From: Marinobacter sp. es.042 | GTDB taxonomy: Bacteria > Pseudomonadota > Gammaproteobacteria > Pseudomonadales > Oleiphilaceae | Length of the DNA: 64,000 nucleotides | Direction of reading: 5' to 3' | Assembly (NCBI RefSeq): GCF_900188315.1 | Contig: NZ_LT897781.1 | Location: 2,976,001-3,040,000 of the forward strand | Shown here: in pieces, positions 1-64,000 of the stretch | How positions within the stretch are numbered: the stretch's first letter is position 1 | How the letters are laid out: each line of letters starts with the position of its first letter | Made by a program: the position numbers and the translations under genes | Notes under the pieces: generated by a model | Seen by the model: the letters and a program-made list of their open reading frames with translations, nothing else | Told to the model about the DNA's origin: nothing | Database searches by the model: none

Positions 1-315
1 CATGTTGCCGGTATCGGGCGCCGAGCAGTTGAAGACCTCGGGGGCCATGGCCGAACGGCCCATGATTTCGCAAAGGTGGGCGTATTCGAAGTTGCTGAGG
101 CCTGCGCCGAATTCGCTGTCAGGCAGAAACAGGTTCCACAGGCCGGCGGCTCTGGCCTTCTGCTTCAGTTCTTCAATAATGGGGACCGGCGCCCACCGGT
201 CCTCGGCATCTTCGATCTGTCGATGATGGGTCTCTTCGTTCGGGTAGATGTGGGCAGCCATGAAATCGTTTAACTCAGACTGCAGCTGTTTTGCCCTGTC
301 AGACAGCTCGAACAT
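1..315 (-). CDS. Acyl-CoA dehydrogenase, N-terminal part (runs off left edge)
   Basis: The minus-strand frame from the ATG at 315-313 stays open to base 1, giving 105 residues. It begins [18 protein letters not shown], a helical N-terminal domain, and reaches [20 protein letters not shown], the segment near the substrate and FAD pocket typical of the ACAD10/11-like branch of acyl-CoA dehydrogenases. The expected reaction is FAD-dependent alpha,beta-dehydrogenation of acyl-CoA in fatty acid breakdown. A good ribosome site (AGAGGAAA) lies just upstream of the ATG. The catalytic base and the C-terminal domain lie outside the window, so substrate length cannot be judged. The thioesterase gene upstream on the same strand may be co-transcribed. 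Confidence 0.85.
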
Positions 316-372
316 TGCCGTTTCCTCTTGTTGTTATGGTTCGTGACCGCCATCAAACCGGCAATCACCCGT

Positions 373-813
373 TCAGATCGGGACGCCTTCCGGCCCTTCG
401 CTGCCGGAGCGAATGCGGAACGTGGCCTCGGCAATTGCCAGAAGGTTGCCCTTGTCGTCATGCACCTCGCCGGTACTGTTGAAGATCCGGCGCCCTCCGG
501 CGCGTTTTTGGCCGGTTACCCGAATCACGCCCTCGGAACACTGGCCGGTAAACGTGGTGGTAAGCGACAGGGTGACTGCCTTGCGCATCCGGCCCGGAAA
601 GGGACAGTAGGTACCTGCCTGTGCCATGGCGATGTCCAACAGAGACGTCAGTACACCACCATGAATAACGCCGCCAAGATTCAGATGCCCGGGCCCAAGC
701 TCAAGCTCGATGACCGCTTCGTTTTCTTCCCAGGACGCTTGGCGGTAGCCAAGCAGGCTGTGGAAGCCGGGCAGGTCCTGCCCGTGGATAATGTGGCGGT
801 TTTCCTCACTCAT
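373..813 (-). CDS. PaaI-family hotdog thioesterase
   Basis: The 146-residue product is a single hotdog-fold domain. The segment NLGGVIHGGVLTSLLDIAMA holds the HGG motif and the acidic residue on the long central helix used by PaaI/YdiI-type acyl-CoA thioesterases. It has no signal peptide or membrane segment, so it should be cytoplasmic and hydrolyse an acyl- or aryl-CoA. It lies 57 bases upstream of the acyl-CoA dehydrogenase gene on the same strand, which suggests a shared role in CoA-ester metabolism. The exact substrate cannot be read from the sequence. Confidence 0.85.
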   Translation of the reverse strand: MSEENRHIIHGQDLPGFHSLLGYRQASWEENEAVIELELGPGHLNLGGVIHGGVLTSLLDIAMAQAGTYCPFPGRMRKAVTLSLTTTFTGQCSEGVIRVTGQKRAGGRRIFNSTGEVHDDKGNLLAIAEATFRIRSGSEGPEGVPI

Positions 814-1246
814 CAGACATTCATTCCAGGTAGGCCAGGCGGCTCATGTTGTCTTTGTAGTTCTGTTGTTTTCGTAATTTGTCACGCCTTACGGTTTTGA
901 GTCAATATATTTGAAAGGTTGTTTCATCTAGTAAAACAGCATGGATCAAGATTGACGAAAAATGAAAAAGACAACAAGTAGCGGGCCGAACTTTCTCTCT
1001 ACCAAAACCGCTCACAACTCCTCGTGAGCAGGCGTCAGGCGCCGATAGCGCGTTCCCGGCGGCGGTGGAAACCGGTCTTTTGAACTACCCTTACATCAAG
1101 ACCGACTGCGAATTCGAACGACAAACATCCTATTGCAAAGCCCCGATGTTGTGATAGATTCAGAGAATAAAATTCACCCTGCAGTTACGAGTTCTGCACA
1201 GTGAAACACAAAGCAACGCCACTATAACAATGAACGAGGCACGCTC
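814..1246. other. Intergenic region between divergent thioesterase and TRAP genes
   Basis: No convincing gene is present in these 433 bases. An imperfect inverted repeat (CGGTCTT at 1073-1079 and AAGACCG at 1098-1104, with TGA/TCA continuing inwards) could be an operator. A possible promoter for the TRAP operon follows it. The part next to the thioesterase gene is A/T-rich and presumably holds that gene's promoter. Confidence 0.5.
1133..1160 (+). promoter_or_regulatory. Possible sigma-70 promoter of the TRAP operon
   Basis: TTGCAA at 1133-1138 is followed after 16 bases by TAGATT at 1155-1160. A TG dinucleotide sits just before the latter, as in extended -10 promoters. It would place the transcript start about 80 bases before dctP. 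This is a pattern match only. Confidence 0.35.
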
Positions 1247-2293
1247 ATGAAACTCTTTGCTACTGCTCGCAAGACTCTGACGGTGTATGCGTCAGCCCTT
1301 ACCCTCGGTATTACCGCTGCGCTCTCGGCAGCTCCCGCTGCCGCCCAGGACTCCTTTACCTGGAAGGTGCAGTCCCACTGGCCCGGTTCCAGTAGCTCCT
1401 ATACAGACAGTCTTGGACGGATCAAACGGGTTCTGGAGGAGCGCACCGATGGCCGCCTGAAACTGCAGCTTTACGAGGCAGGCTCACTGTTCAAGGCCAC
1501 GGATACCTTCAACGCGGTGAGTCGTGGCATCCTGGAAATGGGTACAATTTCTCCGGCCTATGCCCAGGACAAGATTTCTCTTGCAGGCATTGCCTCTGGC
1601 CTGCCGTTTGCGTTCCGCAATGTTTGGGAGGCCGCCTACTTCCACCAGAACCTTGGGTTCGAGCAGATGCTCCGGGACGAAGCAGCAGAGCATGACGTTT
1701 ACTGGGCCACGGACAAAGTCTATCCAACCGAAATGGTGGTCAAGGAGCCGATTGAAAGCGTGGCGGACTTCAACAGCCTGAAAATCCGCTCCTCCGGCGC
1801 CCTGCAAACGTTCCTGACCGAAGCTGGCGCCGCCGCCTCCTACATTCCGGGCAGTGAACTCTATTCAGCTCTGGATTCCGGCATCGTGGATGGTGCCCAC
1901 TGGGGTGCGGCGCAAGGTGCCTACAGCATGGGCCTGTATGAAGTCGCTAAATACCACGTACAGCCTGCCCTGAACATTGCCGGCACCGACGTCATCATCG
2001 TCAGCCAGAAGGCTCTGAACAAGCTGCCGGAAGACATGCAGAAGATCGTCAAGGACGCCCTGAAAGAGCAGTTCTGGATCCGCACCAACGAGTACCAGTA
2101 CAAGGAGCGCATCACCCTGGCCAAGGCCATCGAAGAGCAGGGCGTGCAACTCAATGTCCTCCCGGACGAAGTTCAGGACAAGCTGGTCGCCACCGCCCAG
2201 GCCATGTGGGATGAAGAGGGCAAGCGCAGCGAAAACGCCAAGAAGGCCCTCGACATGCTGAAAGGTTACCTGGCCGATCTCGGCTACCTCTGA
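1247..2293 (+). CDS. dctP: TRAP transporter periplasmic substrate-binding protein (DctP family)
   Basis: The 348-residue protein has a Sec signal peptide ending near residue 33 (AAPAAAQ) followed by a DctP/TakP-type receptor fold. The segment LKIRSSG (Arg about 181) is the conserved arginine that binds the substrate carboxylate in this family. It delivers a carboxylate-containing ligand to the membrane subunits encoded directly downstream. It most resembles the 2-oxoacid/mannitol-chloroaromatic group of TRAP receptors, but the ligand is not determinable here. The ATG is preceded by GAGGCACGCTC. A hairpin terminator follows the stop, consistent with the receptor being made in excess of the permease. 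Confidence 0.9.
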   Translation: MKLFATARKTLTVYASALTLGITAALSAAPAAAQDSFTWKVQSHWPGSSSSYTDSLGRIKRVLEERTDGRLKLQLYEAGSLFKATDTFNAVSRGILEMGTISPAYAQDKISLAGIASGLPFAFRNVWEAAYFHQNLGFEQMLRDEAAEHDVYWATDKVYPTEMVVKEPIESVADFNSLKIRSSGALQTFLTEAGAAASYIPGSELYSALDSGIVDGAHWGAAQGAYSMGLYEVAKYHVQPALNIAGTDVIIVSQKALNKLPEDMQKIVKDALKEQFWIRTNEYQYKERITLAKAIEEQGVQLNVLPDEVQDKLVATAQAMWDEEGKRSENAKKALDMLKGYLADLGYL

Positions 2294-2313
2294 TCAGACG
2301 TTGCTCTGAATCA

Positions 2314-2340
2314 GGCCGGGGTTCCTGACCCCGGCCTTTC
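2314..2340 (+). terminator. Hairpin between dctP and dctQ
   Basis: A perfect 9-bp stem, GGCCGGGGT (2314-2322) with ACCCCGGCC (2328-2336), loop TCCTG, followed by TTTCT. The T run is short, so partial termination is likely. It would lower permease expression relative to the binding protein. Confidence 0.75.
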
Positions 2341-2378
2341 TGTCCCCGAACCAAACCAGCATCCCGTGGGAGATTGCC

Positions 2379-2927
2379 GTGAGTGTGATGATCGCCGCAT
2401 TCATGAGAGGGGTTACCCGTCTCAACGATTTCATAGGCCGGTGGGTGGCCCTCCTCATTTTCGCGATGTTTGTGTTCCTGCTTCTTGAAGTCGGGTTCCG
2501 TTATCTGCTCAATTCCCCCACGGTCTGGACCAACGAGCTGACCCAGATGCTTTTCGGCATCTACGCCATCATGTCCGGCGGTTACATCATGGCCCATCGG
2601 GGCCACGTGAATGTGGATCTGCTGCATTCGCACCTGAAGCCTCGTAAGCGCGCGGCTCTGGACATTGTCACCTCTTCGGTCTTTTTCATTTTCACGCTCG
2701 CCCTGCTGTGGTTCGGGATCGACATGGCCCAGGAATCGATGTCCAGCTGGGAAACGTCCTATTCCGCCTGGAATCCACCCATCTGGCCGGTGAAGCTGGC
2801 CATTCCCATCGGTACAGCGCTGCTGGTTCTTCAGGGGTTGGTGAAGTTGCTTGAAGACATTGCCGTGGCCTTCAACCTGGATTACTACACGCCCGAAGAG
2901 TCCGAGTCAGAAGGAGAGCCGCTGTGA
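2379..2927 (+). CDS. dctQ: TRAP transporter small permease (DctQ family)
   Basis: The 182-residue protein has four predicted membrane helices and the usual DctQ length. It pairs with DctM to form the Na+-dependent permease. The start is a GTG preceded by GGGAGA. Its stop overlaps the GTG start of dctM by four bases (GTGA), which indicates translational coupling. The segment AHRGHVNVDLL is typical of DctQ proteins of the mannitol/chloroaromatic-type TRAP systems. Its tail is acidic and probably cytoplasmic. Confidence 0.9.
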   Translation: MSVMIAAFMRGVTRLNDFIGRWVALLIFAMFVFLLLEVGFRYLLNSPTVWTNELTQMLFGIYAIMSGGYIMAHRGHVNVDLLHSHLKPRKRAALDIVTSSVFFIFTLALLWFGIDMAQESMSSWETSYSAWNPPIWPVKLAIPIGTALLVLQGLVKLLEDIAVAFNLDYYTPEESESEGEPL

Positions 2928-4234
2928 GCATTGAAGCCCTGACTCTCCTGTTCTTCGGTTCACTGCTGTTTTTCCTGTTGCTGGGCCTGCCGCTGGCGTT
3001 TGTGCTCGGGGGCGTCTCGGTGGTGTTCCTGTATTTCACCTGGGGCTTCGACTCTTTCTACATGGTGGCCTCCCAGATCTGGGGCACCATGGAAAGCTTC
3101 ACACTGGTCGCCATTCCACTGTTCGTCTTCATGGCCATGATTCTGGAGCGCACGGGTGTAGCCCGGGATCTGTACCGGATGATGCATCTCTGGTGTGGCG
3201 GACTGAGAGGCGGCCTGGCCCTCGGCACCCTGGGAATCTGCGCGGTGTTTGCTGCCATGGTGGGCATCAGCGGTGCGGCCGTGGTTGCCATGGGCACCAT
3301 CGCGCTGCCGTCGATGCTTGAGCGGGGCTATGACAAGAGCATGGCTCTGGGTGTGATCAATACCGGCGGTGGCTGGGGCATCCTGATTCCTCCCAGCATC
3401 CTTATGATTCTCTACGCCCTGATAACCGGTGTTTCCGTTGGCAAGATGTTCGCCGCCGGTATCATGCCGGGCGTGCTTCTGATGGTGCTGACCGCTATCT
3501 ACATCATTGTGCGCTGCCACTTGCAGCCGGAACTGGCCCCGGCGCTACCAAAAGAAGACCGGGGCACCTGGCCGGAAAAATTCCGTGCCCTGCGTGCGGT
3601 GCTGCTGCCAATCGGCGTTGTCGTCATGGTGCTGGGGTCCATTATCGGCGGCATCACCACGCCGACAGAAGCGGCTGCCATGGGCGTTCTGGGCGCCCTG
3701 ATATCGGCGGCGGTCTACCGTCAGTTCAAGTGGAGCATCCTGAAGGAAGCCGCCATCCGCACGTTCAAGCTCACTGGCATGATCATGTGGATCCTGTTTG
3801 CCGCCCATGCCTTCAGCGCCGCCTACCAGAGCATGGGCGCCCAGGAACTGATCGAAGGCCTGATGAACATGGTCCCCGGAGGCCCCTGGGGCATCATCAT
3901 CGCCATGATGGTGATCGTGTTCCTGCTGGCCATGGTGCTGGACCCGGTCGGCATCATGCTGATCACCCTGCCGGTGTTCATGCCGATTGTGGAATCCCTG
4001 GGCTTCGATCCGATCTGGTTCGGCATCCTTTTCGTGATCAATATGGAAATCGGCTACATGACGCCACCCTTCGGCTTCAACCTGTTCTATCTGAAGGGCA
4101 TCGTGCCACCGTCGATCACCATGAAGGACATCTACAAGTCGATCATCCCCTTCGTGATTGTGGAAATTGTCGGCATCATTCTGATCATGGTGTTTCCGGA
4201 GATTGCCACCTGGCTGCCGGACCTGTTGTTCTGA
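2924..4234 (+). CDS. dctM: TRAP transporter large permease (DctM family)
   Basis: The 436-residue, very hydrophobic protein has about a dozen membrane helices. It carries the DctM signatures NTGGGWGILIPPSI and the repeat-related GYMTPPFGFNLFYLKG near the C terminus, the two halves of the elevator-type transport domain. It couples substrate uptake to the Na+ gradient, receiving ligand from the dctP product. It starts at a GTG overlapping the dctQ stop. This completes a standard dctP-dctQ-dctM operon. Confidence 0.92.
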   Translation: MSIEALTLLFFGSLLFFLLLGLPLAFVLGGVSVVFLYFTWGFDSFYMVASQIWGTMESFTLVAIPLFVFMAMILERTGVARDLYRMMHLWCGGLRGGLALGTLGICAVFAAMVGISGAAVVAMGTIALPSMLERGYDKSMALGVINTGGGWGILIPPSILMILYALITGVSVGKMFAAGIMPGVLLMVLTAIYIIVRCHLQPELAPALPKEDRGTWPEKFRALRAVLLPIGVVVMVLGSIIGGITTPTEAAAMGVLGALISAAVYRQFKWSILKEAAIRTFKLTGMIMWILFAAHAFSAAYQSMGAQELIEGLMNMVPGGPWGIIIAMMVIVFLLAMVLDPVGIMLITLPVFMPIVESLGFDPIWFGILFVINMEIGYMTPPFGFNLFYLKGIVPPSITMKDIYKSIIPFVIVEIVGIILIMVFPEIATWLPDLLF

Positions 4235-4333
4235 ACCTGACCTGAAAGCAAAGTTGCCAGCCAAAGCGGGTAAGCGCTAATCTCGTGGGACTTCCGGACA
4301 AAGGAACCGGGAGCCCACACAAGGAGAACAGCC

Positions 4334-4927
4334 ATGCATAACCCACAACGAGCGCCGATGCCGGCGTTGACCAGCGTCATCCTCACAGTCTTTTTCTTCC
4401 TGCTTCCGTTACTCCCTGCCCAAAGCCAGGCCGACACCCTTTCCGATCAGCGAGTGGCCTCGTTTATCGAAAGCGTTCGGGCTGCACAAACACTGGCACC
4501 GGAATTCGAGGAGCTGGAGCGTCAGATGGACAACCAGAACGAGAGCGCCATGCCGGATTTCTCCCGGATCGTGTCGGACTCCCTGGAGCAGATGAAAGGC
4601 CACGAAGCCTATGGACGGCTGGAAGACGTGGTGCAGGATCACGGCTTCGACAGCCTGGAATCCTGGGGTGCCACCGGAGACCGGGTTTTCCAGGCCTGGA
4701 TGGCCATCGAAATGGCAGAGCAGAAGCCGGCCGCCAGGCAGGAGATGGAAGCCGCGCTCGCCGAGATGGAAAACAGCCCTCACATGACAGCCGAACAGAA
4801 AGCCCAAATGCGGGCCATGATGGAGGGTGCGATGGGCGCCATGCAAAGCGCGAGCAACGCTCCGGCGGCAGATATCGAGGCGGTGCGTCCCCATGTAGGG
4901 GCGCTGAGACAGCTGGGCGAGGAGTAG
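4334..4927 (+). CDS. Secreted helical protein of unknown function
   Basis: The 197-residue product starts with a hydrophobic signal peptide (residues about 10-33, ending AQSQA) followed by an all-helical region rich in Glu, Met and Ala. The stretch EMAEQKPAARQEMEAALAEM and the following repeats of Met-Glu-Ala look like amphipathic or coiled-coil helices. No cysteine or enzyme motif is visible, and I do not recognise the family. It probably acts in the periplasm. It lies 99 bases after dctM and ends at a strong terminator, so it could be read with the TRAP operon or from its own promoter. A ribosome site (AAGGAGAA) precedes the ATG. Confidence 0.75.
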   Translation: MHNPQRAPMPALTSVILTVFFFLLPLLPAQSQADTLSDQRVASFIESVRAAQTLAPEFEELERQMDNQNESAMPDFSRIVSDSLEQMKGHEAYGRLEDVVQDHGFDSLESWGATGDRVFQAWMAIEMAEQKPAARQEMEAALAEMENSPHMTAEQKAQMRAMMEGAMGAMQSASNAPAADIEAVRPHVGALRQLGEE

Positions 4928-4948
4928 GAAGCAGCCACTGGAAAACAG

Positions 4949-4980
4949 AAAGCCCGGCAAGATCACTTGCCGGGCTTTTT
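4949..4980. terminator. Bidirectional rho-independent terminator
   Basis: A stem of GCCCGGCAAG (4952-4961) with CTTGCCGGGC (4966-4975) and a four-base loop is flanked by AAA on one side and TTTTT on the other. It lies between convergent genes and can serve the secreted-protein gene on the plus strand and the NSS transporter on the minus strand. Confidence 0.85.
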
Positions 4981-5021
4981 CATTGCCACGTTTCATTCAA
5001 CCGTGATGTGGATACCTTTGC

Positions 5022-6419
5022 TCAGGACATCAGGTTGTAGAAAAAGACGATGGCAACTGCAATGGGAGTCACGAACCGGATCAGGTTGTACCAGAGGGTA
5101 AAGGCTCCTCCCTGAAGGGCCAGATCGGATTTCAGCGACTCTTTGGCCACGAACCAGCCGACAAATACCGCCGTCAGCAAACCAGAGAGCGGCAGCAGCA
5201 CGTTGGCTGTGAAGAAGTCCAGAAGGTCAAAGATGGTCTTGCCTTCGAAGCGCTCAAACATAGCGAGCGGCGCGACGTCTGCCCAGACATTCAGCGACAG
5301 AATCGAAGCAATGCCCAGCGCCCAGCAGAGAACACCGACAAGGATGGAGCTGCCCGTGCGGGCCAGGCTGGTCTTTTCCTCAACCCACTCAACTACCGGC
5401 TCCAGCAGGGAAATACCGGAGGTCCAGGCGGCGAACAACAGCAGGATAAAAAACAGGGTGCCAAACAGGCCGCCCATGGGCATATTGCCAAAGGCCAGCG
5501 GCAGGGTCTGGAAAATCAGTCCGGGGCCGGCACCGGCTTCCAGGCCGTTGGCAAACACCACCGGGAAAATGGCCAGGCCGGCCAGGAGCGCGACGACGGT
5601 ATCCATGATGGCCACGCTGACAGCGGTGCGGCCAATGGACACATCCCGACCCAGATAGGAACCGTAGGCCATCATGATGGCCATACCGAGGCTCAGGGTA
5701 AAGAAGGCGTGGCCAAGGGCGATCAGAACCCCGTTGATGGTCAGGGCACCAAAATCCGGCGTGAACAGGAAGCTGACGGCCTCACCAAAATGGCCTGTCG
5801 TGGTGGCATAACCTACCGCCACCAGAAGCAACAGAAACAGGGCCGGCATCAGGATGGTAACGGCCCGTTCCAGGCCTCCTTTCAGTCCCTGGGACACCAC
5901 CAGAATAACCAGCGCCATGAAGATCGTGTGCCAGAACAGCAGCTGCCCGGGGCTGGCCAGCAGGCCGCCGAACAACTCACCGATGGAGTCTGCGGTGCCA
6001 CCGGTAAAGTCGCCCATGGCGGCATGTCCCACATAGGACGCCGCCCAGCCGCCGATCACCGAGTAGAAAGAGAGGATCACAAAGGCCGCGATCATCCCGA
6101 TGATGGCCGAGATCCGCCAGCCCGGCGCGCTGAGGTTGCGCTCTGCCACCAGCCGCATGCTGGTGATGGGGTTATGTCGACCATTCCGGCCGATAAACAC
6201 TTCCGCCATCATGATGGGGATACCGATCACTGCGATACACAGCAGATAAACCAGCACGAAGGCGCCACCACCGTTTTCGCCGGTAACGTAGGGGAACTTC
6301 CAGATATTACCGAGACCGACGGCCGAACCGGTTGCCGCGAGAATAAACGCCAACCGGGAAGACCAGAGACCACGAGCGGCCCCTGAACCGTTGCCCGAAA
6401 CCGAGTTGGACTGAGTCAT
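5022..6419 (-). CDS. Sodium-dependent transporter, NSS (SNF) family
   Basis: The 465-residue protein has the neurotransmitter:sodium symporter N-terminal signature: SRLAFILAATGSAVGLGNIW followed by KFPYVTGENGGGAF. These form Na+ site 2 and the substrate site around TM1. About 11-12 membrane helices are expected, matching the bacterial NSS length. It should import an amino acid or related small organic compound with Na+ at the inner membrane. The substrate is not readable from sequence. The ATG is at 6419-6417. The gene faces the terminator at 4949-4980 and appears monocistronic. Confidence 0.9.
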   Translation of the reverse strand: MTQSNSVSGNGSGAARGLWSSRLAFILAATGSAVGLGNIWKFPYVTGENGGGAFVLVYLLCIAVIGIPIMMAEVFIGRNGRHNPITSMRLVAERNLSAPGWRISAIIGMIAAFVILSFYSVIGGWAASYVGHAAMGDFTGGTADSIGELFGGLLASPGQLLFWHTIFMALVILVVSQGLKGGLERAVTILMPALFLLLLVAVGYATTTGHFGEAVSFLFTPDFGALTINGVLIALGHAFFTLSLGMAIMMAYGSYLGRDVSIGRTAVSVAIMDTVVALLAGLAIFPVVFANGLEAGAGPGLIFQTLPLAFGNMPMGGLFGTLFFILLLFAAWTSGISLLEPVVEWVEEKTSLARTGSSILVGVLCWALGIASILSLNVWADVAPLAMFERFEGKTIFDLLDFFTANVLLPLSGLLTAVFVGWFVAKESLKSDLALQGGAFTLWYNLIRFVTPIAVAIVFFYNLMS

Positions 6420-6502
6420 GTTGTGTTCCTGTGCTTTTGGCTGAGGAATGTCTTCAAAAAGGGATAGCCACGGCGTTGCCGGGGCAATTGGGGCGGGATT
6501 CT

Positions 6503-6534
6503 GCCAGCACTGGCGCGTCGATGCCAGTGCTGGC
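6503..6534. repeat. Perfect 12-bp inverted repeat
   Basis: GCCAGCACTGGC (6503-6514) and its exact complement GCCAGTGCTGGC (6523-6534) are separated by eight bases. It lies between the Aer-type receptor gene and the NSS transporter gene, both on the minus strand. Without a T run it is a weak terminator candidate. It could be an operator or an RNA hairpin in the transporter leader. Confidence 0.55.
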
Positions 6535-6585
6535 GCCCTCCCGGTCCGAATTGGTCCGGTGGGAGGAAAAGGAAGCTAAAGCTAA

Positions 6586-8160
6586 CTAGCCGTTTTTGCT
6601 GATAAACCTGGCTATCAGGTCTTTCAGGCCACGGGACATGGCGCTGAGCCGGTCACTGCTCTGCTTGGCGGAGTCGGCCTGGGCATCACTATGATCGGCC
6701 AGCTCGGCAATATTGGTGATCTGGCGATTGATCTCGTCGGACACCTGGCTCTGCTCCTCAAAGGCCGCAGACATACTGATAAAGCTGTCGGAAATGGTCT
6801 GGATCGAGGTCACGATATCGCGCAGCGAGTTCTCGGCCTCCCGCACCTTTTCAAGGCCCTGACCGGCAACAGCCTCACCGTCCCGGGTTGCCTGGACCGC
6901 CGAGTCCACCTGCTGACGGAAATCATCGATCACGTTCTGGATCCGCACGGTGGATTCCCGGGTCCGGCGGGCCAGTGAGCGCACCTCATCCGCTACCACT
7001 GCAAAACCCCGGCCCTGCTCACCGGCACGCGCCGCTTCGATAGCCGCGTTCAATGCCAGAAGGTTGGTTTGCTCGGCAATCTCGGAAATCAGGTTGGCGG
7101 CTTCACCGATGCTGTTGGTGGACTCGCCCAGCTTGCTGATCGTCGAACCAATACCATTTACGCGGGTTACCAGCTCTTCAATCGCAACCAGCGCTTCGGC
7201 GCTCCGGTCGCTGCCCACACCCGCAAGACGATTGGCCTCCTCGGCTTCACGGGCGTTACTGGTCACCGACTCGGCCACTTCCTGGATCGAGGCGGTCATT
7301 TCATTGATGGCCGAGGCAGTCTGGTCGGTTTCCGCGCGCTGCCGGGCGATCGCCGCCGCGCCATCGCTGATATAGCCGTGGGAAGCCCGCGCCTGCTCGT
7401 AGAGCAGTTCTGCCTGGTCATCAATCCGCGCCAGGGCCGTACGAACCCGGGCCTCTTCACTGACCAGCAACAGCGACAGCTGCGAGAACAGTCCGCGTTC
7501 GTCGCTGTAGGTACGGGCAACAATGGGATCCCGGAAGGCATCAGGCCGCAGGTCCAACAGCCTGCGCAAACGGGCTGCCAGGGAATTGAACACCAGGCCG
7601 AAACCCAGGGCATGACCGATCACGACCAAACCCACCGCCAGCCAGGGCTGGTTGAGCTGAAGCGCCCCCAGGCTCAACACCAGAGAGACAAGGAACGGCC
7701 AGCCGGAACGAAGCATCGACAAGGCACGGTCGCTGAAGGATGAAGTCATCTTTCCAGCAGAGATTTTGCCATAAAGCCGCTCGGCCCTGGCTATCTGCTC
7801 GCGGGTTGGCTCGACCCGAACCGACTCGTAGCCCACCATCTGACCGTTCTCACGAATCGGCGTAACGTAAGCGCTTACCCAGTAATGGTCGCCGCTCTTC
7901 GCCCGGTTCTTGACCACACCCATCCAGGCCTTGCCGGCCTTCAGGTAATCCCACATATCCTTGAACACAGCCTGGGGCATGTCCGGATGGCGGATAATGT
8001 TGTGGGCCTGGCCAACCAGTTCTTCCCGGGAGAAGCCGCTGATTTCCACAAACTCTTCGTTGCAGTAGGTGATCACCCCTTTCAGATCCGTGGTGGTAAT
8101 CAAACGCCCGCCTTTCCGCATTTTGACTTCACGCTGGGTAACCGGGAGATTCTTGCGCAT
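6586..8160 (-). CDS. PAS-domain methyl-accepting chemotaxis protein (Aer type)
   Basis: The 524-residue protein begins [18 protein letters not shown], typical of Aer-like redox/energy taxis receptors. A PAS domain (about residues 15-120, with [20 protein letters not shown]) is followed by membrane segments around 165-210. The C-terminal signalling domain holds the hairpin tip [20 protein letters not shown]. It should sit in the inner membrane and signal to CheA/CheW in response to energy or redox state. I chose the ATG at 8160 because GAAGG precedes it by seven bases and it matches the family N terminus. An in-frame start 75 bases further upstream would add an implausible tail. Confidence 0.9.
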
Positions 8161-8315
8161 AAACGGACCTTCTGACTCGGAGCTGACCACGGGAATAAAT
8201 ATGGGCGAACAAGGGTAAGCCCCGATGAACATCATTGATATTCATCAAGGGTTACCCCGCGTATACCGAGTGTAACGGCAGTCTTCGGCGGAACCTTAGT
8301 CCGTGCAGCTACTTA

Positions 8316-9200
8316 TTATGTGGAAACGGCCAGCCGGGCCCGGGGATGGAAGCGAGCGTTTACCCAGAGGGAGAAGGCGATGACCCCGCCACCGATGGCC
8401 AGCCTCAGCAAATCGGCATCGCGATTCCAGATCAGCAGGTTGACGATCAGGCCTGCAGGCACCAGGGCATTGTTCATGATAGCCAGGGTGCCGGCGTCAA
8501 CCACACAGGCGCCCCGGTTCCACAGGAACAGCCCCAGGCCGGACGCTGCCAGCCCGAGCCACGCGAGAATACCCCACTGCACGGAGGTCGTCGGTAGCTT
8601 GTCGGCATTGCCGAATATCAGGAAGGACGGCAACGCTATGATCAGGGCACCAAAGAAGAAATAGCCGAAGGTACGGTAGGCAGGCAGATCACTCTGGTAG
8701 TGTTGCATCACGTGCTTGTAACCTACCTGGCCGGCGGCAAAGGTAAAATTCGCCACCTGCAGCAAAAGGAAGCCGGTGATGAAGTCCTCACTGAGCCCGT
8801 CGTAGCGTATGATACCCGCCCCGACAGTTGCGATGCCTGCAGCCAGGAGCGCCACCGGTGAAAACCGGCGAAACAGGGCGTCATCCAGCAGGGTCACATA
8901 CAACGGAGTGAAAATCGTGAACAGCAGGACTTCCGGGACCGTCAGGTAGCTAAAGGACCGGTACAGACAGAGGTAGGTAATCCCGAACTGCAGCATGCCG
9001 GTAACCAGAATACCCAGCTTCTGTCCCGAAGCCACGCCCCGCCAGCGGGTGAACGGCAGAAAGACCAGGGCACCGAGCAGCACACGGCTGAGCACCGCAA
9101 AATCGCTGTCCACCTGGCCGGCCAGAAATTCGCCGATCAGACTGAATGAAAACGCCCACAGAACGGTAACAAAAACCAGAAGTCCCATCGCTACTGCCAT
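8316..9200 (-). CDS. yigM: EamA/DMT transporter, YigM-like biotin transporter
   Basis: The 294-residue protein has ten predicted membrane helices in two EamA repeats. It matches E. coli YigM, a biotin importer, over much of its length as I recall that sequence: LWAFSFSLIGEFLAGQVDS near the N terminus and VDAGTLAIMNNALVPAGLIV in the second repeat. This supports a biotin uptake role better than a generic DMT label, but alignment would be needed to confirm. It is divergently transcribed from the MATE gene with a 73-base shared promoter region. Confidence 0.78.
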   Translation of the reverse strand: MAVAMGLLVFVTVLWAFSFSLIGEFLAGQVDSDFAVLSRVLLGALVFLPFTRWRGVASGQKLGILVTGMLQFGITYLCLYRSFSYLTVPEVLLFTIFTPLYVTLLDDALFRRFSPVALLAAGIATVGAGIIRYDGLSEDFITGFLLLQVANFTFAAGQVGYKHVMQHYQSDLPAYRTFGYFFFGALIIALPSFLIFGNADKLPTTSVQWGILAWLGLAASGLGLFLWNRGACVVDAGTLAIMNNALVPAGLIVNLLIWNRDADLLRLAIGGGVIAFSLWVNARFHPRARLAVST

Positions 9201-9273
9201 CTGTTGTGATCAAGGCGCGTACTTTAACGGTTTTCGGAGAAACTTGCAGTGCAGAAACACGGGATAAAACCCC

Positions 9274-10695
9274 ATGGATGAGATTCACCAGCCATTACCG
9301 GAACCCCGCCAGCCGCTGGTCACCAGAACACTGACAGAGTGGCGAACCCTCGCCATTCTGGGCGGGCCGATCCTGATCGCCCAACTGGCCCAGATGGCCA
9401 ACGGAGTGATCGATACCATCATGGCCGGCCACGCGAGTGCCGAGGATCTTGCGGCAGTGGGTATTGGTAGCAGCCTGTGGATGCCCCTGTTCCTGTTTTT
9501 CATGGGTATGCTGGGGGCACTGCAGCCCATTATTTCCGGCTACAACGGTGCCCGGGAGGCGGGGAAAATCATGCCTGCAACCTGGCAGGGGCTGTACCTG
9601 GCCGCCGCCGGGTCCGTGATCATGATCCTGCTGCTGACCCACGTGCACCCGGTGCTGGCGCTTCTGAACCTGGAAACCAATACCGCACGCATCGCCCAGG
9701 GCTACCTCAACGCCTTCGCCTGGGGCATCCCGGCGCTGCTGTTAATGACGGCACTACGCGGCCTGACCGATGGCCTCGGGCACACCCGCGTGATCATGGC
9801 ATTCTCTGTACTCAGCACACTGATCAATCTGCCGATGAACTACATCTTTATCTACGGCAAGCTGGGGCTGCCTGCGATGGGCGGTGTTGGTTGTGGCTGG
9901 GCCACATCCATTTCCAACGGTGTCGCGGCAGCGGCACTGCTCGTGTACCTGAATCGAAGCCGGGTTTACCGGCAGTTCCACCTGATTGCCGATTGGGTAA
10001 AGCCGGACCTGGCAGGCATGCGCTACATCCTCGGCATCGGCGTGCCCATCGGCTTCACCATCTTTGTCGAGGCCAGCCTGTTCTCGGTAATTGCTCTGTT
10101 TCTGGCACCCCTTGGCCCGGTGGTGGTGGCCGGGCACCAGATTGCCCTGAACGTGGTTTCTTTACTGTTCATGCTGCCACTAAGCATAGGCATGGCGCTG
10201 ACTCTTCGGGTCAGCTTCCTTATGGGCGCCCGGGCGCCCGCCACCGCACGACTCATTTCCCGAAGTTCACTGATTCTGGCCGCTGCCACAGCGATGGTTT
10301 TTGCAATACTGCTTTTTGTATTCTCCCGGGAGATCGCAGCGCTCTATACCAGTGATACCGAGGTACAGGCGGTCACCGTGAGGCTACTGATGTTTGCGGC
10401 CCTGTTCCAGATTGCCGATGTTATCCAGGTAACCTGCATCAGCGCATTGCGGGGTTACAAGGACACCCGCATTCCCATGTTCATCATGCTCTTCTCATTC
10501 TGGGGCGTAGGCATGCCACTGGGGTATGTACTGACCTTCATGGACTGGCTGGTGCCGGCCATGGGCGCAGCCGGCTTCTGGGTAGGTCTCACGGGTGGCC
10601 TGGCATCCGCCAGTATTCTGCTGGGGTGCAGACTCTTTCTGTTTGCTCCCAATAGCGGTCAGGCCGTATCGGCTGAAAGCTCCGGCGTGCGCTGA
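9274..10695 (+). CDS. norM: MATE family multidrug efflux pump (NorM type)
   Basis: The 473-residue protein has 12 predicted membrane helices in two related halves, as usual for MATE exporters. The segment GGPILIAQLAQMANGVIDTI followed by MAGH is the NorM-type first helix. It should export cationic drugs or metabolites using Na+ or H+. Its 3' end overlaps the end of the convergent diguanylate cyclase gene by 37 bases, so the C-terminal tail (SGQAVSAESSGVR) is antisense to that gene's tail. The ATG at 9274 is followed by a short polar N terminus. Confidence 0.9.
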   Translation: MDEIHQPLPEPRQPLVTRTLTEWRTLAILGGPILIAQLAQMANGVIDTIMAGHASAEDLAAVGIGSSLWMPLFLFFMGMLGALQPIISGYNGAREAGKIMPATWQGLYLAAAGSVIMILLLTHVHPVLALLNLETNTARIAQGYLNAFAWGIPALLLMTALRGLTDGLGHTRVIMAFSVLSTLINLPMNYIFIYGKLGLPAMGGVGCGWATSISNGVAAAALLVYLNRSRVYRQFHLIADWVKPDLAGMRYILGIGVPIGFTIFVEASLFSVIALFLAPLGPVVVAGHQIALNVVSLLFMLPLSIGMALTLRVSFLMGARAPATARLISRSSLILAAATAMVFAILLFVFSREIAALYTSDTEVQAVTVRLLMFAALFQIADVIQVTCISALRGYKDTRIPMFIMLFSFWGVGMPLGYVLTFMDWLVPAMGAAGFWVGLTGGLASASILLGCRLFLFAPNSGQAVSAESSGVR

Positions 10696-11669
10696 CCATC
10701 GGCAAATACGACACGATCCCGGCCGGTTTCCTTGGCTTCGTAGAGTGCCGCATCCGCTCGGGCCAGCCAGCTATCAACGCTTTCGCCATGCTCGAGCAGT
10801 GCCACGCCGAACGACGCCGTCACCAAACCGCCGGGGTGCTTCATGTATTTGCGCAGCACCTGTTGCAGGTTGTTCATCACGGCCTTGAGGCCCATGCCAT
10901 CGACACCCGGCAGGAGCAGTACGAATTCTTCGCCACCGTACCGGAACAGCTGGTCTGACTTGCGGGTGTTCTGTTTTAGCAGCGCCACCAGATCGGTCAA
11001 GACACCATCGCCCACGCCATGGCCATGCTCATCGTTAATCTTCTTGAAATGATCGATATCCAGCATGACCAGGGCATAGGGCAAACCGGTACGCTCGGCA
11101 TTCGCTGCCGCCAGATCCAGCTCCTGATCCATTGAGCGCCGGTTCTTGATGCCGGTCAGCGGATCGATCGTCGCCAGATGCTCCAGACGCTCCCGCTGAT
11201 CATGGTTCCTGTGGGCAAAGACATAGGCGCAGGCACTGACCACAAATGCCGTTGAAGCAAACGACCACATCTGGACATCAGAGCGGAAAGCCCCACCATG
11301 AACCATCAGGACAACGACCGAGGCAACGTTCAGAAACACCGCGATACGGGGATTGGCGAGGAAGAAGGTGGTTACAAGACAGGGGTAAAGCCAGAACAGC
11401 CCGGGTTCACCCACCACGGCGCCAACCGTTACCGCGCCGCTGCAAGCAATAATCGCAAGCACCAGACCGCTTCGTCGGGTATCCCCACTGACCCACGCGT
11501 AAATAAGCGTGATCAGAATGCCAACAAGAATTGCCGTGTCGACAGAACCCGCAAGCGTATTACCCTGCATAAAGCGCATCGCAGCAAAGGGCGTAATACC
11601 CAATATCGCGCTGGCACCCAACAGTGTAATAATCGACAACCTGAAATCGGTCTTGAGGCGATGGAGCAT
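10659..11669 (-). CDS. Membrane diguanylate cyclase (GGDEF, GGEEF variant)
   Basis: The 336-residue protein has about six membrane helices in residues 13-153. A GGDEF domain follows from about residue 165, with active-site motif GGEEF at 245-249. RKSD lies five residues before it and fits the RxxD inhibitory site, so a feedback-controlled active enzyme making c-di-GMP from GTP is expected. The membrane part is not a recognised sensor (no CACHE, MHYT or MASE signature that I can identify). The gene is convergent with norM (37-base overlap) and divergent from the degenerate HD-GYP gene. Confidence 0.9.
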   Translation of the reverse strand: MLHRLKTDFRLSIITLLGASAILGITPFAAMRFMQGNTLAGSVDTAILVGILITLIYAWVSGDTRRSGLVLAIIACSGAVTVGAVVGEPGLFWLYPCLVTTFFLANPRIAVFLNVASVVVLMVHGGAFRSDVQMWSFASTAFVVSACAYVFAHRNHDQRERLEHLATIDPLTGIKNRRSMDQELDLAAANAERTGLPYALVMLDIDHFKKINDEHGHGVGDGVLTDLVALLKQNTRKSDQLFRYGGEEFVLLLPGVDGMGLKAVMNNLQQVLRKYMKHPGGLVTASFGVALLEHGESVDSWLARADAALYEAKETGRDRVVFADGQRTPELSADTA

Positions 11670-11881
11670 TTAGCGTTTTCGTCCGACAAAAGTACTATCC
11701 AGAATCCCAGAATAGCTCAACCAATTTGAATGAACGTTAAAGGACAACGATTCTTTACATATTCTCTATCAAAAAAGACAAAGTGTGAACGCTTGCTCAT
11801 TTTTTCTACCTCCTGAAAACAGGGGCAGCGGTAAAATCAGGTAAAACCGCACTGCTTCCTGGCCAGAGCCAGGCCGCGCCA

Positions 11882-13072
11882 GTGGAGCCCCAGCCGCATT
11901 CGGGGTTACACTGGCGACACGATGAACCTGTACCAGAGACACCTGATTTGACCGAACTTGTCCGAATTGCGCCCGGCGCGCTGACCATCGGCCGGCCCCT
12001 ACCGTGGGACGTCTACGATGCAGACGGTAATATCCTTCTGCGCCAGGGCTATGTAATTCAGACAGATTCCCAACTGGAACAATTGTTCGAGCGGGGCCGA
12101 TTCAAACCTCGCAAGATCGAACGCCCTCAGGAAGAAGTGTTCGAGGATACCCGGGATAGAAACCCGTTTGCCGATTACCCGGACCTGCTTCATTCCCTTG
12201 AAGCAACCCTGAAAGCCATTACCGATTCCGATCCTTCGGCCCAAAAACGGCTGCTCGGCCTGGCCCGGATGATCGAGCGCACCTGCACGGAATCACCTGA
12301 TGCAACCCTGGCACTGGTTCACCTCTACTCAATCGGCCCGGTCATTCACGAACAGATTCTGTTTTACGCCATTCTTTGCCAATTTATTGGCCGGCAATTC
12401 GGCCTGGAGGAGAAAAGAATTGCAGTACTGACTGCGGCTGCCCTCACTGCCAACCTCGGGCTCGTGCCCATTGCCGACAAGCTGAATGCGTCCAATACGG
12501 TGCTGAACGATGAACAGCGCGGCGTCATTCGCAAACACCCCGAACGCAGCATCCAGGCCCTGCAGGCCGCGGGCATCGATAACAAGCTGCTGCTGACCAT
12601 AATTGCGCAACACCATGAGCAAGCCGACGGAAGCGGCTACCCGGGAGGTCTGAGTGGTACCGAAATACGACCGGAGGCGGAAATCCTGGCGCTGGCAGAG
12701 CGGTATGTGGCCATGATCACCAAACGTGCCTATCGGCAGCGCATGAACGTGGCCGACGCCCGGAAGCTGATTGCCAACCTGGCCGACGGCAAGTTCCGAC
12801 CGGCCATCCCCAAGGCCCTGCTGCAGATTCTCGGGGAGTATCCGCCCGGCATCCTCGTTCGTCTGGAAAACAACGAAGTGGGCGTGGTCACGCGCCGGCC
12901 GGTGCGGGCCCGGGGGCCGTTCGTGAAAGCCATTTTCGGTCCCCGTGGCAATCGCTACACCGGTACCTTCGAGCGGGACACCAGCGAACCGGACTTCGGC
13001 ATCCAGTCCCTCGAAGAGCCGGAAGTCATGCCTTCCATGGACTTCAGCCTGGTCTGGGGCTTCCGCTCCTGA
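11882..13072 (+). CDS. Degenerate HD-GYP domain protein
   Basis: The product (396 residues from a GTG at 11882) ends in an HD-GYP domain. The second half of the signature is kept: HHEQADGSGYP (HHE at 244-246, GSGYP at 250-254). The metal-binding HD pair is lost: where the family has HDIGK, this protein reads TANLGL (Ala190-Asn191). Phosphodiesterase activity is therefore doubtful, and it may bind c-di-GMP or act as a scaffold. A TTG at 11948 is an alternative start and gives the more natural N terminus TELVRIAPGALTIGRPLPW. Neither start has a strong ribosome site. It is divergent from the diguanylate cyclase gene, which supports a c-di-GMP context. Confidence 0.82.
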   Translation: MEPQPHSGLHWRHDEPVPETPDLTELVRIAPGALTIGRPLPWDVYDADGNILLRQGYVIQTDSQLEQLFERGRFKPRKIERPQEEVFEDTRDRNPFADYPDLLHSLEATLKAITDSDPSAQKRLLGLARMIERTCTESPDATLALVHLYSIGPVIHEQILFYAILCQFIGRQFGLEEKRIAVLTAAALTANLGLVPIADKLNASNTVLNDEQRGVIRKHPERSIQALQAAGIDNKLLLTIIAQHHEQADGSGYPGGLSGTEIRPEAEILALAERYVAMITKRAYRQRMNVADARKLIANLADGKFRPAIPKALLQILGEYPPGILVRLENNEVGVVTRRPVRARGPFVKAIFGPRGNRYTGTFERDTSEPDFGIQSLEEPEVMPSMDFSLVWGFRS

Positions 13073-13086
13073 CCAACGTCAACACG

Positions 13087-13929
13087 CTATAAACCCAGTG
13101 CTTTTGCATGATGATCGAGGTGATCATCAATGAATGAGGCAATGAAGAAATAGCTGTGATCATAACCCCGGTGCATGCGCAGGTTGATGTGATGGTGGAA
13201 CTTCTCACAGGCGTCCGCCAGCGCATCCGGGTTCAGCTGGCTGTCCAGAAACTCGTCCGCCGTGCCCTGGTCCACCAGTAGCGGCAACCGCTCCCGAGCG
13301 GTGGGAATGAGCAATGTAGCATCCCATTCTTCCCAACTTCGCGGATCATCTCCAAGATAGCCTTTGAAGGCTTTCTGACCCCAGGGGCACTCGGTTGGGT
13401 TGGCTATGGGCGCAAACGCCGACACCGAGGCGTAGCGGCCCGGATTCTTCAGGGCGCAGATGAGAGCGCCGTGGCCGCCCATGGAGTGGCCGCTGACGGA
13501 GCGCTTGTCTGTTACCGGCAATTCATTCTCGATCAACTGCGGCAATTCCTTCACCACATAGTCGTACATCCGGTAATGGGGTGCCCAGGGTTGCTCGGTG
13601 GCGTTGATGTAGAAGCCGGCGCCGGCGCCAAAGTCATAACTGTCATCCTCACCTGGCAGGTTCACACCACGAGGGCTGGTGTCAGGACAGACGATGGCCA
13701 TACCCAGCTGAGCGGCCCGTTTCTGGGCGCCGGCTTTCTGCATGAAATTCTGGTCGGTGCAGGTCAGCCCCGACAGCCAGTAGAGGACTGGCACCTTCTT
13801 CGGGTTGGAGCCCACAGCCACGGGCGGCAGATACACCGCAAATTCCATGTCGCATTCGAGGGTAGCGGAGGTATGCCGGTAGCGGCGGTGCTCGCCTTCG
13901 AAACTGACGTTCGTGGATAGGAGTTCCAT
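13087..13929 (-). CDS. fghA: S-formylglutathione hydrolase
   Basis: The 280-residue cytoplasmic alpha/beta hydrolase belongs to the esterase D/FghA family. The nucleophile elbow GHSMGG places the catalytic Ser at residue 149. The segment PVLYWLSGLTCTDQNFMQKA is an FghA hallmark. Asp and His of the triad are expected around LVDQGTADEF and GYDHSYFF near the C terminus. It hydrolyses S-formylglutathione to formate and glutathione in formaldehyde detoxification. The partner glutathione-dependent formaldehyde dehydrogenase gene is not in the window. Confidence 0.93.
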   Translation of the reverse strand: MELLSTNVSFEGEHRRYRHTSATLECDMEFAVYLPPVAVGSNPKKVPVLYWLSGLTCTDQNFMQKAGAQKRAAQLGMAIVCPDTSPRGVNLPGEDDSYDFGAGAGFYINATEQPWAPHYRMYDYVVKELPQLIENELPVTDKRSVSGHSMGGHGALICALKNPGRYASVSAFAPIANPTECPWGQKAFKGYLGDDPRSWEEWDATLLIPTARERLPLLVDQGTADEFLDSQLNPDALADACEKFHHHINLRMHRGYDHSYFFIASFIDDHLDHHAKALGL

Positions 13930-13958
13930 AGTGTCCTCAATTTTGGGAAAAGTGTGTT

Positions 13959-14390
13959 TCAGTATTCGGCACTGGCGTGCTTCGGCGGCTCCAGACCAAA
14001 GCCGGTGCGAGCCAGCTCGGCCAGGATAGCAGTACGCGTGACAATGCCGATCAGTTTGCCGTGATCCACAACAGGGTACACCTTTGGCTTGCCGGCACCG
14101 AGGTTCTGGGCGAGATCGACCACCGACATCTCTGCCGAAATCGTGACCGGTTTCCGGAACATGACATCGTCAACGAGCGGGTCACCCTCTCGGTGATAGC
14201 CGCTGACCAGCAGAGCATGGATGCAATCCTGCTCGGAGATAAAACCGATCACATGGCGCTGGTCATCAACGACTGGCAGACCAGTTACGTGGTTGTGGAG
14301 CAGCGTCTTCACCACTTTGGTGAGCTGCGTGCCGCAACGGACCGGCTCGATGTGGTTCCACATGACATCTGAAACTTTGAGTGAACGCAT
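13959..14390 (-). CDS. CBS-domain pair protein
   Basis: The 143-residue protein consists of two CBS motifs (about residues 5-65 and 75-135), with repeats VMWNHIEPVRCGTQL and VMFRKPVTISAEMSVVDLAQ. Such stand-alone Bateman modules bind adenosyl nucleotides and regulate other proteins. The start used is the ATG at 14390, with GAGGAGAGA about ten bases upstream. A longer in-frame start at 14462 would add 24 residues without CBS homology. The target is unknown, and neither neighbour (fghA, AGCS symporter) suggests one. Confidence 0.85.
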   Translation of the reverse strand: MRSLKVSDVMWNHIEPVRCGTQLTKVVKTLLHNHVTGLPVVDDQRHVIGFISEQDCIHALLVSGYHREGDPLVDDVMFRKPVTISAEMSVVDLAQNLGAGKPKVYPVVDHGKLIGIVTRTAILAELARTGFGLEPPKHASAEY

Positions 14391-14572
14391 GGGCAGAATC
14401 TCTCTCCTCGGTGGATGGTCGCCATTGTAATGAGCATAGGCAATCACCCCTGAATCCACCACTTTTACCGGGCCATCGGTTTACACGGGAAAATTTCTGA
14501 CTAAACTCAGTCGGTTATACCCAATCCGGGTCAAAAATCCAAACCAATCCATGGCAGACAGAGGGAGATCCC

Positions 14573-15934
14573 ATGGAAGCTATTTCTGAATTCGTAGGGC
14601 AGATAAACGGGCTGGTCTGGGGCCCGCCCATGCTGGTTCTGATACTGGGCGTCGGGGTTTTCCTCAGCCTCGGTCTCAAGATGATGCCGGTTCTGAAGTT
14701 GGGCGCCGGCTTCCGGCTGATGTGGAAAGGCCGCTCCGCCGCGGGATCTGAATCCGAGGGTGAAATCCCGCCGTTCCAGGCGTTGATGACAGCGCTCTCA
14801 GCCACCGTTGGCACCGGCAACATTGCCGGGGTTGCCACTGCTGTGTTCCTTGGGGGCCCCGGCGCGCTTTTCTGGATGTGGCTTACGGCCCTTGTGGGCA
14901 TGGCCACCAAGTACTCCGAGGCGGTCCTGGCGGTGCGTTTCCGCGAAGTCGACGAACGCGGTGCCCACGTGGGCGGCCCCATGTATTACATCCGCAACGG
15001 CCTGGGTCGCAAGTGGGCCTGGCTTGGCGTCCTGTTTGCCGTCTTTGCTGCCATCGCCGGTTTCGGCATCGGTAATACTGTGCAGGCAAATTCGGTTGCC
15101 GATGTCATGGAGACCAACTTTGGGCTTCCGCACTGGGTGACCGGCCTCGTTCTTATGGTTTTGGTGGGTATGGTCCTGATCGGCGGTATCCGCAGGATTG
15201 GCCATGTCGCCAGCGCCCTGGTGCCGTTGATGGCAGTTTCCTATCTGCTCGCCGGGCTTGTGGTGTTGGCTATCAACGCCGCCGATATTCCTGCCGCTTT
15301 TGCCCTGGTGATCAAACATGCCTTCAGCCCCATCGCCGCCGAGGGTGGGTTTGCCGGTGCGGCAGTCTGGGCAGCCATCCGCTTCGGGGTGGCCCGTGGC
15401 ATCTTCTCCAATGAAGCCGGCCTTGGCTCCGCGCCCATTGCCCATGCCGCCGCACAAACCCGTAACCCGATCAATCAGGGCATGGTGGCCATGCTCGGCA
15501 CCTTCATCGATACCATTATCATCTGCACGATTACCGGACTGGTGATTATCACCTCCGGCACCTGGACCTCCGGGGAATCCGGGGCCGCACTGACCTCCAT
15601 GGCATTCCAGGAGGCGTTGCCCGGCGTTGGCAACTATCTTGTAGCCATTGCCCTCGCGGTTTTTGCGTTCACAACCATACTGGGCTGGTCGTTCTATGGT
15701 GAGCGCTGCATCGAGTTCCTGTTCGGCGTGAAGGCCATCGTGCCGTACCGCATTGCATGGATTCTGGCCATCCCGGTGGGCGCCACCCTGAACCTGGGCT
15801 TTGTCTGGCTGGTGGCAGACACCCTGAACGCCATGATGGCATTGCCGAACCTGATTGCCCTGCTGATGCTAAGCCCGATTGTGTTCAAGCTCACCCGTGA
15901 GCATTTTGAGAGGGAGAAAGCGCTGGGTGTCTGA
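14573..15934 (+). CDS. Sodium:alanine symporter, AGCS family
   Basis: The 453-residue protein has about ten or eleven membrane helices and the AGCS signatures: ALSATVGTGNIAGVATAVFL near residue 80 and FGVARGIFSNEAGLGSAPIA near residue 280. Members import alanine, glycine or glutamine with Na+. A clear ribosome site (GAGGGAGA) precedes the ATG. It lies upstream of the peroxiredoxin gene with 122 bases between, so co-transcription is possible but not required. Confidence 0.92.
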   Translation: MEAISEFVGQINGLVWGPPMLVLILGVGVFLSLGLKMMPVLKLGAGFRLMWKGRSAAGSESEGEIPPFQALMTALSATVGTGNIAGVATAVFLGGPGALFWMWLTALVGMATKYSEAVLAVRFREVDERGAHVGGPMYYIRNGLGRKWAWLGVLFAVFAAIAGFGIGNTVQANSVADVMETNFGLPHWVTGLVLMVLVGMVLIGGIRRIGHVASALVPLMAVSYLLAGLVVLAINAADIPAAFALVIKHAFSPIAAEGGFAGAAVWAAIRFGVARGIFSNEAGLGSAPIAHAAAQTRNPINQGMVAMLGTFIDTIIICTITGLVIITSGTWTSGESGAALTSMAFQEALPGVGNYLVAIALAVFAFTTILGWSFYGERCIEFLFGVKAIVPYRIAWILAIPVGATLNLGFVWLVADTLNAMMALPNLIALLMLSPIVFKLTREHFEREKALGV

Positions 15935-16056
15935 GCCCCTTGTAATTGCCTTATCTGGCACCAAGGTTTGTCGTATACACTCAGAACACAACCCGGCCGT
16001 TTCAGAGCCGGAATAGCAGACGAAATTGTCACTAACATGATCAAAGGAGAGTACAC

Positions 16057-16710
16057 ATGACTTTACGTCTCGGAGATACCGCCCCTGATTTTGAACAGGA
16101 CTCCAGTGAAGGGAAGATTTCGTTTCACGACTGGCTGGGCGACAGCTGGGGCGTGCTGTTCTCCCACCCGGCGGATTTCACCCCGGTCTGCACGACCGAG
16201 CTGGGCCTGACCGCCAAACTGAAGGATGAGTTCGCCAAGCGCGGCGTCAAGGCCATCGCTCTGAGCGTTGATCCGGTCGATTCCCACCACGAGTGGATCA
16301 AGGACATCAATGAAACCCAGGGTTGTTCGGTAAACTTCCCGATCATTGCAGACCACGACCGCAAGGTGTCCCAGCTGTATGACATGATTCATCCGAATGC
16401 CGACAGCAGCCTTACCGTGCGTTCGCTGTTCGTGATCGACCCGAACAAGAAGGTTCGCTTGATGATTACCTACCCGGCCAGCACCGGTCGCAACTTCAAC
16501 GAAGTTCTGCGGGTGATCGATTCGCTGCAGCTGACCGACGAACACAAGGTCGCGACCCCGGGCAACTGGGAGCGTGGTGGCGATGTGGTTATCGTTCCGT
16601 CCCTTCAGGACGAGGAAGAAATCAAGCAACGCTTCCCGAAAGGCTACAAGGCTGTCAAATCCTACCTGCGGATGACACCAGACCCGAAAGCCAACTGGAG
16701 CGGTGACTGA
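16057..16710 (+). CDS. 1-Cys peroxiredoxin (Prx6 type)
   Basis: The 217-residue protein has the peroxidatic motif PADFTPVCTTELG, with the single active Cys at residue 45. Its C-terminal extension (GGDVVIVPSLQDEEEIKQRF and the following KGYKAVKSYLRMTPDP) is typical of Prx6 proteins. No resolving cysteine of the 2-Cys type is seen. It reduces hydrogen peroxide or organic hydroperoxides in the cytoplasm. AAAGGAGAG precedes the ATG. A strong terminator follows 21 bases after the stop, so the gene ends a transcript. Confidence 0.93.
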   Translation: MTLRLGDTAPDFEQDSSEGKISFHDWLGDSWGVLFSHPADFTPVCTTELGLTAKLKDEFAKRGVKAIALSVDPVDSHHEWIKDINETQGCSVNFPIIADHDRKVSQLYDMIHPNADSSLTVRSLFVIDPNKKVRLMITYPASTGRNFNEVLRVIDSLQLTDEHKVATPGNWERGGDVVIVPSLQDEEEIKQRFPKGYKAVKSYLRMTPDPKANWSGD

Positions 16711-16731
16711 TCACTAGCCTCTGAAGCCTAT

Positions 16732-16772
16732 AAAAAAGGCCGGGCAGCTCAAGCAGCTGTCCGGCCTTTTTT
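16732..16772 (+). terminator. Rho-independent terminator after the peroxiredoxin gene
   Basis: A 12-bp stem, GGCCGGGCAGCT with AGCTGTCCGGCC (one G-T pair), has a five-base loop (CAAGC). A runs precede it and seven T follow. With A runs on one side and T runs on the other it could work in both directions. Confidence 0.88.
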
Positions 16773-16781
16773 TGTGAAAGT

Positions 16782-16811
16782 GGGGTCAGATGAACGCTTT
16801 CATCTGACCCC
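16782..16811. repeat. Perfect 13-bp inverted repeat downstream of metQ
   Basis: GGGGTCAGATGAA (16782-16794) and TTCATCTGACCCC (16799-16811) are exact complements with loop CGCT. It sits ten bases after the peroxiredoxin terminator and just before the metQ stop codon (metQ is on the minus strand). It may terminate or protect the metQ transcript, or be a dispersed palindromic repeat. There is no T run. Confidence 0.6.
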
Positions 16812-16824
16812 GGTACTTCAGCTA

Positions 16825-17607
16825 TCAGAATGCCGGAACAACGGCACCCTCATACTTTTCCATGATGAAGTCGCGAACCGCATCAGACTTCAGAGCCGCA
16901 GCCAGTTTCTGCATAGCCTCGCTGTCCTTGTTGTCCGGACGGGCGACCAGGATGTTCACGTAAGGTGACTCGGAGCCCTCGATCACCAGCGCGTCTTCAG
17001 ACGGGTTCAGACCGGCTTCCAGCGCATAGTTGGTATTGATCAGCGCCAGGTCGACCTGGTTCAGGATACGGGGCAGGGTGGCAGCTTCCAGTTCCTTGAA
17101 GTCGAGATCTTTCGGGTTATCGGCGATATCACGGGGTGTTGCAGTGATCTTGCTCTCGTCTTTCAGGGTGATCACACCGGCCTTCTGCAGGAGCAGCAGC
17201 GCACGGCCACCGTTGGTGGGGTCGTTCGGAATGGCAACCACCGCACCTTCTTTCAGCTCGTCCAGCGAATCAATCTTGCTGGAGTAGGCGCCAAACGGCT
17301 CAACGTGAACGCCGGTCACGGTTACCAGGTTGGTACCACGGCCTTCATTGAATTCATCCAGATACGGCTGGTGCTGGAAGAAGTTGGCGTCCATCCGCTT
17401 CTGGTCCACCTGAATATTCGGCTGGATGTAATCAGTGAATACCTTCACGTCCAGTTCCACGCCCTGCTCGGCCAGCTGTGGCTTCACGAATTCCAGGATC
17501 TCGGCATGGGGAACCGGGGTGGCAGCTACAGAGAGTTCTTCGGCAGCAACGGCGCCGGAAAACGTAGCTGCGGCAGCCAGTGCTGCGAGTGTTTTCTTCA
17601 GATTCAT
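16825..17607 (-). CDS. metQ: D-methionine ABC transporter substrate-binding protein
   Basis: The 260-residue protein has a signal peptide (residues 1-22, ending AVA) and an NlpA/MetQ fold. DANFFQHQPYLDEFN and the segment IPNDPTNGGRALLLL are hallmark motifs of MetQ. Unlike E. coli MetQ there is no lipobox cysteine, so it should be a soluble periplasmic protein. It delivers methionine to MetI/MetN. The start is the ATG at 17607, nine bases after GGAGT. It is the last gene of metN-metI-metQ and is separated from metI by a 181-base gap containing a long hairpin repeat. Confidence 0.93.
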   Translation of the reverse strand: MNLKKTLAALAAAATFSGAVAAEELSVAATPVPHAEILEFVKPQLAEQGVELDVKVFTDYIQPNIQVDQKRMDANFFQHQPYLDEFNEGRGTNLVTVTGVHVEPFGAYSSKIDSLDELKEGAVVAIPNDPTNGGRALLLLQKAGVITLKDESKITATPRDIADNPKDLDFKELEAATLPRILNQVDLALINTNYALEAGLNPSEDALVIEGSESPYVNILVARPDNKDSEAMQKLAAALKSDAVRDFIMEKYEGAVVPAF

Positions 17608-17660
17608 CAATTGATACTCCTGTTAACAGTTAAAAACGTGTTGGCTTACTGAAAAGCCCG

Positions 17661-17773
17661 GGCCGCTGGCGGGGAAGCCCTTCCGAAAACGTGGAGCGCC
17701 AGGGATGGCGCGACCGATCCCTACAGGGACGTATTTACGGGCGTTTTTCGGAAGGGCTTCCTCGCCAGTGGCT
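17661..17773. repeat. Family-2 hairpin repeat between metI and metQ
   Basis: Two arms of at least 25 bases pair with each other (17665-17689 with 17745-17769; only two G-T wobbles). They enclose a 55-base core at 17691-17745. The core contains its own small hairpins: GCGCCA-GGGA-TGGCGC and TCCC-TACA-GGGA. A second copy with a 44/55 identical core but wholly different arms lies at 61534-61644. The element sits inside the metNIQ transcript, so it may attenuate or stabilise RNA ahead of metQ. The 5' GGAG followed by a hairpin resembles REP elements, which is inference only. Confidence 0.8.
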
Positions 17774-17788
17774 TGCACCAAGGCAAGC

Positions 17789-18454
17789 CTATTTGCGGCT
17801 GAAATACAGAACCAGACGGTCGCCGACCATCTGCAGCACCTGTACGAAAATAACCAGTAGGGCGACTGTAATGACCATTACGTCGGTCTGGAATCTTTGA
17901 TAGCCGAAGCGGATGGCAAGGTCACCCAAGCCACCGCCACCAATAACGCCGGACATGGCTGCGTAGGACACCAGCGTTATTGCAGTAACAGTGATCCCGG
18001 CGATGATGCCCGGAAGCGCTTCCGGTAACAGGGCACCGAAAATGATCTGTTTAACGCTGGCGCCCATGGCCTGGGTGGCCTCGATGATGCCGCGATCCAC
18101 TTCTCGCAGGGAGGTTTCCACCAACCTTGCGAAGAACGGCGCACCGCCCGCCACCAGCGGCGGAATCGCTCCGGCGACGCCCAGGGACGTGCCGATCAGC
18201 ATTACGGTGAAGGGGATCATTACGATCAGCAGGATGATGAATGGCACCGAACGGAGCACGTTCACCACGAACGACAGCACCGCGTAGGCCACCGGCTGTT
18301 CCAGCAATTGGCGTTTGCCGAACAGGAACAAAAGAACGCCGATGGGCAGGCCGATGACGACGCTGAACAGCAGGGACATACCCACCATCACCAGGGTATC
18401 CCAGCTGGCCCAGCCGATTTCGGTCCAGTCTACATTGCTTAACAGATCTTCCAT
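17789..18454 (-). CDS. metI: D-methionine ABC transporter permease
   Basis: The 221-residue inner-membrane protein has five predicted helices and the binding-protein-dependent permease loop (EAxxxMGAS form: IEATQAMGASVKQIIFGALL), which docks on the ATPase. The C-terminal part, SYAAMSGVIGGGGLGDLAIR, is characteristic of MetI. Its ATG overlaps the metN stop by one base (TGATG), showing translational coupling. It forms the methionine channel with MetN and receives substrate from MetQ. Confidence 0.94.
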   Translation of the reverse strand: MEDLLSNVDWTEIGWASWDTLVMVGMSLLFSVVIGLPIGVLLFLFGKRQLLEQPVAYAVLSFVVNVLRSVPFIILLIVMIPFTVMLIGTSLGVAGAIPPLVAGGAPFFARLVETSLREVDRGIIEATQAMGASVKQIIFGALLPEALPGIIAGITVTAITLVSYAAMSGVIGGGGLGDLAIRFGYQRFQTDVMVITVALLVIFVQVLQMVGDRLVLYFSRK

Positions 18455-19461
18455 CAGCGCAGCACCTCCACGTGAACGTCGGCGGCCTTGAGCGCCTGCA
18501 TGGCCACCTCGAGATCACCGCCCACCAGTGACAGGGTCAGTTGGCCGTAGGGTGTATCCTTGATGTGGTCGATTCGGCCGGAAAGAATGCTGAAATCCAC
18601 GCCGGATTCCCGGGCAACGCTGCCCAGCAGCGGTTTATAGGTGGATTCGCCCTTGAAGGTCAGGCGGAGGATCCGGCCGCTGGCCTTGCTCAGGTCTTCC
18701 TGGAGTTCATCCCGGTCAATGCTTTCGCTCTCGAAGACAAAGTCTCGTGTGGTCGGGTGCTTCGGGTGCAGGAACACCTCGCTGACCGGGCCCATTTCGA
18801 CCACTTCACCAGCATCCATCACCGCTACGCGATCGCAGACCCGGCGCACAACGTCCATTTCATGGGTGATCAGTACGATGGTCAGGCCCAGCTCACGGTT
18901 GATGTCGGCCAGCAGCTTCAGCACCGACTGGGTCGTTTGCGGGTCGAGAGCGCTGGTTGCTTCGTCGCACAGCAGGATCGTGGGCCGGCAGGCCAGGGCG
19001 CGGGCAATGCCCACTCGCTGTTTCTGGCCACCAGAAAGCTGCGACGGGTATTTGTTGGCGTGATCGGTAAGGCTCACCCGGGCCAGCAGTTCCTCAACCC
19101 GGTCACGGATCTCGGTCTTCGAGTAGATGCCCGCCAGCTTCATGGGGAAGGCAATGTTGTCCGCCACGGTTTTCGACGACAACAGGTTGAAGTGCTGGAA
19201 GATCATTCCCACCTTGCGGCGAAAGGCGCGAAGTTCGGCGGCGTCATAGTCGGTGATGTTCTCGTCGTCGATCAGAATACGACCGCCGGTGGGTGGTTCC
19301 AGCAGGTTGATCAGACGCACCAGCGTCGATTTCCCGGCGCCGGAATGGCCAACGATGCCGAATACCTCGCCGGTTTCAATGGTCATATCGGTGGGATGAA
19401 GCGCGGGGATCGCCCGGCCGCCTACCTGATACGACTTCTGTACCTGGTCAAATACAATCAC
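18454..19461 (-). CDS. metN: D-methionine ABC transporter ATP-binding protein
   Basis: The 335-residue ATPase has Walker [10 protein letters not shown] (38-46), ABC signature LSGGQ (142-146) and Walker B ILLCDE (162-167). A C-terminal NIL domain (about 255-335) binds methionine and gives feedback inhibition in this family. It is the first gene of metN-metI-metQ. I see no clear MetJ box or SAM riboswitch in the 145-base leader, so the regulation of this operon is open. Confidence 0.94.
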
Positions 19462-19672
19462 GGTCAGCGCCTTGTGGGTGCAGCGTTAAAAACCGGCGAT
19501 TATAGCCCATTCGGTTGGCAAACCCGAATTCCGAAATGATTCTCAGTGTGGGTAGATATCCCTACACAAATGGTTACCTGACATCCGCCACAGCCCTGAA
19601 CTAAACTTGGATGTCACAAGAACCTTAAATTCCCTCCGTTTCGAGAGCCGCGCCACCCAGAGATGCCAAAAC

Positions 19673-21094
19673 GTGACCATTGAAAAACAGCCAACGCCCT
19701 CACGGATGAACTCCACCCAGGCATGGGTCACTTATCTCAGCAAGGTCGAGCTGCCGGTTCTGGCCAACACTCTCAAGCGTATCAACGAGTTGACGGACAG
19801 CCGAAACAGCACGGTTAACGAACTGGCCAACGTCATCCTCAACGATGCCCAGCTCACCTCCCAGGTGCTGAGACTGTCCAACACCGTGTTCTACAACCAG
19901 ACGCGGACGCAGGTCAGCACGGTCAGCCGGGCCATTACCCTGATCGGCTTCGATGCCGTGAAATCCATGGCCATTTCCTCGCTGATCGTCGACGCGCTCC
20001 TGAAACGCAACGACCGCCCGCACCTCTTGCGCTGCCTGGCACGAGCCATTCACGCCGCGGTTCAGGCCCGGTGCCTGATGCCCAAACGGAATGAAACGGC
20101 CCTGGAAGAGGTTTTTATCGGGGCCTTGCTGATGAACATCGGCGAGCTGGCGTTCTGGTCCTGCGAGACAGAACAGGCGACGGAACTCGAAGAACGACTG
20201 CGGCTAGAGGAACCGCCGGTTGAGGCCCAGAAAGCCGTGCTGCACTCAACGTTTACCGAAATCACCCGCGGTCTTGTGGAGGCCTGGTCCCTCGGGCCCT
20301 TTATCAGGGATGTTGTGTCTCCGGGACAGGCCAATTCCATGGCTTCGAGCCTGGTGCGGAATTCCGTGGAAATGGCCCGACTGTCGGAACAGGGCTGGAG
20401 CGGTCCGGACATGGACAAGGTATTGGAACGCCTGGGCAGGGATATTGGTGAGCCCCCGGCGGTGGTTCGCGACCAGCTCAAGGTGAACGCATCGGAGGCC
20501 ACCCGCGTGGCCGTTTCCCTGGGCATTCCGCAAGTCACTGCCATGATGCCGGGCGCCGAGGGCAAGTCAGGCGACACCGGCGCAAGGGCGCCGGACATGG
20601 ATGCGGAGCTGCAGCTGGAAATCCTGCGCGAATTGAGCCATTGCCTCGCCGAGAAACCGGATATCAACGAAGTCTGTCAGCTGGTGATTGAAGGCATACA
20701 CCGGGCTGTTGGTATGCAGCGAGTCGCCCTGTTGATGAGTGACCGTACCGGCAACGAACTGGTGCCCCGAAAACTCGGTGGCCGTGGCACCGAGGAATGG
20801 CGTGAACACTTCGCGATTCCAAAGGACGGCACCGGGCCCCTGGGTCCGCTTCTGCCTCATGCCCACTGCAGCATCTACGAACCAAAACCAGACGCCGAAG
20901 GCGTGGCGTATGACCGCTGGCTGGGCAAAGTGCCGGCGTTGATTGGCCCGATCAAGGCAAATGGAAGGCTGATCGGTCTGTTCTATGCCGACAATGCAGC
21001 CGGTGCTTACCTGCCCTCAAGAGAGCAGCTATCAGCCTTCGGCCACTTTATTCAAAACGCACAACTCTGTCTGACGTTGCTATCCACAAACTGA
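19673..21094 (+). CDS. HDOD domain protein with C-terminal GAF-like domain
   Basis: An N-terminal HDOD domain (about residues 10-210 from the chosen start) is identified by LPVLANTLKRINEL, LANVILNDAQLTSQVLRLSN and TVSRAITLIGFDAVKSMAIS. HDOD domains are HD-like folds without full metal ligands, found in signalling proteins. The C-terminal 160 residues (REL..C..KPDINEVCQLVIEGIHRAVG) look like a GAF sensor. I chose the GTG at 19673 (VTIEKQPTP). An ATG at 19607 would add 22 residues but lacks a ribosome site. The partner is unknown. The gene ends inside a perfect 12-bp hairpin. Confidence 0.85.
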   Translation: MTIEKQPTPSRMNSTQAWVTYLSKVELPVLANTLKRINELTDSRNSTVNELANVILNDAQLTSQVLRLSNTVFYNQTRTQVSTVSRAITLIGFDAVKSMAISSLIVDALLKRNDRPHLLRCLARAIHAAVQARCLMPKRNETALEEVFIGALLMNIGELAFWSCETEQATELEERLRLEEPPVEAQKAVLHSTFTEITRGLVEAWSLGPFIRDVVSPGQANSMASSLVRNSVEMARLSEQGWSGPDMDKVLERLGRDIGEPPAVVRDQLKVNASEATRVAVSLGIPQVTAMMPGAEGKSGDTGARAPDMDAELQLEILRELSHCLAEKPDINEVCQLVIEGIHRAVGMQRVALLMSDRTGNELVPRKLGGRGTEEWREHFAIPKDGTGPLGPLLPHAHCSIYEPKPDAEGVAYDRWLGKVPALIGPIKANGRLIGLFYADNAAGAYLPSREQLSAFGHFIQNAQLCLTLLSTN

Positions 21095-21123
21095 CAGCCG
21101 GAGCGAGAGGTTCCGGCTGTCAG
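21091..21123. terminator. Hairpin between convergent HDOD and unknown genes
   Basis: CTGACAGCCGGA (21091-21102) pairs perfectly with TCCGGCTGTCAG (21112-21123). It overlaps the stop codon of the HDOD gene and faces a convergent gene, so it probably acts as a bidirectional terminator. The following T stretch is weak. Confidence 0.6.
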
Positions 21124-21130
21124 TTGCCTT

Positions 21131-21748
21131 TCAGTGGAGAGCTCGCATCTGACGCGGATAAAGCGCTGCACTGACTTCCGGCTCTTCCAGCAGGTCGGCC
21201 AGTTCGCGGTCTACCGTGGTCTCTTCGCCTTCTTCCGGCAGCGGCTCGAACAGGGTGCTCAACCAGGAGGCGACGGAAGGCGCTTCGTCTCGTTTGTAAT
21301 CGGTGGACAGCGCCTTGATCCGGCGGAAGCCGATAATGCGCTGGTGCTTGGGATCCCGAATCTGTTCAAAACCCCGCCAGTATACGTGGTCCCTGGTGTG
21401 CAGCTGCACAAACAGCGTGTCTATAGGTCCGTCTGAATCATCAGAGCCTTCAGATTCCTCCGCAAGAGTTTCGGGAGCCGCTTCGGCCTCCACCTCTGGT
21501 TTCTTGTGACGGATGGTGGTCCAGGCCGGGTAGAGCACGGCCACGGCATCCGCTTCCACATGCTCGCGGGCAGCGCGGAGGATCAAACCCCAGCGGGCCT
21601 TGTCGGCATCGGTTTCAAGGGAATTGATGGGCAAGTCGTAGCTTTGTTCACTGGACAGGACGATGGCCATCATTGGGGCGTCTAGCTCCCCCATGGCCTC
21701 GGCTTGTGCTACTGATACCAGTTCATCGATTGCCATCGGTTGGTTCAT
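21131..21748 (-). CDS. Protein of unknown function, acidic
   Basis: The 205-residue soluble protein is not recognised. It has an N-terminal alpha/beta-looking region (PMMAIVLSSEQSYDLPINSL, ADAVAVLYPAWTTIRHKK). A low-complexity acidic linker follows (about residues 115-137), then a second region with YWRGFEQIRDPKHQRIIGFR and an acidic tail. There is no signal peptide or membrane segment. Codon use and composition resemble the neighbours, and the frame is cleanly bounded between a terminator hairpin and its own upstream gap, so it is likely real. The first ATG is used; MAIDEL at residue 5 is an alternative. Confidence 0.7.
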   Translation of the reverse strand: MNQPMAIDELVSVAQAEAMGELDAPMMAIVLSSEQSYDLPINSLETDADKARWGLILRAAREHVEADAVAVLYPAWTTIRHKKPEVEAEAAPETLAEESEGSDDSDGPIDTLFVQLHTRDHVYWRGFEQIRDPKHQRIIGFRRIKALSTDYKRDEAPSVASWLSTLFEPLPEEGEETTVDRELADLLEEPEVSAALYPRQMRALH

Positions 21749-21879
21749 AATACGCTCGCCTCCTCGATGCCATCAGGATCTATCAGGAAGAAGGGGTCTT
21801 CCTGACTAACAGCATAGCCTGTTCCGGCTACAAAGATAAACGTGGAGTTTGACCTGCCGGATCACAACCCCCACATTAA

Positions 21880-23379
21880 TCAGAACGCATCCTCAAGCCT
21901 TTCGTAGTTGCCAAACCAGGGGTTCGCCTCTTCCAACTGCCCCGCCAGCTGCAGCAGGGTCGCCTCGGCGCCGTGGGGACCGCCCAATTGCACACCCACC
22001 GGCAAACCTTCGGCGGTCCAGTGCATGGGCACCGACATGGCCGGCGTTCCGGTGAGATTGGCCAGTTGGGTGAAGGGGGTTCGCGCCAGGCTTTCCAGCG
22101 CCATCTGGTCCACCTGGCCGGTTCGATGCACCAGTTTACCGGCATTGAGTTTCAGCATCAGGCGGGCGGCGAACTTGAGATGGGCTGGTGTTTCCAGCTC
22201 GCCGATGGCCGCAGGCAACTGCCCGGTAGTGGGGCTCAGGTAAAGATCATAACGGCCGAAGAACACGCCAAGGGCCCGGGCAAATTCGTTCCACTGCTGG
22301 CGACGGCGAACGTAATCGGAGAGCGGCATGGTGTTGCCCAGCATGCCAATTAACCGGGTATCCAGCTCGAAATCACTGTCGGCGGCACCGAACTGTTCCT
22401 TCGCCTTCGCCATCAGGGCAGACACTTCGCCAAAGTAAAGTCCCAGATAACATCGGGCCAGGGCCATGCCATCGAACTCCGGCGCCGCGTATTCAACCCT
22501 GTGACCGAGACTCTCGAGAACCCGGGCGGTTTCCTCGACGGCAGCAACGCACTCGGGGGCCACCTCTGTGTTATAGGGCGACGAAGTAAAGACACCGATT
22601 TTCAGACTGCCGGGGGACCGCTGCACCAGTTCAGCGTACAGCGCCGGCGGCTGTGGAATCACAAAGGGATCGCCGGGTGCCGGACCACTGAGCACATCCA
22701 GCATCGCGGCACTGTCTCTGACCGTTCGGCTGACCACATGATCGGTAGAGGCGCCTGTCCAGGCTTCGCCCATGAATGGCCCCGAAGAAATCCGACCACG
22801 GGAGGGTTTCAGCCCGAACAACCCGTTGTAGGCGGCAGGAATACGGATAGAGCCGCCACCATCGTTGGCGCCCGCCATTGGCACGATGCCCGCTGCCACC
22901 GCCGCGCCAGAGCCACCACTGGAGCCGCCGGGGGTGAGCTGGGTGTTCCAGGGGTTACGGGTAGGCCCCCAGAGCTCGGATTCGGTCACCGCTTTCAGAC
23001 CAAACTCGGGCGTGGCGGTGCGCCCCAGAAATACCAGGCCGCCATCCCGGGCCCGGCGAACAAACTCCGAGTCCCGGGAGGCTATATTCTTCGTCATACC
23101 GCGGCTTCCGTAGGTACACGGATGGTCTGCCTGTTCCTGGGCAAGGTCCTTGAGCAGCAAGGGGACGCCCGCAAAAACACCCTGCTCGGGAAAGGGCTGG
23201 GCTGGCGCTTCGGAGAACTGGGGATAACAGATCGCATTGAGCTTGCCGTTTACGCGGGTTGCCCGCTCCACCGCGGCCTCGCATACTTCACCGGAAGTGA
23301 CTTCGCTGCGGCGGATAAGATCAGCGAGAGCGGTTGCATCGTAACGGAGGTACTCGGATTGCTTCATGGCAGGTTCCAT
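21880..23379 (-). CDS. Amidase (amidase signature family)
   Basis: The 499-residue enzyme contains the amidase signature TPGGSSGGSGAAVAAG. The Ser-cisSer-Lys triad can be placed at Lys77 (LLLKDL), Ser153 (GGSSGG) and Ser177 (DGGGSIRIPA). Members hydrolyse carboxylic amides. This one lacks the linkage to gatB/gatC that would mark a Glu-tRNA amidotransferase. It is cytoplasmic with no signal peptide. The second in-frame ATG (residue 5, MKQSEYLRYD) may be the true start. It is divergent from the transglycosylase-like gene, with only about 40 bases between the starts. Confidence 0.9.
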   Translation of the reverse strand: MEPAMKQSEYLRYDATALADLIRRSEVTSGEVCEAAVERATRVNGKLNAICYPQFSEAPAQPFPEQGVFAGVPLLLKDLAQEQADHPCTYGSRGMTKNIASRDSEFVRRARDGGLVFLGRTATPEFGLKAVTESELWGPTRNPWNTQLTPGGSSGGSGAAVAAGIVPMAGANDGGGSIRIPAAYNGLFGLKPSRGRISSGPFMGEAWTGASTDHVVSRTVRDSAAMLDVLSGPAPGDPFVIPQPPALYAELVQRSPGSLKIGVFTSSPYNTEVAPECVAAVEETARVLESLGHRVEYAAPEFDGMALARCYLGLYFGEVSALMAKAKEQFGAADSDFELDTRLIGMLGNTMPLSDYVRRRQQWNEFARALGVFFGRYDLYLSPTTGQLPAAIGELETPAHLKFAARLMLKLNAGKLVHRTGQVDQMALESLARTPFTQLANLTGTPAMSVPMHWTAEGLPVGVQLGGPHGAEATLLQLAGQLEEANPWFGNYERLEDAF

Positions 23380-23419
23380 TTGTTATTCTGATTCGAGGAA
23401 GGTCACGGGTATAACGTCT

Positions 23420-24559
23420 ATGATCAGATTTCTCAAGAGCTTACGCCAGCTTGCCGTGATTTTCATCCTGACGGCATCGGTCGCTACGAGCGCTCAGGAG
23501 GCCCCGCCGGACTCCGGCGAGAGCAGCGAGTGGACCCGTGTTGTCCGGACGTCACCCTACTGGGTCAGTCAGGGGGTGTTCGAGAACATTCTCACCATCA
23601 GGCGCTGGGTGCTCAAAGAATCCGGCTATTGTTCCAGTGCGGATCGACATGTTCTCTATGACATGCGCGGCCGATTTCTGGCCTGGATCAGTGACGGTGA
23701 TGACCGTGAGGCAACCCAGCGCCTGCTGAATGCCACGCGACAATCACTGTATGAGAATAACAAGGTGGACGACTGGGTGCCTGGCGAGACGGGCCAGACC
23801 GGCTATCCGTTCGCCCTTTCCTGCGATCAACCCCATGTGAACATGGATGAAGCTGTTGCCCGCTATCTTGGCACCCTGCCTGCGGACCGGATCTGGGGCG
23901 CCTGGGACGACCTCATCTTTGCCACCAGTGGTGCGCCGGAAAGCCTGCATGACGCGCTCATGTATGTCTTCAATCACCGCAGCAACCAGAACCGCCTGAC
24001 CCTGCCGCAAGCCTTGCCCCGATACCTGGCCGGCCAGATCCTGATCGAAAGTGGAGCCCAGGCGAGAGCCCACTCCCGTGCCAACGCCAGGGGAATCCTT
24101 CAGCTGTCGCCAGCCGCCCTGTCCGACTGCGAGATTGCCCCGGACAATTTCTGGCACCGACTGGCGCAGATAGACTGTGCCCTGCGCCTGATGAACCAGA
24201 ACGCCCGCAATCTGGCACCGGTTTTCCAGCAACGCTTCGGCCATCTGCCGGAAGCCAAAAGGGACCGATTATTCACCCTCCTGCTGGTTCAGGCGTATCA
24301 TGGCGGCGCCGGACGAGTGCAGGCGCTGCTGGACGATCCGGTACTGGCGCAGCCAGCAGAGTATTTTGCCGCCAACCATGAACGCTTCACCGCTGGCGAT
24401 ATTGCGTTCGGCCTGATTTTTCACAACCTGGGGCGAGACCGCCTGGGGCTCGCCTCGCTCTACTATGTGGCCGACGTTCAGCTGGCAACCGAGGCCCTCT
24501 GTCGCACGGCCAAACTGAAATCAACGGAATTCTGTGAATGGAAGTACTCAACCAACTGA
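23420..24559 (+). CDS. Periplasmic lytic-transglycosylase-like protein
   Basis: The 379-residue protein has a signal peptide (residues 1-25, ending TSA). In the second half is an SLT-like motif: GQILIESGAQARAHSRANAR followed by GILQLSP. It matches the pattern ES...A.S..A.G..QL.P of soluble lytic transglycosylases, with the Glu as the expected catalytic acid. The N-terminal half is not recognised. It probably cleaves peptidoglycan or is a divergent relative. I used the ATG at 23420, which gives a normal signal peptide; an upstream TTG frame start does not. It overlaps the downstream TauE/SafE gene by 22 bases. Confidence 0.75.
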   Translation: MIRFLKSLRQLAVIFILTASVATSAQEAPPDSGESSEWTRVVRTSPYWVSQGVFENILTIRRWVLKESGYCSSADRHVLYDMRGRFLAWISDGDDREATQRLLNATRQSLYENNKVDDWVPGETGQTGYPFALSCDQPHVNMDEAVARYLGTLPADRIWGAWDDLIFATSGAPESLHDALMYVFNHRSNQNRLTLPQALPRYLAGQILIESGAQARAHSRANARGILQLSPAALSDCEIAPDNFWHRLAQIDCALRLMNQNARNLAPVFQQRFGHLPEAKRDRLFTLLLVQAYHGGAGRVQALLDDPVLAQPAEYFAANHERFTAGDIAFGLIFHNLGRDRLGLASLYYVADVQLATEALCRTAKLKSTEFCEWKYSTN

Positions 24560-25308
24560 TACCTGAAAGCCTGAGCCTTCCTGTCGCCGTTTTCCTGCTT
24601 GCCAGCTCAACCATCACCTCGATGATCACCGCCAGCCTCGGCGCCGGTGGCGGGGTTTTACTGCTGGTACTGATGGCCAGCTGGATGCCACCGGCGGCCA
24701 TTATCCCGGTGCACGGCATGATTCAGTTGGGCTCGAACGTTGGCCGGGCGGCTTTGACGTGGCGGAACATAGACTGGCGGGTGATTGCCGCGTTTTTGCC
24801 CGGCGTGATCGTAGGGGCAGCGCTGGGCGCCTGGCTACTGGTAAATCTCCCCGCCCACATCTGGCAGCTGACCATCGCCCTGTTCGTGCTCTATCTCTGC
24901 TGGGGGCCGGCGCTACCCAAGGGCGCATTTGGTGCCCCTGGGGTATTCCTGGCGTCGGCGCTGACCAGTTTCGTCAGTCTGTTCGTGGGCGCCACCGGGC
25001 CACTCGTTGCAGCGTTCATCAAGCAGATTCATACCGACCGGTTCAGAACCGTGGCCACGTTTGCCACTGCCATGACACTGCAGCATGCGCCCAAGGCGCT
25101 GGTGTTCGGAGCAGCGGGCTTCATGTTCTTCGAGTGGCTGCCCTTCATTCTCGCCATGATTGCCTGCGGCTTTGCCGGTACCTGGCTTGGGCTGCATGTG
25201 CTCCGTTCCCTGAGCAACAGCAAGTTCACGTTGATCTTCAATATCGTGCTGACAGCACTGGCGATTCGCCTGCTCTGGCAGGCCAGCCTCTCAGCCGGCT
25301 GGTGGTGA
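24538..25308 (+). CDS. TauE/SafE (TSUP) family permease
   Basis: The 256-residue protein has seven or eight membrane helices and the TSUP pattern in both halves: SMITASLGAGGGVLLLVLM and LTSFVSLFVGATGPLVAAFI. The family exports or imports sulfite, sulfoacetate and other small anions; the ligand here is unknown. The start overlaps the transglycosylase-like gene by 22 bases, suggesting coupling. The 3' end overlaps the convergent CACHE-PAS-GGDEF gene by 18 bases. Confidence 0.88.
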   Translation: MEVLNQLIPESLSLPVAVFLLASSTITSMITASLGAGGGVLLLVLMASWMPPAAIIPVHGMIQLGSNVGRAALTWRNIDWRVIAAFLPGVIVGAALGAWLLVNLPAHIWQLTIALFVLYLCWGPALPKGAFGAPGVFLASALTSFVSLFVGATGPLVAAFIKQIHTDRFRTVATFATAMTLQHAPKALVFGAAGFMFFEWLPFILAMIACGFAGTWLGLHVLRSLSNSKFTLIFNIVLTALAIRLLWQASLSAGWW

Positions 25309-27648
25309 AGGCACCACCACAACCCTGTTACGCCCCCGGGATTTGGCGATATAGCTACCCTCATCCGCCCGGGCCATAACCTCTCTGGGGCCGCTGTCTT
25401 CCGCTGTCAGTTCCGTCAGGCCGATGCTGGTGGTTACACCGAATGAGCGGCCGTCATGCTCAATGCGAAGCGCCTCCACGTCGGCGCGGATCCGTTCCGC
25501 CAGCGCCTCGGCCCGGGTCATGCCGCAGGCAGGCAAAATGATGCCAAACTCATCTCCGCCCAGTCTGGCCACGGTGTCGGACTGGCGAACCGCGTCCTTG
25601 AACAAATCCGCCAGCCGTTTGAGCAGATCGTCACCAAGCAGGTGACCGCCTTCATCGTTCACCGGTTTGAAATAGTCGAGATCAATCAGCATCAGTACCG
25701 AACGGGCTTCCTGGCGACCGGCCTCACCGAGGCTCCGAACCAGCGAAGCGTTGAACGCGCGCCGGTTCAGCAACTGGGTGAGGCTGTCGTGGGTCGCCTC
25801 CCAGGACAGCCGCTCCTCCTGCCGGCGCCGGTCGCTGTCGTCCCGCAGCACAAACACCAGGCGTTCATCCTCGCGGCCTTGACGAATGTGCAGCATGGTG
25901 AGATCTATGGGGAAGGGAACACCCAGGGAATTGCGGAGCGTCACATAGAGGCTGTCCAGGTCATCACCGGTCAGGAACTGCTCCGCCGTCATTTCACGTT
26001 CTTCAGTTTCAATGGTGACCAGCTGGAAGAAGTTTCTAAGTACGCATTCACCCTCCGTTCCCAGAAGACGACATGCGGCATCGTTGGCAAACCGGATCAC
26101 ACCCTCGACGTCTACCATCAGAACCCCCTCCTGGAGTATGCCGAGTATCGTCTCTGCGCGCTGCTGCTCAGCCCTGAGGGCCTCTTCCACCTCCAGCTCG
26201 TGGGAGATATCGCGAACGACCGTGATGGTGCCGAGCGCCTTCTCAGGCGTCTGTATTGCAGCCGTCATCACATCACCCCAGATCACCCGATCCGGTGCGG
26301 GCGATGTCAGCCTCAACCGTCCCCGGAAAACGCTCTGGTTCCTGATCGCCGTCTTCCAGCCGGCGATCGCCTCCGGTCGATCGCTCTCATGCACACGATT
26401 GGCCAGATAACTGTAGGTGAGTTGCTCCGCCGGGTGGCCAACGATGGCCTCAAAAGCCGGGTTGGCAAACTCAATTCGGCCCAGAACGTCGGTCTGCACG
26501 ATGCCGATGGGCGCACTTTGGGTGAGGGAACGGAAAAACGCCTCTCTTTCAGCGAGAGATACCAGAACCTCGTCCCGTTCATCGGTTACGGTGTTAAAAA
26601 TCTCTGCAACCTGGCGGATCTCCTTGCCTCCGACGACGTCCACCGGGTCCGAGCGCATACCCAAGTGGCGCTCGCGAATCTGCTCGCCCAGGGTTTTTAG
26701 CGGCGCCATCAATCGCCGGAAACGCCAGAGCGCAAGAGGCGCGATCAACAGGATCACCGCCAGCAGAATCCACACAAACGCATCCAACGTCCGGGTCATC
26801 GGGGCCAGGGCTTCAGAAGCCGGCCAGGATGCCGACACAAACCAGGGAACCTGGGTCAGCTGCTGCACCGACATGATGGTCTTTTCACCACTGCTGTTGC
26901 GAGTATCCACGGTGCCCTCGAAGCCTTCCATGGCATCCCGGAGCACCGGATTAGCAACACGAACCGGTGACATGGCCCTTTCATCCCGCTGATTGACCAC
27001 CACGAACCCACTTCGGGTGGCAACACCCAGATAGCCGGTGGTGCCAATCCGGATATTGATAAACTGATCAAGGAAGTTGTTGCCATCCAGCGCGATGGCA
27101 CCGCCAATGACGCCGATGAACCGTTGGCGGTGGTCGAAGATCGGCGCAGCGACCATGATGGCCGGCTTTTCTTGATAGTTGGACAGATAGGGCTCGCTGA
27201 TCACCGGCGTGAGAGTGGACGCAACGCGGCGGAAATATTCCCGATTGCTGACATCCAGTCCCGACTGCCGGTAATGCTCCGGATGCTCGGCGACCACCAG
27301 GCCGTCCTCATCCATCAGGTACACGGCATCAAAAAGATGTTCCAGGGCCGTTTGCCGCCGGATCAGAATCTGCGCCCGTGCATTGAGCACATCGCGAGAC
27401 ATGGTGAGGTTCTGGGCCACATGGTTGAGTGCGCCGAGTCTCAGGGCCAGTTTGTCGTCCAGCTCTCCCGCAATCAGGGTGGCAATCGTCTCCACCTGGT
27501 CACGGGCCTGCTGTTCCAGCTCCGACCGGCTCAGCAGAGACCCCGCCACGGTCACCAGCAATGCCGAAAGGATGATCGCCACCACCACGAGGGCAACGGC
27601 ACGATTCACCAGACTGCTGAACCATTGTTTGATCAGCACAGCATCCAC
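25291..27648 (-). CDS. Membrane sensor diguanylate cyclase (CACHE-HAMP-PAS-PAS-GGDEF)
   Basis: The 785-residue protein has a first membrane helix near residue 15-38. A periplasmic double-CACHE region follows (about 40-280, with YFRRVASTLTPVISEPYLSN), then a second helix near 290-310, a HAMP-like linker, two PAS domains (about 370-490 and 495-610) and a GGDEF domain. The active site RLGGDEFGIILP is intact, and RQSD five residues before it is the inhibitory site. It should make c-di-GMP in response to an extracellular ligand and an intracellular PAS signal. The GTG at 27648 is close to its ribosome site, and a GTG nine bases downstream is an alternative. Confidence 0.92.
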   Translation of the reverse strand: MDAVLIKQWFSSLVNRAVALVVVAIILSALLVTVAGSLLSRSELEQQARDQVETIATLIAGELDDKLALRLGALNHVAQNLTMSRDVLNARAQILIRRQTALEHLFDAVYLMDEDGLVVAEHPEHYRQSGLDVSNREYFRRVASTLTPVISEPYLSNYQEKPAIMVAAPIFDHRQRFIGVIGGAIALDGNNFLDQFINIRIGTTGYLGVATRSGFVVVNQRDERAMSPVRVANPVLRDAMEGFEGTVDTRNSSGEKTIMSVQQLTQVPWFVSASWPASEALAPMTRTLDAFVWILLAVILLIAPLALWRFRRLMAPLKTLGEQIRERHLGMRSDPVDVVGGKEIRQVAEIFNTVTDERDEVLVSLAEREAFFRSLTQSAPIGIVQTDVLGRIEFANPAFEAIVGHPAEQLTYSYLANRVHESDRPEAIAGWKTAIRNQSVFRGRLRLTSPAPDRVIWGDVMTAAIQTPEKALGTITVVRDISHELEVEEALRAEQQRAETILGILQEGVLMVDVEGVIRFANDAACRLLGTEGECVLRNFFQLVTIETEEREMTAEQFLTGDDLDSLYVTLRNSLGVPFPIDLTMLHIRQGREDERLVFVLRDDSDRRRQEERLSWEATHDSLTQLLNRRAFNASLVRSLGEAGRQEARSVLMLIDLDYFKPVNDEGGHLLGDDLLKRLADLFKDAVRQSDTVARLGGDEFGIILPACGMTRAEALAERIRADVEALRIEHDGRSFGVTTSIGLTELTAEDSGPREVMARADEGSYIAKSRGRNRVVVVPSPPAG

Positions 27649-27762
27649 GCTCCCGGACGGTTTCGACGACCCGTAATGACCTTACCTCCAATCTCAGGTT
27701 TTCTGTTCTGGTGACCAGTCGACCAAGTCTACCAGAGCGGCATTCAATGTCAGGTTACGCGC

Positions 27763-27792
27763 TTGCAAAATTAATGATAATCGTTATTATTT
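27763..27792 (+). promoter_or_regulatory. Fur box overlapping a sigma-70 promoter of the exb-ton operon
   Basis: AATGATAATCGTTATTATT (about 27773-27791) closely matches the Fur consensus of inverted GATAAT units. It overlaps a promoter made of TTGCAA (27763-27768), 16 bases, then TATTAT (27785-27790). Repression by Fe2+-Fur is therefore expected, with induction of the TonB system under iron limitation. The exbB ATG lies 36 bases further on. Confidence 0.82.
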
Positions 27793-27825
27793 AGGTCCAA
27801 TTTTGTACAAAAAGCGCCTTTTCCA

Positions 27826-28614
27826 ATGACGGACCTCACCTTGCCCCTGAACACTGCCCCGCTCACCCAACTTGTTGATATGGGAGGCCCTGTAATGGTT
27901 GTGCTCGTGGCAACTGCCGTCATCGGGCTCGTCACTTTTATCTACCTGATGCTTCTTGGCGCCCTCTATGCGCCGCGATTGTCGGGCCGTCTTAAAAAAA
28001 CCGTAATGGACTGGCAGAGCAATCCGGCTTCGGTGCGGCCTTCCGAAATACGATATCAGGCAGGCCGATTAGGCCGGTTAAATCCGCTTCAGCGCCTTGT
28101 CACCGATACGATTGAGGCGATACACAACGGCGAGGACGACCGCAAGATCCGGGAAACCGCCGCCCGGGATGCGCAGCATTCATTAGAGCCGTTCGAAGCG
28201 CCCCTGAAGATCATCGAAGTCATTGCCGCGCTGGCTCCTCTTCTCGGCCTGCTGGGAACCGTGCTGGGCATGATGGAGGCCTTCAGCGCCATGGCGGCTA
28301 CCGAAGGCCGTGCCAATGTTACCCAGCTCAGTGGCGGTATCTACGAGGCCCTGACCACCACCGCTGCGGGCCTGGTCGTGGCCATACCGTTTGCTGCACT
28401 GGCTGCATGGATCGAGTTCCGGCTGCGACGCATCCACAAGACCATCAACAGTACCCTGGTTTCGATTCTGCATATTGTGCCGGAACAGACTCTGGACGCT
28501 GATGAAGCAGACTACCAGGTTCCTGAACAGCAGCTTCACAGCGAGACAGCCGGGGACGAGCCCGACCGCTATACAACTGCCCGGGGTCAGCGATTCGCCC
28601 ATGCAACTGGTTGA
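27826..28614 (+). CDS. exbB: ExbB-type proton channel subunit
   Basis: The 262-residue protein is of the MotA/TolQ/ExbB family, with three membrane helices. The conserved block ALAPLLGLLGTVLGMMEAFS and the last helix EALTTTAAGLVVAIPFAALA line the proton path. The C-terminal tail is longer and more acidic than in E. coli ExbB. It forms the inner-membrane motor with the two ExbD proteins and TonB encoded next. The Fur box upstream ties it to iron uptake. The downstream exbD starts inside its last codons (14-base overlap). Confidence 0.92.
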   Translation: MTDLTLPLNTAPLTQLVDMGGPVMVVLVATAVIGLVTFIYLMLLGALYAPRLSGRLKKTVMDWQSNPASVRPSEIRYQAGRLGRLNPLQRLVTDTIEAIHNGEDDRKIRETAARDAQHSLEPFEAPLKIIEVIAALAPLLGLLGTVLGMMEAFSAMAATEGRANVTQLSGGIYEALTTTAAGLVVAIPFAALAAWIEFRLRRIHKTINSTLVSILHIVPEQTLDADEADYQVPEQQLHSETAGDEPDRYTTARGQRFAHATG

Positions 28615-28996
28615 ACCAAGGCCGAGTCGCCCGATCCCGATACGGATCACGCCCCTGATCGACGTCGTCTTCATACTCCTGGTGTTCTTTATGCTGACCA
28701 CCCGCCTGTTGCCAGTCGACTACCTGGAACTTGCAAATAACACCTCCAGCCGAAGCCCGGTCACTGGCGAGCCTCTGCCTGAGCTGACCGTGTCTGCCAA
28801 TGGCAAGGTGCAATGGCAGGGGCAATCCATGGCCCTCGATCAGCTTGTGAGCGAACTGGGAGAGGCCGGTATCACCGAAGTAAACCTCGCGACGACGGGT
28901 GATACGCCTCTGGGAGCCTTCACCAGGATACTCAGCGGCTTGACTGAGCAGAATATAGACACCCACTGGAAGCGGGCGAAACCACAGACACCATGA
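28601..28996 (+). CDS. exbD: ExbD-type subunit with the channel aspartate
   Basis: The 131-residue protein has one N-terminal membrane helix with TPLIDVVFILLVFFML. Asp21 matches the essential proton-carrying Asp25 of E. coli ExbD. A periplasmic domain follows. The ATG at 28601 is chosen from family length, since an open frame extends upstream inside exbB. It overlaps exbB by 14 bases and the next gene by four (ATGA), so the operon is tightly coupled. The protein should energise TonB using the proton gradient. Confidence 0.9.
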   Translation: MQLVEPRPSRPIPIRITPLIDVVFILLVFFMLTTRLLPVDYLELANNTSSRSPVTGEPLPELTVSANGKVQWQGQSMALDQLVSELGEAGITEVNLATTGDTPLGAFTRILSGLTEQNIDTHWKRAKPQTP

Positions 28997-29403
28997 GCGA
29001 TCTGGTTCCACCTCCCTTCACCTCCGGCAAAACCTTGATGGAACGCGTGGAAGATGCACTTCTGCCGTTGATCAATCTGGTATTTCTGCTTCTCATGTTT
29101 TTCATCGTTGCCGGCCAGTTGACCGACAACCCACTTCCGGAATTGCCCGTCACGCAGCAGGCTGAGGACCGCCAGTCGCCCCATGCAGACATGATTGTCA
29201 GCGCAGAAGGCGAGTGGAGAGTGGATGGCGAGCTGCTCGACAGGGAGTCTCTGGTTGCCAGACTGCCAACACCTGACGAAGAGCAACCACTGAAAATCGC
29301 CGCTTCCGAAGGAATCAGCATGGCGGATGTGGAGTCACTCTTCCGATTGCTTGAGGAAGCCGGATACCAGGATATCCTGTTGTTGACGGAGCCTGGCCAA
29401 TGA
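28993..29403 (+). CDS. Second ExbD-type subunit lacking the channel aspartate
   Basis: The 136-residue protein has the ExbD layout: a short cytoplasmic N terminus, one helix ([20 protein letters not shown]) and a periplasmic domain. At the position of the essential Asp there is Asn28 (PLIN versus PLID in the preceding gene). The helix is otherwise well conserved. ExbD works as a dimer inside an ExbB pentamer, so a mixed dimer with one protonatable Asp is conceivable. The ATG overlaps the previous stop, and its own stop overlaps the tonB start. The substitution is directly visible; the mixed-dimer idea is inference. Confidence 0.88.
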
Positions 29404-30134
29404 TGCCGCAACAACCACCCTTCCGGTGGGCACTTTTGCTGCTGGCATGTGTGATCACCTTTGTTGCCCTGGTCTTCGCTTCACCGGAAAAGACGGTGGA
29501 GCTCAATACTCTGGGCGAATCCGCCGTCAACACCGCGCCCGCCATCCGCATAAAGCTGGCTGGCGAGCCCGCTCCCAGGCCCGAGCCTGTGGCTGCTCCG
29601 GAACCGAAGCCACAGCCGAAACCGCAACCTATGCCAGAGCCGGAACCTGAGCCGGAACCTGAGCCAGAGCCAGAGCGAGAGCCTGACCCCGAATCTGAGC
29701 CCGAACCGTTAACACAGCCGACGCCCGAACCTGAGGTCACCGAGCAGGTTACAGAAGCAGAGACGCCGGTTGGCGATCCCGTGGAAACGGAAACCCGGGA
29801 GCAATCTCAGGCGACCGTTCCGCTTCAGAACGCTGGCGTCAGATCAGAAGTGGATAATTACCTGTCCAGGCTCAGCCGCCACCTTGCCAGGTATTATGAA
29901 TATCCCCGCCGGGCAAGACGGCTCGGCCAGGAAGGCACTCCCGTGATCGTGTTCGAGTTTCGGAGGGACGGGTCCCTGGTGGCACACAGCCTGAGAGCCA
30001 GCTCCGGACATCAGCTTCTGGATGAGTCGGCTCTGGCCATGTTGGAGCAGGCAGAGCCTCTTCCGGCCGTGCCTGATGAGATATCAGGAAAGAAATTCCG
30101 TTACGCACTGCCCGTACGATTTCGCCTCCGCTGA
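29400..30134 (+). CDS. tonB: TonB energy transducer
   Basis: The 244-residue protein has an N-terminal membrane anchor (about residues 9-27). A periplasm-spanning Pro/Glu/Lys-rich linker follows (about 56-120) with long runs of alternating Glu-Pro. The C-terminal TonB domain (about 150-244, with [20 protein letters not shown] and [20 protein letters not shown]) contacts TonB boxes of outer-membrane receptors. It is the last gene of the exbB-exbD-exbD'-tonB unit. The linker DNA is an imperfect hexanucleotide repeat and may vary in length between strains. Confidence 0.93.
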
Positions 30135-30170
30135 ACCGGGCAATACTCGAGCAAGTTTTTGCCATGACAG

Positions 30171-30203
30171 CAATCCTTCGCCTGGCCTTCGGGCGCAGGA
30201 TTG
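30171..30203. terminator. Hairpin after tonB
   Basis: CAATCCT-T-CGCC pairs with GGCG-C-AGGATTG around a short loop, 36 bases after the tonB stop. It lacks a T run, so termination is uncertain. It may protect the 3' end of the operon RNA. Confidence 0.35.
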
Positions 30204-30268
30204 CCTGGCCCGCCCCAAGCATCAACGAAAAATAGATACCTCTTTGTTTTAAATACAATTACTTAATC

Positions 30269-30284
30269 TGGCACAGGCTTTGTT
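30269..30284 (+). promoter_or_regulatory. Sigma-54-like promoter upstream of hcp
   Basis: TGGCACAGGCTTTGTT fits the -24/-12 consensus TGGCAC-N5-TTGCW except for GT in place of GC at -12. The GG to GT spacing is the required ten bases. Transcription would start near 30295, giving a leader of about 50 bases before the hcp ATG. Type VI secretion hcp genes are often RpoN-dependent, which supports the assignment. Confidence 0.55.
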
Positions 30285-30347
30285 ATGAAAAACAGCGTCC
30301 AGGGAACACCCGGGGACACTATTCATTCACAAGTCATGGAGCAGACT

Positions 30348-30866
30348 ATGCCAACTCCTTGTTATATCAGCATCGAAGGCCAGACCCAGGGCAACATCAC
30401 TGCCGGCGCTTTCACTTCCGATTCCGTCGGCAACATCTACGTGGAAGGCCACGAAGACGAAGTACTGGTGCAGGAATTCAGCCACGTTGTAACCGTACCG
30501 ACCGATCCCCAGTCCGGTCAGCCATCCGGTCAGCGCGTTCACAAGCCGTTCAAGTTCACCTCCGCCCTGAACAAGGCCACCCCGCTGATGTACAACGCCC
30601 TCGCCTCCGGCGAGATGCTGCCCAAGGTCGAACTGAAGTGGTACCGCACCTCCGTTGAGGGCAAACAGGAGCACTTCTTCTCCACCATCCTCGAAGATGC
30701 CACCATCATCGACATCAACTGCAACATGCCCCACTGCCAGGATGCCGGCAACGCCGACTTCACCCAGCTGGTCACCGTTTCCCTGTCCTACCGCAAGGTA
30801 ACCTGGGAGCACGCCGTTGCCGGAACTTCCGGTGCTGACGACTGGCGTTCGCCTATCGAGGCGTGA
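30348..30866 (+). CDS. hcp: Hcp, type VI secretion tube protein (orphan)
   Basis: The 172-residue product is a full-length Hcp1-type protein starting MPTPCYISIEGQTQGNITAG, with the conserved SVGNIYVEGHEDEVLVQEFS and HKPFKFTSALNKATPLMYNA. Hcp forms hexameric rings of the T6SS tube and is itself secreted. The ATG at 30348 has GGAG seven bases upstream and matches the family start. An in-frame ATG at 30285 would lie upstream of the predicted sigma-54 transcript start. No other T6SS gene is nearby, so the sheath and baseplate must be elsewhere. Confidence 0.93.
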   Translation: MPTPCYISIEGQTQGNITAGAFTSDSVGNIYVEGHEDEVLVQEFSHVVTVPTDPQSGQPSGQRVHKPFKFTSALNKATPLMYNALASGEMLPKVELKWYRTSVEGKQEHFFSTILEDATIIDINCNMPHCQDAGNADFTQLVTVSLSYRKVTWEHAVAGTSGADDWRSPIEA

Positions 30867-30888
30867 TCACCCACGCGCTTTCCAGTCA

Positions 30889-30921
30889 ACGGCCGGTCCC
30901 ACCGGCCGTTGTTGTTTTTTT
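30889..30921 (+). terminator. Rho-independent terminator of hcp
   Basis: ACGGCCGGT (30889-30897) pairs with ACCGGCCGT (30901-30909) around CCC, followed by TGTTG and a run of eight T. A strong terminator that isolates hcp from the downstream sprT-like gene. Confidence 0.9.
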
Positions 30922-30977
30922 ACCCCGGCCCCGGCGACGGGTATCATCGCAACAGTACACCCCTTACTGTGCGATCC

Positions 30978-31676
30978 ATGGACAAAAACGATATTCATCA
31001 AATCGGCAAACTGATGTGCACCGTCACCCGGGACTGGCTCTGGCAACCGGCAGAGCAGTGGGTCCGGGAACGCAATCCCGGCAGCGTCCTGCATTGCAGG
31101 GTTGGATCAGGCCAGGCCACCTACCACCGTTACGATTCCCGAGGCCGGCAGCACCTGATCACCTACGGTGCCCGCATGATTGTCGCCAAGCACCAGCCGG
31201 AGACGGCGAGCGGCTGGCTTTCGGGCCGGGAGATCCGTAAACGGGGGTATTTTGGCGGGGAGCTGAGTACACTGAACCTGCTGGCCCATACCTGCTGCCA
31301 CGAGTTTGCCCATCTGTTGCAACAGAGTGCCGGACAGCGGTATCGGGGCTCCGTACACAACCGTCATTTCTACACCATATTGGATGAGTTGCACGAGAGC
31401 GGGGCTGCGCATACCACGCGCGATGCCTTGGTCAGGCAGGCCAGAGAAAAAGGTCTTGCAATGCCAGACACTCCCTTTGAGCCGGTTGATACGCGACCGC
31501 AAATGGCTCTTTGGCAGGTAGGCGATACAGTTCGCTTCGGTGCCGGAAAACGGGAGCTTCAGGGACAGATCATCCGGATCAACCGTAAAACTTGCACGGT
31601 TGACGGTATCGGCCGCTCCAAAGGCGTGCGCTACCGGGTACCGGTGCAGATGCTGAGCAAGTTAAGCCCGGTGTGA
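30978..31676 (+). CDS. SprT-like zinc metalloprotease-fold protein
   Basis: The 232-residue protein carries the HExxH zinc motif as CHEFAHLLQ (His108, Glu109, His112), and a histidine in GSVHNRHF is the probable third ligand. The C-terminal part (WQVGDTVRFGAGKRELQGQI) looks like a small KOW/SH3-like beta domain. SprT/Spartan relatives are metal-dependent proteases or DNA-protein crosslink handlers; bacterial SprT proteins are poorly characterised. The ATG at 30978 (MDKNDIHQIG) is chosen because the upstream extension encodes the terminator sequence of hcp. Confidence 0.82.
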   Translation: MDKNDIHQIGKLMCTVTRDWLWQPAEQWVRERNPGSVLHCRVGSGQATYHRYDSRGRQHLITYGARMIVAKHQPETASGWLSGREIRKRGYFGGELSTLNLLAHTCCHEFAHLLQQSAGQRYRGSVHNRHFYTILDELHESGAAHTTRDALVRQAREKGLAMPDTPFEPVDTRPQMALWQVGDTVRFGAGKRELQGQIIRINRKTCTVDGIGRSKGVRYRVPVQMLSKLSPV

Positions 31677-31794
31677 TGCCTAATGGGCGCCAAAGCCGTG
31701 CAGCCTGCCCTGTCGCAGGGCAGTTTTTCGGGCAGAAACCTTTCTGGAAAACCGGAAAATTCTCAAGCTATTGTTTTAAAAGGCCCTGAAAACG

Positions 31795-31810
31795 TGGCAC
31801 GAAGATCGCT
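31795..31810 (+). promoter_or_regulatory. Sigma-54-like promoter for a candidate small RNA
   Basis: TGGCACGAAGATCGCT matches TGGCACG-N4-TTGCW with a single mismatch (C for T), with GG and GC separated by exactly ten bases. No open frame follows it before a strong terminator, so it would drive a short non-coding RNA starting near 31821. Confidence 0.55.
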
Positions 31811-31820
31811 TTATTAAAAG

Positions 31821-31933
31821 CAAGGACGAACGTCCCGGCCATGGATCAGGCCGGACCATCAGATCATTGTTGTTGGCATTGGCGCCGGATCATCGATTTC
31901 CTACCTTGGGGAAAAGATAGTCCGGCTTTTTTT
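31821..31933 (+). ncRNA. Candidate small RNA with rho-independent terminator
   Basis: In the 339-base gap between the sprT-like gene and the RND pump, a sigma-54-like promoter is followed by about 113 bases without a credible gene. It ends in a stem (GCCGGA at 31884-31889 with TCCGGC at 31921-31926, further pairing inside) and seven T. Upstream in the RNA, CCGGCC and GGCCGG flank ATGGATCA, presenting a GGA in a loop. Similar loops are bound by RsmA/CsrA proteins, but only a few GGA are present. I do not recognise it as a known RNA. Convergent RND genes end at 32016. Confidence 0.5.
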
Positions 31934-32015
31934 GTTGCTCGGCAGGCACAGCCAAAACTAGGGAGTTGCCGGCACTACCCGGGAGAGACTCGACTTCAGA
32001 GCCGACCAGAAAACA

Positions 32016-35000
32016 TCAGTCGCTGCCTGACCGCCAACGCTCCCGCAAGCCAAGAACAAAGATGGTCAGTGACGGCAGGAAGGTCACGGTTACAATCGCT
32101 GCCCCAAGCAGGCCAAACAGAACGATAGCGCCCACGCCTCGATAGAGCTCGGTGCCTTCGCCGGGCAGGAACACCAGGGGCGAGAGGCCGCAGATGGTGG
32201 TCAGGGTGGTCATGGCAATCGGGCGCAGGCGGGTCTGGACGGCGGCAGTGACGGCCTGCACTACGGTAACGCCTTTCTGACGGAGGTTCTGCCGGGCCTG
32301 GTCCACCACCAGGATCGGGTTATTCACCACTGTGCCCATCAAAATCAGAAAGCCCAGCATGGTAATCATGTCGAAGGGTTGTCGCAGAGGCTGGAGGCCA
32401 ATCGTGGGCAGCAGGCCACCGACCAGGTTCATCAGGGCCAGGCCCACGATGCCACCGGCCACGCCAAGCGGTATGGCGGTCATGATCAGCAGCGGGAATC
32501 CCCAGTGCGCGAAGATGGCCACCAGCAGCAGGTAAACAATGGCAATGGCAATGATGAAATTGCCGGTCAGGGCATCCCGTGTGGCGTTCAACTGGTCGCT
32601 GGCGCCGGAGATATCCACGTTCACATTCGCGGGCAACGCGCCGCTGTCCCGCATGAACTGCAACAGTTCCGTGCGCACCCTCTCGACGCCGGCTTCGAGC
32701 GGCACATCGTCCGGGGGAATCACGTTCAGGGTCACGGTGCGGCGACCGTCCACCCGGCGGACCGTGCTGGTATCGACGGTTTCCTCGATGGTGGCCAGGC
32801 TGGAGAGCGGCAAGGTCGCGCCCTGGGGCGTGTGCACCATGACATCCGGCAGGCTGTCCAGTGACGGGTTGCGACCCTCGCTGCCGTAGACATAGATATC
32901 GATCTTTTCGTCGTCCAGGAAGAAATCGTCGACGTAGCTGCCCTCGGTCAGGGAGGCCACGGTAAAGCCAATGCCTTCAGCGCCAAGGCCAAGTTCCGCG
33001 GCGCGATCCCAGTCAGGCATGATCTGGATCAGCGGCTGTGCCAGAGACAGCGTGGAGGGCTGGCTCTGGATGCGGGGATTGTCGAAGATTTCCTCGGCGC
33101 GCTGATAGGCAGCGTTCGCAGCGCCGTAGACCGACACCAGGTCCGGCCCCGAGATGTCCAGATTGATGCTGCGGGTGCCGCCGTCGTTGCTGGAGATGAT
33201 GGAACCCTTGGCCGCGAAGGCGCGCATGCCCGGGAACTGTTCATAGAACCGGGTGATCTCGTCCATCAGGGCTTCGATGTGCCTCGGGTTCAGTGTCTCG
33301 GCGATGATCCGGATCCTGGTGGGCGTTACCTGCATGTTGAGATAGGCCATGGGCGGCACGCTGGTTTCGCCCGCGGCGTAGGCCTGGCCGTCCGCGTTCA
33401 CGTGGGGCAGGAAGTAGTCTTCCACCTGGCGGGCAATGGCTTCCATCTCCTGGAGGTTGTAGCCCGGCGGCGCCGACATGGCGGCAAAGGTCTTGGGCTC
33501 CTCACCTTCCGGCAGGTATTCGGCGGGTGGGGTCAGCACAAAAATCACCCACAGGCTGACGCCGACGGTTGCGGCCATCACCAGAAGCCGGCGCACCGTG
33601 CCATTCACCAGCCATCGCACCGCCCCCATGGCGGTCCCGCTCCAGCGACCCGAGGTTTCGTTGCCGTATTCATCGGTGGTCACGCCCCGACGGCCGAAAT
33701 CCAGCCGGGCGCAGAGGGTGGGTATGATGGTGATTGCCACCAACATGGAGGCGAGAATGGCGGCAGAGATGGCAATGGCCACGTCGGAATAAAGCTGGCC
33801 CGCCTCTTCCTCGATAAACAGGATCGGCAGGAACACCAGAATGGTTGTGGTGGTGGACGCCAGCACCGCCGGCCAGACTTCGCGCACGCCCTTGAGGGCC
33901 GATTCGAAACGGTCCAGCCCCAAACGCCGGTGTCGTTCGATGTTCTCCAGCACCACGATGCTGTTGTCCACCGTCATGCCGATGGCAAAGGCGATACCGG
34001 CCAGAGAAATCACGTTGATGGTGCGGCCGGTGATCAGCAGCCCGATAAACGCGGCTATGGCACACAGCGGTATACCTACCACCCCGGCAAACGTGGCCCG
34101 GCCGGATCTCAGAAACAGGAACATCACCAGGGTTGCGAAGGCGGCACCAATCCCCAGATTGGTCCAGACGTTGGCCACCGAGGCTTCCACATAACGGGCA
34201 TCGTCTGCGGTCAGGCCCAGCCTCATGCCCGCCGGCTCTAGCACCTCCCGGTTGATGGCGGCCACTTCGTCCATCATCGCGCGTTTGATATCAATGACGT
34301 TCGAGCCGCTTTCACGGCGCACCTGCAGGCCAATCACCCGCTGGCCGTTGATAAAGGACAACTCCCGGATCCGGGAGTGGCCCTGCTGAACCCGGGCCAC
34401 CTCACCAAGGCGCACCACGCTGTCACCCTGCCGGCGTACCACCAGCTGTTCCAGGGATTCAACATCGTCAAAACGCCCGACCGTGCGCAACAGATACCGG
34501 CGCTTGCCAGAGTCGATCTCGCCGCCGGAAATGTCCTGGTTGCGGGCCACGATTGCGTTGCGCAGATCCACCAGGCTCAGGCCGCGCTGGGCCAGGGCGG
34601 ATTCGTCCACAATGATCTGCATCTGCCGGTCGGCACCACCGCCAACGGTAACCTCGGAAACCCCCGGCACACTCTCCATCCTTGGCCGGACGCGATCCTC
34701 GATGAAATCGCGCATGAGCTCGATGTCCAGCTCGCGGGGATTGCCCTCCAGGGTAGCGACACGGAAATACATGAACGCATTGGATGAGAAAGACGCCGCG
34801 ACAATCCGTGGCTCATCGACGTTTCTCGGGTAATCAGGGACTTGGCTCAGGGCATTGTTGATCTGGATGAGGGTCTCGGTGATATTCACCCCGAACGGGA
34901 ACTCCAGCTCGATCTCCGCCGCGCCGCTGGATGCGGTGGATGTCATCCGGCTCAGGTTCGGAACATTGCGCAGGAACCGTTCCTGCTCAATCAGTATGTC

Positions 35001-35177
35001 CTTCTCGATGTCCTGGGGCGTCGCACCGGGCCAGCTGGTCTCAACGGTGACGGTGCGCACTTCCAGGTCCGGAATCATCTGAACCGGAATCCGAAGCGCC
35101 GCGGCAGTTCCAAGAATGGCAACGATCAGGGCGATAACGGTAACCAGAGTGCCATGACGGATAATGCCGGCGAACAT
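32016..35177 (-). CDS. RND family efflux pump, inner-membrane subunit
   Basis: The 1053-residue protein has the AcrB/MdtB-like layout: 12 membrane helices and two large periplasmic loops. The segment GIAFAIGMTVDNSIVVLENI in helix 4 carries the proton-relay Asp (VDN). A matching block near the end (LGFLILMGTVVNNPILVVDQ) belongs to helix 10. It starts at an ATG that overlaps the stop of the adaptor gene (TGATG). It forms a tripartite pump with that adaptor and an outer-membrane channel not in the window. The divergence from AcrB (VDN rather than DD) suggests substrates other than classic AcrB drugs, which is inference. Confidence 0.92.
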   Translation of the reverse strand: MFAGIIRHGTLVTVIALIVAILGTAAALRIPVQMIPDLEVRTVTVETSWPGATPQDIEKDILIEQERFLRNVPNLSRMTSTASSGAAEIELEFPFGVNITETLIQINNALSQVPDYPRNVDEPRIVAASFSSNAFMYFRVATLEGNPRELDIELMRDFIEDRVRPRMESVPGVSEVTVGGGADRQMQIIVDESALAQRGLSLVDLRNAIVARNQDISGGEIDSGKRRYLLRTVGRFDDVESLEQLVVRRQGDSVVRLGEVARVQQGHSRIRELSFINGQRVIGLQVRRESGSNVIDIKRAMMDEVAAINREVLEPAGMRLGLTADDARYVEASVANVWTNLGIGAAFATLVMFLFLRSGRATFAGVVGIPLCAIAAFIGLLITGRTINVISLAGIAFAIGMTVDNSIVVLENIERHRRLGLDRFESALKGVREVWPAVLASTTTTILVFLPILFIEEEAGQLYSDVAIAISAAILASMLVAITIIPTLCARLDFGRRGVTTDEYGNETSGRWSGTAMGAVRWLVNGTVRRLLVMAATVGVSLWVIFVLTPPAEYLPEGEEPKTFAAMSAPPGYNLQEMEAIARQVEDYFLPHVNADGQAYAAGETSVPPMAYLNMQVTPTRIRIIAETLNPRHIEALMDEITRFYEQFPGMRAFAAKGSIISSNDGGTRSINLDISGPDLVSVYGAANAAYQRAEEIFDNPRIQSQPSTLSLAQPLIQIMPDWDRAAELGLGAEGIGFTVASLTEGSYVDDFFLDDEKIDIYVYGSEGRNPSLDSLPDVMVHTPQGATLPLSSLATIEETVDTSTVRRVDGRRTVTLNVIPPDDVPLEAGVERVRTELLQFMRDSGALPANVNVDISGASDQLNATRDALTGNFIIAIAIVYLLLVAIFAHWGFPLLIMTAIPLGVAGGIVGLALMNLVGGLLPTIGLQPLRQPFDMITMLGFLILMGTVVNNPILVVDQARQNLRQKGVTVVQAVTAAVQTRLRPIAMTTLTTICGLSPLVFLPGEGTELYRGVGAIVLFGLLGAAIVTVTFLPSLTIFVLGLRERWRSGSD

Positions 35178-36253
35178 CAGCGGCTCTCCCGTTCGGCAAT
35201 GCGCACGCTGATACCCTCGCTCAGGGACTCGTTGCCACGAACCACCACGCGCTGGCCGGTCTCAAGACCGCTGATTATCTCAACCCGCCCCTCAAAACCT
35301 GTGCCGAGACGCACCCGCTTTTCCTGAACGGTCCAGGTCTCTTCATCCGCCGGCTCGGCGATCCATACCGTGGTCCGTCCTTCGGGATAACGGTTAATAG
35401 CATCGCGGGAAACCGTCAAGCCCCGCTCCCCGGTGGTGACCCGCAGCACCGCCTGCACCGCCATGCCCGGAAGCAGCTTCAAGGTATCCGGTTTTATCGC
35501 TCGAAGAAGAAAGGTTCTGGACCGGGGGTCGTTGATCGGCACCAGGACATCGATGGTGGCCTGGCTCAGTTCCTCGTCGTTTTGCACCAACAGCCGGCTG
35601 TTGTCGTCGATGCGCTTGAAAAAGGCCTGGGGCACCTGGAAATCCAGTCGCAGGTTTTCGGTATCCACCAGCGTCAACAGCTGGTCACCCGGGGTTACCC
35701 ATTCACCGAGATCCCGAAAGCGCTCGCTGACCACGCCATCGAAGGGCGCGGTCACACGGTGACGGCCGGCCATGACTTCAACCTGCTGCCGGGCAGCTTC
35801 CAGGCGGGCCAGGGTGGCTTCATTGGCGGCAACCGCACTCTCCCGGGCACTGACTTCCGTTGCTGCAATATTACGGCCCGCACCCACAGACCTGGCTTCG
35901 CGCAGTCTCCGCCGGGCTTCCTCTAACCGGCTTCGGGCCTCCTCAGCCTCGGCCCTGGCGGCCGCCAGCTCCCAGGTCACCATTTCATCATCCAGCGCAA
36001 CCAGCACATCACCCTGGGAAACCCGATCACCGGTTTCCACCCGAACCTCGTCCAGGAGGCCGGCTACCGCCGCGGACATGCCTGAGACACGAAGGGCGTT
36101 TACCGTCCCGTTCAGGGTGACTTCCTGCACAATGTCCTCGGAAGACACTGTCTCCAACTGGACGCCGGGTAAATCCTGAGCCGCGGCGAACAGAGGAAAC
36201 AGACTGCAGACAGACAATAAGACCCCGTGCAGGGTCCTGATAGCGTTACCCAC
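35177..36253 (-). CDS. RND efflux periplasmic adaptor (membrane fusion protein)
   Basis: The 358-residue protein has a signal peptide (residues about 1-24, LFAAA then QDLPG). A lipoyl-like half (LDEVRVETGDRVSQGDVLVA), a coiled-coil hairpin (about 80-160, rich in Ala, Glu and Arg), the second lipoyl half and a beta-barrel domain follow. The start is the GTG at 36253, preceded by GGAGAAAAGGAC; an in-frame ATG at 36289 would spoil the signal peptide. It bridges the RND pump encoded next to an outer-membrane channel. It is divergent from the wax synthase gene. Confidence 0.9.
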   Translation of the reverse strand: MGNAIRTLHGVLLSVCSLFPLFAAAQDLPGVQLETVSSEDIVQEVTLNGTVNALRVSGMSAAVAGLLDEVRVETGDRVSQGDVLVALDDEMVTWELAAARAEAEEARSRLEEARRRLREARSVGAGRNIAATEVSARESAVAANEATLARLEAARQQVEVMAGRHRVTAPFDGVVSERFRDLGEWVTPGDQLLTLVDTENLRLDFQVPQAFFKRIDDNSRLLVQNDEELSQATIDVLVPINDPRSRTFLLRAIKPDTLKLLPGMAVQAVLRVTTGERGLTVSRDAINRYPEGRTTVWIAEPADEETWTVQEKRVRLGTGFEGRVEIISGLETGQRVVVRGNESLSEGISVRIAERESR

Positions 36254-36412
36254 GTCCTTTTCTCCATGAGTCATGTGCGATGGATGCAATTGCTAACTTT
36301 AAAGAATGACCTACGATGAAAACGTCCGTCCGGACCTCGGACCACGTTTGGCCCGACCATTGAAGTCAATGCATACCGAGGTCAATTCCGTTCCAATCCA
36401 TCTGCGCTACTA

Positions 36413-36430
36413 TTGTCACAATACTGACAA
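36413..36430. promoter_or_regulatory. Palindrome ahead of the wax synthase gene, possible operator
   Basis: TTGTCA (36413-36418), six bases, then TGACAA (36425-36430) form a perfect inverted repeat. It ends two bases before the ribosome site of the wax synthase. It lies in the 189-base gap between divergent genes, so it may be a repressor site for one or both, or a leader hairpin. Confidence 0.4.
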
Positions 36431-36442
36431 CAAGGATGCCCT

Positions 36443-37810
36443 GTGAAACCTCTCAGCCCCACGGATCAGCTTTTTCTCTGGCTGGAAAAACGGCAGCAGC
36501 CCATGCACGTGGGCGGCCTTCAACTTTTCTCTTTTCCCGAAGGCGCTCCGGATGATTACGTCGCCCAGCTGGCGGACCGGTTAAGGCAACACACAAAGGT
36601 GACACCACCTTTCAACCAGCGACTGGATTACCGTTTCGGTCAGCCGGTGTGGGTAGAGGATGAGCACCTGGATCTGGAGCATCACTTCCGGTTCGAAGCG
36701 CTACCGACCCCGGGACGGGTAAGAGAGCTGTTGTCGTTTGTCTCGGCGGAACATTCCCACCTGATGGATCGGGAGCGACCGCTGTGGGAATTTCATTTGA
36801 TCGAAGGGCTGGGAGAGCGGCAGTTTGCCGTGTACATCAAGGTACACCATGCTCTGGTAGACGGTGTATCGGCCATGCGGATGGTTACCCGGATGCTGTG
36901 CCAGGATACCGGAGAGCGGGATATGCCGCCGATCTGGGCCATGCCACCACGCCCGGAGCGTGAGAAGGATGATGGCGGCCCTTCGCTGTGGCGAAGCGTT
37001 GGCCACCTGCTGGGTGAATCCGGCAAGCAACTGGGCACCGTGCCCACCGTCGCCCGGGAACTGCTGCGAACCATCAACGACGCCCGCAAAGACCCGGCCT
37101 ACTCCTCCATATTCCACGCGCCCCGCAGCATTCTTAACCAGAAGATCACCGGGTCCCGACGCTTCGCCGCACAGTCCTATGACCTCAGCCGTATAAAGGC
37201 AGTGTGTAAAATCTACGGAACCACGGTGAATGATGTGGTGATGGCCATGTGCGCCACCGCGCTGCGCAGCTACCTGATGAACCAGGACGCCCTGCCGGAA
37301 AAACCGCTGATCGCCATGGTGCCGGTGTCCCTGCGCAAGGATGACAGCTCCGGCGGAAACCAGGTGGGCGTTATCCTCGCCTCGCTGCACACCGACGTCA
37401 CCAGCCCGGTTACCCGGCTGATGCAGATCCACGAAGATGTAAAGGCGGCCAAGGACCGATACGCCCATATGTCTGCGGAAGAAATTATCAACTACACCGC
37501 CCTGACCCTGGCGCCGGCGGCGTTCCATCTGCTTACCGGCATGGCACCGAAATGGCAGACCTTCAACGTGGTCATTTCGAACGTCCCCGGGCCCCGGGAG
37601 ACCTGCTACTGGAACGGCGCCATGATGGACGGCATGTACCCGGTCTCCATCGCCATGGACCGCCTGGCCCTGAACATGACCCTGACCAGCTACGGCGACC
37701 AGGTGGAGTTCGGCCTCATCGGCTGCCGCCGCACGCTACCCAGCCTGCAGCGGATGCTCGACTACCTGGAAGAGGCCCTGGTCGAACTGGAGACCGCGGC
37801 CGGCCTGTGA
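36443..37810 (+). CDS. Wax ester synthase / acyl-CoA:diacylglycerol acyltransferase
   Basis: The 455-residue protein matches the bifunctional WS/DGAT enzymes of Marinobacter: the start PLSPTDQLFLWLEKRQQPMH, the catalytic HHxxxDG motif as HHALVDG (residues 135-141) and the second motif FNVVISNVPGPRE are all present. It joins fatty alcohols or diacylglycerol to acyl-CoA, making wax esters or triacylglycerol storage lipid at the membrane face. Start is a GTG with AAGGA upstream. The gene is monocistronic in appearance; the TM2 gene runs in the opposite direction nine bases after its stop. Confidence 0.95.
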   Translation: MKPLSPTDQLFLWLEKRQQPMHVGGLQLFSFPEGAPDDYVAQLADRLRQHTKVTPPFNQRLDYRFGQPVWVEDEHLDLEHHFRFEALPTPGRVRELLSFVSAEHSHLMDRERPLWEFHLIEGLGERQFAVYIKVHHALVDGVSAMRMVTRMLCQDTGERDMPPIWAMPPRPEREKDDGGPSLWRSVGHLLGESGKQLGTVPTVARELLRTINDARKDPAYSSIFHAPRSILNQKITGSRRFAAQSYDLSRIKAVCKIYGTTVNDVVMAMCATALRSYLMNQDALPEKPLIAMVPVSLRKDDSSGGNQVGVILASLHTDVTSPVTRLMQIHEDVKAAKDRYAHMSAEEIINYTALTLAPAAFHLLTGMAPKWQTFNVVISNVPGPRETCYWNGAMMDGMYPVSIAMDRLALNMTLTSYGDQVEFGLIGCRRTLPSLQRMLDYLEEALVELETAAGL

Positions 37811-37819
37811 TCCGATCGG

Positions 37820-38227
37820 TCAGCCGAAGCGGCGCTCTTCGTTGCGGATGGAGATCTGGTTGTTCAGAGTCCAGAAGTCATAGAGCACACCGATCAGGAA
37901 CAGGCCGCCGGTAAACAGGTAGATGATGCCCGTGATCCACTTGCCCATGTACATCCGGTGAATGCCAAACACACCGAGGAAGGTCAGCAGGATCCAGCCG
38001 ATGTTGTAGCTGACCTCACCTTCCCGGAACCGCAGGTCCGCTTCGCGGTCCATGGCCGGGATCAGGAACAGGTCGATGATCCAGCCGATAAACAGCAGCC
38101 CCAGGGTAAAGAACCAGATGGTGCCGGTAACGGGTTTGCCGTAGTAAAACCGGTGTGAGCCCAGGAATCCGAAGATCCAGAGCAGGTAGCCGATCAGTTT
38201 GCTGTGGGTGTCTGGCCTTTGGGTCAT
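37820..38227 (-). CDS. TM2 domain membrane protein
   Basis: The 135-residue protein has two TM2-type units: GSHRFYYGKPVTGTIWFFT (first) and GIHRMYMGKWITGIIYLFTG (second). Each pairs two short helices with the conserved GxHRxYxGK turn. It sits in the inner membrane; the function of TM2 proteins in bacteria is unknown. The ATG at 38227 lies 12 bases after AGAGG. The ATG at 38239 abuts the ribosome site and is less likely. Two family-1 hairpin repeats lie upstream. Confidence 0.85.
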   Translation of the reverse strand: MTQRPDTHSKLIGYLLWIFGFLGSHRFYYGKPVTGTIWFFTLGLLFIGWIIDLFLIPAMDREADLRFREGEVSYNIGWILLTFLGVFGIHRMYMGKWITGIIYLFTGGLFLIGVLYDFWTLNNQISIRNEERRFG

Positions 38228-38300
38228 ATTCGTTTTCATCCTCTTGGGTTGGTGTCTGGTTTCAATTATGGCCCTAGCCTGGTTGGTTTGGGGGCTGGCC

Positions 38301-38385
38301 GGGGGGAAGGAATATTTTCCCTCGGGAAAAACAACTCGCTTCGCTCAGACATCTTTTTCCTGTCGGGAAAATATTCCTTCCCCCC
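38301..38385 (-). repeat. Family-1 hairpin repeat, copy A
   Basis: Arms 38301-38320 (GGGGGGAAGGAATATTTTCC) and 38366-38385 are perfect complements over 20 bp. Inside, GGAAAAA pairs with TTTTTCC around the constant core, which reads GATGTCTGAGCGAAGCGAG on the minus strand. The 36-base inner part is identical to copy D at 61793-61828 although the arms differ. Copy A and copy B fill most of the 390-base gap upstream of the TM2 gene; nothing else is seen there. Confidence 0.85.
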
Positions 38386-38478
38386 GTCCGTCGAACCATT
38401 GTGGCATAGGATTAGAAAAACAAATTAAGAACGAGCAATAACTCTTCTGACGGCATTCTCAGCTGTCAGCAGGGCGTG

Positions 38479-38559
38479 GGGTGGGGCATAAATTTTTCGG
38501 GGAAAAAGATGTCTGAGCGAAGCGAGTTGCTTTTTACCCGAAAAATTTATGCCCCACCC
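38479..38559 (+). repeat. Family-1 hairpin repeat, copy B
   Basis: Arms 38479-38501 and 38537-38559 are perfect complements over 23 bp (GGGTGGGGCATAAATTTTTC and onward). The inner AAAAAG...CTTTTT pair encloses the same core as copy A, on the opposite strand. It ends 58 bases from the stop of the AraC-type gene and may end that transcript. Confidence 0.85.
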
Positions 38560-38617
38560 TGCGACCACGCTCCCAACAAGCGGCCCGAGAGGCCCAAACG
38601 ACCACCCAAGACAAACC

Positions 38618-39724
38618 TCAAGGGCCAACCTCAGGCGCCGGATCCGGACCACCCTCGCGAAACTCGCTGGCCGACTTGCCGGTCCACTTCCGGAACGCCC
38701 GGCTGAAGTTGGAAAGGTCCGCATAGCCCAATTCGTAGGCAATCTCGCTGACCGACTGGTTGGTGTACCGGAGCAACTGGATCGCCCGGTCTTTCAGCAC
38801 CGACTCGAGGATTTCCCGATAGCTGGTGTCGCGGTCCGCCAGCCGGCGTTTCAGGGTTCGGGAAGAGACGCAGAAACGCTCGGCCATGGCTTCCAGAGAC
38901 GGCAAGGGGCCCGGCATCATTCGGAGCATGTTGCGGATCGCCAGGACAATGTCGCCCTGCTCCTTCAGGGCCTTCTGCAGCTCGAACTCGCACTGGTCAC
39001 GGGCCATTCGGGAGGCTTCGGCGTCGGCAAGACGCATCTGCACATTCAGAAGCTCGCGCGGGAAGACCATCATTTCGTCGGGCTGGCCGTATTCGAATCG
39101 AACGGGAAGCTGATCGGAAAACTGCCGGTACCAGGGCGGCTCCGGTGCGCTCAAGCGAACGGAGACACCCGGCAGTTTGCCGTCTTCCAGGGCAAAGCCG
39201 TGTTTTGCCGCGTTCTCCCGATCCAGGAGCTGTTCGGTCAGCAGGATCAGGGTGGCGCTGACGGTCTCCGCCAGAAACGGATAGAGGCCGGGCACTTCGA
39301 ATTCGGTGCACAGCTTTACCAACACCTGATCGCCCGCTTCGGACTGGCTCATGCTGAGGAACGGCACCCGCAAATGCAGGTAACGGCGTACCGAATCCAG
39401 GGCATCGGCGAAGGTGGGGCTAGTGAGAGCCGCGAAGCCCAGGGTGCCGTGGATTGTCAGCCGCAACTCCCTGGCCAGCGTGAAGCTGAGACCGTCCTGG
39501 CCGGCCAGGTTCACGGCCCGTTTGGCCATGATGATGGCGTCGGTGACAAACACCCGACTGTCGTTGGACTTGAGATCGTCCGGGGTGAATTCCAGCCCTT
39601 CGTAAAGTAGCCGGTCGTTGTAGCCCAGCTGGCGGACGGTCTCGGCCAGAACCCGCAGGTAAGCGCCCGGCACCAGGAACAATCCCAGCATCTGCCGTTC
39701 TTTGTCCGGACCGGTTGCACTCAT
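38618..39724 (-). CDS. AraC family transcriptional regulator (OruR/ArgR-like architecture)
   Basis: The 368-residue protein has an N-terminal 'arabinose-binding-like' region (about 15-230, with LRLTIHGTLGFAALTSPTFA) and a C-terminal AraC helix-turn-helix pair. The latter includes MAERFCVSSRTLKRRLADRD and SVSEIAYELGYADLSNFSRA. This layout is common in regulators of lipid and hydrocarbon metabolism genes. The ATG at 39724 has AAGGA six bases upstream. It is divergent from the PF10118-type gene at 39950, which is its most likely target. Confidence 0.9.
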   Translation of the reverse strand: MSATGPDKERQMLGLFLVPGAYLRVLAETVRQLGYNDRLLYEGLEFTPDDLKSNDSRVFVTDAIIMAKRAVNLAGQDGLSFTLARELRLTIHGTLGFAALTSPTFADALDSVRRYLHLRVPFLSMSQSEAGDQVLVKLCTEFEVPGLYPFLAETVSATLILLTEQLLDRENAAKHGFALEDGKLPGVSVRLSAPEPPWYRQFSDQLPVRFEYGQPDEMMVFPRELLNVQMRLADAEASRMARDQCEFELQKALKEQGDIVLAIRNMLRMMPGPLPSLEAMAERFCVSSRTLKRRLADRDTSYREILESVLKDRAIQLLRYTNQSVSEIAYELGYADLSNFSRAFRKWTGKSASEFREGGPDPAPEVGP

Positions 39725-39949
39725 TGGCATTCCTTCTTATTGGGTTGGCTGAAGCACGTCAATTGACTCTATCAGATGCCCCCCGCCGCTACAGTGGGGC
39801 CCGGTACACCTTGCTCGCCGTCAGCCTGGCCAATCAAATCCCGGCCCGTGTCCCATCCTGATCGACGGCCGTCCCCTTTGCGCATTCCTGTCCGGCTTTG
39901 ACTGCCACACACTGGAGCCATGACATCAGCCAGAGTGAGGAGTACACAC

Positions 39950-40855
39950 ATGCTGAGCAGCAAAACCGCAGAAAAGAAGACGGCTCCCATTACCCGAGCC
40001 TCTAACACACCGGACAACGTCACCATCACCGCCCAGCGCATGGGGTTTGAGTTCGGTGACCAGGTGCCCCGTTACTGGGTCGACAACAGCTACACCATCA
40101 GCCACATCATGAATGCGCTCTCGGTGCTGTTTCCGCAGGGCGAGCAGTTCTTCGTGGATTCAGTAAGGGCGTTCCGGGACCAGATTTCCGATCCCAAGCT
40201 GAAGGAAGAGATACGCGGATTCATTGGCCAGGAGGCCATGCACTCCCTGGAGCATGTCGCCATGAACCAGCACGTTCGTGACCAGGGCATGCCGGTGGAA
40301 GAACTGGAAAAACACCTCGAGGTGGTTCTGGGAATCGCCAAGAAGCTGCCCAAGCGTCACCAGTTGGCGATCACCTGTGCCCTTGAACACCTGACTGCCA
40401 TGATGGCCGACATGCTGCTGGAGCGTGACGATGTGCGCCAGGACATGGATGAATCCATGCGTCCGCTATGGGTCTGGCACGCGATTGAAGAAACCGAGCA
40501 CAAGGCGGTTGCCTACGACGTGTTCCAGGCGGCCGGCGGCACGTATGCCGAGCGCACCTTTTACCTAATGTTCAGCACCGCCGCCCTGGGTGTGATGAGC
40601 ACCTATTTCACCAGCCGGATGATGCTTAACGACCGCAAGAACTTCTCGTTGAAAGACACCGCCACCGGTCTCTGGCGCCTTTGGGGCATAAACGGTACTT
40701 TCTCTAGCCTGATTCCCACATGGCTGGAGTACTTCAAACCCGGCTTCCACCCCTGGGATCATGACAACAGCGATCTGATTGCCCGTTTCAAAGAGGAAAT
40801 TCAGGCGCACATCGCACCGCAATACAAGAAAGGTAATCGCAGGACGCTTCAGTAA
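39950..40855 (+). CDS. Predicted metal-dependent hydrolase (PF10118-like)
   Basis: The 301-residue protein has the His/Glu-rich helical pattern of the PF10118 family: FIGQEAMHSLEHVAMNQHVR, TCALEHLTAMMADML and WVWHAIEETEHKAVAYDVFQ. The spacing of E, EH and ExxH residues resembles a ferritin-like di-metal site. The family is annotated as metal-dependent hydrolase, but the reaction is not established. Start is the ATG at 39950 with GAGGAG upstream. An AraC-type regulator gene is divergent, suggesting a regulated catabolic role. Confidence 0.85.
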   Translation: MLSSKTAEKKTAPITRASNTPDNVTITAQRMGFEFGDQVPRYWVDNSYTISHIMNALSVLFPQGEQFFVDSVRAFRDQISDPKLKEEIRGFIGQEAMHSLEHVAMNQHVRDQGMPVEELEKHLEVVLGIAKKLPKRHQLAITCALEHLTAMMADMLLERDDVRQDMDESMRPLWVWHAIEETEHKAVAYDVFQAAGGTYAERTFYLMFSTAALGVMSTYFTSRMMLNDRKNFSLKDTATGLWRLWGINGTFSSLIPTWLEYFKPGFHPWDHDNSDLIARFKEEIQAHIAPQYKKGNRRTLQ

Positions 40856-40887
40856 TCACGGAAGCAACTCCCAACCCTGAAGGGAAG

Positions 40888-40970
40888 CGGGTGGGGAGGT
40901 CTTTGTGCAGGGAAAATGATGTCTGAGCGCAGCGAGTTGCCTTTTCCCGGAACAAAGACCTCCCCGCCCG
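40888..40970 (+). repeat. Family-1 hairpin repeat, copy C
   Basis: Arms 40888-40906 (CGGGTGGGGAGGTCTTTGT) and 40952-40970 pair over 19 bp with one G-T wobble. GGGAAAA (40910-40916) and TTTTCCC (40942-40948) pair inside. The core reads TGATGTCTGAGCGCAGCGAG, with GCGCAGC where the other copies have GCGAAGC. It lies between two convergent genes, where it could end both transcripts. Confidence 0.85.
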
Positions 40971-40986
40971 ATTCCCCACTCCCGGG

Positions 40987-41772
40987 TCAGGCCTTCGGCT
41001 CGGCGACGCCAGAGCGAATAACCTCGCCCTTCCGCCAAAGCCGCCATTCACCTGGCTGGTAAACATCCCACTTTTCATCTGTGGTCAGAGGTTCAGTAAC
41101 GATCACGCTGACGATGTCATTGGGCGTCGTTTCCGATTCGAAATCCACCGTCACATCGGCGTCTTTCAGACGTGCAGGACCAAACGGGGCTCTCCGGGTG
41201 ATGCTGGCCATTTTGGTGGTGCAGTAGGTGAACAGCCAGTCACCGTTACTCAGTAGGAGGTTGAAAACGCCCTGGCTGGCGTAGGCGACGGACAACCGGA
41301 CCAGGCGGTCGATGATTTCATCGGTTCCGGTATTGCGGTCGCAGTGCGTTCGAAGGTGGTTAAGAATATCGCAGAACAGCGCCTCGCTGTCGGTGGTGCC
41401 GACCGGCTCGTAGAAGCCGGGATTCGAACGGAAACCGGAGAGCTGGCCGTTGTGGGCGAAGACCCAATAGCGGCCCCAGAGTTCGCGCATGAAAGGATGG
41501 GTGTTGGCCAGGCAGATGTCGCCGACGTTGGCCTGGCGGATATGGCAGATGGCCACTTCGCTTTTGATCGGATGAGTCTGGACCACTTCGGCGATGCGGG
41601 AACTGGCGCTGGCATCGGCGTCGTGGAAGGCACGGACGCCTTTGCCTTCGTAGAAGGCCACACCCCAGCCGTCCTTGTGCGGCCCGGTCTGCCCACCCCG
41701 ACGGGTAAGGCCGGTAAAACTGAAACACAGGTCGGTTGGGGTGTTGGCGCTCATGGCCAGTAATTCGCACAT
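40987..41772 (-). CDS. Class II glutamine amidotransferase (YafJ-like)
   Basis: The 261-residue protein starts MCELLAMSANTPTDLCFSF, placing the N-terminal nucleophile Cys at residue 2 after Met removal. GPHKDGWGVAFYEGKG, VAICHIRQANVGDICLANTH and WVFAHNGQLSGFRS complete the Ntn glutaminase fold. It is a stand-alone glutaminase domain like E. coli YafJ; the acceptor for the released ammonia is unknown. It converges on copy C of the repeat. Confidence 0.9.
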   Translation of the reverse strand: MCELLAMSANTPTDLCFSFTGLTRRGGQTGPHKDGWGVAFYEGKGVRAFHDADASASSRIAEVVQTHPIKSEVAICHIRQANVGDICLANTHPFMRELWGRYWVFAHNGQLSGFRSNPGFYEPVGTTDSEALFCDILNHLRTHCDRNTGTDEIIDRLVRLSVAYASQGVFNLLLSNGDWLFTYCTTKMASITRRAPFGPARLKDADVTVDFESETTPNDIVSVIVTEPLTTDEKWDVYQPGEWRLWRKGEVIRSGVAEPKA

Positions 41773-41820
41773 GGGTTACTTCATTCTTGCCGAGGGATTT
41801 CTGCCACAAGAATAACGTAA

Positions 41821-42921
41821 TCAACTCGCTTCGACAGTGAGAATCTCAAGCTGGCGGGGATTATGGCCGGCGCCGACCACGCAGTTGCGCCCGGCCCGCT
41901 TGCCACTGTAGAGCCACCGATCGGCCACCCGTAACAGGCCTTCGGCCTCGCGACCATGGTCCGGCCACTGGGCAATTCCGAAGGAGGCGGTCACTGTGAT
42001 TTTGGCGTCGCCATAGGGCAATTCGCGTTCCGAGATTCGCTGGCGCAGCTCGTCCATCAGGATGTATGCATCCGCCGGTTTCAAATCTCTCAGAATCAGC
42101 CCGAACTCCTCGCCACCCAGGCGGCCCACAAAGTCTGTGCTTCTCAGGCGCTCGGTCAGGCAGCGGCTGATGTTCTTCAACACGAAATCTCCGGCTTCAT
42201 GGCCCAGGGTGTCGTTCACAACCTTGAAGTGGTCAATATCCATCACCACCAGCGTAAATCCGCTACCGCCGCGCTCGCCCTCGGCAATGGTGCGGTTCAA
42301 CGTGCCCTGGAAGTTGCTGCGGTTGGCCAGACCGGTCAGGGCATCGGTCTGGGCCGTATCCACCAGGCGTTGTTCGGCCTCTTCCCGACGCACTTCATAA
42401 AAGTGAACGAACGCGAGCATCAGTGCTCCGCACAACACCATGTTCAACAGATCGATCATCGCGTGAGGGTTGCCGACCTGGCCAAGGTAAATGTAGTAGA
42501 TAACACCGCCGACGATCATAAATGGCGCGCAGAGAATCATGCCTTCTTTTTTGCCCAGCAGCAGGTAGGCAAGAACTGGCATCATCAGCACCCAGACGAA
42601 CGCGGACACGGATGCTTGCGGCAAAAGCATGATCACCACGAAAAATGCAAAAAGCGGCACCAGGTAGGCATAGACCCACCGCTGCAGATGGGGCGTGGAT
42701 TTCAGACGCCAGACTCCAAAAAACAGAAAAATGCTGGCAAAAAGTTCTCCAACACCGACCCAGAGAAAACCATTAAGAATCTGCAGGCATGCGAAAACCA
42801 CCAGTGCCGAGCCGGTGATCAGAAAAAGCAGCCGCATCAGTGAGCGGCGGTGACTGTCGCGCAGACCCGAGCGGCTCTGTTCCAGAGTGGCCCCCAGGTC
42901 GGAGTGGTGAGGCGAATTCAT
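41821..42921 (-). CDS. Membrane diguanylate cyclase (GGEEF)
   Basis: The 366-residue protein has about five or six membrane helices (residues 28-175) and a C-terminal GGDEF domain. GGEEF falls at about 269-273, and RSTD five residues before it is the inhibitory site. It should be an active c-di-GMP synthase. The membrane region is not a recognised sensor domain. I chose the ATG at 42921 (MNSPHHSDLG) with GGAAGA upstream; the longer frame adds an unlikely basic N terminus. The last codons share 12 bases with the family-1 repeat core, probably by chance. Confidence 0.9.
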   Translation of the reverse strand: MNSPHHSDLGATLEQSRSGLRDSHRRSLMRLLFLITGSALVVFACLQILNGFLWVGVGELFASIFLFFGVWRLKSTPHLQRWVYAYLVPLFAFFVVIMLLPQASVSAFVWVLMMPVLAYLLLGKKEGMILCAPFMIVGGVIYYIYLGQVGNPHAMIDLLNMVLCGALMLAFVHFYEVRREEAEQRLVDTAQTDALTGLANRSNFQGTLNRTIAEGERGGSGFTLVVMDIDHFKVVNDTLGHEAGDFVLKNISRCLTERLRSTDFVGRLGGEEFGLILRDLKPADAYILMDELRQRISERELPYGDAKITVTASFGIAQWPDHGREAEGLLRVADRWLYSGKRAGRNCVVGAGHNPRQLEILTVEAS

Positions 42922-43022
42922 GCTGAGTCTTCCGTGGATCAGCTTCCGAGTATAGCCCCGAAACACTGTTTGTAAAATGTACAGCGGGCCCGGTCCTCAG
43001 GCCCGCTGTGCGCGGGGTGTTG

Positions 43023-43838
43023 TCAGATATAGAGGTTCTTGCGGGAGAAGCGCTCGACCAGCGGCTGGTACGCAGACCCCAGCAGTCGGTTGATCGCGTC
43101 AATGCCCCAGGCGTCCGGGCCTACCAGGATACGGGACTCGTTCTTGAGGATGCCTTTCACAATTGTTTCTGCTGCCTTCTCGGGCGTAGTCATGGCCAGT
43201 TTGTCGAAGCCCTTGCGTTGGGCCACAGCGTTCTCGGACTTGCCCATGCGGGCGGCGTTGGCGATGTTGGTCCGGATACCGCCAGGGTGCACACAGCTTA
43301 CCGCCACCGGCTGGTTTTCCAGCTTCATCTCCTGGCGCAGGGCTTCGGTGAATCCGCGAACCGCAAACTTGGCGGCGTTATATGCACTCTGCTTGGGTAC
43401 GCCAATCAGGCCAAACACACTGGACACGTTCACCACATGGCCATCGCCCGAGGCAATCAGATGTGGCAGGAAGGCGCGGGTGCCGTGGGCAACGCCCCAG
43501 AAATCAATATCCATGACCCACTTGAAGTCCTCGTCGGTCATCTCCCGTACGGTGGCGGAAAGCGCAACGCCCGCGTTATTGATCACCAGATTCACCTGGC
43601 CAAAGTCCTTCGCAACCTCTTCCGCATGGGCAAAAATGGCATCGCGATCAGACACGTCCAGCCGGTAGGTTTTTACATCAGCGCCGCTGAGCTCTGCAGC
43701 GGTTTCGGCCAGGCCTGACTCATTAACGTCGGATAGCGCCAGACGGCAGCCCCGGTCCGCCAGTGATTTCGCAAGCGCGCGACCGATGCCCGAGCCGGCA
43801 CCGGTAACAACGGCCACTTTGTTTTTCAGCTTTTTCAT
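43023..43838 (-). CDS. Short-chain dehydrogenase/reductase
   Basis: The 271-residue protein has the NAD(P)-binding motif TGAGSGIGRALAKSLADRG, the NNAG motif (VINNAGVAL) and the active-site set Ser (NVSSVFG), Tyr-x-x-x-Lys (SAYNAAKFA). It is a classical SDR oxidoreductase with the C-terminal pattern of the ketoacyl- or lipid-related group (ARMGKSENAVAQRKGFDKLA). The substrate is unknown. Start is the ATG at 43838, with AGAGG upstream; a GTG six bases earlier is too close to it. Confidence 0.88.
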   Translation of the reverse strand: MKKLKNKVAVVTGAGSGIGRALAKSLADRGCRLALSDVNESGLAETAAELSGADVKTYRLDVSDRDAIFAHAEEVAKDFGQVNLVINNAGVALSATVREMTDEDFKWVMDIDFWGVAHGTRAFLPHLIASGDGHVVNVSSVFGLIGVPKQSAYNAAKFAVRGFTEALRQEMKLENQPVAVSCVHPGGIRTNIANAARMGKSENAVAQRKGFDKLAMTTPEKAAETIVKGILKNESRILVGPDAWGIDAINRLLGSAYQPLVERFSRKNLYI

Positions 43839-44042
43839 GGTCACAGACCTCTTGTTGTAGGCTTTTCAATTAAAGCAGATACTCTAACAATTGCCCGCCC
43901 GCGGGATATGGCTTTAGTGAACCAGGCCGCAAGGCATTCCGGCCACCCTCTGACTCGGCCCCCGGTTTCCGGTACAATTCGGTGCCGTTGTTCGGTGCGC
44001 AAAAGCAACCCGACGCCTCTCCCGAACCTGTGGATTTTCTGT

Positions 44043-44501
44043 ATGGAATGGAGTCTTACGCATTTCTGGCTGATCCTGGCACTGGTACTGTGCCTGGCCG
44101 AGCTCACCTCCGGCGTGCTCTTGCTGCTCGCTCTCGGCATCGCCGCGGCCCTGACCGCCTTGCTGGCGTTCCTCAATGTGCCCTTTGAATGGCAACTGGC
44201 GGGGATGGGGATTTTCTCGGGAATCCTGGTTCCCGTCGCCATACGCTGGATACGGCCGCGTTTCTCCCCCAAGGGCGTGGCGTATGGAACGACAGGCACG
44301 GGCGTCGAGCAGGGCCGGCGCTACCAGACCCTGAAACGGGACTTCGACGGTGCCACGGGCATCAAGGTCAACGGCGATTTCTATCGCCTGCGAGTCACCG
44401 ACACCGGAGCCACCGATCTTCCGGAAGGAACCGACGTCATTTTCAAACAGTTTGACGGCACTACCGCCGTTGTTGAGACGATCACACACAAGGAACAGTA
44501 A
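44043..44501 (+). CDS. NfeD family membrane protein
   Basis: The 152-residue protein has an N-terminal membrane region of about three helices (residues 5-80) and a C-terminal OB-fold domain (about 90-150, with GKVNG-like GIKVNGDFYRLRVTDTGATD). Short NfeD proteins partner SPFH/stomatin proteins, and such a gene begins two bases after this stop. The pair probably organises membrane protein quality control. The ATG at 44043 is used; an upstream frame extension has no membrane-protein character. Confidence 0.88.
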   Translation: MEWSLTHFWLILALVLCLAELTSGVLLLLALGIAAALTALLAFLNVPFEWQLAGMGIFSGILVPVAIRWIRPRFSPKGVAYGTTGTGVEQGRRYQTLKRDFDGATGIKVNGDFYRLRVTDTGATDLPEGTDVIFKQFDGTTAVVETITHKEQ

Positions 44502-44503
44502 AC

Positions 44504-45538
44504 ATGGAACAGTACCTTTCACCCGGACTTGTTATCAGTCTGATCGTAGTCGCCATTGGCATTTTCATCATTGCCAAGGGTCTGGTCATCGTGCGTCAGT
44601 CGGAAGTCATGGTGATTGAGCGCCTGGGGTCGTTCAACCGGATCCTCGAAAGCGGTGTGAACATCATTATTCCCTTCATCGAGCGCCCACGGCCGATCAC
44701 CATGATCCGCTACGTACGCATGGGCGAGGATTATCATCCGGTGATGAGCGATGAGACCCGCATCGACCGTCGGGAAACGGTCATGGACTTTCCGGGACAA
44801 CCCGTGGTGACCACCGATAACGTGACGGTGAAGATCAACGGCGCTCTCTATTACCAGATCATCGACCCGCGGCGTGCCGTGTACGAAGTGGCCAACATGA
44901 GCCAGGCGGTGGAAGTGCTGGCCAAGACCACCCTGCGCTCGGTGGTCGGCAAGATGGAACTGGACAAGCTGTTTGAATCCCGCAGCGAGGTGAATAACGC
45001 CATCCAGGCCGAGATGGAAGAGGCCGCTTCCAAGTGGGGTGTAAAACTCACCCGGGTGGAGGTTCAGGACATAAGCATGCCGGAAGAAGTGGAAGAAGCC
45101 ATGCGATTGCAAATGGCTGCGGAGCGGAAACGCCGGGCCACGGTCACCGAAGCCGAGGGTGAAAAGTCAGCAGCCATCGCCATGGCCCAGGGCCAGCGGG
45201 AGTCCGCAATCCTCAACGCCCAGGGCGACAAGGAATCGGCCATTCTCCGGGCGCAGGGCGAACAGGAGTCCATCCGTCTGGTACTCAGCGCCATGGGCGA
45301 TTCCGAGGAAAACAAGCAGACCGTCATTGGTTACCTGCTGGGCCAGAGCTATATCAAGGTTCTGCCGAACATGGCGAAAGAAGGTGAGCGGGTGTTTGTG
45401 CCCTACGAATCCTCGGCCCTTCTGGGCTCTATGGGCATGTTCCGTGAACTGGCCGGCAGCCCGGAAGACACCGTTCGCCAGCATTTGCAGCGCGATGGTC
45501 TGCGTGGCGGGCTGGTCGGCTCAGCCGGCAACAGCTGA
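44504..45538 (+). CDS. SPFH/Band 7 stomatin-like protein (QmcA type)
   Basis: The 344-residue protein has one N-terminal membrane helix (about 8-28). The Band 7 domain (IVRQSEVMVIERLGSFNRIL, TDNVTVKINGALYYQIIDPR) follows, then a long helical region with repeated QGxxES units (AQGQRESAILNAQGDKESAI) forming a coiled coil. It oligomerises at the inner membrane and works with the NfeD protein encoded just upstream. The length and motif set match QmcA/slipin proteins. Confidence 0.92.
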   Translation: MEQYLSPGLVISLIVVAIGIFIIAKGLVIVRQSEVMVIERLGSFNRILESGVNIIIPFIERPRPITMIRYVRMGEDYHPVMSDETRIDRRETVMDFPGQPVVTTDNVTVKINGALYYQIIDPRRAVYEVANMSQAVEVLAKTTLRSVVGKMELDKLFESRSEVNNAIQAEMEEAASKWGVKLTRVEVQDISMPEEVEEAMRLQMAAERKRRATVTEAEGEKSAAIAMAQGQRESAILNAQGDKESAILRAQGEQESIRLVLSAMGDSEENKQTVIGYLLGQSYIKVLPNMAKEGERVFVPYESSALLGSMGMFRELAGSPEDTVRQHLQRDGLRGGLVGSAGNS

Positions 45539-45552
45539 AGCCTGAGGGCCTC

Positions 45553-46146
45553 TCAACCCAGCAGATTGTCCAGGGGTTGCTCGTAACTGGGGGCAAACAC
45601 CTTCAGGAAATAAGCAACCTCTGGCAACCCGTCCTCGTCTAACCGCTTGCGGATCTGTCCGGCGGCGGGCTCGAATTCCTTGTTGCCGGCGCGGATCTCC
45701 GCCTGGCACTTCAGCCACGCTGACAACCTGTCGGCGGCCTTGATCAGTTCCTTGTCTTCTGCCGGTAGCTGCGATTCCCGAACGTAGGGTGAAAAATCCT
45801 CCCGCAGATCCTCCGGCAGCAGTGCCAACAATTCGGCCTCCGCCTTGTGTTCAATATCCCCGAAGGCCTCTCGCATTACCTTGGAATGGTATTTCACCGG
45901 TGTCGGCATATCGCCGGTGATCACCTCCGTTGCGTCATGGTAAAGCGCTGCTGCGGCAATACGATCGGCGTTCACACGCCCGCCAAAATGCCGGTTGCGG
46001 ATGATGGCAAGCGCATGAGCCAGGGTCGCCACCTCCCAGGAATGGGTGGCCACGTTTTCCTCAATGGCATTACGCATCAGCCCCCAGCGCTTGATCCAGC
46101 GCAGGCGGGAGACATAAGCAAAAAAATGGCTGACACCGTTACCCAT
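45553..46146 (-). CDS. yfbR: 5'-deoxynucleotidase (HD domain)
   Basis: The 197-residue protein matches E. coli YfbR: SHFFAYVSRLRWIKRWGLMR, NVATHSWEVA (His35), ALYHDATEVITGDMPTPVKY (HD at 70-71) and the later Asp in IKAADRLSAW. It removes the 5' phosphate from deoxynucleoside monophosphates in the cytoplasm. The ATG at 46146 is used; a GTG lies directly before it. It is convergent with the SPFH gene, 14 bases between stops. Confidence 0.93.
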   Translation of the reverse strand: MGNGVSHFFAYVSRLRWIKRWGLMRNAIEENVATHSWEVATLAHALAIIRNRHFGGRVNADRIAAAALYHDATEVITGDMPTPVKYHSKVMREAFGDIEHKAEAELLALLPEDLREDFSPYVRESQLPAEDKELIKAADRLSAWLKCQAEIRAGNKEFEPAAGQIRKRLDEDGLPEVAYFLKVFAPSYEQPLDNLLG

Positions 46147-46253
46147 CACTTACAGATCCATTTTGCATAAGTTAATAATTTTTTGCTTCAGGTGCACAAA
46201 ATCCCCGTGCTATTCTGAATGCGTATTCAATTGTTACACACCCGGGGAGCACC

Positions 46254-47078
46254 GTGCTCACAAAGGCACCGATTCGGACACTACTGGCCATGTTTTCTGC
46301 CGCAATTTTGCTGGCAGCGGCGCCGGTTTCTGCAAACGAAACGGAAATCACCGTGGGCGTTTACCACTTCCCGCCCATTGCCAGTGTTGACGACAACGGG
46401 GAAGCCACCGGCCTACTCGGAGACCTGCTGCACGAACTTGAGCAAGCCAACCCAACGGTGTCCTTCCGCGTCTTTTATACCTCGCCCAAGCGTCGCTATC
46501 TGGATTTCGAGGCCGGCCTGTACGACGTCATCTTCTTTGAAAGCCCCGGCTGGGGCTGGACTGAGAAAAACGTCGACATCTCCCGACCGATCCTGGCAGA
46601 TGAAGAGCTGTATGTCGCTCTCAAAAAACCAGGCCGTGACGACTCGTTCTTTGAGGATCTGGAACAGCGATCGATTGTCGCTATTTCAGGCTATCACTAT
46701 GGTTTTAGCGATTACGAAACCGATAATTCCGTGCTCGAACAGAAATTCAACATCGAGTTCTCCGACAGCCACAGCCGCAACATAAACCTGATCAAGGCGG
46801 ACCGGCCGTCGGTTGCTGAAGTCGCCATTGTCAGCTATTCCTACCTCCAGCGGCACTTGGCCGGGCATCCTGAAGACTGGGACAAATTGCTGGTCTCAAG
46901 TGAGCCGGACCAGCGCTACCAGCTCAGCATCATCGCCCGCAAAGACGGCGCTGCGAACGCCGACGAGATGCTGCGGCTTCTGGCGCCACTGGTCGATAAC
47001 GGTCGCTACCGGCAACTCGTGGAAAACTGGGGACTCCAGTTGCCAGCCGGTTTTCTGACCGGTTTCGAGGCCCCCTGA
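46254..47078 (+). CDS. Periplasmic solute-binding protein, family 3
   Basis: The 274-residue protein has a signal peptide (residues 1-27, ending VSA) and the PBPb fold of amino-acid-type binding proteins (ITVGVYHFPPIASVDDNGEA, TGLLGDLLHELEQA). There is no transporter permease or ATPase gene beside it, so it may be a stand-alone sensor or receptor rather than an ABC component. Start is a GTG with GGGGAG upstream. Its stop is two bases from that of the convergent DUF748 gene. Confidence 0.83.
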   Translation: MLTKAPIRTLLAMFSAAILLAAAPVSANETEITVGVYHFPPIASVDDNGEATGLLGDLLHELEQANPTVSFRVFYTSPKRRYLDFEAGLYDVIFFESPGWGWTEKNVDISRPILADEELYVALKKPGRDDSFFEDLEQRSIVAISGYHYGFSDYETDNSVLEQKFNIEFSDSHSRNINLIKADRPSVAEVAIVSYSYLQRHLAGHPEDWDKLLVSSEPDQRYQLSIIARKDGAANADEMLRLLAPLVDNGRYRQLVENWGLQLPAGFLTGFEAP

Positions 47079-47080
47079 GT

Positions 47081-49900
47081 TCAACGAACGTCCAGGTTGA
47101 AGGCGACGATAACGTTTCCTTCACTGCCCACGCCCGCATTGCGGGCCGGATCCAGCAGGAACAACTGGTCAGCCGGAACACCATGAGTTTGCAGCAGGAC
47201 ATTGCGCAGGGTCACGCCTCTGGAGGATGCCAGATTGCTCAATGCCTCCGGTTCAAGTGAACGCTCACCGGCAAGATACGCCTCCCGGGCAGCTTGCCAT
47301 TCCTCCTCAGACACATCACGCTGACCACCCGCTGTCAGGTCTTCCCGAAGCAGGGCAAGACCGTCCGCCTCCGGTTGAACATTACCTCGAATATTCAGCA
47401 GCAAATCCGGCCGTTCCAGTAGCGCGTCTGCCAGCGCCGCCAGCTTCTCGGCCTCGCCCTCGGCCAACTGGATACTGCCCGGGAAAAAGCTCACCTTTCC
47501 AAGCTCTTCGCCGCTCAAGCCGGCCAGTTCGGCGATCGAGCCGAGCATACTGAAGGGTGACGTCGCCGCCTTCGCCAGAAGGTTCACGAATGCCCGCATA
47601 ACGACCTTGCCGACGCTGAAGTTCGGGTCAGACAGGTCGCCGCTGATGGGCAGGTCGACCTCGATCATCCCCCTACTGTCCCGCAGTAGCGCAAGCCCTA
47701 ATTTAACTGGCGCATTAACGGCCTGATCACTGGCGATGGCCGAACCCAGCTCGAGACGATCCATCACCACCAGATTGGACGCATTGATCCTGGATCCGGC
47801 AATTTCATAATCAAGATTCAGGTTCAACTTGCCACTGTCCACGCCATAACCCAGGTAACGACCAAAGTAAGGCGAAAGCGCAGGCAGGGACAGTTCCTGC
47901 ATATTCAGCTTCAGATCGCTGACATCCTCGGTACCAAGGGTGCCAATGGTGCCGTCAAAATCCAGATCCGCCACGCCGCCGACCCGGCCCCGGATAGAGA
48001 CCTTGCCCTGTTGTGGGGAAATGTTGCTGAGGCCTGTCACACTACCGTTCAGCTCATCAAACGAGGTGGTAAACACCGGTTCCAATGTGCGGTCGGTATA
48101 CGCCAGCTCGCCATTTTCCAACATCAGCTGGCCAATACGGAAAATGAAACCCGGCTCGGAACCCTCCCCCTGCTGAGCATCTGCGGTCGCCTCCTGCTGA
48201 CCACCGGTCGCTGGCGCTTTGGCGATCCGCTCCACGTTGTGGATATTGTCGGTATTGCGGACAACGTTAATGACCGGCCGGGCCAGGGTCACGGTTCCTA
48301 TTTCCAGGCGTGCCGGATACACGTTGTATTCAATAGGTGCCAGGCGCAGGGTTTGCCAGGAGACCAGCGAACCGGAACTGTCGGGCAGCTTCAGATCCAG
48401 ACCGGCCACTTCCGCGGTGCCGCTGAAGGTGCCTGTGAGCGGCTCCTGCTGCCCATCCAGATCAAGGTTGCCGTCAACGCCCAGCGTGCCGCTGGTAATG
48501 GCAAGGTTGGCGCCTTCCTGAACGTAGGGCTCAAAGGCGGCCAGAGCGATGCCGTTTCCGGAGATGGCGGCTTCCAGGGTAAACGGTGCGGGTGTCACCT
48601 GGCCGTTTAGTGACAGTTGGCCGCCACTGGCCAGGCTTCCGGTTATCTCGTAAGACACCGGTTCTTCAAGTTGATGGCTCAGTTGCCCGATGGATACGGA
48701 AAGCTGCTCTACGGCAATTTCAGTCGCCGTCGCCGGCTGACTGTCCTGCCAGAGAACGCGCCCGCCGGAGAGCGCGACGCCCGCCACTGTCCAGCGGAAT
48801 GGCTGGCCATCGGTGGACGCTTCGCCGCTGCTCTCCGTCTCACCTTTGCTGGTGGCCAGCGGTGCCAACCAGTCAATCTCTCCGTTTGCGCTCCTGGCCA
48901 CGGCCACATCGAGCTTGTCCAGAGAGACCTGGCCGATACGGATTTCCCGACCATTCAAGTCGAACCCGACAGCATCCACAGACAGCTCAGCGTTGGTCAA
49001 TCTCGCCTGCTCACTCTGTTCATCCAGAGCAACGGCCAGATTCTCGAGTTGCAGCTGACCATTGGTCGTCTCCAGGAAAAAGCCGTCGCCGGCCTGGATT
49101 TCATAGTCGGAACTCAGGGTGACGCTGCCACCACGCAGGTCATAGGGAAAGAAAGGAGCCAGGAAATGAGCCAGGGTTTCATAGCCCACCGATGACACCT
49201 TGAGCGTGCCGTTCGAGTAGAACGGGGCGACGCTCAGATCACCCTGCCACTCGATGCTCTGACTGCCCAGCGCCGCCAGCAGGGAGTAATCGCTGTCCTG
49301 CCCCTCGCGACGCCAGGTGGCCAGGTCACTCAAGGTAAGATCCATCGGGGTAATCCGGAACTCAGCCATGGCTGCCTGGGTAAAATCCCGGAACAACATT
49401 TCGCCGCCGTTGAGTTCAATTTTCCCGAAGTACAGCCGGGGCGCCGCCACCGCGTCATCCGATTGCGACGCTTCAGGCTCCGGCTCTGCAGGTCCCGGGT
49501 TGGCCGCCTGCCAGTCTCGGGCAAAGTTGACGCTGTAGTCCTCCAGCAGATCCACCCGAACATAGGGCTCATCCAGCTGGATGGCTTCAAACCCGGCAAT
49601 ACCCCGAACCAGCTGGAAAAAGTTCATGTCTAACATGAGCCGGTCAAAGGCAACCACCTGCTCACCCTGGGGATCGTTGGCCGACAGACCCAACGCCTCG
49701 ACTCGAAGGGTAAACGGGTTGGTTCGGATATCAGTGATTTCTGCCTGCCAGCCCATACGCTGGTCCAGTTGCTCGGGTACCAGACGCTCCAGCCACCAGG
49801 GAAGTAGCAGGAAACCGGCCAGGGCATAGAGGATGAAAAGCGCCAGGAATCCGATCAACAGATTCCTGGGCATATGACTGCGTTTACGGCTCTGGGCCAC
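47081..49900 (-). CDS. DUF748 (AsmA-related) large membrane-anchored protein
   Basis: The product is about 939 residues. It has one N-terminal membrane helix (about 14-34), after which AEITDIRTNPFTLRVEALGL begins a long repetitive beta-rich region typical of AsmA/DUF748 proteins. These form hydrophobic grooves across the periplasm and are linked to lipid transport between membranes. The end (LNIRGNVQPEADGLALLRED) resembles an OmpA-like fragment. GTG at 49900 is preferred because AAGGAG lies six bases upstream; the ATG at 49906 abuts it. Confidence 0.85.
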   Translation of the reverse strand: MAQSRKRSHMPRNLLIGFLALFILYALAGFLLLPWWLERLVPEQLDQRMGWQAEITDIRTNPFTLRVEALGLSANDPQGEQVVAFDRLMLDMNFFQLVRGIAGFEAIQLDEPYVRVDLLEDYSVNFARDWQAANPGPAEPEPEASQSDDAVAAPRLYFGKIELNGGEMLFRDFTQAAMAEFRITPMDLTLSDLATWRREGQDSDYSLLAALGSQSIEWQGDLSVAPFYSNGTLKVSSVGYETLAHFLAPFFPYDLRGGSVTLSSDYEIQAGDGFFLETTNGQLQLENLAVALDEQSEQARLTNAELSVDAVGFDLNGREIRIGQVSLDKLDVAVARSANGEIDWLAPLATSKGETESSGEASTDGQPFRWTVAGVALSGGRVLWQDSQPATATEIAVEQLSVSIGQLSHQLEEPVSYEITGSLASGGQLSLNGQVTPAPFTLEAAISGNGIALAAFEPYVQEGANLAITSGTLGVDGNLDLDGQQEPLTGTFSGTAEVAGLDLKLPDSSGSLVSWQTLRLAPIEYNVYPARLEIGTVTLARPVINVVRNTDNIHNVERIAKAPATGGQQEATADAQQGEGSEPGFIFRIGQLMLENGELAYTDRTLEPVFTTSFDELNGSVTGLSNISPQQGKVSIRGRVGGVADLDFDGTIGTLGTEDVSDLKLNMQELSLPALSPYFGRYLGYGVDSGKLNLNLDYEIAGSRINASNLVVMDRLELGSAIASDQAVNAPVKLGLALLRDSRGMIEVDLPISGDLSDPNFSVGKVVMRAFVNLLAKAATSPFSMLGSIAELAGLSGEELGKVSFFPGSIQLAEGEAEKLAALADALLERPDLLLNIRGNVQPEADGLALLREDLTAGGQRDVSEEEWQAAREAYLAGERSLEPEALSNLASSRGVTLRNVLLQTHGVPADQLFLLDPARNAGVGSEGNVIVAFNLDVR

Positions 49901-49985
49901 GGACATCTCCTTCTAAACGGCGGATTCCCGGGGCAATATTGCCCACCTTCCTGTTCACAAGGATAGTCGGCCCATAAGCGGTTTG

Positions 49986-51272
49986 TCAGCTGTGACGGTT
50001 ATGACCCGGCATCACTAATTCCGGATCGGCGGCCATGTTTACAAATTCGCCGATCTCATTGAGGTCTCTGGGTACCATGGCAGCTCGCACCAGCTTACGG
50101 GTCGAATTGCCGGTTTTCGGATAGGCCGCCTGGCCGGCGCGCCAGGTAACCGGCATCGCAGGCGTGCCGATACGCTGATCAATCTGCCGCAACCGCTTGT
50201 ACATGAAGGCATGCTGGCTATCTTCATGATCTGGCACCAGGGCAAAGAAGGCGCTGGCCGAGTATCGGGCGAGAAACACCTGATCCGACATCTGATCACG
50301 CAATGCCTCGCTGATTTCCCTGACGACCGCATTCAACGATTCATCACCCATTCCGGTGGCCAGTTCACGGAAGTTGGCGATGTCGAGGTAAATCAGGGCA
50401 AAGGGGTTGCCGCGGTCGTTGTCCCGGGCAAGGATATCCAGCAGGCGTTGTTCCAGCGCTGACCGGTTGGGCAGGCCGGTAACGGCATCAGTAAAGGCAA
50501 GCTCTGCCACCCGTTTGTTTTCTTCCGCCTTGAATTCCTCAAGTGCCCGCTGATGTTTTACATCGAGGACGGTCACCACCAGGGCAACGGCCAGCATCGC
50601 AATGCAGAAGACGGCGAGGGGTATTCCCATCCAGTTCCCCCGCAGGCCGTTGTCAGCTGCAGGCACGGCGCCCTCCGGAAAGGTCATCGCCATCATGCCC
50701 GTGTAATGCATTCCACAGATTGCGGCGGCCATCACCAGGGCGGCCACAAACTGGACCGCCAGGGTGCCGGATCCGTCCATGTCCTGCAGTTTCCGGCAGA
50801 GGGCAAGCGCAGCTCCTGAAGCAACAACGGCAATCGCGATCGAAATCAGCAAAAATACGGTGTTAAACGTCGGCGGCGCCGACATGCGCATGGCATACAT
50901 ACCCAGGTAATGCATCACTACGATACCGCTGGCCATGGACAGGGTCGCACTGACGAACAAAGGGGCTCCCAATTGTTTGCGCCCGATGATGTGGAGAGCC
51001 ACACCGGAAGCAAGTACTGCTGCGAGCCAGGAAACCAGCGTCATGATCACATCAAACGACATGGGAACACCCATCGGCATAGCCCGCATTCCGACGAAAT
51101 GCATCGTCCAGACTCCGGTGCCCATCAGCAGGGCGCCGGATATTAGCCATATCCGACGTTCGCCAGGCTCCGCATTAACGAGTCTGGCGCCAAAAAACAG
51201 AGCCGCATAAGCTGCCAATACAGCAACCAGAAAGGAGGCGACAACAAGGGGCAGATCATATTCGGACATCAT
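49986..51272 (-). CDS. MHYT sensor protein with degenerate GGDEF domain
   Basis: The 428-residue protein has seven membrane helices carrying three MHYT-type motifs: TMHFVGMRAMPM, VMHYLGMYAMRM and GMHYTGMMAMTF. They are proposed to bind copper and sense oxygen, CO or NO. The C-terminal GGDEF domain reads YSASAFFALVPD where an active enzyme has GGDEF, and the RxxD inhibitory site is missing. Synthesis of c-di-GMP is therefore unlikely. No EAL domain follows. Start ATG 51272 (MMSEYDLPLV) removes a non-family N-terminal extension. Confidence 0.88.
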   Translation of the reverse strand: MMSEYDLPLVVASFLVAVLAAYAALFFGARLVNAEPGERRIWLISGALLMGTGVWTMHFVGMRAMPMGVPMSFDVIMTLVSWLAAVLASGVALHIIGRKQLGAPLFVSATLSMASGIVVMHYLGMYAMRMSAPPTFNTVFLLISIAIAVVASGAALALCRKLQDMDGSGTLAVQFVAALVMAAAICGMHYTGMMAMTFPEGAVPAADNGLRGNWMGIPLAVFCIAMLAVALVVTVLDVKHQRALEEFKAEENKRVAELAFTDAVTGLPNRSALEQRLLDILARDNDRGNPFALIYLDIANFRELATGMGDESLNAVVREISEALRDQMSDQVFLARYSASAFFALVPDHEDSQHAFMYKRLRQIDQRIGTPAMPVTWRAGQAAYPKTGNSTRKLVRAAMVPRDLNEIGEFVNMAADPELVMPGHNRHS

Positions 51273-51506
51273 TTGTGCAAACCTTTGTTTTGAGTGTGCG
51301 GGCGGGCCAGCCAGGAAGTTTGCCCAAACCAGACCCACAACAGCGTCGAAGGAGATACGGGCCAGCTGTGATCCGGGTCTCATTTAATTGTTGGGTTTAT
51401 GTAACGGTTTCAGACATAAGCAGCGCTGACAGTGAACCCTGAACCCGATATGCTTCTGGCTCGTATTTCTCCCGGGTCGTTTTACGAGCAGGCAAGAGGG
51501 CAAGTT

Positions 51507-52142
51507 ATGGACATCGGCGATATGCGTCGTGATTTCGAGAGCGAGGGGCTGGATCGCGATGCACTGGACAACAATCCGGTGCAGCAGTTCCAGAACTGGT
51601 TTGAGGATGCCCGGGAAGCGGGCATTCTGGAACCCAACGCCATGTCGCTGGCGACCACGGGGCAGGACGGCATGCCAGACCTCCGCACGGTATTGCTGAA
51701 GTACTTCGACGACCATGGCTTTGTGTTCTACACCAACTACGGCAGTCGCAAAGCGAACGAGATGGATGAAAATCCGCAGGCGGCGCTTTTGTTCCCCTGG
51801 ATCGGACTGAACCGACAGGTAAGGATCCAGGGTGCCGTTGAGAAAGTCAGCAAGGCCGAATCCCTGCGCTACTTCGCATCGCGCCCCAGGGGCAGCCAGA
51901 TCGGCGCCTGGGTTTCCGAACAGAGCAAGGCCATTACGTCCAGGGGCCTACTCGAACAGAAGGTTGCCGAAATCAAGCGGAAATTCAGCGAGGGCGAAGT
52001 GCCTCTTCCCAGCTTCTGGGGCGGCTATCGCATCGTGCCGGAGCGTATCGAATTCTGGCAGGGCAGGCCCAGCCGGCTTCACGACCGTTTTGAATATGTG
52101 AGGGAAGGCGATGGCTGGCTCATCCAGCGACTTCAACCCTGA
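51507..52142 (+). CDS. pdxH: Pyridoxine/pyridoxamine 5'-phosphate oxidase
   Basis: The 211-residue FMN enzyme begins MDIGDMRRDFESEGLDRDAL and carries the PdxH motifs AMSLATTGQDGMPDLRTVLL, YGSRKANEMDENPQAALLFP and the C-terminal RPSRLHDRFEY, which closes the active site. It makes pyridoxal phosphate. The ATG at 51507 is used, with GAGGG upstream; an upstream frame extension of 25 residues is not typical. It overlaps the phosphopantetheinyl transferase gene by 32 bases. Confidence 0.94.
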   Translation: MDIGDMRRDFESEGLDRDALDNNPVQQFQNWFEDAREAGILEPNAMSLATTGQDGMPDLRTVLLKYFDDHGFVFYTNYGSRKANEMDENPQAALLFPWIGLNRQVRIQGAVEKVSKAESLRYFASRPRGSQIGAWVSEQSKAITSRGLLEQKVAEIKRKFSEGEVPLPSFWGGYRIVPERIEFWQGRPSRLHDRFEYVREGDGWLIQRLQP

Positions 52143-52869
52143 ATCCCGACCGTCGGTCTGGCTGTGTCACCAGACCGACGGGCCTGAAATTGCGCACCCG
52201 CACTGGCTGACTGACTACGAACGCCAGACAGCGAGCAAGTTCAGCGGTCCCCGGGAACGAGAATACCTTTCCAGCCGCTGGCTGATTCGTCAGGCCATCG
52301 GCAAGTCAGCGCAGGTGGCACCGGACCTCTGCTGCCCGGTATCCGGGCGCCCCAACGCGTCCGGCACGCCTGAGGGCTGGCGACTGTCCCTCAGCCACAG
52401 CCAGGGCCTGTCTGCCTGCGCCACTCGATCAGGCTCGCCCATTGGACTGGATCTCGAACCCTGCCAGCGCCATGCCCAATGGCAGAAAGTGGTAAAACGC
52501 TGGTTCTCCCCTCTCGAGCAGGAGTGGCTGTTCCGCGAAGACGACTCCGACAACTTCCTCAAGGTCTGGACCCTGAAGGAAGCATGGCTGAAAGCCACGG
52601 GCAGAGGCATTGCCGGCAACCTGCAAACGCTTGAGGTGCAGAAGAATTTCGAGATCTACGGCGACCAGCCCGAGCAGGACTGGCAGGCGGCCTGTTGCTA
52701 TATTGAAGGCTATTTGTTGACCGTGGTGTACCGTGGAAGCCGACCCCTATGGCCGGAAATCACCTTACTTGAGCCGCCGCCACGGGACTTCGCCCTGGTG
52801 GATGCCGAGCCGATGGAGGCCTACTGGGAGCCACTGTTCCAACGCACGATTCGTCGAAAAAGCCCGTAA
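52111..52869 (+). CDS. 4'-phosphopantetheinyl transferase (Sfp type)
   Basis: The 252-residue protein has the Sfp-type signatures LSLSHSQGLSACATRSGSPI then GLDLEP, and the Mg2+-binding helix FLKVWTLKEAWLKATGRGI. It transfers the 4'-phosphopantetheine arm of CoA to carrier proteins. No polyketide or peptide synthetase gene is in the window, so it may serve fatty acid synthesis ACP or a remote cluster. It begins inside the pdxH 3' end (32-base overlap), suggesting co-expression. Confidence 0.9.
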   Translation: MAGSSSDFNPESRPSVWLCHQTDGPEIAHPHWLTDYERQTASKFSGPREREYLSSRWLIRQAIGKSAQVAPDLCCPVSGRPNASGTPEGWRLSLSHSQGLSACATRSGSPIGLDLEPCQRHAQWQKVVKRWFSPLEQEWLFREDDSDNFLKVWTLKEAWLKATGRGIAGNLQTLEVQKNFEIYGDQPEQDWQAACCYIEGYLLTVVYRGSRPLWPEITLLEPPPRDFALVDAEPMEAYWEPLFQRTIRRKSP

Positions 52870-52902
52870 CCCGAACCAGACACAAGTGACACAGGCTATT
52901 GT

Positions 52903-53484
52903 ATGGAGAACGCTGAACGCTGCCCCTGGTGTGGTGAAGATCCGCTTTACGTGCACTATCACGACACCGTCTGGGGCCGCCCGGAGTACGACGATCTTGC
53001 CCTTTTCGAAAAACTCTGCCTGGACGGCCAACAGGCCGGCCTGAGCTGGATCACCATCTTGCGAAAACAGCACAATTACCGAGCCGCTTACGACGACTTC
53101 AATCCGGAAAGGATCGTCCGTTACGATGAAGCGAAGGTCGAGGAACTGCTGTCCGACCCGGGCATCATCCGCAACCGGCTCAAGGTCAGGTCGATCATCA
53201 AGAATGCGCAGGGCTATCTGGATCTGCGGGAACAAGGTATCGGTTTCAGTGATTTTCTCTGGTCTTTTGTTGGCGATAAACCAATCCAGAATCATTGGCG
53301 CGCCTTCTCCGAAGTACCGACCACAACCGCAGAATCCGAGGCCATGTCCAAAGCTCTGAAGCGGTCCGGTTTTACCTTTGTCGGCCCAACCATTGTGTAC
53401 GCCTTCATGCAGGCGACCGGCATGGTGAATGATCATCTGGTTCAGTGCCCACAACACCGGGAATGCTATTTACTAAGCCAATGA
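52903..53484 (+). CDS. tag: DNA-3-methyladenine glycosylase I
   Basis: The 193-residue protein matches E. coli Tag closely: RCPWCGEDPLYVHYHDTVWG, DGQQAGLSWITILRKQHNYR and RSGFTFVGPTIVYAFMQATG. The zinc-binding set Cys7, His20, His178 and Cys182 is present. It excises 3-methyladenine from DNA in base excision repair. It lies 33 bases after the phosphopantetheinyl transferase gene and is probably in the same transcript as pdxH. Confidence 0.95.
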   Translation: MENAERCPWCGEDPLYVHYHDTVWGRPEYDDLALFEKLCLDGQQAGLSWITILRKQHNYRAAYDDFNPERIVRYDEAKVEELLSDPGIIRNRLKVRSIIKNAQGYLDLREQGIGFSDFLWSFVGDKPIQNHWRAFSEVPTTTAESEAMSKALKRSGFTFVGPTIVYAFMQATGMVNDHLVQCPQHRECYLLSQ

Positions 53485-53541
53485 TCTCAATAGGCTGGGG
53501 GGTCGTAAGTTCTGGAGTGTTTGAAACCGCGGAGCTTTACT

Positions 53542-53847
53542 GTGCGAATCACTCTTGACCAACTCAGAAGCCTGCAGAGTCCGGTTATCGACCTGCTTGA
53601 GATCCTCTCGCTTGAGGGCCAGCACTACATGGCCCGCCTGAGTATGGACAACCAGACCCTGCTCCTCTCGGAGAAAAACGGTACCACCAGCCTGTTCCGC
53701 GGCGCCTGGCAGATCCAGGACACCCTGGCGTCGTTCGACATTCGGGAGACGCAGGTAGTTCACCCCTCCGCTTACCACGAAATGGTGGGAATGGAACCGA
53801 CCGACGTTGAACCGATGCGAATCCGGGTGCAGAGGCAGAAACCGTGA
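53542..53847 (+). CDS. DUF6482 family small protein
   Basis: The 101-residue protein has the pattern of the DUF6482 family: a start of the type xRITLDQLRSLQSP, then EILSLEGQHYMARLSMDNQT and the C-terminal VHPSAYHEMVGME. The function is unknown. The GTG at 53542 is preferred, with GGAG seven bases upstream; the longer frame from a TTG at 53521 overlaps the ribosome site. Its stop overlaps the GTG of the DUF3429 gene by four bases, so the two are coupled. Confidence 0.8.
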   Translation: MRITLDQLRSLQSPVIDLLEILSLEGQHYMARLSMDNQTLLLSEKNGTTSLFRGAWQIQDTLASFDIRETQVVHPSAYHEMVGMEPTDVEPMRIRVQRQKP

Positions 53848-54302
53848 TTGCTGTAGCGAGACTTGCCATCCTTGTTGGCATCGCGGGGTTGATCCCGTTT
53901 ATCGGCCTCCTGGCGGGGCTATTTTTTTTGCCGCAATACAGCGTGGCGCTTCTCGGCTACTTCTATCTATACAGCGCAGGCATTCTGGCGTTTATGGCTG
54001 GCGTCTATTGGCCCATTGCCATGCAGCTGGACAACTGCTGCTACCCGTTGTCGCCACTGATGACCATGCTACTCAGCCAGGTCTTCTTTGTGGCCGCAGG
54101 GATAGGGCTACTTCTGCCTGTCAGCGGCCAGATCGTGTTGTATACAAGTGCCTATCTCGCCCTCTATCTAGTGGACGCCCGCTGGATGAAGGTCTATTGG
54201 CCAGCCTGGTACCTTCGCCTGAGACTGGTCCTCACCTCGGTGGTCCTAGTTTGTCAGCTTACAGCGGCAGCCTGGTTTCTCCTGCTGCACACTGCTCACT
54301 GA
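53844..54302 (+). CDS. DUF3429 family membrane protein
   Basis: The 152-residue protein has five predicted membrane helices and the DUF3429 pattern GYFYLYSAGILAFMAGVYWP. The function is unknown. It is translationally coupled to the small DUF6482 gene upstream (GTGA overlap) and converges on the sigma factor gene, 33 bases apart. Confidence 0.85.
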   Translation: MIAVARLAILVGIAGLIPFIGLLAGLFFLPQYSVALLGYFYLYSAGILAFMAGVYWPIAMQLDNCCYPLSPLMTMLLSQVFFVAAGIGLLLPVSGQIVLYTSAYLALYLVDARWMKVYWPAWYLRLRLVLTSVVLVCQLTAAAWFLLLHTAH

Positions 54303-54335
54303 ATTCTGAGGGGGATTGCGGGAGCCTGACGTAAC

Positions 54336-55334
54336 TCAGGCTCCAAACGCGTCTTCGGGGGATTCGTAACGACTCTGCAACTTCTTCAAAGCGGTTTTCT
54401 CGATCTGACGCACCCGCTCTCTGCTGATGCCAAGATCGTCGGAAATAACCTGCAGCGTTTCCGGTTCCGGCAGTCCCAGACCATAACGACGCGACAGAAT
54501 GTCTTTCTCACGATCATTCAGCTCGCTAAGCATCGATTTCAGGGTGCGTTGTCGATCCCTGTCCGACATCGGATGATCCGGCGCCATCTGGTCGCCGGCG
54601 TCCAGGCTGTCTCCCAGGGTGACGGACCCGTCCTCAACAAGGGGAACATCCGTTGATATCTCCCGGGTCGCCAGCGCCCTTAGCTCGCCGATCCTGGACG
54701 GACTTGCCTCCATTTCGCGGGCAAGCTCCGATTGGGAAGGCGTCCGCCCAAGGCTCTGATGCATTCGCAGCGACACCTTGTGCAGCTGGCGAATTTCATC
54801 CACCACATTTTCCGGTGTGTGCACCAACCGGGTCCCACGCTGCAGGCAGCGTTTGACTTCCTCGCTTATCCACCAGTAGGCATAGGTCGAGAACCGGAAG
54901 CCCTTGGTGGGATCAAAACGCTCTACCGCCTTGATCAGACCGACGTTGGCGTCCTGGATCAGATCAGACATAGGGATACCGTGCTGCCCGTAACGACGGG
55001 CAATATGCACCGCCAGACGCAGATTGCTCTGTATCAGCTTGCGACGACAGGCGGTCGCCAGATGAAAAGCCCGGCGACATCGAGATGAAAACGCACAGGC
55101 GTCTCCGAGGCTACCAATCACTTCCCGGAACGTCTGCGGAGTCTCCTCCGGCAGGGCCAGTTCGGTACTGATGATTCGGTAGCACAGTGTCAGTTTGCGG
55201 GAGAGGCGGCGTTCGGCCTCATCTGTCAGCAGTTCATACCGGGACGCATCCCTGAAGTACAGCCCGACCAGGGAATCCCTTTCACCATCGTTGGGCGTTG
55301 TCGGAGACGGTCCCAGCCTTTCGGTCGTTCGCAT
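54336..55334 (-). CDS. Group 2 sigma-70 family factor, divergent
   Basis: The 332-residue protein has sigma regions 2 (QSNLRLAVHIARRYGQHGIP, LIQDANVGLIKAVERFDPTK and GFRFSTYAYWWI), 3 and 4 (ISDDLGISRERVRQIEKTAL). It lacks the long region 1.1 of RpoD. It differs from RpoS by an insertion before region 2.1 and an altered 2.4/3.0 stretch (SEEVKRCLQRGTRLVHTPEN where RpoS has [20 protein letters not shown]), so its -10 preference may be unusual. It is located just downstream of the ectoine genes, on the same strand after a terminator, so an osmotic-stress role is possible. Confidence 0.88.
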   Translation of the reverse strand: MRTTERLGPSPTTPNDGERDSLVGLYFRDASRYELLTDEAERRLSRKLTLCYRIISTELALPEETPQTFREVIGSLGDACAFSSRCRRAFHLATACRRKLIQSNLRLAVHIARRYGQHGIPMSDLIQDANVGLIKAVERFDPTKGFRFSTYAYWWISEEVKRCLQRGTRLVHTPENVVDEIRQLHKVSLRMHQSLGRTPSQSELAREMEASPSRIGELRALATREISTDVPLVEDGSVTLGDSLDAGDQMAPDHPMSDRDRQRTLKSMLSELNDREKDILSRRYGLGLPEPETLQVISDDLGISRERVRQIEKTALKKLQSRYESPEDAFGA

Positions 55335-55412
55335 GGCTTAGGTACCGGTCAGAATTTACACCAAAGAATACGACGTGCTGTAGCTGATGGATTTACCGGG
55401 GCGGGGTCAGTA

Positions 55413-55450
55413 AAAACCCACAGGCGACACGGACGGTCGGCTGTGGGTTT
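55413..55450 (-). terminator. Rho-independent terminator after the ectoine-type aspartokinase
   Basis: AAACCCACAG (55414-55423) pairs with CTGTGGGTTT (55441-55450). Read on the minus strand the stem ends in TTTTT, so it ends the ectA-ectB-ask transcript and separates it from the sigma factor gene. Confidence 0.85.
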
Positions 55451-55472
55451 CGTGCGGGGAGGTTACAGAAAC

Positions 55473-56915
55473 TCAGGCTGCGACGATCGCATACTCATGG
55501 TTGTGAGGCTCGATCAGAACGCCGTGCAGAGCAACGATCGTCTTCTCGTAGTCATCCTCATCCACCACGAACTGGATGTCCACCTGACGCATGCACTGGT
55601 GCAGCGCCAGAATGCTGATTTCCTCATCGGCCAGCGCCTTCACAGACCGGGCCAGAATACCCGGAACCTTCATATCGCTGCCGATGGCCGAAACAACCGC
55701 CACCTTCCGGGTGTTGATTTCGGCATTGGGGAACTCTTCCTTCAGCGCCTTGACCACCCGCTTGACGTGTTTCAGCGTGCTGCCCACGTAGTGGGTAATG
55801 GTGTTGGCGTTGGTGTCCTTGGACAAGAACCGAACCTTGAAACGGCCCAAGACATCCAGAATACGGCGATCGGAGCCCGGCTCGCCCTGCATGTCCTGAT
55901 CGAACACTTCCACGGCAAAAACGCCTTTGGCGCCCGCGATGATCTCCACCTGAGGCTTCTCACTGACGTAATCGCCGGTGATCAGCGTACCGGTGTGCTC
56001 CGGCTCAAAGGTGTTCATCACACGCAGCGGAATCTCGTTCTGGCGCATGCCTTTACCGGCACGGGGATGAATCGCTTCCATGCCCAGGTTGGCCAGCTGG
56101 TCGGCCACGTCGTAATTGGTGCGACCGAGGGGCACCACCTTGTCTGCGCCGACGATGTTGGGGTCGGCAGAGCTCAGGTGGTATTCCTTGTGGATAATCG
56201 CCTCCCGAGCCTCGGTGATTACCGCTACCCGGCTGAAGGTCATCTCGCTGTAACCCCGGTCGAAGGTACGCATCAGACCTTCCTTGCACTGGGCATAACC
56301 GGTCACGATCGGCAGCTCACGGGTGAGGTCTACCGCATCGAAGGCCTGCTTGAGCTTTTCGTCCAGCGGCAGTAACTCGTTATCGCGCCAGCCGGTCAAA
56401 TCCACAAAGCGGGCATTGATGCCTTCCTGCTGGAGCTTCAGGGCGGTATTGAAGGCACTGTGAGCCTCGCCAATACCTGCCAGCATTTCACGCACCGTCA
56501 GCAGATGCTCTTCCAGCTGGAACTGGCCATAGGAGCACAGGCGCTGCAGGTCGATCAGGCAACCCCGAACACCTTCAATCCGGTCGGTGATAAACTGGTC
56601 CGCCTGCTGCTTCAGCATCGGGTCTTCGAACAGCTCGCCGTTGATGTCGGTCAGGAACTTGACCAGTTTGGTGAGGTCGTCACCCCAGGCCCAGTCAGAC
56701 TCTGCATCCGCAAACAGGGCATAAACGCCTGGCTCACCGGTCTTCTTGTGTTCCAGCAGTTCGTTGGTCACGCCACCATAGGCAGAGACCACAAAAATGC
56801 GCTGGTACAGGTTATCCTTCTTGCGATTACCGATAATGATGTTGTCACGGACGGCCTCGTAGTTACTCATCGAGGTGCCGCCGATTTTCTCAACGGTATG
56901 TAGTTGGCTGGTCAT
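55473..56915 (-). CDS. ask: Ectoine-type aspartokinase (Ask_Ect)
   Basis: The 480-residue kinase starts MTSQLHTVEKIGGTSMSNYE with the KxGGTS nucleotide site. ARFVDLTGW, RGYSEMTFSRVAVITEAREA and two C-terminal ACT domains (about 330-480) match the specialised Ask_Ect enzymes linked to ectoine clusters, which escape usual feedback inhibition. It phosphorylates aspartate to feed aspartate semialdehyde into ectoine synthesis. Start ATG 56915 has AAAGG upstream. It lies 51 bases after ectB, where ectC would normally be found. Confidence 0.92.
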   Translation of the reverse strand: MTSQLHTVEKIGGTSMSNYEAVRDNIIIGNRKKDNLYQRIFVVSAYGGVTNELLEHKKTGEPGVYALFADAESDWAWGDDLTKLVKFLTDINGELFEDPMLKQQADQFITDRIEGVRGCLIDLQRLCSYGQFQLEEHLLTVREMLAGIGEAHSAFNTALKLQQEGINARFVDLTGWRDNELLPLDEKLKQAFDAVDLTRELPIVTGYAQCKEGLMRTFDRGYSEMTFSRVAVITEAREAIIHKEYHLSSADPNIVGADKVVPLGRTNYDVADQLANLGMEAIHPRAGKGMRQNEIPLRVMNTFEPEHTGTLITGDYVSEKPQVEIIAGAKGVFAVEVFDQDMQGEPGSDRRILDVLGRFKVRFLSKDTNANTITHYVGSTLKHVKRVVKALKEEFPNAEINTRKVAVVSAIGSDMKVPGILARSVKALADEEISILALHQCMRQVDIQFVVDEDDYEKTIVALHGVLIEPHNHEYAIVAA

Positions 56916-56965
56916 AATCTTGCCTTTGCTATCCTGCAGCATGAATGTCCGGAAGTGCAGGCGTC

Positions 56966-58327
<1,362 letters not shown>

Positions 58328-58441
58328 TTAAAGCCCTGTGACAGACCTACCTCAGTGGTCCGCCGGCTAATTCAAATCACAGCTTTACAGTCGTTCACAG
58401 CCCCGCAACCTTGTTGCCGGGCTGATCCAGGACCGCGGCCC

Positions 58442-58957
58442 TCAGGCTGGCTTCGTGAAAGGCCCTATACGCAGCAAGAACTCGGAATCGTGCTTGCCGC
58501 CAAAGTGGGTCTCTTTCTCGAAATGCTCGTGGTAGGTGAGCTCGGCTCCCATATCGCGGGCGAATGAACGGAACAGCGCCCATGAAGCCTCGTTGTCTTC
58601 GGTGATGGTTGTCTCCATGTGGGTGACGTTCTTGCACGCATCACGGCCAACGATTTCTTTCAGCATCCGCTTGGCCAGGCCCTGTCCACGACCTTTCTCA
58701 TGCACGGCCACCTGCCAGACGAACACGGTTTCGGGCTGTTGAGGAGGGATGTATCCGGAGATAAAGCCGACCAGATCGCCGTCCTTCTCCGCGGCCACGC
58801 CGGTTTCGGCAAAGTGGCTGCACTGCAAGAGGTTGCAGTAAATCGAGTTGGGGTCCAGCGGCGGGCACTCTGCCACCAGCTGGTGGAGCCTGAAGCCATC
58901 ATCTTTCACCGGTGTGCGAAGCGTGATGGCGGTGGTATTCGATCCTTCTGAGGTCAT
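58442..58957 (-). CDS. ectA: L-2,4-diaminobutyrate N-acetyltransferase
   Basis: The 171-residue GNAT enzyme has the acetyl-CoA site VAVHEKGRGQGLAKRMLKEI and the EctA-specific SIYCNLLQCSHFAETGVAAE and THMETTITEDNEASWALFRS. It acetylates diaminobutyrate to N-gamma-acetyldiaminobutyrate, the substrate of ectoine synthase EctC. Start ATG 58957 lies about 30 bases after the predicted transcript start. It is the first gene of ectA-ectB-ask. Confidence 0.94.
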   Translation of the reverse strand: MTSEGSNTTAITLRTPVKDDGFRLHQLVAECPPLDPNSIYCNLLQCSHFAETGVAAEKDGDLVGFISGYIPPQQPETVFVWQVAVHEKGRGQGLAKRMLKEIVGRDACKNVTHMETTITEDNEASWALFRSFARDMGAELTYHEHFEKETHFGGKHDSEFLLRIGPFTKPA

Positions 58958-58992
58958 AACGAGATCAATTCGTGGCAAAAAGTTAGTGTTGA

Positions 58993-59020
58993 ATTATATA
59001 GACCACAAAATATATTTCAA
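58993..59020 (-). promoter_or_regulatory. Sigma-70-type promoter of the ectoine genes
   Basis: Read on the minus strand, TTGAAA (59020-59015), 16 bases, then TATAAT (58998-58993) make a near-consensus promoter. The transcript would start near 58986. A small hairpin GGCC-GAAA-GGCC lies just upstream. Osmotic induction is likely for such genes but cannot be seen in the sequence. Confidence 0.75.
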
Positions 59021-59105
59021 GTCAGGCCGAAAGGCCGCACACGGCGGGGCCCAGCCATCTATTTCAGAATAGACTGCTTTGGTCCATCTGCCAGTAACAG
59101 AATGG

Positions 59106-60056
59106 TTAAATTATGGAAGGGAAAACCACATCATCGGCACTCAGTGAGGTGCCAGTCAGAATCCGGTTCCGATAGGAGATGGCGGCGGGCGAGCCGGCCG
59201 GCCATAACCGATCAAACTCCGGCAGCCAGGCCTCAAGGGGGAAGGACACCGGCAGCAGAGAGACATGCAGCCCATGCCGCTCAATTCCGGCAACAGGCTC
59301 AATGACGGGGCTGGACAGACCAATCCGGGTGATCAGCCCACGCGGGTCTGATTGCAGATTCCCCATGCCTGCGGAGCCATTGTTCACCACCACCCGACTC
59401 TGCTCATCCACCAGCCCCGACCAGAGCACCGGCAGGCACGTGTGGGTTGAGGCAATGACATCGGCCCCCGACGCCAGGAACCATTGCGAGAGCTTGCCAT
59501 CGTTACCTTCGACAAAAGCTTCGTGAGCCAACCCCCACCCGGCCAGAGACTCCAGATCCCCGTGCACCACCAAAACCTTTAGGCCTCCAAAGATCAGGCA
59601 TCGATACCGCGGCAGCAAGGACAAGCGACGCTGGATATCCGGATGTTCCCCGGCAATGCCCTGGAGCCGCTCCATAATAAGGTTCGACCGTTCCACCACG
59701 CCCTGCTCGACAAAATCCGGGTAGGCGCAACCGCATCCGGCACCGGCACTGGGATTCGCCAGCTCGAAATCCACGTTCCCCAGACTGACCGTGTGATCCA
59801 GCACCCGGTTGTTGATGGTTCGGAACAGGCTATCGCTGGCGTTGAACCAGTTGAAGTCGCCATTGAACACCAGCTTCACCCGGTGTCCCTGACGCTCCTC
59901 CGCCAGCGCCATCTGCTCGATTTCATCGAGGGCCCAGGGATTCCCGTAAAGCCCTCCAATGATATACAGCACGTCCTCGGAAACCGTGCGGGGATCCTGG
60001 CAAAGCGATTCGGCAGAGTACCGGTACGCCAACGGACAGCTGCGGCCTTCGCTCAT
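59106..60056 (-). CDS. Metallophosphoesterase-like protein
   Basis: The 316-residue protein has scattered calcineurin-type metal motifs: VKLVFNGDFNWFN, VLVVHGDLESLAGWG, IASTHTCLPVL and VVNNGSAGMGN. The first metal motif is replaced by IIGGLYGNPWALDEI, so the metal set is atypical. The TH(T)C segment and Cys pair GAGCGCAYPDF are unusual. The ATG at 60056 has GGAGG upstream and lies four bases after the stop of the SSS symporter gene, so both are in one transcript with the radical SAM gene further up. The substrate is unknown. Confidence 0.75.
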   Translation of the reverse strand: MSEGRSCPLAYRYSAESLCQDPRTVSEDVLYIIGGLYGNPWALDEIEQMALAEERQGHRVKLVFNGDFNWFNASDSLFRTINNRVLDHTVSLGNVDFELANPSAGAGCGCAYPDFVEQGVVERSNLIMERLQGIAGEHPDIQRRLSLLPRYRCLIFGGLKVLVVHGDLESLAGWGLAHEAFVEGNDGKLSQWFLASGADVIASTHTCLPVLWSGLVDEQSRVVVNNGSAGMGNLQSDPRGLITRIGLSSPVIEPVAGIERHGLHVSLLPVSFPLEAWLPEFDRLWPAGSPAAISYRNRILTGTSLSADDVVFPSII

Positions 60057-60060
60057 CGGC

Positions 60061-61464
60061 TCAGGCCTCCCCCGCCGCCAGCGACCGACCGGCAAGACGA
60101 CGGAGCAATAAAGGCGTAAAGAAGCCAGCCGTGCAGATCAGGAAGCCGTAGGCGTTAACGCCCAGCAACATGGCGTACTTGCCATCGCCAATGGCCCAGC
60201 TTGCCGGAATCAGACCAACCGCCAGCAACACGCCAAGGCCCAGACCGGTCCAGAAACTCAGATGGAAACTCCAGGGCGACCACTTGGTGAAACCGTAGAA
60301 CAGGAACACCGGCGCCAGCCCCATGACCATCGTCCCGGAGATGGTTGTGGCCTTGAGGATATCGGTGCCGGCGAACATCGGCAGGTTGCCCAGGAAGGCA
60401 AAGATAACCATCACGACCGCACCCACCCGCATGCTCGGCAGCTTGTCAGAGGCACGTTGCGCCAGCCTGGGCAGATCTACCGCCAGCGACTTGGCCAGCG
60501 ACGTGAAAGTGGAATCCAGAGTGGACCCCGCCGAGGTCATCATCACCACGCTCATAAAGAACAACGCCGCCAGGCCCAGCGACTGGCCCACGGCAGCAGG
60601 CGCGTTGCCCATGGCCTCAATGCCGTTAAGCCGGGCGTGAACACCCACCAGACTGAAGATAAACACCGCTACGAAGCCCAGTAGCCCGGCCACCACAAAA
60701 CTCTTGAGCATGGTCTTTTCCCTGTTCACAAAGCCCCGGTCGGTCAGCACCGGATCGTGGAACGGATAACTGAACAGCTGCAGCAAAGCCACCAGCAAGA
60801 GATCAAAGCCGGCATTGAGCCGGAACTCGCCGTTGGTCAGCAGGGCGCTGGTATCGTTGGCGGGTATGATCAGGAACAGCACCGCCCCAACAAAGAACAC
60901 AAACACAAAGGCCTGAATCACATCAGTGAAAATCGACGACCGCAGCCCACCCTTCAGGCTGTAGGCCAGAGTAAACACCGTAAACAGCATCGCCGCCGCG
61001 TAATACTCCCACTCACCGGGCAACCCGAAATAGCCGCCCACCACCGCCGTGTTGCTCCAGACTTCGTTATAAAGCCGGATCAGAATCGCCGCCGCAAACG
61101 CCAGACTGGCCAGCCGGCCAAACCGGGAAGTCAGAAAATCCTGCAGGCTCCTGGCCCCGGTCTGGGTCCGGATCAGGTAAATCACATACCCCGCCACAGG
61201 AATCGACAGCCAGTAACTGGCATAGGCCAGACCGCCCACCACCCCATAAGCCGCACCCAGGTTCGCCGCATTGGTCACCGACTTGGCAAAGATCCAGCTG
61301 ATAAAAATACTCGCCGTCAGCGACCACTGCCCCACCGGGTTACCCTGGTCATCGGCACCCTTATAGAACGAATTCGCGTTCTTGCTCCTGGGCGACAGCC
61401 AATACATCACCACGCCGTAGACCAGCAGGAATCCCCAGAACAGGGAGGCCTCTGTGAAGTTCAT
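60061..61464 (-). CDS. Sodium:solute symporter, SSS family
   Basis: The 467-residue protein has about 13 membrane helices. GQWSLTASIFISWIFAKSVT near the N terminus and MMTSAGSTLDSTFTSLAKSL (the Na2 site region of helix 8) are SSS/SLC5 features. It imports an organic solute with Na+, but the substrate is not readable. It is tightly linked to the metallophosphoesterase gene downstream. The 436-base gap upstream of its start carries two hairpin repeats and nothing else. Confidence 0.88.
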   Translation of the reverse strand: MNFTEASLFWGFLLVYGVVMYWLSPRSKNANSFYKGADDQGNPVGQWSLTASIFISWIFAKSVTNAANLGAAYGVVGGLAYASYWLSIPVAGYVIYLIRTQTGARSLQDFLTSRFGRLASLAFAAAILIRLYNEVWSNTAVVGGYFGLPGEWEYYAAAMLFTVFTLAYSLKGGLRSSIFTDVIQAFVFVFFVGAVLFLIIPANDTSALLTNGEFRLNAGFDLLLVALLQLFSYPFHDPVLTDRGFVNREKTMLKSFVVAGLLGFVAVFIFSLVGVHARLNGIEAMGNAPAAVGQSLGLAALFFMSVVMMTSAGSTLDSTFTSLAKSLAVDLPRLAQRASDKLPSMRVGAVVMVIFAFLGNLPMFAGTDILKATTISGTMVMGLAPVFLFYGFTKWSPWSFHLSFWTGLGLGVLLAVGLIPASWAIGDGKYAMLLGVNAYGFLICTAGFFTPLLLRRLAGRSLAAGEA

Positions 61465-61533
61465 GTTTTCTTACCTTGTTCTTTGTCGTTTAGTCCGGGG
61501 TTTTTCCCGGGGTTTCTGGTTTGGGTGCCTTTC

Positions 61534-61644
61534 GGGACAGGCCGGTAGGGATTTCAAAAAAACGCCCGTGAACCCATCCATGGGGGGCTTGGTCGCGCCG
61601 TCCATGGCGCTCCACATTTTTTGAAATCCCTACCGGCCTATCCC
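61534..61644 (-). repeat. Family-2 hairpin repeat, second copy
   Basis: Arms 61534-61561 and 61617-61644 pair over 28 bases with one mismatch, enclosing a core that on the minus strand begins GTGGAGCGCCATGGACGGCG. The 55-base core is 44/55 identical and equal in length to the one at 17691-17745. The arms are unrelated to those of the first copy. It is in the leader of the SSS symporter gene. Confidence 0.82.
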
Positions 61645-61760
61645 TTGTTTAACCTCGGTGTTGGCATCCCCGGCAACGGAAATAGGCTCCAACGAACTCT
61701 GACGGACCTTTCTTCTTTCTTTTCTTTCCCACTCAACAACCGAATAGCAAAGCCGTACCC

Positions 61761-61859
61761 GCGGTCTGGGTGGTGAGGTTATTTTCCCGCCAGGAAAAAG
61801 ATGTCTGAGCGAAGCGAGTTGTTTTTCCCAAGGGAAAATAACCTCACCTCCCAGGCCGC
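61761..61859 (+). repeat. Family-1 hairpin repeat, copy D
   Basis: Arms 61766-61788 (CTGGGTGGTGAGGTTATTTT and onward) and 61832-61854 pair over 23 bases with one mismatch. The inner 36 bases (61793-61828) are identical to copy A at 38325-38360 read on the other strand. It ends 42 bases before the stop codon of the radical SAM gene on the minus strand. Confidence 0.85.
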
Positions 61860-61900
61860 CAATGACCAGCCATCAGTCCTGAGAGGCCAAGAACCAAAAC

Positions 61901-62872
61901 TCAGGCAGGCGCCGAACAACTAGCCCCAAAGCGGTAACAGGAAAAACACCGGTGATGCCGCAACATAATGCGCTCATCCATACTCTCGGCCAGCGTCCCC
62001 CCCAGGTCATACTGCGGGTCATCGTCCACCAAAGTGCAGGCATACACCCGAACCTCATCGCCCTTCTTCACCAGCATCCGCGTATAGGTGCACATGAAAT
62101 GGGAGCGAGCCTCCTTGGTCGGATACTTCTCCATGCAGGTCTCGGTAATCTCCGGGCTGCCGTCTTCCGAGCCTGGCGTACCCAGATCCGGAAATGCGGT
62201 GAATGCCAGGTTCTCCGGAATGCCCCACTCCCGGAAGATGTCATGGAACGCGGCTTCGACATCTGCCGGAATTTCCTCCGGATCGGTCTGGCGGGCAATG
62301 GACACCTTGAAGCCCTGATCGACCAGCCAGCGGATGCCCTGCAAGGCCTCATCGAAGCTGCCGTCGCCGCGGTCCTTGTCGTGACGGGCCCTGTCCGGGA
62401 AGTCCAGGCTGACCCGGAAATGAATCGGGTAGGGGTTGTCCCGCAAAGGCAGTACCTGATGCTGTCGCTTGTGCAGCGGCTCGGTGGCGTTGGTCAGCAC
62501 GAAGCAGGGCCGGTGCTGGCTGGCGTAATTCAGAATATTGACGAAGTCCCGGATCACAAAGGGCTCACCACCGGTGAAGGAAAACTGCTCCACGCCCATG
62601 TCGATGGCTTCGTGGATAAACGGCTTTACATCACTGAGCTTCATGCCCGGAATGCGGCCATCGCCGGGATGGGAACCTTCCAGGCAGAAGGGGCAGGCCA
62701 GGTTGCAGGCGGTGCCGGTGTGGATCCACAGCTCTTTCAGCTTGTCCGCATCAATGTACCCTCTCGGGTCGCCATTGCGGGTGTGGGTCCAGCTATCACG
62801 GGCCCGGGGCTCGAGGACTTCCACGGCCGGGATGCGTTGTTTCCGGGCCGTTCTGGTTTCAGTCAGGGGCAT
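61901..62872 (-). CDS. Radical SAM protein with C-terminal cysteine cluster
   Basis: The 323-residue protein has the radical SAM motif ACNLACPFC (Cys56, Cys60, Cys63) and FSFTGGEPFVIRDFVNIL. The C terminus has further cysteines (CTYTR, VYACTL, and HHRCFSCYRFGASCSAP with Cys309, 312 and 319), suggesting an auxiliary Fe-S cluster as in SPASM/Twitch proteins. The product of the reaction is unknown. Start ATG 62872 has GAGGAG upstream and overlaps the flavin reductase gene by 14 bases, so these two are translationally coupled. Confidence 0.85.
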   Translation of the reverse strand: MPLTETRTARKQRIPAVEVLEPRARDSWTHTRNGDPRGYIDADKLKELWIHTGTACNLACPFCLEGSHPGDGRIPGMKLSDVKPFIHEAIDMGVEQFSFTGGEPFVIRDFVNILNYASQHRPCFVLTNATEPLHKRQHQVLPLRDNPYPIHFRVSLDFPDRARHDKDRGDGSFDEALQGIRWLVDQGFKVSIARQTDPEEIPADVEAAFHDIFREWGIPENLAFTAFPDLGTPGSEDGSPEITETCMEKYPTKEARSHFMCTYTRMLVKKGDEVRVYACTLVDDDPQYDLGGTLAESMDERIMLRHHRCFSCYRFGASCSAPA

Positions 62873-64000
62873 AGATGCTCCTCGGTGTATTCGTGTTTTT
62901 CCCACGGCGCCAGCCGTGCAGTTTCTCAAGCAGCTTCAGAATGCCCTCGGGGGCATGAGCGCGCTTCCATTCACCGGCAGCGTATTTCGCCGACTCGTTC
63001 CAGGTCGGGTACGGGTGAATGGTGCCCAGGATCTTGTTCAGGCCCAGGCCGTGTTTCATGGCCAGGGTGAATTCGGCCAGGATTTCCCCGGCGTGGCTGC
63101 CAACCACAACGGCGCCCAGGATCTTGTCCTTGCCCGGCGGGGTCAGCACCTTGATAAAACCATGATCCTCACTCTCGGCAATGGCGCGATCCAGATCATC
63201 CAGCCCGTAGCGGGTCACTTCGTAGGCCACGCCCTGCGCGGTTGCCTCGGCTTCACTGAGTCCCACCCGCGCCACTTCCGGCGAGGTAAAGGTCACCCAG
63301 GGCATTACGCGGTAGTCTACCTTGAAGCGCTTGAACTGCCCGAACAGACCGTTGACCGCCGCGTACCAGGCCTGATGGGCCGCCGCGTGGGTAAACTGGT
63401 AAGGACCAGCCACATCGCCGCAGGCAAATACATTCGGGTACCTCAGGCTCATGTCTTCTTCCACCGGTACGGTTCCGTTCGGCAGGGTATCCACACCAAT
63501 CCGCTCAAGGTTCAGGCCGGCGGTGTTGGCCGCACGGCCAACGGCCACGAGCACCTGGTCGAAGGGGATACGTACCCGCTCACCGTCATGCTCGCAGTAC
63601 GCAACCTTCTCTCCTTCCTCTATACGGAACTCGGCGGCGGAATGTTTCAGCCGGACATCCACACCGTCCGCCTGGAACTGCTTCAGAACCAGTTCGGAGA
63701 CATCCTCATCCTCCCTGGCCAGCAGGCGCTCGCCCATCTCCACCTGGGTCACCTTGCTGCCCAGTCGGGCAAAGGCATGGGCCAGTTCAGAGCCAATCGG
63801 ACCACCGCCCAGCACCAACAGACGTTCCGGCTGCTCTTCCAGCTCCCACAGGTTGTCGGACGTCAGCGGCTGCATGTCCTTGAGACCAGGGATCGGAGGT
63901 ACGGCCGGCTTACCGCCGGTGGCAACGACGATACTGCGGGCAGTCAGGCGCTCGGTGCGGCCATCGTTGTGCCGGACCTCAAGCTCCCAGGGCGACACGA
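62859..64000 (-). CDS. Mercuric-reductase-like flavin disulfide oxidoreductase, C-terminal part (runs off right edge)
   Basis: At least 380 residues are in the window, and the frame stays open to base 64000. NAD(P)-binding LVLGGGPIGSELAHAFARLG, FAD-binding NVFACGDVAGPYQFTHAAAH and the dimerisation domain ending LGTIHPYPTWNESAKYA place it in the MerA/lipoamide dehydrogenase family. The redox-active CxxxxC and the first FAD motif lie outside the window. The C terminus lacks the vicinal cysteine pair of true mercuric reductases, so Hg2+ reduction is unlikely. It is the upstream gene of the radical SAM protein. Confidence 0.85.
   Translation of the reverse strand, partial: VSPWELEVRHNDGRTERLTARSIVVATGGKPAVPPIPGLKDMQPLTSDNLWELEEQPERLLVLGGGPIGSELAHAFARLGSKVTQVEMGERLLAREDEDVSELVLKQFQADGVDVRLKHSAAEFRIEEGEKVAYCEHDGERVRIPFDQVLVAVGRAANTAGLNLERIGVDTLPNGTVPVEEDMSLRYPNVFACGDVAGPYQFTHAAAHQAWYAAVNGLFGQFKRFKVDYRVMPWVTFTSPEVARVGLSEAEATAQGVAYEVTRYGLDDLDRAIAESEDHGFIKVLTPPGKDKILGAVVVGSHAGEILAEFTLAMKHGLGLNKILGTIHPYPTWNESAKYAAGEWKRAHAPEGILKLLEKLHGWRRGKNTNTPRSIYAPD

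Follow-up and report, generated by a model that had tools for sequence, protein, structure and literature searches.

Integron attC sites are folded single strands with extrahelical bases, and their structure is kept while the arm sequence varies. The CRESS-virus and rolling-circle origins combine a conserved loop with a variable stem, and are read by an HUH enzyme. The hairpins described here differ from attC sites in that their constant part is the loop and not the ends, and from the origins in that they are dispersed repeats in bacterial chromosomes. GTAG REPs carry a terminal unpaired GTAG tag in more than 90% of the members of most families and have stems of 5-13 bp and loops of 2-20 bp (PMC3733652), and REPINs are doublets arranged as inverted repeats (PMC3116915). 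Like the REP and REPIN sequences portrayed there, our hairpins are intergenic, multi-copy palindromes that form inverted doublets, are patchy between species, include stem G.T pairs and, in part of the Marinobacter copies, bear a GTAG-like tag (PMC3733652, PMC3116915). Their 19-nt loop is within the GTAG REP range, whereas their stems are far above the 5-13 bp given for GTAG REPs (PMC3733652). Also unlike REP and REPIN, the loop is constant over several phyla, the arms are variable and a general link to RAYT genes is absent. Template switching between inverted-repeat arms is described as homogenising arms and inverting spacers (PMC8604942). Both effects would likewise be predicted for our hairpins, although template switching, as presented there, is a mutation process and not an element family, and it leaves the constant loop unexplained (PMC8604942).

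The window, the whole 64,000-nt stretch of Marinobacter sp. es.042 DNA that was analysed, contains the four copies with a common core and hairpin that had been proposed for it. The 19-nt core GATGTCTGAGCGAAGCGAG occurs three times exactly and once with a single change, against a chance expectation of 0.02 (up to three mismatches). A covariance model, R1, agrees: trained on 25 copy-B orthologues, with the window's own B among them, it finds just the four core loci in the window at E of 1 or less, with 72-99 bits on the core strand vs 37-46 bits on the opposite strand. The features are as follows.

38274 to 38281, plus strand: end tag of copy A, CTAGCCTG (CAGGCTAG in element orientation), read directly
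38296 to 38389, minus strand: hairpin copy A, with the exact loop core at 38335-38353; R1 score 77.4 bits
38390 to 38472, no strand: A-B spacer, with a GGCAT and A-rich part
38473 to 38567, plus strand: hairpin copy B, with the exact loop core at 38508-38526; R1 score 99.1 bits
40883 to 40977, plus strand: hairpin copy C, between convergent genes, with the changed core (GCGCAGC) at 40918-40936; placed by the covariance model
61763 to 61858, plus strand: hairpin copy D, with the exact loop core at 61800-61818; placed by the covariance model

Folded in 159-nt stretches, all four copies give long hairpins of -66.7 to -81.0 kcal/mol. Copies A and B are divergent within 260 bases, head to head as expected, and direct reading extends the identity between copies A and D around the core to 39 bases from the 36 claimed. 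The GGCAT and A-rich part of the A-B spacer are discernible by eye in L074, an orthologue without both hairpins. By eye, a typical copy consists of stem 1, about five extra bases on the 5' side, a stem 2 of 8-9 pairs and the constant loop. The folding strand reads TGTCTGAGCGNAGCGAGTT, in which the constant loop can itself form GC-GNA-GC; GCGNAGC is an unusually stable DNA mini-hairpin. Stems have 19-39 Watson-Crick pairs in Marinobacter (median 33; 153 hairpins) and a median of 30 pairs outside it (63 of 68 non-Marinobacter loci).

The source genome has 20 copies of the core with up to two mismatches. All 20 lie between genes and adjoin the 3' end of at least one gene, nine between convergent genes, 11 between tandem genes and none between divergent ones, a context that depends on gene calls from a simple codon-usage script. 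Their orientation relative to the neighbouring genes varies, and the five neighbouring pairs are all divergent. A tag like CAGGCTA[CG]/CAGGCTAC, with at most one change, lies 52-56 nt past the core in nine copies, and a CAGGCTA[CG] tag of the same type is found on the opposite side in one of the 20. A genus-wide search recovered the core (up to one mismatch) in 57 of 61 Marinobacter genomes and in 0 of 36 genomes from other genera of the same order.

The arms are complementary within each copy and specific to the site, as the original prediction held, but are not wholly unrelated between copies. They have in common a pattern that is G-rich on the outside and T-rich beside the inner stem, and the 5' arms of the 20 own copies have a pairwise likeness of 55.5% vs 43.2% with their letters shuffled. 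Given that shuffling within columns still gives 53.3%, most of this likeness is a shared composition pattern.

To follow the arms through time, we took the A/B locus from 30 genomes with a query that spanned the flanking genes and the pair. Both flanking genes align in all 30 loci; 26 of them hold the A-orientation core and 25 hold copy B. Neither core is found in four (L074, L078, L079 and L081), and arm remnants persist in L078 and L079. The candidates for clean empty insertion sites (L081 and G056) could just as well be palindrome deletions, and we rejected them as clean insertion sites. The alignments hold every B copy (25) and 25 of the 26 A copies; the omitted one, L080, stands alone and is diverged. 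Among B orthologues 96.8% of cells are paired vs 80.9% in shuffled and 53-60% in slid controls; two-sided change is seen in 16 pairs and 104 cells, vs 32 cells when shuffled, and covariation is 0.461 vs 0.175 (shuffled) and 0.066-0.107 (slid). Among A orthologues, where some rows of the alignment are off by one column, 92.4% are paired vs 83.6% shuffled, two-sided change affects 17 pairs and 64 cells, and covariation is 0.279 vs 0.125 shuffled; further pair types in A are not above the shuffles, 167 of 500 of which reach the observed value. Here and elsewhere in the analysis the counts take in related sequences, and p-values are therefore optimistic. The covariation that had been expected of the arms is thus present beyond shuffled and slid controls, and is of a kind that does not separate RNA from DNA.

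The arms diverge much more than the loop, with mean p-distances of 0.28 (5') and 0.27 (3') vs 0.036 for the loop in B, and 0.24 and 0.20 vs 0.046 in A. Over whole hairpins the excess of two-sided over one-sided pairwise differences is modest (1722 vs 1145 in B; 1015 vs 913 in A, with some rows shifted), and L058, L063 and L076 have arm changes without compensation. In the 13 pairs of B stem 1, two-sided differences number 1155 vs 146 one-sided, with GU in 6 of 299 cells. RNase P RNA from the same 25 genomes gives 234 vs 1729 and GU in 339 of 2664 cells, a contrast that is suggestive only, RNase P being slower-evolving and poorly matched.

Over 25 species the arms were passed down vertically with the element, and most Marinobacter copies seem old and vertical. 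The original prediction had derived such arms either from strong selection with compensatory change or from a process that makes an inverted duplicate of local DNA. Covariation is indeed strong, but no fresh inverted duplication is needed at each site, because the arms are inherited and, in Ralstonia, travel with larger units. A copying process is still likely, in the form of template switching from one arm to the other of a hairpin that already exists.

Nine other genomes have copy C at the corresponding position. It has the window orientation in G056, G023 and G103 and is inverted in G009, G101, G112, G134, G124 and G018, that is, in six of the ten compared genomes, the window's included. 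The inverted copies in G009 and G101 have the same arms as the window's. The sequence immediately flanking the hairpin also differs with its orientation, and the change at copy C may have been slightly larger than an inversion of the hairpin. In G009, G134 and G124 there are extra pairs, located where synteny with the window breaks off.

Neighbouring pairs are inverted in 42 of 43 cases in Marinobacter loci and in 10 of 10 in Ralstonia (30 of 50 copies). Outside the 30 Ralstonia loci, the pairs in the 68 non-Marinobacter loci comprise seven divergent, five convergent and three direct ones, and one direct pair (L236) is in the same Ralstonia genome; the doublets have the REPIN orientation in Marinobacter and Ralstonia, and not everywhere. 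The paired hairpins in L180, L205, L218, L222 and L250 (Luteimonas, Stenotrophomonas and Lysobacteraceae) are convergent, not divergent, and those in L180, L205, L218 and L250 sit in longer compound repeats. Among the 30 copies fetched from Ralstonia G163, which has 50, inspection by eye shows units of about 400 bp that recur at different places and take their arms along, as well as various pairings of stem 1 types with stem 2 types.

The family extends beyond Marinobacter. A pattern scan of GTDB contigs turned up the identical 19-nt loop in no fewer than 118 stretches, where our own arithmetic gives a chance expectation of about four over 257 Gb; among the matches listed, 20 are from Marinobacter and 98 from elsewhere by record title. 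Hosts include Proteobacteria, Bacteroidota, Firmicutes, Nitrospirota, desulfo-bacteria, a Thermoanaerobaculia and a Gastranaerophilales MAG, phyla that we took from record descriptions and that misbinning could affect for MAGs. The loop with T at its variable position is also present in a Fusobacteriota plasmid, in a hairpin between annotated genes. Of 75 non-Marinobacter sites taken from the first 80 loci listed, 53 have at least seven contiguous pairs adjoining the loop, vs 3.1% of 5532 control pairings in which the 5' and 3' sides came from different sites. By eye, among the matches listed, a longer constant stretch, GAGGACTGTCTGAGCGAAGCGAGTTCCGCAG, is common to several of the other sites, which belong to Nitrospira, Lachnospiraceae and Methylotenera.

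The family is patchy as well as crossing phyla. The core was found in 13 of 398 sampled Pseudomonadota genomes, three of the 13 being Marinobacter, and in 9 of 212 genera. In 39 genomes picked for holding the core there are 1 to 85 exact copies (control 0), and the 85 belong to one Lachnospiraceae genome. With up to two mismatches this genome has 148 places, vs 39 for a reversed-pattern control that matches so often because the core is nearly a mirror. In 30 of 30 of these copies that were folded, 57-113 pairs enclose the loop. Their arms fall into two types (18 and 10 copies, plus two others) that share a gap-free register, and the positions of TAGAA, CTTA, TGCGT and a 3' TTAGCA are kept in at least 26 of the 30. 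Loop position 11 varies in the same genome (A 12, G 5, C 3 and T 2 in 22 distinct contexts).

Seven stretches of viral contigs matched, with a full hairpin by eye in two (L327 and L328), and a phage search with one Ralstonia copy (161 bases) gave four weak matches. Plasmid searches returned one Marinobacter adhaerens record over 34 bases for the A/B pair, 15 records for the Ralstonia unit (among the matches listed, the far-end bases of the unit) and 20 for a 37-base query. The same 37-base query matches 5 of 5426 E. coli genomes over 19 bases; all of these matches are inside a restriction-modification gene, and we discarded them as chance.

No named family was known to the original prediction, and this still stands. 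At the Rfam 15 gathering threshold the window has no match and 35 further loci, two of them from the source genome, have a single 6S RNA match; at permissive E-values all scores are far below gathering and mostly concern microRNA hairpins. Among the open-licence papers searched, none prints the core or its 15-mers, the matches listed for 14- to 18-mers are unrelated by title, and word searches led to no account of these repeats; subscription literature could describe the family. It looks like an undescribed one.

Which strand folds can be judged from isolated stem mismatches, scored on the core strand as G.T or A.C, which should be equally common if neither strand were constrained. The G.T:A.C ratio is 19:2 in 18 of the 20 own-genome copies, 36:8 in 30 other Marinobacter loci (one site each), 13:4 in the 30 Ralstonia loci and 32:13 in 63 of the 68 non-Marinobacter loci, where the commonest mismatch is A.G (57 vs 32 G.T). 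The core strand is therefore probably the strand that must fold. Tolerance of G.T is no less expected of RNA than of DNA, and its excess does not separate RNA from single-stranded DNA.

Patchiness, high copy number where the element is present and inverted pairing suggest that it is, or once was, mobile. We found no mobilising gene. In the 68 non-Marinobacter loci the biggest cluster of neighbouring genes encodes an ABC-type ATPase (seven loci), and inspection by eye of the first residues revealed no transposase in the 15 largest clusters.

We see about an even chance that these are dispersed, non-autonomous hairpin repeats, spread horizontally across phyla, in which the core strand folds and the loop is read by a putative factor. 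In this scenario the loop and the unpaired bases would be conserved because a trans-acting factor must recognise them, most likely a nuclease or a transposase whose substrate is folded single-stranded DNA. Complementarity would be the sole demand on the arms. Template switching during replication could copy arm onto arm, and the arms would then drift fast with their pairing kept and the loop would flip occasionally, while horizontal spread and loss would give the patchy distribution. Template switching accounts for the two-sided change and the inversion, and no new mechanism is needed for them; because it leaves the loop unaccounted for, recognition would have to keep the loop. A bolder version, tentative at present, is a DNA hairpin replicator that crosses phyla, with a site recognised by its GNA-type loop and fixed bulges, arms that drift via template switching, and movement by a nuclease or recombinase other than Y1/RAYT. 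A loop that is near-invariant across phyla outside genes, on stems that are free to vary, points to a widespread, undescribed recognition system. The family also offers a way to gauge, in nature, the frequency with which palindromes are rewritten by template switching, a process able to imitate the covariation from which RNA structure is inferred.

A structured RNA (a leader, a small RNA or an element of a 3' UTR) with a loop that binds protein or RNA, and with arm covariation due to selected RNA pairing, would explain the conserved unpaired and variable, covarying paired bases, the G.T excess on the core strand and the gene 3' end beside all 20 own copies. We consider it doubtful given that most genomes lack the core (13 of 398 in Pseudomonadota have it) and yet others hold up to 85 exact copies, that orientation to neighbouring genes is inconstant and one orthologous copy is inverted, that GU is scarce in B stem 1 (6 of 299 cells), and that there is no Rfam family at gathering score. 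The same setting at gene 3' ends, nine of the 20 own copies lying between convergent genes and none between divergent ones, would suit bidirectional terminators, protectors of mRNA 3' ends or insulators that are useful to the host. Such a role is improbable: on direct reading the own 3' arms are followed by GCCAGCCCCC-like sequence and not by a T-run, termination does not need a constant 19-nt loop across phyla, copy A has the spacer on one side and, on the other, the start of the next gene on its strand, and 4 of 30 orthologous loci lack both cores. Passive quasi-palindromes, kept perfect through template switching alone without any factor that reads the loop, would show the homogenised arms and the inversions, but the near-invariant loop in orthologues and the same loop in several phyla make this explanation very improbable.

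Classical REPs or REPINs with unusually long stems, moved by a RAYT (Y1) transposase, would fit the inverted doublets, the GTAG-like tag at the end of nine of the 20 own copies and the Y1 gene found no more than a few kb from hairpins in 7 of the 16 Marinobacter stretches retrieved to examine this point. This is nonetheless unlikely. According to the gene tables the seven Y1 genes are one syntenic locus, which L127 has without the core, and the Y1 gene of L121 has its own GTAGGTCGGATTA repeats. No core is present in any of 31 Y1 loci (L021 and L091-L120), and G009, G021 and G024 have 21, 28 and 29 cores but no Y1 match. Of 17 element-rich genomes outside the genus, six are without a Y1 match, and none of 16 Y1 loci in such genomes carries the core. 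The single syntenic locus and the different REP of L121 led us to reject RAYT/REP ownership as a general rule, as did the finding that Y1 genes elsewhere are unlinked or missing. The hairpin family is thus REPIN-like in some ways and yet is not classed as REPIN, because stem length (beyond 5-13 bp) and transposase linkage fail, the tag is partial and the doublet orientation does not hold everywhere. The only Y1 match of the source genome (L021, G000:C1:618217-618543) is without the core and lies among palindromes of the GGGGTCAGAAGAAAAG/GGGGTCAGAAGAAAAGTTCTTCTGACCCC type. At 2200-3800 of L121, the Y1 gene, an alkyltransferase-like stretch and GTAGGTCGGATTAGGC...GCCGTAATCCGAC repeats are found between two constant-loop hairpins.

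Other hairpin types occur near the cores. A second long type, at 61539-61639 of the window, has the arms GGCCGGTAGGGATTTCAAAAAA and TTTTTTGAAATCCCTACCGGCC and a 54-nt loop that starts with CGCCCGTGAACCCATCC. Its arms also differ between species, and it is present at ten places of the genome (up to two mismatches) vs two for a reversed control. In L169-L176 (from G104 and G018), orthologues of window positions 61500-61900 without copy D, there is a third type, with arms that end in CCAAAAC/GTTTTGG and a loop with AGAAGCCACGG. Hairpins of the form TTACTTT...AAAGTAA number seven in the 507,852 bases of the 68 non-Marinobacter loci, and all seven are within 450 nt of a core, a zone that makes up 12.8% of these bases. 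They lie on the 3' side of the core, 40-236 nt away, and concern 9 of 79 sites. Among the open-licence matches listed, 10-mers of this second hairpin led to no paper on bacterial repeats, as judged by title and abstract. The carriers (L181, L197, L210, L216, L218, L244 and L250) belong to three phyla according to record descriptions, and by eye two PLSDB records have similar neighbours of the TTACTTT...AAAGTAA type.
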